NCBI GenBank assembly: GCA_900197605.1
Contig: FZLQ01000003.1
Location: 1-44,510, forward strand
DNA: 44,510 nucleotides
Reading direction: 5' to 3'
Source: Phyllobacteriaceae bacterium Water-Bin73
GTDB lineage: Bacteria; Pseudomonadota; Alphaproteobacteria; RS24
Made by a program: the position numbers and the translations under genes. The notes beneath the pieces are model-generated. The model made no database searches, had not been told where the DNA came from, and saw nothing but the letters and a program-made list of their open reading frames with translations. Shown here in pieces: positions 1-44,510 of this stretch; the stretch's first letter is position 1, and every line of letters begins with the position of its first letter.

Positions 1-390
1 TTTGCCATTGATACGGTGCGCGCCTTAAAGGCCGCTTACCCCCATGTTGATTTTATCTGGCTTATTGGGGCCGATAATTTGGCGCAAATGCATCGCTGGA
101 AAAATTGGCAAGATATGATGGCTGAGATTCCGATGGCGGTTTATCCGCGCCCGGGCTTTGCCCATAAGGCCGCCCTATCGCCCGCAGCGCGCGCATTTGA
201 CTGGGCGCGCTTACCCGCTGCGGCGGCGGCGCAATTGCCGCTTTACCAAGCCCCGGCCTGGCTTGTTTTGGACGGCGCGCGCTCATCGCTCGCCTCCTCG
301 CGCTTGCGAGACGCCACAAAAAAAGGCGGCAAAGGCGCGAAATCATTGGCCAAAAACAGCCGACAAAAAGACCCGAAAAACGGCGATTGA
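1..390 (+). CDS. nadD: NadD, nicotinate-nucleotide adenylyltransferase (C-terminal part)
   Basis: This is the 3' part of a gene cut by the left window edge; reading frame 1 is open from base 1 to the TGA at 388-390. NadD adenylylates nicotinate mononucleotide in cytosolic NAD synthesis. The visible part carries the family block WLIGADNLAQMHRWKNW, in which the nucleotide-binding loop and the H-R-W region are typical of bacterial NadD. Near the end, SSLASSRLR matches the ISSTxIR-like C-terminal ATP-binding motif. After that motif comes a very basic, Lys/Gly-rich tail of about 25 residues (KKGGKGAKSL and onwards) that looks non-conserved. The next gene is rsfS, and nadD-rsfS-rlmH is a common bacterial order. 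The 5' part and start are outside the window. Confidence 0.93.
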   Translation, partial: FAIDTVRALKAAYPHVDFIWLIGADNLAQMHRWKNWQDMMAEIPMAVYPRPGFAHKAALSPAARAFDWARLPAAAAAQLPLYQAPAWLVLDGARSSLASSRLRDATKKGGKGAKSLAKNSRQKDPKNGD

Positions 391-472
391 ATTGCCCCGC
401 CAATATGGGCTAATCTAAATTTGTGGCAGATAATTGCCACACCAATCATGTCAAGCAAAGTGAGGATACGCT

Positions 473-895
473 CTGACTGACAAGCAGCCGCAGGCAAAAA
501 CGAAACGCCCCGATATCGAAGATGGCGCGCTTCACCAAATGGTTCTGACCAGTCTTGATGATGATCTGGCCCAGAATATCGTCACCATAAATTTGAGCGG
601 GAAATCGGCTTTGGCCGACCATATGGTCGTGGCCACCGGCCGGTCAAAACGTCATGTCGGCGCGCTGGCCGACCATCTTTTGCGCAAGCTGAAAGAAAAT
701 GGCGAGAAGAATATCCGCACTGAAGGTCAAAAGACCGGCGATTGGGTCTTGGTCGATGCCGGTGATGTGGTCGTGCATATTTTCCGCGAGGAAGTGCGCG
801 AATTTTACGGCATTGAAAAAATGTGGGCCACTGAAGCCGAAACCACTGCCTATAATCCCGATGCCGAAACACATTCGGCCGGCCTAACCGCGTAA
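473..895 (+). CDS. rsfS: RsfS, ribosome silencing factor (probable CTG start)
   Basis: RsfS binds ribosomal protein uL14 and blocks joining of the 30S and 50S subunits when nutrients are poor. The core AQNIVTINLSGKSALADHMVVATGRS, followed by GDWVLVDAGDVVVHIF and FYGIEKMW, is diagnostic of the family. The first ATG in frame is at 539, but homology appears to begin before it: the four codons upstream read ALHQ, which aligns with the ALQD-type opening of E. coli RsfS. That ATG also lacks a ribosome binding site. In-frame sequence is open back to a stop at 461-463 with no ATG, GTG or TTG. The best placed initiator is CTG at 473, six bases after GTGAGGA (460-466), giving 140 residues. A start at 539 (118 residues) or an assembly error are the alternatives. 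rlmH follows after 5 bases. Confidence 0.85.
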   Translation: MTDKQPQAKTKRPDIEDGALHQMVLTSLDDDLAQNIVTINLSGKSALADHMVVATGRSKRHVGALADHLLRKLKENGEKNIRTEGQKTGDWVLVDAGDVVVHIFREEVREFYGIEKMWATEAETTAYNPDAETHSAGLTA

Positions 896-900
896 AGCCG

Positions 901-1359
901 ATGCGCCTAAGCCTCTTGGCTGTCGGGCAAATGCGTGGCACGGCGGCGGCGGCGCTTTATGACGATTATGCCACGCGCATCGCCAAAAGCGGCCGCGCCA
1001 TTGGCCTTGACGGGTTACAGCTTACCGAGATTAAAGACCATCATGATGCGCCCGCCAAACTGCATGCGGCGCTGGACGCGCATAAGGGGTTCTCTATTTT
1101 CCTCGATGAAGGCGGAGCCGGTTGGACGAGCCGCCAATTGGCTGAGAATATCAGCCATTGGCGCGATACAAATCGTGGCGATGCGCTATTTGTCATCGGT
1201 CCGGCTGACGGGTTTCCAAGCGATATGAAGGCGCGGGCCGATATCACGCTTTCTTTGGGCAAAATGACCTGGCCGCATATGTTGGCGCGTGTCATGCTGG
1301 CTGAACAATTATGGCGCGCCATTTCCATTTTAACCGCACATCCCTATCATCGGGACTGA
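901..1359 (+). CDS. rlmH: RlmH, 23S rRNA pseudouridine-1915 N3-methyltransferase
   Basis: RlmH is a SPOUT-fold methyltransferase that uses S-adenosylmethionine to methylate pseudouridine 1915 in helix 69 of 23S rRNA on assembled 70S ribosomes. The 152-residue length is normal for the family. The knot region is visible as FVIGPADGF (about 98-106). The C-terminal signature SLGKMTWPHMLARVMLAEQLWRA ends in the family-typical HPYHRD, which closes the active site. The more usual IGGADG appears here as IGPADG, a mild variation. The start lies five bases after the rsfS stop and the next gene begins one base after the rlmH stop, so rsfS, rlmH and the EnvC-like gene are almost certainly co-transcribed. 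Assignment is secure from the C-terminal block. Confidence 0.95.
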   Translation: MRLSLLAVGQMRGTAAAALYDDYATRIAKSGRAIGLDGLQLTEIKDHHDAPAKLHAALDAHKGFSIFLDEGGAGWTSRQLAENISHWRDTNRGDALFVIGPADGFPSDMKARADITLSLGKMTWPHMLARVMLAEQLWRAISILTAHPYHRD

Positions 1360-1360
1360 C

Positions 1361-2533
1361 ATGAAACATGCCCTGACCCTTTTAATGATGCTTCTCAGCA
1401 CGGCAGCTTTGGCGCAAGAAAATGCGCCCCGCAGCAGTGATTTACAAAAACTCGACGCGCTGAATGAAGAAATTGAGAGCCGTAAAAATCGCGAAGCCGA
1501 GCTGAAAGCCACGGCGGCGCGGCTGAAACAACAACAAAAAGCCTTGCAACGCCGCACCATTGCGCTGGCGCGTGACTTGCAAAATATCGATGCCGAGCGC
1601 GATCGGTTGGAAGACCGGTTGGCTGAATTGGCGGTGACGGAAAATCAATTTGATGAGGCGCTGCAAAATGACCGCGCCGCTTTGGCGCGTCTGCTGGCCG
1701 GTTTACAGGCCATGCAAAAACAACCCGCACCGGCGTTTGCCGTGCATGCCGAGGACGCCTTATCCGCCGTGCAAGGGGCGGTGGTGATGGCGGCTGTCGT
1801 GCCCGGCATGCAAGAGCGCGCCGATGAATTGCGCGACCGCCTGACTGAATTGGCGGCTTTGCGCGCGCGCATGGACCGTCAATCAGAGGCACTGATTACC
1901 GCCGAACAAGATGCCGCCACGGCGCGTGCCGATTTGGATAAAGCGCTGGGCGATAAAGCCGCAGCGGAGAAAAAAATTCGCCGTGCCGCGGCGCGCGAGG
2001 CGGCGGCGATTGCGCGGCTGGTGGCCGAGGCGCGCGATTTGCGCGATTTGACCCGCCGCCTTGAAACCCGCAGCGCCGGCAGCTTCAAAGGCAGTGCTTT
2101 TGGCAAAGCGCGCGGGCTTTTGCCCTTGCCGGTGAGCGGTCAAGTGGTGGCCGGTTTCGGGCAGCGCAATGAAAATGGCGTCACCCAACAAGGTGTCTCG
2201 ATTGCCGGTCGTCCGGGCGCGCAAATTAATGCGCCCTATGACGGGCTGGTATTATATAGCGGGCCGTTTCGTCAATATGGCGACATTGTTATCATCTCAT
2301 TGGCCGATGGGTTTCAGATGATTTTGGCCGGGCTGGCCGATAGCGGGGTTTATGTCGGCCAAGAAATTCTGGCCGGCGAACCAATGGGTGTTCTCCCAGG
2401 CACACAATCGCATGAAAATCACCATTTGGGGTCTTCGACTTCCGGTCGCAGTCAGCTATATATGGAACTGAGATTTGAAGGCCGGCCGATTGACCCATCA
2501 CCCTGGCTCAAACATGCGGTGAAAACGGGTTAA
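1361..2533 (+). CDS. EnvC-like murein hydrolase activator, degenerate LytM domain
   Basis: This is a 390-residue secreted protein. Residues 1-19 form a signal peptide (hydrophobic LTLLMMLLSTAALA, then QENA). Two long, charged coiled-coil stretches follow (about 24-120 and 145-240). The last 135 residues form an M23/LytM-type domain, seen as VSGQVVAGFGQ, INAPYDGLVLYSG and LYMELRFEGRPIDPSPWL. Active M23 peptidases keep zinc ligands in an HxxxD and an HxH motif. Here the first site reads GVSIAGRPG and the last reads LYMELR, so ligands are missing, as in EnvC, which activates periplasmic amidases rather than cutting peptidoglycan itself. It sits between rlmH and ctpA, an order I recall as common in Alphaproteobacteria. 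The partner amidase is not in the window. An insertion around residues 345-360 (QSHENHHLGSSTSG) is unusual. Confidence 0.85.
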   Translation: MKHALTLLMMLLSTAALAQENAPRSSDLQKLDALNEEIESRKNREAELKATAARLKQQQKALQRRTIALARDLQNIDAERDRLEDRLAELAVTENQFDEALQNDRAALARLLAGLQAMQKQPAPAFAVHAEDALSAVQGAVVMAAVVPGMQERADELRDRLTELAALRARMDRQSEALITAEQDAATARADLDKALGDKAAAEKKIRRAAAREAAAIARLVAEARDLRDLTRRLETRSAGSFKGSAFGKARGLLPLPVSGQVVAGFGQRNENGVTQQGVSIAGRPGAQINAPYDGLVLYSGPFRQYGDIVIISLADGFQMILAGLADSGVYVGQEILAGEPMGVLPGTQSHENHHLGSSTSGRSQLYMELRFEGRPIDPSPWLKHAVKTG

Positions 2534-2557
2534 ACGGGCAGGCGAAAGGATAAGAAT

Positions 2558-3928
2558 ATGGTCATTTCAGCAGCCATGACAGGCAAACGGCGTCATGTCA
2601 TTTGGGCATTGGTTTTATCGCTGCCCCTCATCATGGCCGGTGGCCCGGCGCTTAGTGAAAAGCGCCTCGACGAGCGCGAGCTTTATAATCAATTGACGCT
2701 ATTTGGTGATGTGCTGGAACAAGTGCGCCGCAATTATGTTGATGCGCCCTCCGACAAGGAGCTTATCGAGGCGGCGCTGTCGGGCATGATGGCATCGCTC
2801 GACCCCCATTCGGCCTATTTGCCGCCGAAAAACTTTGAGGATATGCAGGTCGAAACCAAAGGCGAATTTGGCGGGCTGGGCATTGAGGTGACCATGGAAA
2901 ACGGCTTGGTGAAAGTCATTGCGCCGATTGATGACACCCCCGCCAGCCGCGCCGATATGCGTCCCAATGATTTGATTTCCGAGCTTGATGGCAAGCCGGT
3001 TTTGGGCCTCACCCTATCGGAAGCAGTTGAGCTGATGCGCGGCGAAAAAGGTAAGCCGATTACCTTAACCGTATTGCGCGAGGGCGAAAAAGAACCGCTG
3101 GAAATTGTCATTATCCGCGACACAATCCGTATTCGCGCCGTGCGCACACGGGTTGAAGGGCCCGATAAAAACATCGCCTATATTCGTCTAACGACCTTTA
3201 ACTCGCAGACCACGAAGAATTTGAAAAAAGCATTTAACAGCCTACCGGCGGAAATCGGCAGCAAAAATATCGCCGGTTATATTATCGACTTGCGCAATAA
3301 TCCGGGCGGGTTGCTGCGCGAAGCCATTTCGGTGTCCGACACCATGTTGGATCGTGGCGAAATTGTTTCGACGCGCGGGCGCAATGAAGATGACAGTTCA
3401 CGCTTTTCGGCGCGGCGCGGCGACATGGCACGCGGCCTGCCGATTGTCGTGATGATTAATGGCGGCTCGGCCTCAGCCTCGGAAATTGTTGCCGGTGCGC
3501 TGCAAGACCATCACCGTGCGGTGATTATGGGCACCCAAAGTTTCGGCAAAGGCTCGGTGCAATCCATTATGCCGCTCGGCAATGAGGGCGCGCTGCGCAT
3601 GACCACGGCGCGTTATTTCACGCCATCAGGCCGCTCCATTCAAGCCAAGGGCATTACCCCCGATATTATCGCCGAACAGGAATTGCCCGAAGAATTGCAA
3701 GGCCGCGAAGGTCGCCGCGAGGCTGATTTGCGCGGCGCATTGGACGGCAAAGATATTGACGGCTCGTCCAATGGTGGCGCGCCGAGCGACAGCAAAGAGC
3801 AAAAGCGCAAAACCCCGATTGCGTTTATTCCGCCCAAACCCGAAGACGACAAGCAATTACAAGACGCCATTCAATTACTGATTGGTTTGCGTGAAACCGC
3901 CAGCGCCAAAAACGCGCCCAATTCTTGA
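2558..3928 (+). CDS. ctpA: CtpA, S41-family carboxy-terminal processing protease
   Basis: This is a periplasmic serine protease that trims or degrades proteins from their C-terminus. The N-terminus is basic (GKRRH) with one hydrophobic segment at about 14-31, a signal peptide or anchor. A PDZ domain covers roughly residues 95-185 (GEFGGLGIEV, DLISELDGKPV). The S41 catalytic core follows. NGGSASASEIVAGAL gives the nucleophile Ser306, and GTQSFGKGSVQ gives the general-base Lys331, at the 25-residue spacing seen in the family. LRNNPGGLL and FTPSGRSIQ are further signatures. AAAGGATAAGA precedes the ATG at 2558; a second ATG at 2576 is possible. The tail after residue 380 is charged and low in complexity. 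Position after the EnvC-like gene suggests a shared cell-envelope role. Confidence 0.95.
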   Translation: MVISAAMTGKRRHVIWALVLSLPLIMAGGPALSEKRLDERELYNQLTLFGDVLEQVRRNYVDAPSDKELIEAALSGMMASLDPHSAYLPPKNFEDMQVETKGEFGGLGIEVTMENGLVKVIAPIDDTPASRADMRPNDLISELDGKPVLGLTLSEAVELMRGEKGKPITLTVLREGEKEPLEIVIIRDTIRIRAVRTRVEGPDKNIAYIRLTTFNSQTTKNLKKAFNSLPAEIGSKNIAGYIIDLRNNPGGLLREAISVSDTMLDRGEIVSTRGRNEDDSSRFSARRGDMARGLPIVVMINGGSASASEIVAGALQDHHRAVIMGTQSFGKGSVQSIMPLGNEGALRMTTARYFTPSGRSIQAKGITPDIIAEQELPEELQGREGRREADLRGALDGKDIDGSSNGGAPSDSKEQKRKTPIAFIPPKPEDDKQLQDAIQLLIGLRETASAKNAPNS

Positions 3929-3941
3929 CAAAGGCCCGTGC

Positions 3942-4481
3942 ATGACCGCCTATGATGTTCCCGATTTTCCGCCCGACCATCTGGCGCACCAATTAAGCTG
4001 GCGTCCATGTGCCGGTATTGCGCTGTTTAATGGCGCGGGCAAGGTTTTTTGCGGCAAGCGACGTCCCAATAATCTGCCCGCCGATGCGCCCCTCTGGCAA
4101 TTGCCGCAAGGCGGGATTGATGCCGGTGAAGCCCCGCAAATCGCGGCGTTTCGCGAATTGGCTGAGGAAACCGGTATTCGCTCGGCCAAGCTGATTTATG
4201 AATTACCCGATTGGTTGCGCTATGATTTGCCTGAAAACCTTATCGGCACGGCGCTGAAAGGCCGGTTTCGCGGCCAAAAGCAAAAATGGTTCGCCATGCA
4301 ATTCACCGGCAGTGATGACGAAATTGACCTTGCCGCGCATGACCAAATTGAATTTGACGACTGGGCTTGGCGCAGTTTAGAGGCTTGCGTCGAGGACGTG
4401 ATTGCCTTCAAAAAACCGATTTATCAGCAATTGGCCGCGCGCTTTGCTCATCTCGCCGCGCACCCGCCGACGTCGGCCTAA
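3942..4481 (+). CDS. rppH: RppH, RNA pyrophosphohydrolase (Nudix)
   Basis: RppH removes pyrophosphate from 5'-triphosphate RNA ends and so starts 5'-end-dependent mRNA decay; in Alphaproteobacteria this family was first annotated as dinucleoside polyphosphate hydrolase. The Nudix box is complete: G-x5-E-x7-RELAEETGI, spanning about residues 55-77, with the metal-binding glutamates present. WQLPQGGID before the box and QKWFAMQF after it are typical of RppH. An open frame extends upstream to 3882, but that overlaps the end of ctpA. The ATG at 3942 is preceded by AAAGG at good distance and gives 179 residues, close to the family norm. It lies 13 bases after ctpA and 6 bases before the oxygenase gene. 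Confidence 0.93.
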   Translation: MTAYDVPDFPPDHLAHQLSWRPCAGIALFNGAGKVFCGKRRPNNLPADAPLWQLPQGGIDAGEAPQIAAFRELAEETGIRSAKLIYELPDWLRYDLPENLIGTALKGRFRGQKQKWFAMQFTGSDDEIDLAAHDQIEFDDWAWRSLEACVEDVIAFKKPIYQQLAARFAHLAAHPPTSA

Positions 4482-4487
4482 GCCTAG

Positions 4488-5453
4488 ATGCAAACGCCCC
4501 TCCCCCTTATTGATTTTGCCGGGTTTCAAACCGGCACAAAAGATGTGCGCGCGCGCATCGCGCAGGCCATCGGCGCGGCGTGTCGCAAGGACGGGTTTTT
4601 CGCGTTGGCCAATCACGGCATCGCGCCAGCCCATATCAATGCCGCTTTCGACATGGCGCAAAATTTTTTCGATCTGCCCGAAAGCGATAAAGCCGCCATT
4701 GCGATTGACCGCTCAGCGTGTCATCGCGGCTGGTTCGGGCGTGGCGTCGAAGTGCTCGATAAAATCGGCCAGCCACAAGGCGATGTCAAAGAGGGGCTGA
4801 AGATAGGCCGCGACCTGCCGCCGGACCATGCCCGCGTCAAAGCCGGCATGCCCTTGCATGGCCCCAATCAATGGCCCGCCGAAACCGGCAATATTGTCGG
4901 CTTTCGCGCCATTATGCAGACACTTTATGCCGATTGCGAAGCGCTGTCGCGCCAGCTTATGCAAGCCTTTGCCTTGTCGCTGGCGCTTGAAACCACGTAT
5001 TTTGACCGCTGGCTGAAAGAGCCGATGGCCACTTTGGGGCCCTTGCGCTACCCGCTTTTTGACGCGGCAGATGACGCCGCTTTATTGTCCGCCGGCCCGC
5101 ATACGGATTTTGGTTGTTTGACACTTTTATTTCAGCATGACGCGCCGGGTCTGGAAATTCAAACCGCTCAAGGCGCGTGGCAAGAAGTGCCGCTCCTGCC
5201 CGACCATCTGGTGGTGAATATCGGCGACATGATGCAGCATTGGACCGGCGGGCGTTATGCGTCAACCGTGCATCGCGTCGTCAATCGCACCGACCACACG
5301 CGCCATGCCATTGCCTATTTCTTTGACCCCGACCCCGATGCCGATTTATCGGCCCTGCCGGGCTGCGGCACCCGCCAATCCCCGCCACTGACGGCGCTGG
5401 CGCATTTGCTGGCCAAAATCGGTGACAGTTTTGATTATATGGAAGATAAATGA
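4488..5453 (+). CDS. 2-oxoglutarate/Fe(II)-dependent oxygenase, isopenicillin N synthase-like
   Basis: This is a 321-residue member of the non-haem iron oxygenase superfamily that includes isopenicillin N synthase and plant flavonoid/gibberellin oxygenases. The N-terminal part (DGFFALANHGI, about 35-45) is the typical DIOX_N domain. The 2-His-1-Asp iron site is visible: His205 and Asp207 in GPHTDFGCLTLL, and His262 in STVHRVVN. The co-substrate carboxylate site is normally Arg-x-Ser. Here it reads Arg272-His-Ala274, so the serine is replaced by alanine. The substrate is unknown and neither neighbour explains it. The stop overlaps the purU start as ATGA, so the two genes are translationally coupled. 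No clear ribosome binding site precedes the ATG at 4488. Confidence 0.88.
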   Translation: MQTPLPLIDFAGFQTGTKDVRARIAQAIGAACRKDGFFALANHGIAPAHINAAFDMAQNFFDLPESDKAAIAIDRSACHRGWFGRGVEVLDKIGQPQGDVKEGLKIGRDLPPDHARVKAGMPLHGPNQWPAETGNIVGFRAIMQTLYADCEALSRQLMQAFALSLALETTYFDRWLKEPMATLGPLRYPLFDAADDAALLSAGPHTDFGCLTLLFQHDAPGLEIQTAQGAWQEVPLLPDHLVVNIGDMMQHWTGGRYASTVHRVVNRTDHTRHAIAYFFDPDPDADLSALPGCGTRQSPPLTALAHLLAKIGDSFDYMEDK

Positions 5454-6292
5454 GTTCTCGCTTCATCATCACCCTGTCCTGCCCCGACCGCCCCGGCATT
5501 GTCGCCGCCCTGTCGCATGTGCTGGCTGAAAACGGTTTCAACATTACCGAAAGCCAGCAATATAGCGATTTGGAAAGCGGGCAGTTTTTCATGCGCGTGG
5601 CCTGCGAAGGCGCTGCGGCCAAAGACAGATTAAGCGCCGAGCTCAACCCGCTCGCCGCCGGCTTTGACATGCATCTGGCGATTCATGAGGCGGATAAAAA
5701 ACAGCGCATGCTTATTCTGCTGTCGAAATTTGACCATTGCCTGATTGATTTGATTTATCGCCAACAAAGCGGCTCCATTAATATGGATATTGCCGCCATC
5801 GCCTCCAATCATGAAACCGGCCGCCATTGGGCCGAGGGCGCGGGGCTGGCTTATCATGGCTTGGGGCAAAAACAAGATAAGGCCGATAATGAAGCCCGCC
5901 TCAATGCGCTGATTGATGAGGCGCAAATCGACTTGATTGTGCTGGCGCGTTATATGCAAATTTTGACACCGCAATTTGTCGCCCGCCATGAAGCGCGCAT
6001 TATCAATATTCATCACAGCTTTCTGCCCAGCTTCAAGGGTGCCGAACCCTATAGCCAAGCCCATAAGCGCGGGGTGAAAATCATCGGCGCGACGGCGCAT
6101 TTCGTCACCGCAGACCTTGATGAGGGGCCGATTATCGCGCAAGGCACTGAGCCGGTGCGCCATGATATGAGCGTGGCCGATTTGGTGGATGTTGGCCGCG
6201 ATACGGAGCGGCGCACTTTGGCGCGCGCCGTGTCGCTTTATGCCGAGCGGCGGGGCTTTATCAATGGCACAAAAACCGTGATATTTGACTAG
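5450..6292 (+). CDS. purU: PurU, formyltetrahydrofolate deformylase
   Basis: PurU hydrolyses 10-formyltetrahydrofolate to formate and tetrahydrofolate, balancing one-carbon pools and feeding formate to purine synthesis. The 280-residue length fits. Residues 1-80 form an ACT regulatory domain (CPDRPGIVAALSHVLAENG). Residues 85-280 form the formyltransferase-type catalytic domain. The catalytic Asn187-x-His189 lies in INIHHSFLPSFKGAEPY, and Asp224 lies in DLDEGPIIAQ. GGVKIIGATAHFVT-like sequence around 208-220 is also typical (RGVKIIGATAHFV). The ATG overlaps the stop of the oxygenase gene by four bases. A strong hairpin with A/T runs follows and separates it from the convergent atp operon. Confidence 0.96.
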   Translation: MSSRFIITLSCPDRPGIVAALSHVLAENGFNITESQQYSDLESGQFFMRVACEGAAAKDRLSAELNPLAAGFDMHLAIHEADKKQRMLILLSKFDHCLIDLIYRQQSGSINMDIAAIASNHETGRHWAEGAGLAYHGLGQKQDKADNEARLNALIDEAQIDLIVLARYMQILTPQFVARHEARIINIHHSFLPSFKGAEPYSQAHKRGVKIIGATAHFVTADLDEGPIIAQGTEPVRHDMSVADLVDVGRDTERRTLARAVSLYAERRGFINGTKTVIFD

Positions 6293-6295
6293 GGC

Positions 6296-6326
6296 AAAAA
6301 AAAACGCGCCGGTTAGGGCGCGTTTT
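6296..6326. terminator. Bidirectional intrinsic terminator between purU and atpC
   Basis: The arms AAAACGCGCC (6301-6310) and GGCGCGTTTT (6317-6326) are perfect complements around a six-base loop. A run of A precedes the left arm (6296-6304) and T residues end the right arm, so the hairpin plus U-run works in both directions. It closes the plus-strand nadD-purU series and the minus-strand atp operon. Confidence 0.88.
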
Positions 6327-6366
6327 ATCGTCATGAAATTAAAAAAGCGCGAAAGCCGCTATCTGG

Positions 6367-6624
6367 CTATTCGCCAATGCTCTCGGCCAATACGGTCACG
6401 CCTTCCGGTGTGACATCGACAAAACCGCCATCAAGCTCAAAATGCTGGGTCTTGCCGTCATTTTCAACACTCAGCGTTCCGGCACGCAACATCGCCATAA
6501 ACGGCGCATGTTTGGGCAGAACGCCAAAATCGCCCTCGGCGCCGGGCACTTGCACCGCATCGACATCGGCGGAAAGCACCAAACGCTCGGGACTGACCAA
6601 ATCAAATTTCAGCTTATCAGCCAT
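6367..6624 (-). CDS. atpC: AtpC, F1 ATP synthase epsilon subunit (N-terminal domain only)
   Basis: Epsilon sits in the central rotor stalk of F1Fo and couples gamma to the c-ring. The 85 residues match the N-terminal beta-sandwich domain: KLKFDLVSPERLVLS, VDAVQVPGAEGDFGVLPKHAPFMAML and GGFVDVTPEGVTVLAE. Most bacterial epsilon subunits are about 130-140 residues and end in a two-helix domain that can inhibit ATP hydrolysis. Here the frame stops after ESIGE, and the purU/atpC terminator begins about 40 bases downstream. The domain is therefore absent rather than displaced by a nearby frameshift. Short epsilon subunits are known, for example in Chlorobium. It is the last gene of the atpHAGDC order, 37 bases after atpD. 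Confidence 0.95.
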   Translation of the reverse strand: MADKLKFDLVSPERLVLSADVDAVQVPGAEGDFGVLPKHAPFMAMLRAGTLSVENDGKTQHFELDGGFVDVTPEGVTVLAESIGE

Positions 6625-6661
6625 GTTTCAATTCCTTATGCCGCTTCCGCAGCCTCTATCT

Positions 6662-8116
<1,455 letters not shown>

Positions 8117-8122
8117 CTATCC

Positions 8123-9001
8123 CTAAAGCGCTTCGGCGCCTGAGATAATTTCAATCAATTCTTTGGTAATTTGCGCCTGACGCGATCGGTTATAAGTGAT
8201 GCTCAGACTGTCAATCATTTCACCGGCATTGCGCGTGGCATTATCCATCGCGCTCATGCGCGCGCCCTGTTCACTGGCGGCGTTTTCCAATAAAGCCCGC
8301 AAAATTTGCACGGCGATATTGCGCGGCAAAAGCGCGTCGAGAATTTCATTCTCTTCCGGCTCATAATCATAGGCCGCGCCGCCAAGCTCAGGTGCTTCGG
8401 CAGCGTCGAAACTGGCCGGAATGATTTGCGCGCCCGTCGGGATTTGGCTGATGACATTTTGAAAGCGCGAATAATACAAAGTGCAAATATCAAAACCGTC
8501 AGCGTCAAAATCACTGAGCACACGCTCGGCAACTTCCTGCGCTTGGTCATAGCCAATGCTTTTGAGCCCCTGATAGGAAATCGGCTCGCGCAATTCGGTT
8601 GTGAAATAGCGTTTCAGCACATCATAGCCTTTGCGGCCGACGCATAAAATCTCAACTTGTTTGCCGTCGCTTATCAGCTTTTTAGCATCTTCGCGCGCCA
8701 GCCGCGCAATAGATGAGTTAAAGCCGCCGCACAGACCGCGTTCAGCCGTGGCCACAATCAGCAAATGACGCTTATCGCTGCCCGTTCCGGCAAGCAATTT
8801 CGGCGCGCTTTCGGCATCGGTAATGCCCGATGCCAAATTGCCCAAAACAGCGCCCATGCGGTCGGCATAGGGACGCGCCGCTTCAGCGGCTTCTTGCGCC
8901 CGACGCAATTTAGAGGCCGCCACCATTTGCATGGCGCGGGTAATCTTTTGCGTCGCCTGCACGCTGGCGATGCGATTACGAAGCTCTTTCAAAGATGCCA
9001 T
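8123..9001 (-). CDS. atpG: AtpG, F1 ATP synthase gamma subunit
   Basis: Gamma is the rotating central shaft of F1. The 292-residue length fits the family. The conserved N-terminal helix [36 protein letters not shown] is present, as is [14 protein letters not shown] in the middle. The C-terminal helix has [44 protein letters not shown], the strongest signature of the subunit. It is transcribed with atpH, atpA, atpD and atpC, in the usual position between alpha and beta. Nothing unusual was seen. Confidence 0.98.
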
Positions 9002-9032
9002 TTGGCTGTCCCTAAACTATTAACGCTAACGC

Positions 9033-10562
9033 TTAAGCGAAGCTCGCCGCATATTCGTCAACGACCTTTTTCAAGGCCGCTTCCGTGGTTTTTGACAATT
9101 CTTTCTCGGCGCGCACGGCGTCAAGAATTTCGCTGTGGCTGCCATGCACTTTTTCAAGCAAACCTTGCTCAAAAGCGCTAACCTGCGAGACGTCCAGCGC
9201 ATCGAGATAGCCGTTCACACCGGCATAAATCACCACGACTTGCTCTTCCACTTTCAGCGGCGAGAATTGCGCTTGTTTGAGCAATTCCGTCAGACGCTCA
9301 CCACGGCGCAGCAATTGCTGGGTCGAGGCGTCGAGGTCTGAACCGAACTGGGCAAAGGCCGCCATTTCGCGATATTGCGCCAACTCACCCTTAATTTTAC
9401 CGGCGACTTGTTTCATCGCCTTAATTTGCGCTGATGAGCCAACCCGTGACACCGACAGGCCGACATTCACCGCCGGGCGAATACCTTGATAGAACAAATC
9501 GGTTTCAAGGAAAATCTGACCGTCGGTAATGGAAATCACATTGGTCGGAATATAAGCCGATACGTCATTGGCCTGGGTTTCAATAATCGGCAAAGCGGTC
9601 ATGGAACCGGCACCGAAATCATCATTCAGCTTGGCAGCGCGCTCAAGCAAGCGTGAGTGCAAGAAGAACACATCACCCGGATAGGCTTCGCGGCCCGGCG
9701 GGCGACGCAGCAAAAGTGACATTTGACGATAAGCCACGGCTTGTTTGGACAAATCATCATAAGTGATAAGCGCATGCATGCCATTATCGCGGAAATATTC
9801 CGCCATGGTGCAACCGGTAAACGGTGCCAAGAATTGCAGCGGCGCGGCTTCCGACGCGGTGGCGGCAACAACGATGGAATATTTCATCGCATCATTTTCT
9901 TCCAGCGTCTTGACGATTTGCGCCACGGTCGAGCGTTTCTGGCCAATGGCGACATAAACGCAATAGAGTTTTGCGCTTTCATCATCGCCTTCATTAATCG
10001 CTTTTTGGTTCAAAATCGCGTCAATGGCGATGGCGGTTTTACCGGTTTGGCGGTCACCAATCACCAATTCGCGCTGACCGCGACCGACCGGAATAAGCGC
10101 ATCAACCGCTTTCAGACCGGTTTGCATCGGCTCGTGCACTGATTTACGCGGAATAATGCCCGGCGCTTTCACATCCACTTTCATATTGGCTTCGGCTTCA
10201 ATCGGGCCTTTGCCGTCCAGCGGATTGCCCAGCGGGTCAACAACGCGCCCCAATAGGCCCTTGCCGACCGGCACAGACACAATATCGCCGGTTCGTTTAA
10301 CCGTATCACCTTCGCGAATATCGCGGTCAGAGCCGAACACCACGACGCCGACATTATCTTCTTCAAGGTTCAGCGCCATGCCGCGAATACCGCCCGGAAA
10401 CTCAACCATTTCACCGGCTTGCACATTATCAAGGCCGTAAATGCGGGCAATCCCGTCACCGACCGAGAGAACCTGACCGATTTCGGAAACTTCCGATTTC
10501 TGGTCGAACCCTTTGATCTGTTCCTTAAGAATGGAAGAAATTTCAGATGCTTTAATATCCAT
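9033..10562 (-). CDS. atpA: AtpA, F1 ATP synthase alpha subunit
   Basis: This is the non-catalytic nucleotide-binding subunit of the alpha3beta3 hexamer. The 509-residue length is normal. The P-loop GDRQTGKT is at residues 169-176, followed by the family sequences [43 protein letters not shown] and [35 protein letters not shown]. The N-terminus ([19 protein letters not shown]) is the alphaproteobacterial form that contacts the delta subunit. It sits 29 bases downstream of atpH and 31 bases upstream of atpG. No anomaly is visible. Confidence 0.98.
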
Positions 10563-10591
10563 CAGTCTGGCCTCACCTTTTTCGAGCCGCT

Positions 10592-11155
10592 TCAGCCTTG
10601 ATTGAGAGCGGTTTTCAGAGAATTCAATTTTGTTCTAAGCGAGCCATCAATCATCTGGCTGCCCAATTTCACCACCATGCCGCCCAATAGCGCGGCATCG
10701 GTTTCGTTTTTCACAATGACGTTTTGACCGGCTGCTTTTTCAAGCTCGGCTTTCAGCGCATCGATTTGACCGGCGCTTAAATCGCGCGCCGATGTGACCT
10801 GCGCGACAATCTCATTGCGCGCTCCGGCGACCAATGCGCCATATTGTGCCGCCATATCGGCCAAGGCAAAAGCGCGGCGTTTGGCGACCACCAAAGCGGC
10901 AAAATTGCGCACCAATTGATGCGCGCCGGCTTTGGCCAATACGGCGTCCAACGCTGCTGCTTGTTCCTCGGCATTGATAACCGGGCTTTTCAGCAATTTT
11001 TGAAGGTCTTGCGTGGCGTCAATCAGGATTTTCAGCGCCGCCAGGTCATCGGCCAGCTTATTTTGGTCGGCCTCGCCCATTTCTTGCGCCAATTCAAACA
11101 TGGCCACCGCATAGCGTCCGGCCAGTCCTCCAATCACACTTTCTTCAGCAGACAA
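10592..11155 (-). CDS. atpH: AtpH, F1 ATP synthase delta subunit (TTG start)
   Basis: Delta joins the top of F1 to the peripheral stalk. The 187 residues match the family: [16 protein letters not shown] at the N-terminus and [39 protein letters not shown] at the C-terminus. The initiation codon is TTG (read as Met) at 11155-11153. Upstream in the same frame are only 15 codons, none ATG or GTG, before a TAA, so TTG is close to forced. Only a weak GGGATAA lies upstream. As first gene of atpHAGDC, an inefficient start here could limit delta supply; that is inference. Fo genes are not in this window, as is usual for Alphaproteobacteria. Confidence 0.95.
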
Positions 11156-11249
11156 AGGATTTATCCCATTGTTGGGCGGTATATCAGCTGAACAGCCACT
11201 TTACGACACACACCGCGCGAGCAAAATTTGAGCGAAAAACACGTCATTT

Positions 11250-11288
11250 CGCCTTTTCTGGCATGTTCACTATCATGACCAAAAGGCG
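11250..11288. repeat. Long imperfect inverted repeat in the priA-atpH gap
   Basis: CGCCTTTT (11250-11257) and AAAAGGCG (11281-11288) are perfect complements. Inside them, TGGCATG and CATGACCA continue the pairing with one bulge and one mismatch around an eight-base loop. The dyad lies about 95 bases upstream of the atpH start. It lacks a following U-run on the minus strand, so it does not look like an intrinsic terminator of priA. It could be an operator or an mRNA structure. Confidence 0.55.
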
Positions 11289-11338
11289 CTTGCAATACAT
11301 GTTTTCGGGTTATTTACAGGCGGTTCAAATGGTCACAG

Positions 11339-13516
11339 TCAGAGGAAATTATATGGGTCAATATCTACCGAAAGACGAACCGACCCACGCGGTTTGGCAT
11401 GGCGTAACCAATCCCCGATAAAACCCTGCAAAGGGGCGTGTCTGTCGGCCTTTAATAAAAACCGATAGCGATAGCGATTGCGAATCCGCGCAATCGGGGC
11501 CGGTGCCGGGCCCAAAACCTGTACGCCTTTAAGGGCCGGAATTTTTGTCGCCAACTGACGCACAAAAGCCATGCCTTCATCGGGGCTGGTGGCCGATACA
11601 ATCAACGCCGCAAGACGCCCGAAAGGCGGCATTTTTGCCATTTCGCGGGCCATTATCTCGCGCTCAAAAAAGCCGTCGCGATCGCCCGAAGCCAAAGCCT
11701 GCAAAACCGGATGTTCGGGCATATGGCTTTGCAACATGGCAAAGCCTGCCACATCAACGCTGCGGCCCGAGCGACCGGCCACTTGGCTCAATAATTGATA
11801 CGTGCGCTCGGCGGCGCGCAAATCGCCATTGCCCAACCCCAAATCGGCATCAACCACACCGACAAAACTCAATTGTGGAAAATGATGCCCCTTAGCGACA
11901 ATTTGCGTGCCAACAATAATCTCGGCCTCACCGGCGCTGATGCGCTCAATCGCGTCACGCATCGCCGCCACCCCGCCCATATCAGACGATAGAATCACGG
12001 TGCGCGCATCGGGAAAGTGACCGATAATTTCTTCGGTAATGCGTTCCACCCCGGGGCCGCATGCCGCCAGCTTGTCGGTTTCGCCGCAACTCTGACAGCT
12101 ATCGGGCACGGCTTCGACATGGCCGCAATGATGACATTGCAATTGTTTTCTGAACCGATGCTCGACCATCCAAGCGTCGCAATCGGGGCAGGCATAGCGA
12201 TGCCCGCAAGCGCGGCACAAGGTCAGCGGCGCATAGCCGCGGCGGTTCAAAAACAATAATGCTTGCTCGCCCCGCTCAATCGCCGCGCCAACACGCGCAA
12301 CCATTTGCGGCACCAGCCATGCCCCGCGCGGCGGCTGATGGGTGCGCATATCGACCAGTTCAATCTCCGGCAATTGCGCCGCGCCGTGACGCGCCGTCAG
12401 GCGATGGGCTTGATATCGCCCGTCCCGCGCATTGACATAAGTCTCCAAAGACGGTGTCGCCGTTGATAAAACCACCGCACAGGCCGCCAATTGCGCGCGC
12501 ACCACGGCCATATCGCGGGCATTGTAAATCACCCCATCTTCTTGTTTAAAGCCGCCATCATGTTCTTCATCGACAATAATCACGCCCAAATCGCGCCACG
12601 GTAAAAACAAAGCCGAGCGCGCCCCGACCAAAACCGAAATACGGTTTTCGGCCAATTCGCGCCAAGTGCGCCGCCGCTCTGCCTGACTGAGACCCGAATG
12701 CCAAAGCGCCGGTGCACAGCCAAAGCGCGCCTCAAACCGGTCGAGAAATTGTGTCGTCAAAGAAATTTCGGGCAACAGCACCAAAGCCTTTTTGCCCATC
12801 TCCAATGCTTGCGCAATTGCCTCGAAATAAACTTCCGTCTTGCCCGCACCGGTAACGCCATCGAGCAAATGAGGGGAAAAATCACCGGCCTGCACGGCCG
12901 CGCGCAAAGCCGATGCGACCTCACCCTGCTCGGCAGACAAGCTGGTTTGATGATGCGCCGCATCGGGCGTGTCGAAAGTGATATCGCCGGGCAATTCATG
13001 CGCCGTTAAATGCCCATTCTTTATCAGCGTCTTAACCACCGAACCGCTCACCCCGGCAACCCGCGCCAGCTCAGCCGATGTCATCGCCCCGCGCGCAGCC
13101 GAAGCGTCAAAAACTTTCTGCCGCGCCGGGGTTATTTTTTCCGGCCGCGTCGCGCTTGCCGCATAGACCACAAGCGGCTTGGGCGGCGCAAAAGCCGCCG
13201 GCACGCGCATGACTTGGCGCAAGACGGCCCCGGGCGGCGACATCACATAATTGGCGACCCAATCGACAAATTGGCGCAATTCTTCGGCCAAAGCCGGCAC
13301 ATCACAAAGCGCGCTTATCGGTTTGATTTTATGCGGCGGTGCCGCGCCCTCCGCGTCGCCCCACACAACGCCATATATTTCACGCGGCCCCAAAGGCACG
13401 CGCACAATCGCCCCCGGCGCAACGCTCATATGCGGCGGCACAGAATAGTCATATGGGCCCGGCAGCGCCAAAGGGATCAAGACGGAAACAGTGTGCATGG
13501 CTGCACTGTCGGTCAT
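11339..13516 (-). CDS. priA: PriA, replication restart helicase
   Basis: PriA recognises stalled or repaired forks and reloads the replisome. The 725 residues show the expected order. An N-terminal DNA-binding domain covers about 1-110 (VLIPLALPGPYDYSVP). The superfamily 2 helicase core has Walker A GVTGAGKTE at 220-228 and the DEEH box at 316-319. Eight cysteines bind two zinc ions (434, 437, 443, 446, 461, 464, 474, 477). The C-terminal helicase half contains GTQIVAKGHHFPQLSFVGVVDAD and QVAGRSGR. Translation may start at 13516 or at the internal Met7 (MHTVSVLIPLAL). It lies upstream of atpHAGDC on the same strand, and divergent from fsa, an arrangement common in Alphaproteobacteria. Confidence 0.97.
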   Translation of the reverse strand: MTDSAAMHTVSVLIPLALPGPYDYSVPPHMSVAPGAIVRVPLGPREIYGVVWGDAEGAAPPHKIKPISALCDVPALAEELRQFVDWVANYVMSPPGAVLRQVMRVPAAFAPPKPLVVYAASATRPEKITPARQKVFDASAARGAMTSAELARVAGVSGSVVKTLIKNGHLTAHELPGDITFDTPDAAHHQTSLSAEQGEVASALRAAVQAGDFSPHLLDGVTGAGKTEVYFEAIAQALEMGKKALVLLPEISLTTQFLDRFEARFGCAPALWHSGLSQAERRRTWRELAENRISVLVGARSALFLPWRDLGVIIVDEEHDGGFKQEDGVIYNARDMAVVRAQLAACAVVLSTATPSLETYVNARDGRYQAHRLTARHGAAQLPEIELVDMRTHQPPRGAWLVPQMVARVGAAIERGEQALLFLNRRGYAPLTLCRACGHRYACPDCDAWMVEHRFRKQLQCHHCGHVEAVPDSCQSCGETDKLAACGPGVERITEEIIGHFPDARTVILSSDMGGVAAMRDAIERISAGEAEIIVGTQIVAKGHHFPQLSFVGVVDADLGLGNGDLRAAERTYQLLSQVAGRSGRSVDVAGFAMLQSHMPEHPVLQALASGDRDGFFEREIMAREMAKMPPFGRLAALIVSATSPDEGMAFVRQLATKIPALKGVQVLGPAPAPIARIRNRYRYRFLLKADRHAPLQGFIGDWLRHAKPRGSVRLSVDIDPYNFL

Positions 13517-13540
13517 GCGCCGCTTAATTTCAAGACGGCT

Positions 13541-13572
13541 TGCACGAAGTTATGGGCTGGTGCAAGCTGCAC
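13541..13572. repeat. Nested short dyads in the priA/fsa divergent gap
   Basis: TTGCAC (13541-13546) is mirrored by GTGCAA (13560-13565). The latter overlaps a second palindrome, GTGCA-AGC-TGCAC (13560-13572). The same TGCAC element thus occurs three times in 32 bases between two divergent genes (priA start 13516, fsa start 13618). This fits an operator, but no convincing -10/-35 pair was recognised in the gap. Confidence 0.35.
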
Positions 13573-13617
13573 GAAACGGTTACCAAACAAATAAGCCATT
13601 CTTGACAGGAGAAGCTC

Positions 13618-14274
13618 ATGAAATTTTTCGTCGATAGCGCAGACACATCTGCCATAGCCGATTTGGCCGCAACCGGCATGATCGATGGCGTGACCACCAA
13701 TCCGTCACTGGTCGCCAAATCGGGGCGCGACTTCAAAGAGCTGGTGGCAGAAATTTGCGACTTGGTGCCCGGCCCCGTATCGGCCGAAGTGACCGCATTG
13801 GAAGCCGATGCCATGCTGAAAGAAGCCGATGAGCTGCTGGCCATTGCCGATAATGTTTGCATTAAAGTGCCGCTGACATGGGACGGCTTGAAAGCCACAC
13901 GCGCGCTCGCCGATAAGGGTAAAATGGTCAATGTGACTTTGTGCTTTTCGGCCAATCAAGCCTTGCTGGCCGCCAAAGCCGGTGCCGCTTTCATCTCACC
14001 CTTTGTCGGGCGGCTCGATGATATTGGTGCCGATGGCATGGGTTTGATTGGTGAGATTCGCCAGATTTATGACAATTATCCCGAGCTTGAGACAGAAATT
14101 CTGGTTGCCTCTGTGCGCAGTCCCGAACATATGCGCGCCTCGGCGCTTATCGGTGCCGATGTCGCCACCTTGCCGCCGGAGGTTTTGAAAAGCCTCATCA
14201 ACCATCCACTGACCGATAAAGGGCTGGAGGCGTTTCTCGCCGATTGGCAGAAATCCGGCCAATCTATTGCGTGA
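13618..14274 (+). CDS. fsa: Fructose-6-phosphate aldolase / short transaldolase (TalC/Fsa type)
   Basis: This 218-residue protein belongs to the short transaldolase subfamily (decameric TalC/MipB/Fsa), which either transfers dihydroxyacetone units or cleaves fructose 6-phosphate. Visible features are [29 protein letters not shown], the Schiff-base lysine Lys83 in [15 protein letters not shown], and [16 protein letters not shown], where the phosphate-binding region lies. Separating Fsa from transaldolase depends on a single active-site position (Gln versus Glu) and cannot be settled confidently by eye. A strong ribosome binding site AGGAG precedes the ATG. The neighbours priA and xerC are common companions of this gene in Alphaproteobacteria and do not indicate a metabolic link. 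Confidence 0.93.
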
Positions 14275-14314
14275 TAATAATGCGTGATGGGGAAGCCCTC
14301 ATAAGGCGCGGCGC

Positions 14315-15250
14315 ATGACAAAAGCCCAACAGGCAAAAGCGCCCGGTGCCGCCGCGCTGTTAGATGATTGGCAGGTCATGATGCGCGGCCAATTGCGCTT
14401 GAGCGCGCACACGATTTCAGCCTATTGCCGAGATGCAACCGCCTTTGTCGATTTTCTGAGCGCTCATTTGGGGCATGAAGCCGGCGGCGCGGATTTTGCC
14501 GCACTGCATGTGCGCGATTTGCGCGCCTTTATGGCGGCGCGCCGCGCTGACGGGGTCAGCCCGCGCTCGCTCAATCGCGCCTTATCGGCTTTGCGCCATT
14601 TCACTGATTATCTGCAATCCCGCGACATCGCAGTCAGCCCGGCCTTTAGCGCGCTCAGCGGGGCGAAGACCCGCGCCGGACTGCCGCGACCGGTGGGGGA
14701 AAATGATGTGGCACGGCTCATTCAATGCGCGCTCGACACAGCGCAGCTGGATTGGCTGGGGCGGCGCGATGCGGCTTTGCTGACGCTTTTATACGGCACG
14801 GGTTTGCGGATTTCCGAGGCGTTGTCATTGACCCGCGAGGATATTGAAACCGCCAATGACATGCTGCGTGTCACCGGCAAGGGCGGCAAACAGCGTGATG
14901 TGCCCCTGCTGCCGCTGGTCGTCCACGCGCTGAATGATTATCTGGCGGCACAGCCTTTCGGGTTGCGCCATGCCGATAAATTTTTTCGCGGCGCGCGCGG
15001 CGGCCCATTGGCGGCGCGCCAAGCGCAATCCATGTTGGCGGGTTTGCGCCGTGCCATTGGTCTGCCCGATAATGTGACGCCGCATGCCCTGCGGCACAGC
15101 TTTGCCAGCCATCTTTTATCGGGTGGGGGCGACCTGCGCACGATTCAGGAATTGCTGGGCCATGCGCAACTCAGCTCAACGCAAATTTATACACAAGTCG
15201 ATGAAGCCGCCTTGCTGGCGGTTTATGATAAGGCGCATAAACGCCGGTAA
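14315..15250 (+). CDS. xerC: XerC-type tyrosine recombinase
   Basis: XerC acts with XerD at dif to resolve chromosome dimers at the septum. The 311 residues contain the N-terminal SAM-like core-binding domain (about 14-110: HTISAYCRDATAFVDFL, SPRSLNRALSALRHFTDYL). The catalytic domain follows with all active-site residues: Arg165 (GTGLRISEAL), Lys189 (TGKGGKQR), His257 and Arg260 (PHALRHSFASHLLSGG), His283 (LLGHAQLSSTQIYTQV) and nucleophile Tyr292. The position next to fsa and priA, rather than beside integrase cargo or att sites, supports a housekeeping XerC rather than a phage integrase. XerC versus XerD is by context. The stop lies only four bases from the convergent lpd stop. Confidence 0.93.
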   Translation: MTKAQQAKAPGAAALLDDWQVMMRGQLRLSAHTISAYCRDATAFVDFLSAHLGHEAGGADFAALHVRDLRAFMAARRADGVSPRSLNRALSALRHFTDYLQSRDIAVSPAFSALSGAKTRAGLPRPVGENDVARLIQCALDTAQLDWLGRRDAALLTLLYGTGLRISEALSLTREDIETANDMLRVTGKGGKQRDVPLLPLVVHALNDYLAAQPFGLRHADKFFRGARGGPLAARQAQSMLAGLRRAIGLPDNVTPHALRHSFASHLLSGGGDLRTIQELLGHAQLSSTQIYTQVDEAALLAVYDKAHKRR

Positions 15251-15254
15251 ATCG

Positions 15255-16667
15255 CTACATATGAAGCGCGCGGTCATCAACCGCCAGCGCCGCTTCCTTC
15301 ACCGCTTCCGTCAGCGTCGGATGGGCATGACAAGTCCGGGCAATATCCTCAGCGCTGGCAGAAAACTCCATCGCCACCGCCGCCTCAGCAATCATATCAC
15401 CGGCTTGCGCGCCCAAAATATGCACACCCAAAACCTTATCGCTGCGCGCATCGGCCAGAATTTTTACAAAGCCATCTGTCGTGCCATTCACTTTCGCTCG
15501 ACCATTGGCGGTGAACGGAAATTTGCCGACCTTATAATCAATACCGGCTTCTTTCAGTTCTTCTTCCGAGCGCCCGACCCAAGCCACTTCCGGCGCGGTA
15601 TAAACGACAGAGGGAATGACATCATAATTCACATGTGCCGGTTTGCCGGCCAAATGCTCGGCCAGCGCGACGCCCTCATCTTCCGCCTTATGCGCCAGCA
15701 TCGGTCCGGCAATGACATCGCCAATGGCATAAACGCCATCAATATTGGTTTTGAAATGCGTGTCGGTTTCAACCCGACCCATGCCGTCAAGCGCAACGCC
15801 AATGGCTTCCAGCCCCAAGCCTTGCGTATGCGGCCGCCGACCAATGGCCAGCAGCGCATGGTCAGCCGTCAGTGTTTCTTCATCGCCCTCGCCGGTCGCG
15901 GGCGCGAGCGTGAGCTTGACCGAATTTTTCAGCGCTTTGGCTGATGTTACTTTTTTGCCGAGCATGAATTTAATGCCCTGCTTTTTCAAAACCCGTTGAA
16001 AATTTTTCGCCATATCGGCATCCATGCCGGGCGTGATGCGGTCGAGAAATTCAATCACCGTGACCTCAGCGCCAAGGCGTTTCCATACCGAGCCAAGCTC
16101 CAGCCCGATAATGCCGGCACCGATAATCGCCAAATGTTTCGGCACTTTTTTCAGTGACAAAGCACCGGTGGAGGAAACAATGCGCGTCTCGTCAACCTCA
16201 ATGCCGGGCAAAGGCGTCACCTCAGAACCGGTTGCGATAACGATGTTTTTTGCCGTCAGATGGCGCGTGCCACCGGCCAGCAAGGCGACCTCAATCTGGC
16301 CGGGCGCGGTTAATTTGGCCGCGCCTTCAATTTCCTCAACTTTGTTCTTTTTGAATAAAAAGCGCACGCCATCGGTATTGCCGTTCACGCCATTGGTTTT
16401 ATAGGCCATCATTTTTTCAAGATCGAGCTTCACCGAGCCGAATTGAATACCCATATCTGCGGCATGCGCCGCTTCGGCATAAACCTCGGACGCGTGTAAC
16501 AGCGCTTTTGAGGGGATACAGCCGACATTCAAACATGTGCCACCCGGCGCGCCACGCTTGTCAATACAGGCGACTTTCAAGCCCAGTTGCGCCGCCCGAA
16601 TGGCGCATACATAGCCCCCCGGTCCGGCCCCAATAACCACCAAATCAAAATTATTATCGTCGCTCAT
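15255..16667 (-). CDS. lpd: Lpd, dihydrolipoyl dehydrogenase (E3)
   Basis: E3 reoxidises the dihydrolipoyl arm of SucB using FAD and NAD+. The 470 residues show the FAD GxGxxG motif GAGPGGYV, the redox disulfide Cys45/Cys50 in [16 protein letters not shown], an NAD-binding [18 protein letters not shown], and [20 protein letters not shown]. The C-terminal catalytic dyad is His449/Glu454 in [22 protein letters not shown] precedes the ATG well. As the last gene of sucCD-sucA-sucB-lpd, 18 bases after sucB, it most likely serves 2-oxoglutarate dehydrogenase, though one E3 may serve several complexes. Its end is convergent with xerC and no hairpin is seen in the four-base gap. Confidence 0.97.
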
Positions 16668-16685
16668 TTTTGCCTCAATCCGGGT

Positions 16686-17993
16686 CTAAATATCCAGCAG
16701 CATGCGCTCTGGGTTTTCCAAACATTCTTTAACGCGCACCAAAAACGTCACCGCTTCTTTGCCATCAACAATGCGGTGGTCATAAGATAGCGCCAAATAC
16801 ATCATCGGGCGCACAGCCACCTCGCCATTAACGACAACCGGCCGGTCTTGAATTTTATGCATGCCCAAAATACCTGATTGCGGCATGTTCAAAATCGGCG
16901 TGCTCATCAAGGAGCCGTAAACGCCGCCATTTGACATGGTGAAAGTGCCGCCTTGCAAATCCTCAAGCGATAATTTGCCGTCGCGCGCCTTGCGGCCCAT
17001 TCCGGCGACAGCCAATTCAATATCGGCCAGCCCCATATCTTGCACATCGCGAATGACCGGCACGACCAGCCCTTTCTCCGTGCCGACGGCAACGCCCATA
17101 TTGATGAAGTTTTTATAGATGATTTCATCATCGGCAATCTCGGCATTGACGGCGGGAATTTCACGCAACGCCGTCACACAAGCGCGGGCAAAAAAGCTCA
17201 TAAAGCCAAGTCGCGCCCCGTATTTTTGTTCGAATAAATCCTTATAGTCGCGCCGCAATTGCATCAGCGCGCCCATATCAACCTCGTTAAATGTGGTTAA
17301 TTGCGCCGCCGTGTTTTGGCTTTCTTTGAGGCGCGCCGCGATGGTTTTTCTAAGACGGGTCATTTTAACCCGCTCCTCGCGCACGCCCATTTGCGTGCCC
17401 GGCTGATTGACAGATTGATTGACAGATTGATTGACAGATTGATTGACGGGCGCGGCAGTTGTGACAGGCGCAGAAGCCGCCGCCATAGCATCTTGCTTGG
17501 TTAAGCGACCATCCTTGCCGGTGCCGGTAATTTGGGCGGGGTCGAGCCCATGCTCCTCAACAACGCGACGCACGGCAGGCGATAAGGCGCTGGCATCGCC
17601 AATCGGCGCAGGCGCAGGCTCAGGCGCAGCAGCAGCAGGGGCCGCAGCAGCAGGAGGCGCAGCAACAGGAGGCGGCGCCGGCGGCGGTTCGGCGCTTGCG
17701 GCAGGCGCGGTTTCCGGCGGCGGCGCGGTATTTTCTGTGGTATTTTCTTTACCGGTGCCTTCGCCAATCGAGCCCAGCAATGCGCCGACCTCAACCGTCT
17801 CCCCTTCAGCGACCGTTACCTCAGCCAAAACGCCTGCACTTTGTGCCGGCACTTCAATGGTTACTTTATCGGTTTCCAATTCGCAAAGCGGTTCGTCAAT
17901 CGCGACCGCATCACCCGGCTTTTTATACCATTGTGCAATCGTCGCTTCGGTGACGGACTCGCCCAATGTGGGCACCCGAATTTCACTGGACAT
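16686..17993 (-). CDS. sucB: SucB, dihydrolipoyl succinyltransferase (E2 of 2-oxoglutarate dehydrogenase)
   Basis: SucB moves the succinyl group from E1 to CoA and forms the complex core. Domains in order over 435 residues are as follows. A lipoyl domain (1-77) has lipoylated Lys43 in [14 protein letters not shown]. An Ala/Pro-rich swinging linker (about 85-131) follows, then a peripheral subunit-binding domain (132-170: [32 protein letters not shown]). A second linker precedes the catalytic domain, where His406 and Asp410 in [12 protein letters not shown] are the active site. The second linker holds a tandem NQSV repeat (184-197) encoded by an exact 12-base DNA repeat. It lies 57 bases after sucA and 18 bases before lpd. 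Confidence 0.97.
17405..17448. repeat. 12-bp tandem repeat inside sucB (Asn-Gln-Ser-Val linker)
   Basis: Three exact copies of GATTGACAGATT (17405-17416, 17417-17428, 17429-17440) and a partial fourth copy lie head to tail. Read on the minus strand in the sucB frame they give NQSV units at residues 184-197, between the subunit-binding and catalytic domains. The identical units suggest recent slippage, with length in multiples of three preserved. Confidence 0.92.
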
Positions 17994-18050
17994 TATGCGT
18001 CTCCATGGCGGCTGGCGCGCCGCGTTTTGAGGGGTTGGTCATTTCGCTTT

Positions 18051-21000
18051 TCATTCTATCGCATCTTTCAGCGCGGCATTCAGCAAAGCGTCTCTTTGTT
18101 CCATATGGCGGCTCATCAGACCGCTGGCGGTCGAGGCCGAAGCGCGCCGACCCGCATAAGTCACGCGTTTATATTTTGCGCCCAGGGTCGTCAACACATC
18201 TTCCAATTCGGGTTCGATAAAACTCCACGCCCCCATATTGCGCGGCTCTTCTTGGCACCACACCATTTCGGCATGCGCCATCGGTTCCAGCTCTGCCAGC
18301 AATGGCCCATGCGGCACCGGATAAAGCTGCTCGAGACGCATCAAATAAACATCATCAATATTTTCCGCTTCGCATTTTTCCAACAGGTCGAAATAGACCT
18401 TGCCCGAGCACAACACGACGCGGCGAATATCTTTGGCCGGTTTCAACTTGCCTGTGTTGTCGATTTTATTCGGCGTGCGCTCATCGCGGCCATCCCATAA
18501 AACGCGGTGAAAAGACGAGCCGGTCGCCATATCATTGAGATGGGAGACGCATTTTTTATGGCGCAGTAAAGATTTCGGCGTCATCAAAATAAGCGGCTTT
18601 CTGAAATTGCGTTTTTGTTGACGGCGCAGAATATGGAAATAGCTGGCCGGTGTCGTGCAATTGGCGACCTGCATATTTTCTTCGGCGCAAAGTTGCAAAT
18701 AACGCTCAAGCCGCGCCGAGCTATGTTCAGGGCCTTGCCCCTCATAACCATGCGGCAGCAGCATGACCAGACCCGACATGCGCAACCATTTATTTTCGCC
18801 CGATGAAATAAACTGGTCAACCACCACTTGCGCGCCATTGGCAAAGTCACCAAATTGCGCTTCCCAAAGCACTAATGTGTTCGGCTCAGCCAGCGAATAG
18901 CCATACTCAAAACCCAGCACGGCATTTTCAGACAGCATGGAATTAATCACTTCAAACAATGCTTGGTCTTCGCGAATATATTTGAGCGGCTTGAAACGGC
19001 GCTCGGTTTCTTGGTCAATCCAAGATGAATGACGCTGCGAGAATGTGCCACGCTCGCTATCCTGCCCCGACAGGCGCACCGGATAGCCCTCCAGTAAAAG
19101 CGAGCCAAAGGCCAGCGCCTCAGCCGTCGCCCAATCAAAACCATTGCCGGTTTCAAACATTTTCTCTTTGGCTTTAAGTTGGCGCGTCAGCGCGCGATGC
19201 AGATTAAAACCCTCCGGCACACGGCTCAGCCCGGCACCGATTTCGCGCAATAATGCGGGCGCGACACCGGTATCGCCGCGCACGAATTCTGCGCTTTTGC
19301 GTTCCAGCCCCGACCATTTGCCGTCCAGCCAATCGGCCTTATTGGGTTTGAAATTATTGGCCGCCTCAAAAGCCGTATCCAATTGGGCGCGATAGGCCGC
19401 GCGCGCCGCCACCAGACCATCGGCAGGCAACAGTCCCTCATCGATTAGACGTTGGCCGTATTTTTCAACCACTGAGGGGTGCGCTTTAATTTTTTTATAC
19501 ATGGTCGGCTGGGTAAAGGCCGGTTCATCGCCCTCATTATGACCATAGCGGCGATAGCAGAACATATCGATGACAACAGGTTTCAAAAATTTCTGCCGAA
19601 ATTCAGTGGCAACTTTGGCGGCAAACACCACCGCCTCAGGGTCATCGCCATTGACATGGAAAATCGGCGCTTCAACCATTTTCGCCACATCAGACGGATA
19701 AGGCGAGGAGCGCGAAAAGCGCGGATTGGTGGTAAAGCCGATTTGATTATTAACGATGAAGTGAATCGAGCCGCCCGATTTATGACCGATAAGACCCGAC
19801 AGGCCGAGACATTCAGCGACAATGCCCTGTCCGGCAAAAGCCGCATCGCCATGCAGCAAGAGTGGTATCACTGTGCCGCGATCAGCCATGGCGCGCGGGG
19901 TTTCTTTGAATTGGTCTTGCTTGGCGCGCGCCTTGCCCAGCACCACCGGGTCCACAGCTTCCAAATGCGATGGATTGGGGGATAAAGACAAATGCACTTT
20001 ATTGCCGTCAAAAGCGCGGTCTGATGAGGCGCCGAGGTGATATTTCACATCGCCCGAGCCTTCAATATCATCGGGTTGCGCCGAGCCGCCCTTAAATTCG
20101 TGAAACAGCGCTTCAAAGGGTTTGCCCATCACATTGGTCAGTACATTTAACCGCCCGCGATGCGGCATGCCGAGGACAATCTCCTGCACGCCCAAATTAC
20201 CGCCGCGCTTGATCACTTGCTCAAGCGCCGGTATCATCGCCTCGCCGCCATCAAGCCCAAACCGTTTCGTGCCGGTATATTTGACATCGATAAATTGCTC
20301 GAGGCCTTCCGCCTCAACCAGTTTTTGGAAAATCGCTTGCTTACCCATATCGGTAAACGCCACTTCCTTATCGGGGCCTTCAATGCGTTCTTGCAGCCAG
20401 GCTTTTTCTTCCGGGTCTGAAATATGCATAAATTCAAGCGCCACTGTGCCGCAATAAGTGCGGTGCAGAATATCCAGCATTTCATGCACTGTGGCGGTTT
20501 CCAGCCCCAGCACATAATCAATGAAAATCGGCCGGTCATAATCGGCTTCGGTAAAGCCGTATGATTTCGGGTCCAATTCGGGATGCGAGCCGGGTGGTTC
20601 AATGCCCAGCGGGTCAAGATTTGCCGCCAAATGACCACGAAAACGATAGGCGCGTATCATCATAATGGCGCGAATACTGTCCAATGTGGCGGCGCGCACG
20701 GCTTCAATATCTCGCGCGCCATTTTGGGGATTGAGACGCGCTTCAATTTTTCCGGCCAGCGCTTGCGGCGCGGGCATATCGTCCAGCGTCGCCTCGGGCC
20801 AATTGCCGTCCAACACAGCCGTCATATCGCCATTTATTTTGGCCGGCCAATCCTCGCGCTGCCAACTGGGGCGATGCGGGCCGACATCATCAAGCCCATC
20901 ACCATCAAGCGCTGCAAAATAATGCCGCCAACCGGCATCAAGCGAGGCATCACCGTCTTTATAACGGGCATATTGCTGCTCGAGATAAAGCGCATTGGCT

Positions 21001-21086
21001 CCATCAAAATGCGATTGAGCCGACCCTTGAGGGCTATTTGAAGAGGTATTGGCCTGCGAATTTTTATCCGGCATTTGCCTATCCAT
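18051..21086 (-). CDS. sucA: SucA, 2-oxoglutarate dehydrogenase E1
   Basis: E1 is the thiamine-diphosphate enzyme that decarboxylates 2-oxoglutarate and succinylates the lipoyl arm of SucB. The 1011-residue length fits. The N-terminal part (ALYLEQQYARYKDGDASLDAGWRHYF) is the E2-binding region. Core signatures include IMMIRAYRFRGHLAANLDPLG, EIVLGMPHRGRLNVL, LLHGDAAFAGQGIVAECLGLS (diphosphate and metal binding), CYRRYGHNEGDEPAFTQP, and LLPHGYEGQGPEHSSARLERYLQL in the second half. The first ATG (21086) has no clear ribosome binding site. An in-frame ATG four codons on (21074) follows GGATAGG and may be the true start. The gap of 97 bases to sucD is the longest inside this operon. Confidence 0.97.
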   Translation of the reverse strand: MDRQMPDKNSQANTSSNSPQGSAQSHFDGANALYLEQQYARYKDGDASLDAGWRHYFAALDGDGLDDVGPHRPSWQREDWPAKINGDMTAVLDGNWPEATLDDMPAPQALAGKIEARLNPQNGARDIEAVRAATLDSIRAIMMIRAYRFRGHLAANLDPLGIEPPGSHPELDPKSYGFTEADYDRPIFIDYVLGLETATVHEMLDILHRTYCGTVALEFMHISDPEEKAWLQERIEGPDKEVAFTDMGKQAIFQKLVEAEGLEQFIDVKYTGTKRFGLDGGEAMIPALEQVIKRGGNLGVQEIVLGMPHRGRLNVLTNVMGKPFEALFHEFKGGSAQPDDIEGSGDVKYHLGASSDRAFDGNKVHLSLSPNPSHLEAVDPVVLGKARAKQDQFKETPRAMADRGTVIPLLLHGDAAFAGQGIVAECLGLSGLIGHKSGGSIHFIVNNQIGFTTNPRFSRSSPYPSDVAKMVEAPIFHVNGDDPEAVVFAAKVATEFRQKFLKPVVIDMFCYRRYGHNEGDEPAFTQPTMYKKIKAHPSVVEKYGQRLIDEGLLPADGLVAARAAYRAQLDTAFEAANNFKPNKADWLDGKWSGLERKSAEFVRGDTGVAPALLREIGAGLSRVPEGFNLHRALTRQLKAKEKMFETGNGFDWATAEALAFGSLLLEGYPVRLSGQDSERGTFSQRHSSWIDQETERRFKPLKYIREDQALFEVINSMLSENAVLGFEYGYSLAEPNTLVLWEAQFGDFANGAQVVVDQFISSGENKWLRMSGLVMLLPHGYEGQGPEHSSARLERYLQLCAEENMQVANCTTPASYFHILRRQQKRNFRKPLILMTPKSLLRHKKCVSHLNDMATGSSFHRVLWDGRDERTPNKIDNTGKLKPAKDIRRVVLCSGKVYFDLLEKCEAENIDDVYLMRLEQLYPVPHGPLLAELEPMAHAEMVWCQEEPRNMGAWSFIEPELEDVLTTLGAKYKRVTYAGRRASASTASGLMSRHMEQRDALLNAALKDAIE

Positions 21087-21183
21087 TTTTAACGCCGCTC
21101 AGGCATCAATCACGCCCGTCGCCACTGATTGAAACACTAAACCCTTTATGGCCTTGAGGCAATGATAAGCCGCGCCTTAAGGG

Positions 21184-22059
21184 CTAGTTTTTCAAGACCT
21201 CAACCAAAGTCGTGCCCAAAGAGGCCGGCGATGGTGAGACCGTGATACCGGCCGAGCGCATGGCTTCCATTTTATCGTCAGCCCCGCCCTTGCCACCGGC
21301 AATAATCGCACCGGCATGGCCCATGCGACGCCCCGGAGGCGCGGTGACACCGGCGATAAAGCCGACCATTGGTTTTTTGACTTTTGATGCTTTCAAAAAC
21401 TCAGCCGCTTCTTCTTCTGCCGAGCCGCCAATTTCACCGATCATGATAATGCTTGTCGTTTCATCATCGCCGAGGAATAAATCCAAGCAATCAATAAAAT
21501 TTGTGCCATTGACCGGATCGCCGCCAATACCGATACAAGTTGATTGGCCAAGACCGGCAGCTGTGGTTTGCGCCACGGCTTCATAAGTCAATGTGCCTGA
21601 ACGCGAAACAATGCCGACCGAGCCGCGGCGGTGAATATGGCCGGGCATAATACCGATTTTGCACTCATCAGGGGTGATGACGCCCGGGCAATTCGGGCCG
21701 ACAAGACGCGTGTTCGAGCCGTCAAGGGCGCGTTTGACCCTAATCATATCGCTGACCGGAATCCCTTCAGTGATACACACGGCCAATTCAATACCCGCCT
21801 CTATGGCTTCCAAAATCGCATCGGCAGCAAAGGGCGGCGGCACATAAATGGCCGATGCCGTTGCGCCGGTTTTATCCACGGCCTCGGCAACCGTATCAAA
21901 TACCGGCAGGTCGAGATGGGTTGCGCCACCGCGACCGGGGGTCACGCCGCCAACCATTTTCGTGCCATAGGCAATTGCTTGCTCGGAATGGAATGTGCCT
22001 TGCGAGCCGGTAAAGCCCTGACAGATTACTTTTGTGTCCTTATTGACCAGAACCGACAT
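21184..22059 (-). CDS. sucD: SucD, succinyl-CoA synthetase alpha subunit
   Basis: SucD is the subunit that is phosphorylated on histidine and binds CoA; with SucC it converts succinyl-CoA to succinate while making ATP or GTP. The 291-residue length is normal. The CoA-binding Rossmann part starts with [38 protein letters not shown] and [17 protein letters not shown] are typical. The phosphorylated His248 lies in [15 protein letters not shown]. Its start codon shares one base with the sucC stop (TAATG), so translation of the two subunits is coupled, as expected for a stoichiometric complex. Confidence 0.97.
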
Positions 22060-23228
22060 TATGCAGCCTCCTTCACAGCAGCGACGATTTTTTCGGCTGC
22101 ATCATTTAAATCATCAGCGGCAATAATCGGCAGGCCCGAATTGGCCATAATCTCTTTGCCCTCATCGACATTTGTGCCCTCAAGGCGCACCACCAAAGGC
22201 ACTTCGAGGCTTAATTCTTTGGCCGCCGCGACAACGCCTTCAGCGATAATATCGCAGCGCATAATGCCGCCGAAAATATTGACCAAAATGCCTTCCACAG
22301 AATCATCTGACAAAATGATTTTGAACGCTTCAGTTACTTTCTCTTTGGTCGCCCCGCCGCCGACATCAAGGAAATTGGCAGGCTCGGAACCATAAAGCTT
22401 AATAATATCCATGGTCGCCATTGCCAGACCGGCGCCATTGACCATGCAGCCGATTTTGCCATCGAGCTTGATATAGGACAGGTCATATTTGGACGCTTCA
22501 ATCTCAGCCGGATCTTCTTCCGCCAAATCGCGCAATTCGACAATATCTTGTTGCCGATACAGCGCATTGGAATCGAAATTCACTTTCGCATCGAGGCAAA
22601 TTAAATCACCCGCGCCGGTAACCACTAGCGGGTTAATTTCGAGCAGCGACATATCTTTTTCGACATAGGCTTTATACAGATTGGCAATCAGCGCATTGGC
22701 TTGTTTGACCTGCGCGCCTTCAAGTCCCAAAGCGAAAGCGATTTGGCGGGCATGATGGCCGGAAATGCCACCGGCCGGGTCAACGCTCACCGTGATGATT
22801 TTCTCAGGGGTTTTTTCCGCAACCTCTTCAATATCCATACCGCCTTCGGTTGAAGCGATGAAAGAAACCCGCGAGGTGGCGCGGTCAACCAGCGCCGAGA
22901 GATAAAGTTCGCGAGCAATATCAGACCCTTCTTCGACATAGATACGGCCCACCTCTTTGCCCTCAGGGCCGGTTTGGTGGGTGACCAAGGTCATGCCCAA
23001 CATGCGGGTCGCTTCAGCGCGCACCTCATCAATGGATTTCACCACAGTGACGCCGCCGCCTTTGCCGCGTCCACCGGCATGGATTTGCGACTTCACAACC
23101 CAAACGGGTCCGCCCAATTCTTCGGCTGCTTTAACCGCTTCATCAGCCGTAAAGGCAACATGGCCGCGCGGCACCGGGACACCGAAACTGCCCAAAACCT
23201 GCTTGGCTTGATATTCGTGAATATTCAT
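22059..23228 (-). CDS. sucC: SucC, succinyl-CoA synthetase beta subunit
   Basis: SucC holds the ATP-grasp nucleotide site and sets ADP/GDP preference. The 389-residue protein starts [22 protein letters not shown], the family opening. [17 protein letters not shown] is the ATP-grasp lysine region, [10 protein letters not shown] carries metal ligands, and [13 protein letters not shown] with [15 protein letters not shown] forms the C-terminal ligase domain. It is the first gene of sucC-sucD-sucA-sucB-lpd. A promoter-like pair lies in the 93-base gap upstream, indicating that the operon is initiated here rather than only by read-through from mdh. Confidence 0.97.
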
Positions 23229-23281
23229 GACGACTGCCCCTTACCGATGAGAGATGTGAAGGTTTCCAATTAAGATGCGGG

Positions 23282-23310
23282 AAAATAGCCTAAGCCAGCC
23301 GCCGCCTCAA
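23282..23310 (-). promoter_or_regulatory. Predicted sigma70-type promoter of sucC operon
   Basis: On the minus strand, TTGAGG (23310-23305) and TATTTT (23287-23282) are separated by exactly 17 bases. The pair lies 54-82 bases upstream of sucC and inside the gap to the MBL gene. The -10 hexamer is identical to the one predicted for ffh. Confidence 0.55.
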
Positions 23311-23321
23311 TAAAAAACATG

Positions 23322-24404
23322 CTAATCGGCAATTATGATGCTGTCGCCTTGGCTCGGTAACGTCACTCTTGTGCCTTCCAACGCCGCCAATACGCCCTCA
23401 GGGCGCAGCTCAGCGACGCCGCGCATATAAATTCTATCCATCACCGCATTTTGGGGCATTGGCGCATAATGATAAAAAACCAGCAAATCCGCATTGGCCA
23501 GATTGGCCGCCTCGGCCGCCTCGACCGGCGTGGTATGATAATCCAGCGTGTCGTCGATAATTTTCGCTAATTTGGGCTGGCCGTTTTCGGCCAATGCTGC
23601 GATGAGCGTCTTGACCAAATCGGGCTGCAAAACCTCATGAATAAGCACATCGACATTGCGCGCTGCCTCAATCAGATTATCGTCCTTCACCGTGTCGCCG
23701 CTGATCAGCACAGAGCGCCCCGCATAGTCAAAACGAAACGCCAAAGCCGGTTCAATCGGCGGGTGAGACACGGTAACGGCAGTGATTTTCAAGCCATCTT
23801 CATCATAAATCACACTGTCAGCGATAATCGGCTGCGCCACCAGACCGGCATTTTTGCTCGGCGTATAAGCCTCGCCATGATGGTCGGTGCGATAGCGATA
23901 ATCCAGCCCATAGGCGAGATTGAAACCATTGACGACTTGTTCAATGCCCGGTCCGCCATAAACGCGCAGCTTTTCAGGCCGACCGCGCACCCAGCTATTC
24001 AGATGCACCTCGCCCAAAGCGGCAATATGGTCAGAGTGAAAATGCGTCAGCAGAACTGCGCTAAGGCGTTGCATCGGCAAGCCCAAAGCGATTGCCTTAT
24101 CGGCTGAGCGCGCGCCGGTATCGACGAGAAAAAATTTATCACCGGCGAAAACGGCAACGCAAGATTGCGCCGCACCGCGCGGGCCTGCACCGCCCATCGG
24201 CGAGGCTGTGCCGCAAAACACAACATCAATTTTATCGCCGCCAAAATCATCAACCACGCTGCCCAATTGCGCCGTTAAAGCGCGTTTTACCAGCCGATCC
24301 TGCACGCCGCTATGGTTCATGATGAGCGCATAGCCGGCAAGACCCAAAAGCACGAAGACGATGGCGGCATAGCGGGCCGCAGTTTTTATCTTTTTTAACA
24401 TCAT
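23322..24404 (-). CDS. Membrane-anchored metallo-beta-lactamase-fold hydrolase (RNase Z-like)
   Basis: This 360-residue protein has one N-terminal hydrophobic segment (about 11-29), which should place the rest in the periplasm or anchor it to the membrane. The MBL fold follows. VVFCGTASPM opens the fold, and HFHSDH at 121-126 gives zinc ligands His121, His123, Asp125 and His126. ISGDT and LIHEVL supply later metal residues, with a final histidine in VFYHYAPM. The layout resembles the RNase Z/arylsulfatase-type branch, but tRNA processing is unlikely for an exported protein. The substrate is unknown. An open frame reaches 24476, but ATG 24404 follows GAGGGGGGAG and a promoter lies in the extension. 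It separates mdh from sucC, which are usually adjacent. Confidence 0.85.
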   Translation of the reverse strand: MMLKKIKTAARYAAIVFVLLGLAGYALIMNHSGVQDRLVKRALTAQLGSVVDDFGGDKIDVVFCGTASPMGGAGPRGAAQSCVAVFAGDKFFLVDTGARSADKAIALGLPMQRLSAVLLTHFHSDHIAALGEVHLNSWVRGRPEKLRVYGGPGIEQVVNGFNLAYGLDYRYRTDHHGEAYTPSKNAGLVAQPIIADSVIYDEDGLKITAVTVSHPPIEPALAFRFDYAGRSVLISGDTVKDDNLIEAARNVDVLIHEVLQPDLVKTLIAALAENGQPKLAKIIDDTLDYHTTPVEAAEAANLANADLLVFYHYAPMPQNAVMDRIYMRGVAELRPEGVLAALEGTRVTLPSQGDSIIIAD

Positions 24405-24447
24405 CACTCCCCCCTCAAATTTGGAATTGTTCTTGGGTAATCTCAAA

Positions 24448-24476
24448 ACCCTATATATTGGCACTTGGCCTGTCAA
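24448..24476 (-). promoter_or_regulatory. Predicted promoter of the MBL-fold gene
   Basis: A consensus -35 TTGACA (24476-24471, minus strand) is followed after 17 bases by TAGGGT (24453-24448). TATAGG at 15-base spacing is an alternative -10. It lies just past the mdh terminator and about 45-70 bases before the MBL start, so the gene appears to be an independent transcription unit. Confidence 0.55.
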
Positions 24477-24488
24477 TTCTTATGGCGC

Positions 24489-24518
24489 AAAAAAAGGGGC
24501 GCGGTTGCCCGCACCCCT
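24489..24518 (-). terminator. Intrinsic terminator of mdh
   Basis: Read on the minus strand, a ten-pair stem (24518-24509 with 24504-24495, one G-T pair) closes on a GCAA tetraloop and is followed by seven T residues (24495-24489). It begins about 27 bases after the mdh stop. This is the clearest one-way terminator in the window. Confidence 0.92.
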
Positions 24519-24545
24519 AAAATATTTGAACGGCTGAAGCGCGAT

Positions 24546-25511
<966 letters not shown>

Positions 25512-25543
25512 TTATGCGTCCTCCTTGAGAATGAGATGGCCTG

Positions 25544-25575
25544 TCCCTAGCGGATTTACCCCTCACTTGCAAGTG
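25544..25575 (-). promoter_or_regulatory. Predicted mdh promoter overlapping a 12-bp palindrome
   Basis: On the minus strand TTGCAA (25572-25567) and TAGGGA (25549-25544) are 17 bases apart. The -35 is the centre of a perfect palindrome CACTTGCAAGTG (25564-25575), so a dimeric regulator binding there would cover the -35. The pair lies 33-61 bases before the mdh ATG. Confidence 0.4.
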
Positions 25576-25584
25576 CCGCCGCGC

Positions 25585-26778
25585 TTAAGCCTCACCCTTC
25601 ATCTCACCCGTTGCTTCATTGGTTGCTTCATTGGTTGCTTCATTGGCCGCTTCATCTATCGGGCCTGAAATATGCGGTAAGGCGAGATAATCGCGCGACT
25701 GCATCTCCATCAAACGCGATACGGTGCGCTCAAATTCAAACGCCTCATCACCGCTCGGATAAAGTTTTTGCGGCAGCCCATCAGCCGAGGCGATGAGTTT
25801 CACCTTCGCCTCATAAAGCGCGTCAATCAGCGTGACAAAACGCACTGCCTCATTTTTCTTTTGCGGTTCCAAAAGCGGCACATTATCCAGCACCAGTGTA
25901 TGAAACCGCGCGGCCAGCGCCAAATAATCACCCGCCCCGCGCGCCTCGACGCATAATGCGTCAAACCCCATACGCGCCACCCCACCGGCGGCGCGCGGCA
26001 CATTTAGGCTGCGCCCTTTCAACGCCAACGTCACCGGCGCGACGGCGACCCCTTGGGTCAACGTGTCGAAACGCTCGTCCAAATTTTTGCGCGCCCGCGG
26101 GCCGCATGGGGTGAACCACACCGGCGCGGCAGTCAAACGCGCCAGACGAAAATCCCGCTCCGCCGCCAGCTCATGCACGTCATGGCGTTGTTTCAAAAAT
26201 TCGATAAATGGCAAAAACCGGTGCCGGTTAAGCCCGCCCTTATAAAGCTCATCGGGATGGCGATTGGAGGTCGCCACCACGACAATACCCGCCTCGAGCA
26301 GGAGCGCGAATAAGCGCCCCAATATGGAGGCATCGGCAATGTCTTTGACCTGCAATTCATCAAAACATAAAAGCGTCACCTCATCGGCAATCGCTTTGGC
26401 GACTGCGGGCATCGGGTCACCGGCTTTCGGATTGGCTTGGCGAAACTCATGAATACGCGCATGGGTTTCCTGCATAAAGGCATGGAAATGCACGCGGCGT
26501 TTTTTGGCAATCGGCGCGAGCGCGAAGAATAAATCCATCAGCATGGATTTACCGCGCCCGACCGCGCCATAAATATAAAGCCCCTGCGGCGCGGTATTTT
26601 TCTTTAAGCCGATTTTTTGCAGCCAGCCGCCGCTTTGATATTTTTGCAGCGCCAGATAAAGCCGCTCCAACGCCGCCACCGCCGCGCCTTGTGCCGCATC
26701 GGCCTCTATCTGGCCATCGGCAATCAGCTTTTGATAAGCGGCGGCCATTTTTGTCGGATGAGTCTTTTGCTGGGACAT
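25585..26778 (-). CDS. zapE: ZapE, AFG1-type cell-division ATPase
   Basis: ZapE is a cytoplasmic P-loop ATPase of the AFG1/LACE1 family that associates with FtsZ and destabilises its polymers late in division. Visible motifs are Walker A YIYGAVGRGKSMLMDLFF, the following HFHAFMQETHARIHEFR, and Walker B TLLCFDELQVKDIADASILGRLF. VVVATSNRHPDELYKGGLNR is the family hallmark. The frame stays open to 26847, but that part overlaps the acyl-CoA dehydrogenase gene; the ATG at 26778 gives MSQQKTHPTKMAAAYQKL and 397 residues. No good ribosome binding site is seen. The C-terminus carries a tandem NEAT tetrapeptide repeat. It starts 10 bases after the upstream gene, so the two are probably co-transcribed. 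Confidence 0.92.
   Translation of the reverse strand: MSQQKTHPTKMAAAYQKLIADGQIEADAAQGAAVAALERLYLALQKYQSGGWLQKIGLKKNTAPQGLYIYGAVGRGKSMLMDLFFALAPIAKKRRVHFHAFMQETHARIHEFRQANPKAGDPMPAVAKAIADEVTLLCFDELQVKDIADASILGRLFALLLEAGIVVVATSNRHPDELYKGGLNRHRFLPFIEFLKQRHDVHELAAERDFRLARLTAAPVWFTPCGPRARKNLDERFDTLTQGVAVAPVTLALKGRSLNVPRAAGGVARMGFDALCVEARGAGDYLALAARFHTLVLDNVPLLEPQKKNEAVRFVTLIDALYEAKVKLIASADGLPQKLYPSGDEAFEFERTVSRLMEMQSRDYLALPHISGPIDEAANEATNEATNEATGEMKGEA
25611..25646. repeat. 12-bp tandem repeat at the 3' end of zapE (Asn-Glu-Ala-Thr)
   Basis: Three exact copies of TTGCTTCATTGG (25611-25622, 25623-25634, 25635-25646) are followed by a degenerate fourth. They encode NEAT units at the extreme C-terminus of ZapE. 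The repeat period equals that of the sucB repeat and again keeps the reading frame. Confidence 0.92.
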
Positions 26779-26788
26779 GGCAGAGGGG

Positions 26789-27964
26789 TTAAAGCCCCAG
26801 CGCCATTTTGGCAAGAATATTGCGCTGCACCTCATTCGACCCACCATAAATACTGGCGGCGCGATTATTCAGAAAATCCGCCAAAATGCCCTGCGTCGCT
26901 TCCGGCCCAATCGCTGCGACATTGGCCCCCATTTCGCGGCGTTCGGGTTGCCAAACGGCGGCGCGCGCGCCCAGCGCATCGACCGCCAAGCGGTCAATAT
27001 CTTGTTGCGCCTCCGTGCCCATAATTTTCAACTGCGAGGATCCGGAACTATTGGGGCGGCCATTGGCCAAAGCGGCCTGCACGCGAAACTCGGTCATCTC
27101 AACGGCGGCGACCCGAATCGACAAAGCGGCGTGACGTTGCGCCAAAGCCGCATCGCCGCTATCGGCGACCAATGTTTCCAGATTGCCCAGCATCAGCTTG
27201 AGCCGCGCCGCATAAGCCGAACTGCGTTCAAATGTCAGCAGGGTTTTGGCGACGCTCCAGCCATCATTTTCGGCACCCACGCGATTGGCGACCGGCACAC
27301 GCACATTATCGAAAAATACCTGATTGACCTCATGGTCTTGCGCCAGCGTGATAATCGGCTCAACCGAAATGCCGGGACTGTCCATTTCAATCAGCAGAAA
27401 ACTAATCCCGGCTTGCGGCTTGGTGGTTTTATCGGTGCGTACCAAACAAAAAATATGATTGGCGTGCTGGGCGTAAGAGGTCCAGATTTTCGAGCCGTTA
27501 ATAATGTAATCATCGCCGTCGCGCACAGCCGCGCATTGCAGGCTGGCCAAATCTGAGCCGGAGCCCGGTTCTGAATAGCCCTGACACCAAATATGCGCGC
27601 CCGACAAAAGCCGCGGCAAATAATATTCCTGCTGTTGTTTGGTGCCACACGCAATCAGCGTCGGGCCAATCATGCCCAGCCCCATTGGGTACAGTTTGGG
27701 CGTATTGGCACGCGCACATTCCGATTGCCAAATATAACGCTGCATATCGCTCCAGCCCGTGCCGCCAAATTCTTGCGGCCAACCGGGCGCAACCCAGCCT
27801 TTGGCATGAAGGATTTTATGCCAGCGCATCAACGGCACATGGGCCGATGAAATGCCGCTGGTTTTTTCACCGGCTTCGCGCAATTCCGCGTCGAGATGCT
27901 CATCGAGAAAGGCGCGCACCTCTTGGCGAAACGCTTCGTCTTCAGGCTTTAACTGCATGTCCAT
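26789..27964 (-). CDS. Acyl-CoA dehydrogenase family protein
   Basis: This is a 391-residue FAD enzyme that introduces a trans-2 double bond into an acyl-CoA and passes electrons to ETF. Visible motifs are GWPQEFGGTGWS, WCQGYSEPGSGSDLASLQCAA (flavin site) and YIINGSKIWTSYAQHANHIFCLVRTD. The C-terminal motif is YGGSNEVQRNILAKMALGL. In medium-chain enzymes the catalytic Glu precedes the last Gly of a YEG motif. Here it is YGG, as in a large family of bacterial enzymes with the base elsewhere. Chain length and physiological substrate cannot be read from the sequence. It is shorter than methylsuccinyl-CoA dehydrogenase, so it should not be taken as that ethylmalonyl-CoA-pathway enzyme. GGGGAG precedes the ATG. 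Confidence 0.93.
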   Translation of the reverse strand: MDMQLKPEDEAFRQEVRAFLDEHLDAELREAGEKTSGISSAHVPLMRWHKILHAKGWVAPGWPQEFGGTGWSDMQRYIWQSECARANTPKLYPMGLGMIGPTLIACGTKQQQEYYLPRLLSGAHIWCQGYSEPGSGSDLASLQCAAVRDGDDYIINGSKIWTSYAQHANHIFCLVRTDKTTKPQAGISFLLIEMDSPGISVEPIITLAQDHEVNQVFFDNVRVPVANRVGAENDGWSVAKTLLTFERSSAYAARLKLMLGNLETLVADSGDAALAQRHAALSIRVAAVEMTEFRVQAALANGRPNSSGSSQLKIMGTEAQQDIDRLAVDALGARAAVWQPERREMGANVAAIGPEATQGILADFLNNRAASIYGGSNEVQRNILAKMALGL

Positions 27965-27990
27965 TACCGGCTCCCCTAACTTTGTAAAAA

Positions 27991-28019
27991 AGGCTAGGCA
28001 AGCTGGCGCATATGGTCAA
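27991..28019 (-). promoter_or_regulatory. Possible promoter of the acyl-CoA dehydrogenase-zapE pair
   Basis: TTGACC (28019-28014, minus strand) and TAGCCT (27996-27991) are 17 bases apart in the 66-base gap after sdhB. The -35 is good and the -10 is weak. The pair would give an mRNA leader of about 20 bases. Confidence 0.35.
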
Positions 28020-28030
28020 GTAGGCGCGAG

Positions 28031-28810
28031 TTAAACTTCCCGCGCCACCATCATTTTTTTAATCTCGGTAATCGCCTTGGCCGGTGACAAGCCTTTCGGG
28101 CAGGCTTTGGCGCAATTCATAATCGTGTGGCAGCGATAAACGCGGAACGGGTCTTCCAAATCATCGAGACGTTCGCCGGTTTTTTCGTCGCGGCTATCAG
28201 CCAACCAGCGATAGGCTTGCAACAATACGGCGGGGCCCAAATATTTATCGGAATTCCACCAATAGCTGGGGCATGAGGTCGAACAGCAAGCGCATAAAAT
28301 GCACTCATACAGGCCGTCCAATTGCTCGCGGTCTTCGCGGCTTTGCTGCCATTCATTTTGCGGCTGCGGCGTATCGGTTTTGAGCCAGGGCTCAATCGCC
28401 TGATATTGCGCGTAAAGGCTGCTCAAATCGGGCACCAAATCCTTAATCACCGGCATATGCGGCAGCGGATAAATGGCGATATCGCCCTTAATTTCATCAA
28501 TGCCCTTGGTGCAGGCCAGCGTGTTTTGCCCGTCAATATTCATCGCGCAGGAGCCACAAATACCCTCACGGCACGAGCGGCGGAAGGTCAGGGTCGAGTC
28601 GATTTCATTTTTGACTTTAATCAGCGCGTCCAACACCATTGGCCCGCAATCATCGGCATCAATCGTATAGCTATCGACACGCGGGTTTTCGGCATCATCG
28701 GGATTCCACCGATAGATTTTCAGCGTGCGCGGCTGTTTGGCTTCCTCAGGCGCCGGATGGGCCACCCCTTTGCCGATTTTTGAATTGGCCGGTAAAGCAA
28801 TCTCAACCAT
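28031..28810 (-). CDS. sdhB: SdhB, succinate dehydrogenase iron-sulfur subunit
   Basis: SdhB carries electrons from the flavin of SdhA to ubiquinone. The 259 residues contain all three cluster sites. The [2Fe-2S] ligands are Cys80, Cys85, Cys88 and Cys100 ([15 protein letters not shown]). The remaining sites are Cys170, Cys173, Cys176 and Cys180 ([17 protein letters not shown]) and Cys227, Cys233 and Cys237 ([14 protein letters not shown]), which supply the [4Fe-4S] and [3Fe-4S] clusters. It is the last gene of sdhCDAB, nine bases after sdhA. The protein is peripheral on the cytoplasmic side of the inner membrane. Confidence 0.98.
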
Positions 28811-28819
28811 TTACGCCCC

Positions 28820-30604
28820 CTAGTAAACCCGAGCCTTAGGCTCAATATAGCTGACCTCATTGGTCAGGGTGAAGTTATGCACGCCACGATAATCAATGGT
28901 CGCTTTGCCTTTGGCATCGACATAGGCCAGCGTGTGCTTCATCCAGTTTTCGTCATCGCGCTCCGGGAAATCCTCGCGCGCATGGCCGCCACGGCTTTCT
29001 TTGCGCGCATTGGCCCCTTCCACTGTGGCAATCGCTTGCACAATGAGATTGTCAAATTCCAACGTCTCAATCAGGTCGGAATTCCAAATCATTGAGCGGT
29101 CGGCAATGCCGATATCATCCATGCCCTTAACCACATTTTGCATGCGCTGACAGCCCTCTTCGAGCACATCACCGGTGCGGAAAACCGCGCAATTTTCTTG
29201 CATGGCTTTTTGCATTTCGAGGCGCAATTCAGCCGTCGGGGTCGAGCCATTGGCATTGCGGAAGCGCTCAAGACGCTCAATCGCATTATCACCGGCATTG
29301 GCCGCCAAAGGCGCAAAGCCTGCATTCGGGTCAACAATCTCTGCCGTGCGAATGGCCGAAGCGCGCCCGAACACGACAAGGTCAATCAGCGAATTGGAGC
29401 CCAGACGATTGGCGCCGTGAACCGACACACAAGCCGCTTCGCCAATAGCCATCAGACCGGGCACGGTGCGCTCGGGCTGGTCGGCGCTGGGGTTCAACAC
29501 TTCGCCATGATAATTGGTCGGGATACCGCCCATATTATAATGCACTGTCGGCAAGACCGGTATCGGCTCTTTGGTGACATCGACACCGGCGAAAATGCGC
29601 GCGCTTTCGGAAATCCCCGGCAGGCGCTCGGCCAGCACATCAGGGTCCAAATGGTCGAGATGCAGATAAATATGGTCATTATTCGGGCCGACACCGCGGC
29701 CTTCGCGAATTTCAATCGTCATCGAACGCGATACCACATCGCGTGAGGCCAAGTCTTTGGCACTTGGCGCATAACGCTCCATAAAGCGTTCGCCCTCGGA
29801 ATTGATAAGAATACCGCCCTCGCCGCGCGACCCTTCGGTAATCAGGCAACCCGCGCCATAAATGCCGGTCGGGTGAAACTGCACAAATTCCATATCCTGC
29901 AAGGGCAGACCGGCGCGAATAACCATCGCCGAGCCATCGCCTGTGCATGTATGGGCTGAGGTCGCAGAGAAATAAGCGCGACCATAACCGCCGGTCGCCA
30001 GAATGACTTGCTTGGCTTGAAAGCGGTGCAGCTCGCCGGTTGACATATCCAGCGCCGTGACACCGACACAACGCTCATCTTCCATCATCAGATCGAGCGC
30101 AAAATATTCAATGAAAAATTCCGTTTCATGGCGCAAGGATTGGCCATAAAGCGTGTGCAAAATAGCATGCCCCGTGCGGTCGGCAGCGGCGCAAGTGCGC
30201 TGGGCAATGCCTTCGCCGAAATTTGTCGTCATGCCGCCAAACGGGCGTTGATAAATCTTGCCTTCTTCCGTGCGCGAAAACGGCACGCCGAAATGCTCCA
30301 GCTCGTAAACCGCTTCAGGCGCATTGCGACATAAATATTCAATCGCATCTTGGTCGCCCAGCCAGTCAGAGCCTTTGACCGTGTCATACATATGCCACCG
30401 CCAATCATCATCGCCCATATTGCCAAGCGCGGCAGAAATACCGCCTTGCGCCGCAACCGTATGCGAGCGGGTTGGAAAGACTTTGGAAATACACGCCGTT
30501 TTCAGACCGCGCTCGGCGCAGCCCAAAGCCGCCCGCAAGCCGGACCCACCGGCGCCGACAACGACAACGTCAAATTGATGATCGGTAAACGCATGAGAAC
30601 TCAT
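28820..30604 (-). CDS. sdhA: SdhA, succinate dehydrogenase flavoprotein
   Basis: SdhA oxidises succinate to fumarate with covalently bound FAD. The 594-residue protein begins with the FAD-binding [15 protein letters not shown]. The residue for covalent FAD linkage is His48 in [18 protein letters not shown]. Active-site sequences include [23 protein letters not shown] and [14 protein letters not shown]. The C-terminal [23 protein letters not shown] is also typical. The length and domain order are normal. It is co-transcribed with sdhC and sdhD upstream (21-base gap) and sdhB downstream. Confidence 0.98.
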
Positions 30605-30625
30605 TTTTATCTCCTCTGCTGACCG

Positions 30626-31006
30626 CTAGCCGATAACCAGCTTGGCGACTGCCAGCGCGCATGCGACGGCAATGGTCAGGGTGAAAAACTGATTGGCAAT
30701 CAGCGCCAGCAATTTGGTCGCTTCGCCGTGAATATAATCTTCAATCACCACTTGCAGCCCCAGCCGCATATGATAACAGGCTGAAAAAATCAGCAGCAGC
30801 ATCAACACACCGACAAATGGGTTGCCCAAAAAGCCGGTCATGGTGGTGTAATCGCTGCCCGCATGGACAACCAGCGCGCCGACGAGAAACATCATCAGCG
30901 GGATATTGGCCAGCGCGGTGACGCGCTGCATCCAGAAATGCTCAGTGCCTTTTTTGGCCGAGCCGAGACCGCGCGCGCGCGATAAAGGTGTGCGCATATC
31001 AGCCAT
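30626..31006 (-). CDS. sdhD: SdhD, succinate dehydrogenase membrane anchor
   Basis: SdhD, with SdhC, anchors the complex in the inner membrane and forms the quinone site. The 126 residues show three hydrophobic helices (about 30-49, 63-84 and 102-124). WMQRVTALANIPL and YHMRLGLQVVIEDYIHGE are the conserved family motifs, the second carrying the haem/quinone-side histidine region. The start codon shares a base with the sdhC stop (TAATG). SdhD is the most variable of the four subunits, and the call relies on these motifs and on gene order. Confidence 0.95.
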   Translation of the reverse strand: MADMRTPLSRARGLGSAKKGTEHFWMQRVTALANIPLMMFLVGALVVHAGSDYTTMTGFLGNPFVGVLMLLLIFSACYHMRLGLQVVIEDYIHGEATKLLALIANQFFTLTIAVACALAVAKLVIG

Positions 31007-31419
31007 TAGAAAGCTCCCAGATAAAGATAAGCCGCAAACCAGACGCCAAGCGTCAAAACGGGCGGCGTGAAAGCCGTGATGCGGGCCAAAATTTCAACAT
31101 GTTTGAGGTCAAAACCGCGCCCGGTATCCCAAATCAAATGGCGAATACCGCCAAACATGTGGTGAAACAAAGCCCATGTATAGCCGAATAAAACCAAGCG
31201 CCCATACCAAGCCGAGGACACGGCCTGCACCGTGGCATAAGCATCGGGCCCCGATGCGGCGGCCAATAACCACCAAGCCAAAAGCGCTGTGCCTGCATAA
31301 AGCGCAACGCCGGTCGCCCGATGCAAAATCGACAACATCATGGTCAGCGTCCAGCGATAAATCTGGATATGCGGCGATAAAGGCCGCGCCTTAAGTTCCG
31401 GCTTGCTGTGTTCGGACAT
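31006..31419 (-). CDS. sdhC: SdhC, succinate dehydrogenase cytochrome b556 subunit
   Basis: This is a 137-residue membrane subunit with three predicted helices. RPLSPHIQIYRW is the usual N-terminal motif. SILHRATG (Ser30, His33, Arg34) contributes to the quinone pocket. HHMFGGIRHLIWD contains His87, which aligns with the haem b ligand His84 of E. coli SdhC, and Arg93-His94. The ATG follows GAGGAG at eight bases. As first gene of sdhCDAB it lies just behind a promoter-like pair at 31447-31475. Overlap with sdhD implies coupled translation of the two anchors. Confidence 0.97.
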   Translation of the reverse strand: MSEHSKPELKARPLSPHIQIYRWTLTMMLSILHRATGVALYAGTALLAWWLLAAASGPDAYATVQAVSSAWYGRLVLFGYTWALFHHMFGGIRHLIWDTGRGFDLKHVEILARITAFTPPVLTLGVWFAAYLYLGAF

Positions 31420-31446
31420 GCCCTAAGCTCCTCATTTCGGCTTTTG

Positions 31447-31475
31447 ACTATACACAAAATGCAGGCGAGTGGAAA
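31447..31475 (-). promoter_or_regulatory. Predicted sdhCDAB promoter
   Basis: TTTCCA (31475-31470, minus strand) and a near-consensus TATAGT (31452-31447) are 17 bases apart. Transcription would start about 20 bases before sdhC. A small GCGAC/GTCGC hairpin and a T-run just upstream could end transcription from the preceding mch-like gene, but it is weak. Confidence 0.55.
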
Positions 31476-31559
31476 AACAGAAGACGCGACAGGCAGTCGC
31501 ACGAAACACCGCCATATGATGCCGCCTCCGGCAGCCGAAATCGCGTCTCAATTTCAGTC

Positions 31560-32654
31560 TCAAGCGTTCCGGCGACGCGCCATATAAGCCCAAACATCAA
31601 GGTCGAGCACGACATTATCGGCATAGTCTTGTTTGGCTGCATCAACGTCTTTTTTGAGCGCAAATTGACCCTCTTGCGGGGTTTGGTTTTTCACCAAAAC
31701 ATGGCGCAAGCGCAGCGCGCCGACATCGTCGCGCCCGGGCAAAGCGGCCTTTTCCAAAACCTCAGACCAGCCATATAAAGTGTCACCGGCAAAACACGGC
31801 GCGACATGCGTGCCACCATTCAGCGCTGCATAGCCAGCCAAATTGGCCAGCCCGTTAAACGCCATTGCGGCGGCATGCGATATCATATGGCCGCCATAAA
31901 TCAGCCTTTTGCCGAAGCGGCTTTGGCTTTGTAAATGCGCGTCAAAATGCACGGCGGCGTTATTTTGATAAAGCCGCGTCGCCAGCATATGCTCGCTCTC
32001 CTCCAGCGTTGTGCCATCGCCATGCGCAATTTTCATACCCGTCTCATAATCATCAAACAAAAGCGGACTGCCTGTCGCTTTAATATCCCATGCGCTGAAA
32101 TCGGCCTGCGGCAGGGGGAGCGCATCTGCCGCAATCACCGGTGCCGGTTGCGGCCAGACAGTGTCAGGCACAGCGTCAGATGAGGCTGCTTGGCGATGTT
32201 GTTTTTTGACCATCACCCAGCGCGTATAGTTCAGCACGGCCTCGCCGCGTTGATTGGTGCCGGTGGTTTCGACCATCACCAAGCCGCTTTCGCCGCTTTT
32301 ATTTTGCCGCAAGCCAATAATGTGAGAGGCCGCGCTGAGCGTGTCACCGGCATAGACGGGAGCCAAAAACCGGCCCTGCGCATAGCCCAAATTGGCCACG
32401 GCATGACGCGAAATATCGGGCACGGATTTGCCGAAAACAATATGAAACACCAGCCAATTATCCAATGGGATATCGGCCAGCCCCAATGCGACGGCAAAAG
32501 GCTGGGCGCAAAATAGCGGATTACGCGCGCCATAAAGCGCTTGATATAAAGACGCATCGCCCTGGCCCAGCGTGCGCGGCACGGCATGCTCAATCACGTC
32601 GCCAAGCGCGAAATGCTCGAAATAGCGACCGGTTTGATGTGGCGTTTCACTCAT
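31560..32654 (-). CDS. mch: MaoC-type hydratase, probable mesaconyl-CoA hydratase
   Basis: This 364-residue protein looks like a double hot-dog MaoC dehydratase. The first half has GRYFEHFALGDVIEHAVPRTLGQGDASLYQALYG. The second has LFDDYETGMKIAHGDGTTLEESEHMLATRLYQNNAAVHFD, with YGGHMISHAAAMAFNGL after it. Mesaconyl-CoA hydratase, of about 340-360 residues, hydrates mesaconyl-CoA to beta-methylmalyl-CoA in the ethylmalonyl-CoA pathway, and this is the best fit. The next gene upstream encodes a CitE-like malyl-CoA lyase/thioesterase, which acts on such products, supporting the call. Hydratases of itaconyl- or methylfumaryl-CoA are related alternatives. The key enzymes crotonyl-CoA carboxylase/reductase and ethylmalonyl-CoA mutase are not in the window. 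Confidence 0.75.
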   Translation of the reverse strand: MSETPHQTGRYFEHFALGDVIEHAVPRTLGQGDASLYQALYGARNPLFCAQPFAVALGLADIPLDNWLVFHIVFGKSVPDISRHAVANLGYAQGRFLAPVYAGDTLSAASHIIGLRQNKSGESGLVMVETTGTNQRGEAVLNYTRWVMVKKQHRQAASSDAVPDTVWPQPAPVIAADALPLPQADFSAWDIKATGSPLLFDDYETGMKIAHGDGTTLEESEHMLATRLYQNNAAVHFDAHLQSQSRFGKRLIYGGHMISHAAAMAFNGLANLAGYAALNGGTHVAPCFAGDTLYGWSEVLEKAALPGRDDVGALRLRHVLVKNQTPQEGQFALKKDVDAAKQDYADNVVLDLDVWAYMARRRNA

Positions 32655-32672
32655 AAAATCAACATAAGGGGC

Positions 32673-33584
32673 TTAATCTTTCGTCACAATATCTTTGCCT
32701 GCATCAGCAATTGCATCGGCAATGGCAATCAGCCGCACGGCAATATCGCGATGCAAGAGTTCCGTCATTTTGCCGTTTACCTTTAATACGCCCTGACCGG
32801 CATTTTCAGGCGCGGCAAACGCCGCCACCACATCGCGTGCCTGCGCCACGTCTTCTTCCGATGGCGCAAATATCTCATTACATGCGGCAAGCTGGCTGGG
32901 ATGAATAAGCGTTTTGCCGTCAAACCCCATATCCGCGCCCTGGCGGCATTCCGCAGCAAAACCTGCCGCATCGGCAATATCGTTAAACACGCCGTCCAAA
33001 ATGCTCAGCCCATATTGCCGCGCCGCCAGCATTGCCATCGACAAAGCGCTCAGCAAGGGTGCGCGACCCGGCACCAAAGCGGCGCGCAATTCTTTGGCCA
33101 AATCATTCGTGCCCATCACCAAACAAGAAAGCGGCGAATCTGTCGCCCGCGCCGCCAGTTTTTCAATATTAAAAATCGCCTCCGGCGTTTCGACCATAAT
33201 CCACAAAGCCGTGTCGGGCGGTAGATGCGCGCTCAGCGCGTCTATTTCTTGTGGGGTTGAAACTTTGGGCGCCAATATGGCATCGGGGCGCGCCGCCGCA
33301 GGCAGCTCGCCAAGCGCGGCCATATCCGCGTCACCCCAAATCGTATCGGGCGCATTAATGCGCACCACAATTTCGCGCGCGCCATAACCGCCGTCACCCA
33401 GCATGGTGCAAATTTGCGCCCGCGCCTCGGTTTTGGCATCGGGCGCGACGGCATCTTCCAAATCCAGAATTAAGCAATCAGCCGACAGGGTTCTGGCTTT
33501 TTCCAAAGCCCGCCGATTGGCCCCCGGCATATAAAGCGCCGATCGCCGCGGTCTTATTTTCATCTCGGTTTTTTCAGATGTCAT
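32673..33584 (-). CDS. CitE-family CoA-ester lyase/thioesterase (malyl-CoA type)
   Basis: This is a protein of about 303 residues with the HpcH/HpaI aldolase fold of the CitE family. RPRRSALYMPGANRRALEKAR opens the fold. CLILDLEDAVAPDAKTEAR carries metal-binding acidic residues, VVRINAPDT a conserved arginine, and IMVETPEAIFNIEKLAA the catalytic glutamate region. GFDGKTLIHPSQLAACNEIFAPS is a strong family signature. Candidates are (3S)-malyl-CoA thioesterase (Mcl2), malyl/beta-methylmalyl-CoA lyase or citramalyl-CoA lyase. The N-terminus looks more like the thioesterase/CitE-like branch than Mcl1. The start may be ATG 33584, TTG 33590 or ATG 33566. It lies 18 bases upstream of the mch-like gene on the same strand and is divergent from the pyridoxal-kinase-like gene. 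Confidence 0.82.
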   Translation of the reverse strand: MTSEKTEMKIRPRRSALYMPGANRRALEKARTLSADCLILDLEDAVAPDAKTEARAQICTMLGDGGYGAREIVVRINAPDTIWGDADMAALGELPAAARPDAILAPKVSTPQEIDALSAHLPPDTALWIMVETPEAIFNIEKLAARATDSPLSCLVMGTNDLAKELRAALVPGRAPLLSALSMAMLAARQYGLSILDGVFNDIADAAGFAAECRQGADMGFDGKTLIHPSQLAACNEIFAPSEEDVAQARDVVAAFAAPENAGQGVLKVNGKMTELLHRDIAVRLIAIADAIADAGKDIVTKD

Positions 33585-33647
33585 TTGCAAGAATCTCCAC
33601 CTAATATCATAGACAGTTTAACGCTCAGTTGTGTGGGAGCAATAAGC

Positions 33648-34481
33648 ATGTCCAAAGGCAGGCGTAGCGTCTTTATTATATCAAGCCAAGTGGTTAGCGG
33701 TTTGGTCGGCTTAAAAGCCACCATGCCGGCATTGCGGGCAATGGGGTTTGAGACCATTACCCTACCGACAACTTTACTATCTGCCCATCCGGCGGCTTTC
33801 CCCGAACAGGGCGCACCGGCGGGCGGGCCGGTTGAACCCGAGCGCATGATTGAGATTGCCGATTGGTTGCTGGCCGCAGGCGCGCTTGATAATTGCACGG
33901 CCGTGCTGACCGGCTATTTGCCAAGCCCGGCCCATATTGATGCGGCGGCGCAAATTATCGCCGGTATCAAAGCCGTGAAGCGCGATGTTTTTTATTGCTG
34001 CGACCCGATTTGCGGCGACCATGAAAAACTTTATCTGCCCGAAAATGTGATGCACGGGCTGCGCGACCGGCTTTTGCCTTTGGCCGATATGGCGACACCC
34101 AATCTGTTTGAATTACAAATGCTGTCAGGCCGTGACGGTTTTGCCGATGAGGTCGAGATTATCGATGCGGCGCGCGATTTGGGCATTGCCCATATGGTTG
34201 TCACCTCCGCGCCGGCACCGGCGGGGCGCATTGCCACATTGAGCATTGGTGCGGATATTTTGCGCTGTGAAACCGCCAAAGCTCCCGAAGCGCCCTATGG
34301 CATGGGCGATTTTTTTGGCGCGCTTTATTTGGCGCTTCATCTCAATGACGACCCGAAAGCGCTGGGCATAGCCTGTGCGACTTTGGGACAAATGGCGGCG
34401 ACCAATATGGAAACCAAAAGCCTGCCACATGGGCCGGTGCAAATGGCTGCCGCCGCCATTCAAGATAAGCTGAATATTTAG
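33648..34481 (+). CDS. Pyridoxal kinase-like PfkB/ribokinase-superfamily protein
   Basis: This 277-residue protein matches pyridoxal kinases (PdxK/PdxY), which phosphorylate pyridoxal, pyridoxine or pyridoxamine in vitamin B6 salvage. VFIISSQVVSGLVGLKATMPALRAMGFETITLPTTLLSAHP is the typical opening. YCCDPICGDHEKLYLPENVM and MATPNLFELQMLSG are conserved. The anion-hole/catalytic motif GxGD appears as GMGDFFGAL, with Met in the variable place, so the catalytic Asp is kept. An upstream in-frame extension to 33585 exists, but ATG 33648 is preceded by GGGAG at eight bases. Its end is convergent with asd, 10 bases apart, with no hairpin between. Specificity within B6 vitamers is not readable. Confidence 0.85.
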   Translation: MSKGRRSVFIISSQVVSGLVGLKATMPALRAMGFETITLPTTLLSAHPAAFPEQGAPAGGPVEPERMIEIADWLLAAGALDNCTAVLTGYLPSPAHIDAAAQIIAGIKAVKRDVFYCCDPICGDHEKLYLPENVMHGLRDRLLPLADMATPNLFELQMLSGRDGFADEVEIIDAARDLGIAHMVVTSAPAPAGRIATLSIGADILRCETAKAPEAPYGMGDFFGALYLALHLNDDPKALGIACATLGQMAATNMETKSLPHGPVQMAAAAIQDKLNI

Positions 34482-34491
34482 ACGCTTAATT

Positions 34492-35526
34492 TCAGTCCTG
34501 CTTGATGCGGCTTTGCGTCAGATGTTTTTCGACCAGCAATTCGGCAATTTGCACAGCGTTTAGCGCTGCGCCTTTGCGCAAATTATCAGACACCACCCAC
34601 AGGGCAAGGCCGTGCTCGACACTGTCATCAACGCGCAAGCGCGAGACAAAGGTTTCAAATTCACCGACACATTCAACCGGCGTAACATAGCCCTCATCTT
34701 CGCGGCGATCGACAACCAAAACGCCCGGCGCGGCTTCCAAAGCGGCACGCGCATCTTCCAGCGACACCGCGCTTTCAAACTCAATATGCACGGCTTCAGA
34801 ATGGCCGACAAAAACCGGCACGCGCACGCAAGTCGTGCTCATGGCAATATCAGGGTCGAGCATTTTTTGCGTCTCGACGACCATTTTCCATTCTTCTTTG
34901 GTCGCGCCATCTTTCATAAACACATCAATATGCGGAATGACGTTAAAGGCAATCTGCTTGGTAAAGTTTTCGCGCTTCATCTCATCATTGACGAAAATGC
35001 CCCGCGTTTGGGTGAATAATTCGTCCATCGCCGCATTGCCCGCACCCGAAACAGATTGGTAAGTCGCCACCACGGCGCGTTTAATGCGCGCCAAATCATG
35101 CAGCGGCTTGAGCGCGACAACAAGCTGCGCGGTTGAGCAATTTGGATTGGCGATGATATGGCGCTTTGTGTAACCGGCAATATCTTGCGGGTTTACTTCC
35201 GGCACAATCAACGGCACGTCTTCTTCCATGCGGTAAAGCGATGAATTATCAATCACCACGCAACCGGCTTTCGCCGCTTTGGGCGCATATTCTTTGGTCG
35301 GGCCGGAGCCGCAGGCAAATAGCGCAATATCGGCTTTGTTGAAATCATAATGCTCAAGCGCTTGGCATTTCAGCGTCTTGTCGCCGAAACTCACCTCGCG
35401 CCCCTGACTGCGCCGCGACGCCAAAGCATCAAGCCGCGCAATGGGGAATTTGCGCTCGTCCAAAATATTCAGCATTTCGCGCCCGACATTACCGGTCGCG
35501 CCAACGACTGCGATTACATAAGCCAT
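34492..35526 (-). CDS. asd: Asd, aspartate-semialdehyde dehydrogenase
   Basis: Asd reduces aspartyl phosphate to aspartate semialdehyde, the branch point to lysine/diaminopimelate, threonine and methionine. The 344 residues start MAYVIAVVGATGNVGREML (NADP-binding glycine motif). The nucleophile is Cys130 in ANPNCSTAQLVVALKPL. YQSVSGAGNAAMDEL and RVPVFVGHSEAVHIEFE (catalytic His region) complete the site. A 63-codon open extension upstream lies inside leuB and is not used; ATG 35526 begins four bases after the leuB stop. Its place in leuCDB-asd links leucine and aspartate-family synthesis, and dapF, the later diaminopimelate gene, is at 43031. Confidence 0.97.
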   Translation of the reverse strand: MAYVIAVVGATGNVGREMLNILDERKFPIARLDALASRRSQGREVSFGDKTLKCQALEHYDFNKADIALFACGSGPTKEYAPKAAKAGCVVIDNSSLYRMEEDVPLIVPEVNPQDIAGYTKRHIIANPNCSTAQLVVALKPLHDLARIKRAVVATYQSVSGAGNAAMDELFTQTRGIFVNDEMKRENFTKQIAFNVIPHIDVFMKDGATKEEWKMVVETQKMLDPDIAMSTTCVRVPVFVGHSEAVHIEFESAVSLEDARAALEAAPGVLVVDRREDEGYVTPVECVGEFETFVSRLRVDDSVEHGLALWVVSDNLRKGAALNAVQIAELLVEKHLTQSRIKQD

Positions 35527-35530
35527 TATC

Positions 35531-36637
35531 TTACGCCCCCAATTCAGCGAGCGCGGCCAATACCGCATCGCCCATGCCGCTTGTGCCGACCAATTGCATA
35601 TCGGCTTGCATAATATCGCCGGTGCGCACGCCCTTATCGAGCACTGCCGTGACCGCATTTTCCAATAAATCCGCATCTTCCCCACGGTCAAATGTATAGC
35701 GCAGCGCCATCGCAAAACTCATAATGGAGGCAATCGGATTGGCTTTTTCTTGGCCCGCAATATCAGGCGCAGAGCCATGCACAGGTTCGTAAAGCGCTTT
35801 GGCGCGACCGCTGGCAGCATCGGGCGCACCCAATGAGGCCGACGGCAACATGCCCAATGAGCCGGTCAACATGGCGGCAATATCTGAGAGAATATCGCCA
35901 AATAAATTATCCGTGACCAGCACATCATATTGTTTGGGATTGCGCACAAGCTGCATGGCGCAATTATCGGCCAGCACATGTTCCAATTCAATTTCGGGAA
36001 ATTCTGCGCCAATCACGCGGGTGACGTCTTCATGCCACAACAGGCCGCTTTCCATCACATTGCGTTTTTCAGATGAGGCGAGTTTTTTGCCGCGCTTCAT
36101 CGCCAAATCACCGGCGACGCGGGCAATGCGCTCAATCTCATAAGTCTCATAAACTTGCGTATTCACACCGCGACGTTGACCATTACCGAGCTCTTCAATG
36201 CCGCGCGGCTCGCCGAAATAAACCCCGCCGGTCAGCTCGCGGACAATCATAATATCCAAGCCTTCAACCAAATCGCGCTTGAGCGATGAGGCATCGGCCA
36301 AAGCGGCAAAGCAAATGGCCGGACGCAAATTGGCGAATAATTCCAAATCCGCCCGCAAACGCAACAGCCCGGCTTCGGGGCGCGCTTCATAGGCGACATT
36401 ATCCCATTTCGGGCCGCCCACCGCGCCCAGCAAAACCGCATCGGCGTCATGGGCTTTTTGCATGGCGGCGTCAGAAATCGCTGCGCCATGCGCGTCATAG
36501 GCGCAGCCGCCGACAAGGTCTTCGTCGAGCGTCACCTGAAAGCCGCGATATGTGCCGAACCAATCAATGATGCGGCGCACTTCGCCCATTACTTCAGGGC
36601 CGATACCATCGCCCGGCAGGATAAGAATCTTTTCCAT
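35531..36637 (-). CDS. leuB: LeuB, 3-isopropylmalate dehydrogenase
   Basis: LeuB oxidatively decarboxylates 3-isopropylmalate with NAD+ in leucine synthesis. The 368-residue protein shows [11 protein letters not shown] at the N-terminus and [27 protein letters not shown] holds substrate arginines, [16 protein letters not shown] the loop with the catalytic Tyr, and [27 protein letters not shown] the metal-binding aspartates. [22 protein letters not shown] is the cofactor region. Gene order leuC-leuD-leuB-asd is as usual in Alphaproteobacteria, with a 34-base gap to leuD. Confidence 0.98.
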
Positions 36638-36671
36638 TTTTTACCTTCTGTTTACTGTCACAGCGTCCGGC

Positions 36672-37274
36672 TTAGCGCCACGCCTGCGCGTCAAGCCGGG
36701 CTTCGTAATCATCAATGGCGGCGGCTTTTTGCAAGGTCAGACCGATATCATCGAGACCTTCGAGCAGGCATTGTTTTCTAAACGCATCGACCTCGAATGA
36801 AATCTCGCCGCCATCAGGGCCTTTAATCGTCTGGCTTTCCAAATCAATGCTGACAGTCGCATTGGCACCGCGCTTGGAATCATCCATTAATTTATCGACA
36901 TCTTCTTGCGGCAGCACAATCGGCAAAATGCCGTTTTTGAAGCAATTATTATAAAAAATATCAGCAAAACTTGGCGCGATAACGCAGCTAATACCAAAAT
37001 CCAGCAAGGCCCAGGGCGCGTGTTCGCGGCTCGAGCCGCAGCCGAAATTATCGCCGGCCACCAAAATTTGCGCCGCGCGATAGGCCGGTTGATTGAGCAC
37101 AAAATCGGCAATCTCATCGCCTTCCGGCGTATAGCGCATTTCGTCAAACAGGTTTTTGCCCAGCCCCGAACGCTGAATGGTTTTCAAAAACTGCTTCGGG
37201 ATAATCATATCCGTATCAACATTGATAATATCGAGCGGCGCGGCAATGCCGGTGAGTTTATCGAATTTTTCCAT
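36672..37274 (-). CDS. leuD: LeuD, 3-isopropylmalate dehydratase small subunit
   Basis: LeuD is the swivelling small subunit of isopropylmalate isomerase and pairs with LeuC. The 200 residues carry the family block [49 protein letters not shown], where GxGSSREHA binds the substrate carboxylate. [15 protein letters not shown] near the start is also typical. The length is normal. It begins three bases after the leuC stop, which fits equal production of both subunits. Confidence 0.98.
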
Positions 37275-37277
37275 GAA

Positions 37278-38702
37278 TCAGCCCTCCGCTTTCAGGTCGC
37301 GAATATCAACAAAATGACCGGCCAAAGCAGCCGCCGCCGCCATTTCCGGCGATACTAAATGGGTGCGCCCGCCGCGGCCCTGACGGCCTTCAAAATTTCG
37401 GTTCGAGGTTGACGCGCAACGCTCACCCGGGGCCAGCTTATCGGCATTCATCGCCAAACACATGGAGCACCCCGGCTCGCGCCAATCAAAACCGGCAGCG
37501 ATGAAAATTTTATCCAAGCCTTCTTCCTCGGCTTGTTGTTTCACCAAGCCTGAGCCCGGCACGACCATGGCGTTGACGCTGGCGGCGACTTTGCCGGTTT
37601 TGGCAATCGCGGCGGCGGCGCGTAAATCTTCAATCCGACTATTGGTGCACGAGCCGATAAACACCCGGTCAATCGCCACTTCTTGCATGGGTGTGCCGGC
37701 GCTCAGCCCCATATAATCAAGCGCGCGCTCGGTCGCTTTGCGGCGGCCTTCATCGGCAATCGCCGACGGGTCGGGCACATGGCCGTCCACCGCAATCACG
37801 TCTTGCGGGCTGGTGCCCCAAGTTACCAGCGGCGGCAGGTCAGCGGCGTTAATGGTAATCTCTTTGTCAAACACCGCTCCCTCGTCAGATTTCAGCGTCT
37901 GCCAATAAGCCACGGCAGCCTCCCAATCCGCGCCTTTGGGGGCACGCGGGCGGTCTTTCAAAAACTCAAATGTCTTGGCATCGGGCGCGACCAATCCGGC
38001 GCGCGCACCCGCTTCAATGGACATATTGCACAAGGTCATGCGCCCTTCCATCGACAAAGCCTCAATCGCTTCACCGGCATATTCCAGCACATAGCCGGTG
38101 CCACCGGCTGTGCCAATCTCGCCAATAATGGCCAGCGCAATATCCTTTGCCGTGACATGGGCCGGCGCGTCGCCGACCACATTAATGCGGAAGTTTTTCG
38201 CCTTGCCCTGTATCAGCGTTTGCGTGGCCAGCACATGCTCAACTTCTGAGGTGCCAATGCCATGCGCCAAAGCGCCAAAGGCGCCATGTGTCGAGGTATG
38301 GCTATCACCACATACAATGGTCAGGCCCGGTAGGGTGAAACCCTGTTCGGGACCGGCGACATGCACAATGCCTTGGCGAATATCGTCCATCGGCAAATAA
38401 TCAATGCCAAATTCGGCGCAGTTATTTTCCAGCGTCTCGATTTGCAGCTTGCTTTCCGGGTCATCAATGGCGGCCAAGCCACCGGCGCGATTGGTGGTCG
38501 GAATATTATGATCGGCCACGGCCAGTGTTTTATGCGGCGCGCGCGGGCTTCGCCCCGCCATACGCAGACCTTCAAAGGCTTGCGGGCTGGTCACTTCATG
38601 CACCAAATGGCGGTCAATATATAAAAGCGAATTGCCGTCCGCATCTGCCGCCACCAAATGGGCGTCCCAAATTTTATCGTAAAGAGTTGTTCCGGTCATC
38701 AT
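37278..38702 (-). CDS. leuC: LeuC, 3-isopropylmalate dehydratase large subunit
   Basis: LeuC is the [4Fe-4S] aconitase-like subunit that isomerises 2- to 3-isopropylmalate. The 474-residue protein begins [45 protein letters not shown] and [17 protein letters not shown] carry a cluster ligand and active-site residues, and [13 protein letters not shown] supplies the other two cysteine ligands. [19 protein letters not shown] ends the domain. Two adjacent ATG codons (38702, 38699) are possible, and AAAGG lies before both. The 90-base gap to rplS upstream holds no clear promoter, terminator or leucine-rich leader peptide. Confidence 0.98.
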
Positions 38703-38792
38703 TCTGCCTTTGCTTGCCTCTGTTTCATGAGGCGGCGGGTTGATGCCGGCCCCTGATATTTGATTGGCTGGGGGGCTTTTTGAAGAGGGCGC

Positions 38793-39248
38793 TTAAGCTT
38801 CGCTTTCGGCGCCTGTCTCTTCTTGAGCCGCTTCCTGCTCAATAATTTTATTTGGTGTCGCCTCCGCCTTGGCGTCGGCTTTTGTGGTCTTCAAGCGACG
38901 CTCAACAATACGCGCTGCCTTACCGGTCAAGCCACGCAAATAATACAGCTTGGCGCGGCGCACGCGGCCACGGCGCATCAGCTCAATGCTGTCAACCAAA
39001 GGCGAATAAATCGGGAAAACGCGCTCGACGCCTTCGCCGTAAGAAATTTTGCGCACGGTGAAGTTTTCATTGAGACCGCCACCGGCGCGGGCAATGCACA
39101 CGCCTTCAAACGCCTGAATACGTTCGCGCGTGCCCTCAATCACCTTCACATTGACCTTCACCGTATCGCCCGGTTGAAAATCAGGCACGGATTTCTCAGC
39201 CGTCAGTTCGGCCATGTGCTCGCGTTCAATCTCTTCAATCACATTCAT
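38793..39248 (-). CDS. rplS: RplS, ribosomal protein bL19
   Basis: bL19 lies at the 30S-50S interface. The 151 residues show [107 protein letters not shown], which is the complete domain. After about residue 115 comes a non-conserved Ala/Glu/Lys tail ending in ETGAESEA. An in-frame upstream start at 39278 is possible, but ATG 39248 begins the conserved part and follows AAAGGGATC. It is the last ribosomal gene of this group, with its own promoter-like pair upstream of the start. Confidence 0.97.
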
Positions 39249-39334
39249 CAGTCTGATCCCTTTAAGGGCGCCGCCCATAAGGGCAATGGCGAATTTCGGT
39301 AAACAAAGTCACGCCTTTCGGCACGAGTTGGGGC

Positions 39335-39363
39335 GATTTAGCACGGGCAGACAGGCTTGTCAC
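39335..39363 (-). promoter_or_regulatory. Possible internal promoter for rplS
   Basis: GTGACA (39363-39358, minus strand) and TAAATC (39340-39335) are 17 bases apart in the 144-base gap between trmD and rplS. The leader downstream contains the small hairpins GCCC-TTAT-GGGC and CCCTTAAAGGG just before rplS, which might hold a translational control element. Confidence 0.4.
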
Positions 39364-39392
39364 CCTTTTTTGCGCGTAAAATCGCCGCTTTA

Positions 39393-40100
39393 TCACTTTT
39401 TCCGCTTTAGAAAATCGGCCCATAAATCAGCTCGGCGGTTTTGCGTCAAGGCCTCGGCCTGAGCGCGCCGCCATGCGGCCAATTTCTTATGGTCACCGCC
39501 GGTCACCACATCGGGGATATCGAGGCCTTCAAAACTTTGCGGCCTTGTATATTGCGGATATTCCAACAGCCCGTCATTGGCCGGTGAAAAGCTCTCATCA
39601 GCGCCGCTTTCGAGCTTGCCCATCACCCCCGGCACCAGCCGCAATATGGCTTCCAGCATCACCATGGCGGCTATTTCGCCGCCGCCCAGCACATAATCAC
39701 CCAATGAGACTTCCAGCGGTTGACGCGCCGCGATAAAGCGCTCATCGACCCCTTCAAAGCGGTTGCAGATAAAAATCAGCCCGTCGCCCTTGGCCCATTC
39801 TTGCGCCAAAGATTGGGTGAAAGGGCCACCACGCGGGCTAGGCAAAATGACCGGTAGCGGGTTTTGCGCCGTGACATGGTCAACCGCGGCGGCCGCCACA
39901 TCGGCGCGCAATACCATGCCGGGCCCACCACCGGCCGGCGTGTCGTCGATATTTTGATGCTTGCCGACACCGAAATCGCGCAAATCATGCATTGTCATGC
40001 GCCATAGGCCATCGGCCAAAGCGCGGCCTTGCAGGCTTTCGCCCAAGGGCCCGGGAAACATGTCGGGATAGGCGGTGATGATATGCGCGGCGAAGCTCAC
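39393..40100 (-). CDS. trmD: TrmD, tRNA (guanine-37-N1)-methyltransferase
   Basis: TrmD methylates G37 next to the anticodon of several tRNAs and so prevents +1 frameshifting. It is a trefoil-knot SPOUT enzyme. The 235-residue protein shows AYPDMFPGPLGESLQGRALADGLW and DDTPAGGGPGMVLRADV. LSPRGG-type sequence (ILPSPRGGPFTQSLAQEWAK) and ICNRFEGVDERFI follow, then the knot motif DYVLGGGEIAAMVMLEAILRLVPGV. The ATG overlaps the rimM stop by four bases, so the two are translationally coupled. Length and motifs are complete. Confidence 0.98.
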   Translation of the reverse strand: MSFAAHIITAYPDMFPGPLGESLQGRALADGLWRMTMHDLRDFGVGKHQNIDDTPAGGGPGMVLRADVAAAAVDHVTAQNPLPVILPSPRGGPFTQSLAQEWAKGDGLIFICNRFEGVDERFIAARQPLEVSLGDYVLGGGEIAAMVMLEAILRLVPGVMGKLESGADESFSPANDGLLEYPQYTRPQSFEGLDIPDVVTGGDHKKLAAWRRAQAEALTQNRRADLWADFLKRKK

Positions 40101-40690
40101 TTATTTGTCTTCCCGTTTTTTTTTGCGGCCTGTTGAGTAGTTTGTTCGGGAGGCCGCGCCTCATCTTCTTTGGGCGGCACAAGGGTCAAATATCCGGCGG
40201 CAATATCAATCTGCGGCACAATGGTTTTGGTGAACGGGTAAAACATCGTCTCCGCATCCAGCGCCACTTCCAGCAAATCACCGGCCCCGAAATTATGCAC
40301 GCCCGAAACCGTGCCCAGCGGCGCACCCGCCGCGTCTTGCACGCGCAAGCCGATAAGGTCGGCATGGTAAAAATCATCATCATCGGTCAATCGGGGCAGT
40401 TTCTCGCGCGCCAAAAACAACGCCGTGCCGCGCAGGGCTTCTGCCGCTTCGCGGCTGTTCACGCCCTCCAGCGTCAGCCTTGCGCCGATTTTATCGGGCT
40501 TTGCCGAAGTGATTTTGAAGTCTTGGCCTTGCCCATTACTGAGCGGGCCATAGGCGGCGAGGTCGGCAATATTCTCAGCGAAACATTTCGCCTTTACCGC
40601 CCCGCGCACGCCATGCGGCGGCCCGATAACGCATAAGCAGACATAGCCCTCAGGGGCCACAACCGCCATGCGCTCAGGCCGCGTCGCCAT
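40097..40690 (-). CDS. rimM: RimM, 16S rRNA-processing protein
   Basis: RimM binds ribosomal protein uS19 and assists maturation of the 30S head. The 197 residues hold the N-terminal RimM domain (VCLCVIGPPHGVRGAVKAKCFAENIADLAAYGPL) and a C-terminal PRC-barrel domain (DFYHADLIGLRVQDAAGAPLGTVSGVHNFGAGDLLEV, with MFYPFTKTIVPQIDIAAGYLTLVPP). The last 20 or so residues (EQTTQQAAKKNGKTNK) form a basic, low-complexity tail. Its ATG directly abuts the rpsP stop (TAAATG), and its end overlaps trmD, giving a tightly packed rpsP-rimM-trmD unit. Confidence 0.96.
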   Translation of the reverse strand: MATRPERMAVVAPEGYVCLCVIGPPHGVRGAVKAKCFAENIADLAAYGPLSNGQGQDFKITSAKPDKIGARLTLEGVNSREAAEALRGTALFLAREKLPRLTDDDDFYHADLIGLRVQDAAGAPLGTVSGVHNFGAGDLLEVALDAETMFYPFTKTIVPQIDIAAGYLTLVPPKEDEARPPEQTTQQAAKKNGKTNK

Positions 40691-41275
40691 TTACTCGGCC
40701 TTGTCTTCCTCAGAAGCTTCCTCTTCGGCAGCCTCTTCAGCAGGGGCTTCTTCAGCAGGTGCTTCTTCAGCAGGTGCTTCTTCAGCAGCAGCTTCTTCAG
40801 CAGGGGCTTCTTCAGCAGCAGCCTCTTCAGCAGCAGCTTCTTCAGCAGGGGCTTCTTCGGCAGGTGCTTCTTCAGCAGCAGCTTCTTCGGCAGGGGCTTC
40901 TTCAACAGCGGCGGCTTCTTCAGCGGCGCGCTTGGCTTCTTCCTCAGCCTCTTTTTGCGCTTCGAGACGTTCTTGCGCTTTCAGACCCGGCTTGGCTTTT
41001 TCAGGATTATTGCGCGCTTCGCGCTTCCAAAGGCCGGCATCGTCGAGAAAACGAGAAACGCGGTCAGACGGCTTGGCACCCTGGTCGAGCCAATGCTTGG
41101 CCCGGTCGGTGTCAAGCTTCACACGCTCGCCGCCATCTTTCGACAATAGCGGGTTATAAGTGCCCAGCTTTTCAATATAGCGACCATCACGCGGCATCCG
41201 GCTATCAGCCACCACAATGCGGTAAAAGGGACGTTTTTTCGAACCGCCACGCGACATACGAATTTTCAAAGCCAT
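40691..41275 (-). CDS. rpsP: RpsP, ribosomal protein bS16 with long Glu/Ala-rich C-terminal repeat
   Basis: bS16 is a 30S assembly protein. Residues 1-85 are a normal bS16 domain ([43 protein letters not shown]). Alphaproteobacterial bS16 often carries an extra tail, but here the protein reaches 194 residues. Residues 86-120 are charged and helical in character ([37 protein letters not shown]). Residues 125-179 are eleven head-to-tail copies of Glu-Glu-Ala-(Pro/Ala)-Ala, and the end is [11 protein letters not shown]. The tail is strongly acidic, which is unusual on a protein buried in rRNA, and it should hang from the ribosome surface. It is downstream of ffh and directly followed by rimM. 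Confidence 0.95.
40739..40903. repeat. 15-bp tandem repeat array, 11 copies, inside rpsP
   Basis: Eleven 15-base units of the form TTCTTCAGCAGGTGC or TTCTTCAGCAGCAGC (plus-strand view) lie head to tail. Copies differ mainly at positions that change Pro to Ala or are silent. They encode the EEA(P/A)A pentapeptides of bS16. There are no spacers, so the array is not CRISPR-like. Confidence 0.95.
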
Positions 41276-41312
41276 TTCAATTTCCTTTCAAAAAACAGCA
41301 TTCAGTCAGGAC

Positions 41313-42818
41313 CTATTTCTTTTTCGGTCCACTATTCGGCAGACCCAAACCCTTCAAAAAATCAGCCGGCGCATCGCCGCCTAGTTTTGAGAGATCGGGC
41401 AAATTATTCGGGTCAAGTGAGGGCATTTGCGGCATCGAACCGCCTTCCATATTGGCACCCATATTGCCGCCCATACTTCCGGTAAGGCCGCCCATCATAT
41501 TGGCGAGGCCGCCCTTGCCCATTTTCTTCATCATATCGGCCATTTGGCGGTGCATTTTCAGCACTTTATTGACGTCTTGCACAGATGTGCCCGAGCCACC
41601 GGCGACGCGGCGTTTGCGGCTGGCATTCATCAATTTCGGATTATCGCGTTCCCCGCGCGTCATGGAGGACACAATCGCTGCTTGGCGCAGCAGCTCGCGC
41701 TCATCCATATCCAACGCGGCCAATTGCTTTTTCATCTTACCGCCGCCCAATAAAGAGCTCGGCAGCATGCCCAACACGCCGCTCATGCCGCCCATGGCTT
41801 GCATTTGTTTTAACTGCGCGGCCATATCGTCCAGCGTGAACTGGCCTTTTTTCATGCGCGCCGCAATTTTTTCGGCTTTTTCCGCATCCATTGTCTCGGC
41901 GGCTCTTTCAACCAGACCGACGACATCACCCATGCCCAAAATGCGATTGGCGAGACGCTGCGGGTCAAATAGTTCAAGCTTGTCAATCGCCTCACCGACG
42001 CCCAGAAACTTAATCGGCACACCGGTGACATAACGCATGGAGAGCGCCGCGCCGCCGCGACCATCGCCATCGGCGCGGGTCAGCAAAATACCGCTCAGCG
42101 TCACGCGGGCGGCAAATTGCGCGGCAATATTGACGGCCTCTTGACCGGTCAGACTATCGGCAACCAAAAGCGTTTCTGTCGGCGCGGCAGCTTTTTCAAT
42201 CGCCGCCATTTCCGCCATCAGCGCTTCATCGGCATTGGTGCGGCCTGCCGTATCGAGCATGACCACATCAAAACCGCCCAGCTTACCCGCTTGCACGGCG
42301 CGCTTGGCGATATCAACCGGCGCTTGCCCATCGACAATGGGCAGGGTCTGAATACCGGTCTGTTCGCCCAAAACCGCCAATTGCTGCATGGCGGCGGGGC
42401 GTTGTGTATCCAGCGACGCCATCAGCACTTTACGCTTTTCAGTCTCGGTAATGAATTTCGCCAGCTTGCCGGTGGAGGTGGTTTTACCCGAGCCTTGCAG
42501 GCCGACCATCATCATCACCACGGGCGGCACGGCATCAAATTTAAGCGGCGCGGGCGCGCCCAGCATGTCAATCAGCGCATCATTGACGATTTTAATGACT
42601 TGTTGGCCGGGCGTTACCGATTTCAGCACATTGCTGCCGACCGCAAGCGGCCGCACTTGATCGATAAAGCTGCGCACGACCGGCAGGGCAACATCGGCTT
42701 CCAACAGGGCTTTTCGAATTTCGCCCAGCGCTTCTTCGACCTGCGCTTCAGACAGCGCACCGCGCCGCGTCAAGCGGTCAAAAATAGAACCCAGATTTTC
42801 ACTCAGCGTGTCAAACAT
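41313..42818 (-). CDS. ffh: Ffh, signal recognition particle protein
   Basis: Ffh binds signal sequences and SRP RNA and delivers ribosomes to FtsY. The 501-residue protein starts MFDTLSENLGSIFDRL (N domain). The G domain has GLQGSGKTT (106-114), VMLDTAGRTNADEALM, LLTRADGDGRGGAALS and FLGVGEAIDKLELFDP. The M domain follows, with GERDNPKLMNASRKRRVAGGSG as the RNA-binding helix-turn-helix and Met-rich stretches. The C-terminal 50 residues are unusually rich in Gly and Met (MMGGLTGSMGGNMGANMEGG). A TTG three codons upstream (42827) is possible, but ATG 42818 is preferred. It is the first gene of ffh-rpsP-rimM-trmD-rplS, behind a 124-base leader. Confidence 0.97.
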   Translation of the reverse strand: MFDTLSENLGSIFDRLTRRGALSEAQVEEALGEIRKALLEADVALPVVRSFIDQVRPLAVGSNVLKSVTPGQQVIKIVNDALIDMLGAPAPLKFDAVPPVVMMMVGLQGSGKTTSTGKLAKFITETEKRKVLMASLDTQRPAAMQQLAVLGEQTGIQTLPIVDGQAPVDIAKRAVQAGKLGGFDVVMLDTAGRTNADEALMAEMAAIEKAAAPTETLLVADSLTGQEAVNIAAQFAARVTLSGILLTRADGDGRGGAALSMRYVTGVPIKFLGVGEAIDKLELFDPQRLANRILGMGDVVGLVERAAETMDAEKAEKIAARMKKGQFTLDDMAAQLKQMQAMGGMSGVLGMLPSSLLGGGKMKKQLAALDMDERELLRQAAIVSSMTRGERDNPKLMNASRKRRVAGGSGTSVQDVNKVLKMHRQMADMMKKMGKGGLANMMGGLTGSMGGNMGANMEGGSMPQMPSLDPNNLPDLSKLGGDAPADFLKGLGLPNSGPKKK

Positions 42819-42927
42819 GCTGCCCAAAAGCCTTCAACCAAAAATGCACCCGCGGGCAAAACTTGCTGACGGGTGGCGATTTCGTCCCGCCCATATGTTT
42901 CGGGGACTGAAACCAATTCAAAAAGTG

Positions 42928-42941
42928 CTTCTATGTAGAAG
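42928..42941. repeat. Palindrome CTTCTA-TG-TAGAAG at the predicted ffh transcription start
   Basis: The six-base arms are perfect and separated by two bases. Given the predicted -10 at 42954-42949, the first transcribed base should be about 42942, so the palindrome would occupy roughly +1 to +14 of the ffh mRNA. It could be an operator, or form a small five-pair RNA hairpin followed by CAC and five U. Confidence 0.6.
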
Positions 42942-42948
42942 TGGCGGC

Positions 42949-42977
42949 AAAATAGGCAGGCAAGCGCGATAAGTCAA
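42949..42977 (-). promoter_or_regulatory. Predicted promoter of ffh-rpsP-rimM-trmD-rplS
   Basis: TTGACT (42977-42972, minus strand) and TATTTT (42954-42949) are exactly 17 bases apart. This is one of the best sigma70-type pairs in the window. It lies in the divergent gap between ffh and dapF and implies a 5' leader of about 124 bases. Confidence 0.65.
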
Positions 42978-42992
42978 GCAACACGCAAAGCC

Positions 42993-43023
42993 ATATGGCG
43001 TTTGGCGGCTGAAACGCCTATAT
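42993..43023. repeat. Dyad just upstream of dapF
   Basis: ATAT-GGCGTTT (42993-43003) pairs with AAACGCC-TATAT (43012-43023) with a single bulged base around an eight-base loop. The right arm overlaps a second perfect palindrome, GCCTATATAGGC (43016-43027), which ends three bases before the dapF ATG. The TATATA inside it could serve as a -10, in which case the mRNA would be nearly leaderless. Confidence 0.5.
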
Positions 43024-43030
43024 AGGCACA

Positions 43031-43867
43031 ATGAATATGACAACCACCATCGCCTTTAGCAAGATGAACGGCTTGGGCAATGATTTCGTCATTATTGACG
43101 CGCGCGATCGGGACCTGGCCTTATCGCCCGATAATGTGCGCGATTTGGCAGCGCGCGATCATGACACGACCAAAGGCTGCGACCAGCTTTTAGTCATTCA
43201 TCCGCCCAAAAACGGCGGCGATATTTTTATGCAAATTTTCAATGCCGATGGCAGCGAGGTTGAGGCCTGCGGTAACGGCACGCGCGCGGTCGCCGCTTAT
43301 ATGGCGCAACGGGGCCACAGCGCCTGCCTGATTGACACGCTTGGCGGTGCGCTGGCCTGCAACAGCCAAAGCAATGGTCATGACGCGACAGCAACACATA
43401 ACGTTCAAGTCGCCATGCCACTGCCCAAAATCGGTGCGGCCATGAGCCTGCATCAAGACTTGCCCGATGCGCTACCGGTCGATGTCGGCAATCCGCATGG
43501 TGTTATTTTTGTGGCAACCGGCACAGCCGGTTTGGCGGCGCAATATGGTTTTCAGCTAGAGCGCCATACGGCTTTTCCCCAGCGCGCCAATATTAATTTT
43601 GCCAGCTTGCAAGGCGATAATCTTATCCGCCTCGATACATGGGAACGCGGTGTCGGCCTGACCAAAGCCTGCGGCACCGGCGCTTGCGCCACGGCGGTCG
43701 CGGCCATCGCGCAAGGGCTTTGCGCGCCCGGCGCGGTGACGGTGCGCCCGCCCTATAATCAGGATGATAATGCTACTGATGTGCTGATGATTGATTATCA
43801 ACCCGACACCCATCTTCTCATGACCGGCCCCGTTGCCCATGATTTTGACGCGGCAGTGACCCTATGA
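43031..43867 (+). CDS. dapF: DapF, diaminopimelate epimerase
   Basis: DapF interconverts LL- and meso-diaminopimelate for lysine and peptidoglycan. The 278 residues contain FSKMNGLGNDFVIIDAR and the two active-site cysteines, Cys80 in EVEACGNGTRAVAAYM and Cys214 in TKACGTGACATAVAA. VDVGNPHGVIF lies between them. The first ATG (43031) and a second two codons on (43037) are both possible; only a weak AGG precedes them. The stop overlaps the mtaB start as ATGA. Together with asd on the other side of the SRP/ribosomal group, it completes two steps of the diaminopimelate route in this window. Confidence 0.97.
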   Translation: MNMTTTIAFSKMNGLGNDFVIIDARDRDLALSPDNVRDLAARDHDTTKGCDQLLVIHPPKNGGDIFMQIFNADGSEVEACGNGTRAVAAYMAQRGHSACLIDTLGGALACNSQSNGHDATATHNVQVAMPLPKIGAAMSLHQDLPDALPVDVGNPHGVIFVATGTAGLAAQYGFQLERHTAFPQRANINFASLQGDNLIRLDTWERGVGLTKACGTGACATAVAAIAQGLCAPGAVTVRPPYNQDDNATDVLMIDYQPDTHLLMTGPVAHDFDAAVTL

Positions 43868-44510
43868 GCTTGCGCGTTGAAAATTTCGGCTGCCGTCTTA
43901 ACGCGCTGGAAGGCGATAGTGTCGAGGCTTTGGCCCATGCGGCGGGGCTGAAAGACACCACGATTATTAATGGCTGTGCGGTTACCGGCGAAGCGCTGCG
44001 CCAAGCCCGTCAAGCGGCGCGCAAAGCCAAACGCGACGGGCAATCGGTGATTGTCACCGGCTGCGCCGCCCAGACCAATGCCGAAACCTTTACCGCCATG
44101 CCGGAAGTTGACCGCGTTTTGGGCAATGAAGAAAAACTGCACGCGACCAGCTATCGCCAAGACGGCTCGGCTATTGGCGATATTATGCACCAAACACAAG
44201 CCACCGCCCTGCCGCCTGCGCCGCAAAGCGGGCGCGCGCGCGCCTTTGTGCAAGTGCAAACCGGCTGCGACCATCGCTGCACATTTTGCATTATCCCTTA
44301 TGGCCGCGGCAATTCGCGTTCCGTGCCGGTCGCCAATGTGGTGGCGCGCTGTCAGGCGCTGGTGGAGGACGGCCATCAGGAAATTGTGCTGACCGGCGTC
44401 GATATTACCTCTTATGGCCCCGATATTGGTGTCGGCGATAAAGCGCAATCGGGCTTGGGGCATCTGGTGCGCGCCATTATGGATGGCGTGCCGAGCCTGC
44501 CCCGCCTGCG
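43864..44510 (+). CDS. mtaB: MtaB-type tRNA methylthiotransferase (N-terminal part)
   Basis: The frame starts at ATG 43864, overlapping the dapF stop, and runs off the right edge after 215 complete codons. It encodes a radical-SAM methylthiotransferase. The N-terminal MTTase domain has the auxiliary-cluster cysteines Cys10 (NFGCRLN), Cys38 (INGCAV) and Cys67 (VTGCAAQ). The radical-SAM cluster is Cys135, Cys139 and Cys142 in TGCDHRCTFCIIPYGRGNSRS. VLTGVDITSYG is the usual following motif. The opening FGCRLNALEGD and the form TGVDITSYG point to MtaB, which makes ms2t6A37 in tRNA, rather than MiaB or RimO. The dapF-mtaB order, divergent from ffh, is common in Alphaproteobacteria. The C-terminal TRAM domain is outside the window. 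Confidence 0.93.
   Translation, partial: MSLRVENFGCRLNALEGDSVEALAHAAGLKDTTIINGCAVTGEALRQARQAARKAKRDGQSVIVTGCAAQTNAETFTAMPEVDRVLGNEEKLHATSYRQDGSAIGDIMHQTQATALPPAPQSGRARAFVQVQTGCDHRCTFCIIPYGRGNSRSVPVANVVARCQALVEDGHQEIVLTGVDITSYGPDIGVGDKAQSGLGHLVRAIMDGVPSLPRL

Follow-up and report, generated by a model that had tools for sequence, protein, structure and literature searches.

Two kinds of described system lie nearest to the locus considered here. In gene order, it resembles the mdh-sucCDAB operons of the Rhizobiales, which PMC4052901 presents as predicted targets of PckR; the order is that found in our window (the whole stretch of DNA analyzed, 44,510 nucleotides), one MBL-fold gene aside. Compared with those operons, the block in the window is split by this extra gene, which has a palindrome of its own, and by a terminator-like hairpin after mdh.

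In fold, three kinds of solved structure come close to a model of the MBL protein. The arylsulfatase 8gyg of Pseudoalteromonas atlantica T6c, related to AtsA of SulfAtlas S4, is the top profile match among solved structures (2e-32) and shares the fold over 280 residues (Z 33.0, rmsd 2.7) as well as the HxHxDH motif. Identity over those 280 residues is 24%, whereas the S4 yardstick of at least 30% refers to another sequence, AtsA (P28607); the MBL protein also differs in its N-terminal hydrophobic segment and conserved cysteine pair, and a sulfatase role is putative. The HxHxDH pattern that PMC5066984 gives as a criterion for SulfAtlas S4 arylsulfatases is present in the MBL protein. The metallo-beta-lactamase PNGM-1 (6j4n and variants) is tied with 8gyg in the fold comparison (Z 31.9-32.6 over 290 residues) and comes first in Foldseek and in the single-sequence search (1.8e-19), but identity is ~24-25% and the MBL protein falls under all beta-lactamase model cut-offs. 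Ribonuclease Z (4gcw, 2cbn) shares the fold and the HxHxDH motif and ranks below both (Z 29.4-30.3); only 250-253 residues align, and the MBL protein, with its hydrophobic N-terminus, lies under every RNase Z cut-off. The best reading of these comparisons is that of a predicted two-metal hydrolase in the branch of the MBL fold that holds AtsA-type arylsulfatases, PNGM-1, and RNase Z.

We propose that the gene encodes an anchored, periplasm-facing hydrolase of an uptake-and-degradation regulon, and that it stands ahead of sucCDAB-lpd by ancient inheritance, an account that we regard as somewhat probable. It would give a testable function and a regulatory context to an anchored branch of MBL-fold proteins that reaches no named-family cut-off. 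It would also illustrate how a conserved neighborhood can mislead, as the common palindrome directs attention to the breakdown of external compounds rather than to the TCA cycle.

The mdh-MBL-sucC locus and its product

The window is contig C79 of a 1.79-Mb genome in 157 contigs (G000). Its MBL gene (23322..24404; ATG at 24404, stop ending at 23322) encodes 360 amino acids and lies, as originally predicted, between mdh, the malate dehydrogenase gene (24546..25511; Pfam Ldh_1_N and Ldh_1_C), and sucC (22059..23228; ATP-grasp_2 and Ligase_CoA), all three on the minus strand. After sucC, ORFs that we take as sucD, sucA, sucB, and lpd, named from their order without a domain scan, extend to 15255. 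The strong ribosome-binding site of the original prediction is visible as a G-rich stretch, GAGGGGGGAGTG, before the MBL ATG, and its strong terminator after mdh corresponds to a minus-strand hairpin at 24518-24495 with 10 pairs, eight of them G-C, followed by six T. This is the longest stem in a hairpin scan of the window that is at chance level overall (nine found against 8.9 expected in shuffles). Similar hairpins follow mdh in most genomes examined, 13 of 17 in the window's family and 9 of 10 in a second family, f10 (10 of its 26 linked loci were examined); none was found at this place in G080 or G350.

The gap between the MBL gene and sucC (23229..23321, minus strand) measures 93 bp. A terminator-like hairpin was found there in none of 17 family members, the window included, nor in G080, where the two frames overlap by ~4 bp, nor in G350; it occurs at 3 of the 10 f10 loci, which speaks against read-through in those cases. 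A promoter of its own had been claimed for sucC, and the consensus scan lists no promoter-like site in the gap, weak evidence that still leaves room for one. Because a hairpin follows mdh and neither a terminator-like nor a promoter-like site was found before sucC, the MBL gene probably starts its own transcript, and transcription may continue from it into sucC.

The transmembrane segment that had been called corresponds to a hydrophobic stretch at residues 12-29 (24318..24371, minus strand), which differs in charge at its two flanks and falls within helix 2-30 of the structure model (ten sequences; mean pLDDT 83.3). A hydrophobic N-terminal stretch is found in 42 of 44 anchored homologues, the exceptions at the start chosen being G017 and the gammaproteobacterial row, and in 36 of the 44 the net positive charge is greater before the segment than after it. 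The zinc site is complete, as had been stated: HFHSDH at residues 121-126 (24027..24044, minus strand) is joined by H214, D237, H290, and H312, and seven of these eight metal or active-site residues, the whole HxHxDH motif among them, are invariant in 44/44 anchored homologues, with H214 in 43/44.

Cys64 and Cys82, whose codons form the ends of 24159..24215 on the minus strand, are both present in 42 of the 44 and both missing in the other two; neither occurs in any of eight more distant rows. Since they are kept or lost together, we take them as a likely disulfide pair formed in an oxidizing place, the periplasm, a pairing backed by just two losses. On this view the N-terminus would sit in the inner membrane and the catalytic domain would face the periplasm.

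Conservation of the position beside mdh and sucC

Searches of 289 genomes across the class matched mdh in 228 and sucC in 233, with the best 150 places of each listed. When all the best 150 mdh places and 139 of the best 150 sucC places are entered, mdh and sucC lie on one strand within 6 kb in 111 of the 124 genomes having both, in line with the expectation that the two genes usually adjoin in Alphaproteobacteria. The gap is shorter than 350 bp in 84 genomes and at least 700 bp in 19 of the 111; five of these wide gaps contain an MBL gene and 14 contain other ORFs (assigned by eye). As other genes also occupy it, the gap appears to take in genes from time to time, and a place within it says little by itself about function. 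In family f4 (G030, G165, G263; L089, L090, L095), for instance, the gap is occupied by one or two ORFs resembling, by eye, GNAT acetyltransferases.

Within the order of the window (one family, 28 genomes), a close orthologue of 57-100% identity is found in 18 genomes, the window's included, and it lies between mdh and sucC in 17 of them, across three genera. In the eighteenth, G018, the mdh-sucC gap is 199 bp and the MBL gene lies on another, 14-kb contig; the gene seems further from its counterparts in the genus than mdh and sucC are from theirs, and the contig may be a binning error. The six genomes of genus g3 have a gap of ~200 bp and a more distant MBL protein (36-41%) elsewhere, and G015 has a gap of 193 bp and a weak MBL match only. 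The latter protein (L040) has, by eye, a lipoprotein-like N-terminus and is ~26% identical to the window protein over the aligned part. The remaining three genomes, 73-79% complete, have no MBL match and likewise no match to mdh or sucC.

Beyond this family, 30 of the 289 genomes drawn across the class match at E 1e-30; 25 of the 30 matches are of the anchored type (E 1e-45 or better), and among these 25, seven are mdh-linked. In family f10, 29 of 40 genomes have a match, and in 26 of the 29 it lies within 1.5 kb of mdh and/or sucC. Both matching genomes in the order of G080 (four genomes) are linked, as is G350, and G163 has the order zapE-MBL-mdh. The MBL gene is thus found next to mdh and/or sucC in several families despite divergence of the protein to ~40-48% identity. 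In a separate observation, five genomes of genus g15 (L065 6139-7413; L076, L157, L159, L165) carry two related small ORFs between the MBL gene and sucC (192 and 207 amino acids in L065, with no Pfam match at 1e-6); G315 carries one.

On a 64-row protein tree (omitting 11 of 54 extracted rows and adding 21 of 29 further loci), linkage to mdh requires four state changes, against a shuffled mean of 20.4; an earlier 52-row tree, built without two of the 54 rows, requires three. A tree of mdh and sucC from 31 genomes requires five, with G080 as a long branch. One starred group of the MBL protein tree, clade A, holds 17 never-linked rows and stands apart from all linked rows; the survey of the gap that had been suggested shows linked orthologues in several families and this branch, which is never linked. 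The position ahead of sucCDAB-lpd appears to be ancient and inherited, and the trees are compatible with one origin of the linkage or with several.

The MBL gene gives dN/dS values of 0.14, 0.18, and 0.21 between the window and three relatives; the corresponding values are 0.02-0.08 for sdhB, mdh, and sucCDA and 0.13-0.14 for zapE. Its codon use and GC content (0.545; GC3 0.593) fall inside or close to the span of 11 neighboring genes, which answers the comparison that had been called for. A recent insertion, one of the two origins first offered, is refuted by the position conserved across families, the ordinary codon use, and purifying selection; the other, a conserved accessory hydrolase, is supported, with linkage in 17 of 18 family genomes and 26 of 29 f10 genomes.

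The palindrome and the genes that share it

The TTGACA upstream of the MBL gene had been read as part of a promoter. The hexamer is present, but our promoter scan lists no sigma-70-type site there, and an alignment of upstream regions from four genomes shows it conserved as half of TTGACA-N7-TG(C/T)CAA. The 19-bp palindrome at 24458..24476, of the form TTGRCA-N7-TGYCAA, is the only exact copy in the window, and we propose it as the operator of the MBL gene. Within 260 bp upstream, and allowing one mismatch, it is found at 30 of 46 mdh-linked MBL loci (21 exact), at 5 of 26 unlinked loci (one exact), and at none of seven MBL genes of the more distant kind, where shuffles give 0.04, 0.04, and 0.01; partial or duplicate loci (among them L026, L027, and L038-L041) are left out of these counts. 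At the other 16 linked loci, G350, G080, and G163 among them, it carries two or more mismatches.

A weight matrix built from 35 upstream sites finds eight sites in 311,989 bases around unlinked homologues, five of which are training sites. The eight lie beside the MBL gene, ahead of the gene preceding it, or between sulfatase and GST operons; of the three new ones, one separates the TetR-sulfatase operon of G018 from the GST operon, and two precede the gene in front of MBL in G208 and G078. Two of the eight are inside called ORFs; in G250 this is an ORF of 99 amino acids, and in G142 it is the over-long beginning of the MBL frame. Across 185,012 control bases the matrix detects no site, and within the window it recovers just the one already known. 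A looser rule, allowing one mismatch, has a single match in each of three of the 12 control stretches and adds two places in the window, and a rule allowing two gives 17 matches in the window against 8.2 expected; since the looser rule also matches controls, only near-perfect copies are telling.

Where mdh and sucC stand without an MBL gene, a matrix site is absent from 31 of 32 loci in 30 genomes (G030 and G117 entered twice); the sole exception, in G078, is inside a TetR-like coding ORF unrelated to the TetR of the cluster described below. The palindrome goes with the MBL gene and not with sucC, and on the strength of these MBL-free loci we reject it as a sucC operator.

A scan of 80 stretches of the window's own genome (858,503 bases, 48%) returns six matrix sites, every score above 19, against 0.33 expected. 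Two are on contig C82, one lying between a TonB-dependent receptor and an alpha/beta hydrolase, the other separating a GST from a PF00884 sulfatase whose N-terminus is hydrophobic. Two more are ahead of a thiolase and of another alpha/beta hydrolase, both also falling in short overlapping ORFs, and the last two, inside large ORFs (a Mur ligase and an ABC ATPase), are probably chance. The C82 genes are orthologues of a cluster in G018, with identities of 77% for the GST, 78% for the hydrolase, and 69% for the sulfatase as far as the contig extends, and that cluster contains the G018 MBL gene with its own palindrome. The same G018 contig holds a TetR gene, an aromatic-ring hydroxylase, an iron alcohol dehydrogenase, and an acyl-CoA dehydrogenase. 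An acyl-CoA dehydrogenase is also present in the window, at 26789-27964 between zapE and sdhB, and is 83% identical to that of G018 (L070 5630-6826). As the MBL gene and the acyl-CoA dehydrogenase both occur on the G018 cluster contig, two genes of that contig are found among TCA genes in the window.

The neighborhoods of unlinked homologues have a similar composition. GST, DSBA, and sulfatase clusters occur at seven, six, and five of 24 unlinked loci, and any of them at 11/24 against 0/12 control loci; these classes were chosen once the data had been seen, several loci come in pairs from one genus, the G015 locus carries the more distant MBL protein, and gene calls came from a simple composition score. 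In a Pfam tally of neighbors within three genes at 20 of the 24 loci, GST_N_3, DSBA, and Sulfatase account for seven, five, and three of 112; they are outside the 25 families shown for 105 control proteins (107 drawn, less two very long ones), so that each occurs there at most once. Our literature search, which covered few subscription journals, returned no description of the MBL gene, the regulon, or the palindrome.

In the account that we prefer, the hydrolase, anchored through its N-terminus in the inner membrane, its catalytic domain toward the periplasm, would act in the uptake and breakdown of external organic compounds, probably ester- or sulfate-bearing. The regulon would include the TonB receptor, the membrane-anchored PF00884 sulfatase, the GST, the alpha/beta hydrolases, and the thiolase. 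Substrates would be taken up and relieved of sulfate or ester groups outside; glutathione- and hydrolase-dependent steps and thiolysis would follow inside, and acyl-CoA products would thus be delivered to the TCA cycle. A regulator would bind TTGRCA-N7-TGYCAA where it overlaps the promoter. Its type, perhaps TetR, is a guess from a TetR gene next to the sulfatase in two genomes, G018 and G017. The sampled 48% of the window's genome yielded no relative of that gene. The MBL gene would have been placed between mdh and sucC long ago and then retained, and its promoter may add suc transcripts at the same time, as no terminator was found between MBL and sucC.

A bolder extension, which we offer tentatively and consider doubtful, is that this undescribed regulon (operator TTGRCA-N7-TGYCAA; TonB uptake, periplasm-facing sulfatase and MBL hydrolase, GST, and hydrolases) couples the arrival of external substrate, via the MBL gene at the head of sucCDAB-lpd, to the level of the 2-oxoglutarate-to-succinate steps of the TCA cycle. 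Read-through into sucC, if true, would be a simple coupling of substrate uptake to TCA capacity.

That the block is kept across families is just as compatible with a genuine link to the TCA genes. The hydrolase might serve the cycle or its regulation directly, selection keeping the gene between mdh and sucC; its place beside one or both genes in proteins as little as ~40-48% identical, the lack of a terminator before sucC in 17/17 family members, and the overlapping frames of G080 would all agree. We nevertheless judge such a role unlikely, given an N-terminal segment and paired cysteines that suggest the periplasm, a palindrome that accompanies the MBL gene rather than sucC, the unlinked clade A and G018, and the other genes that fill the 14 wide gaps in other lineages. 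The link to the TCA genes implied at first is less strong than the retained position would lead one to expect; the palindrome ties the gene to sulfatase, GST, and hydrolase genes.

Similarly improbable is a neutral passenger, an ancient insertion that persists by inheritance only and works with neither the TCA genes nor the sulfatase set. The 19 wide gaps among 111 genomes, 14 of them holding other ORFs, would agree with it, but active-site residues that do not vary, dN/dS of 0.14-0.21, and a conserved palindrome common to catabolic genes speak against it.

Family assignment of the hydrolase

The MBL protein is above the gathering cut-offs of Pfam Lactamase_B (2.8e-17; 63.8 bits against 22.7) and Lactamase_B_2 (2.2e-15; 57.3 bits against 27), and no named-family cut-off of NCBIfam is reached. 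A GntH MBL hydrolase model scores 119.8 against 333. That the protein is a beta-lactamase or a quorum-quenching lactonase finds its support in PNGM-1, deposited as a metallo-beta-lactamase and among the closest solved relatives; we think it very improbable, since the scores are far under the cut-offs of the subclass B3 model (11.8 against 240) and of the lactonase models AidB and YtnP (13 against 360; 12.2 against 425), and the other palindrome-bearing genes look catabolic.

That the MBL protein serves the genome as its RNase Z, or as some other enzyme of tRNA processing, as its best NCBIfam score (ribonuclease Z model NF000806) and the absence from the genome of any protein passing the TIGR02651 cut-off might suggest (5/14 control genomes are likewise without one), we reject as barely credible, for it scores far below the RNase Z cut-offs (145.1 bits against 363; 70.5 against 292.95 for TIGR02651), has a hydrophobic N-terminal segment, has unlinked homologues that cluster with sulfatases and GSTs, and ranks closer in fold to the arylsulfatase and PNGM-1.

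The same genome encodes a second MBL-fold protein, of 313 amino acids, on contig C87 (L106 1304-2245), after an ORF that by eye resembles adenylate cyclase; its matches to RNase Z and cyclic-nucleotide phosphodiesterase models are weak, all below cut-off.
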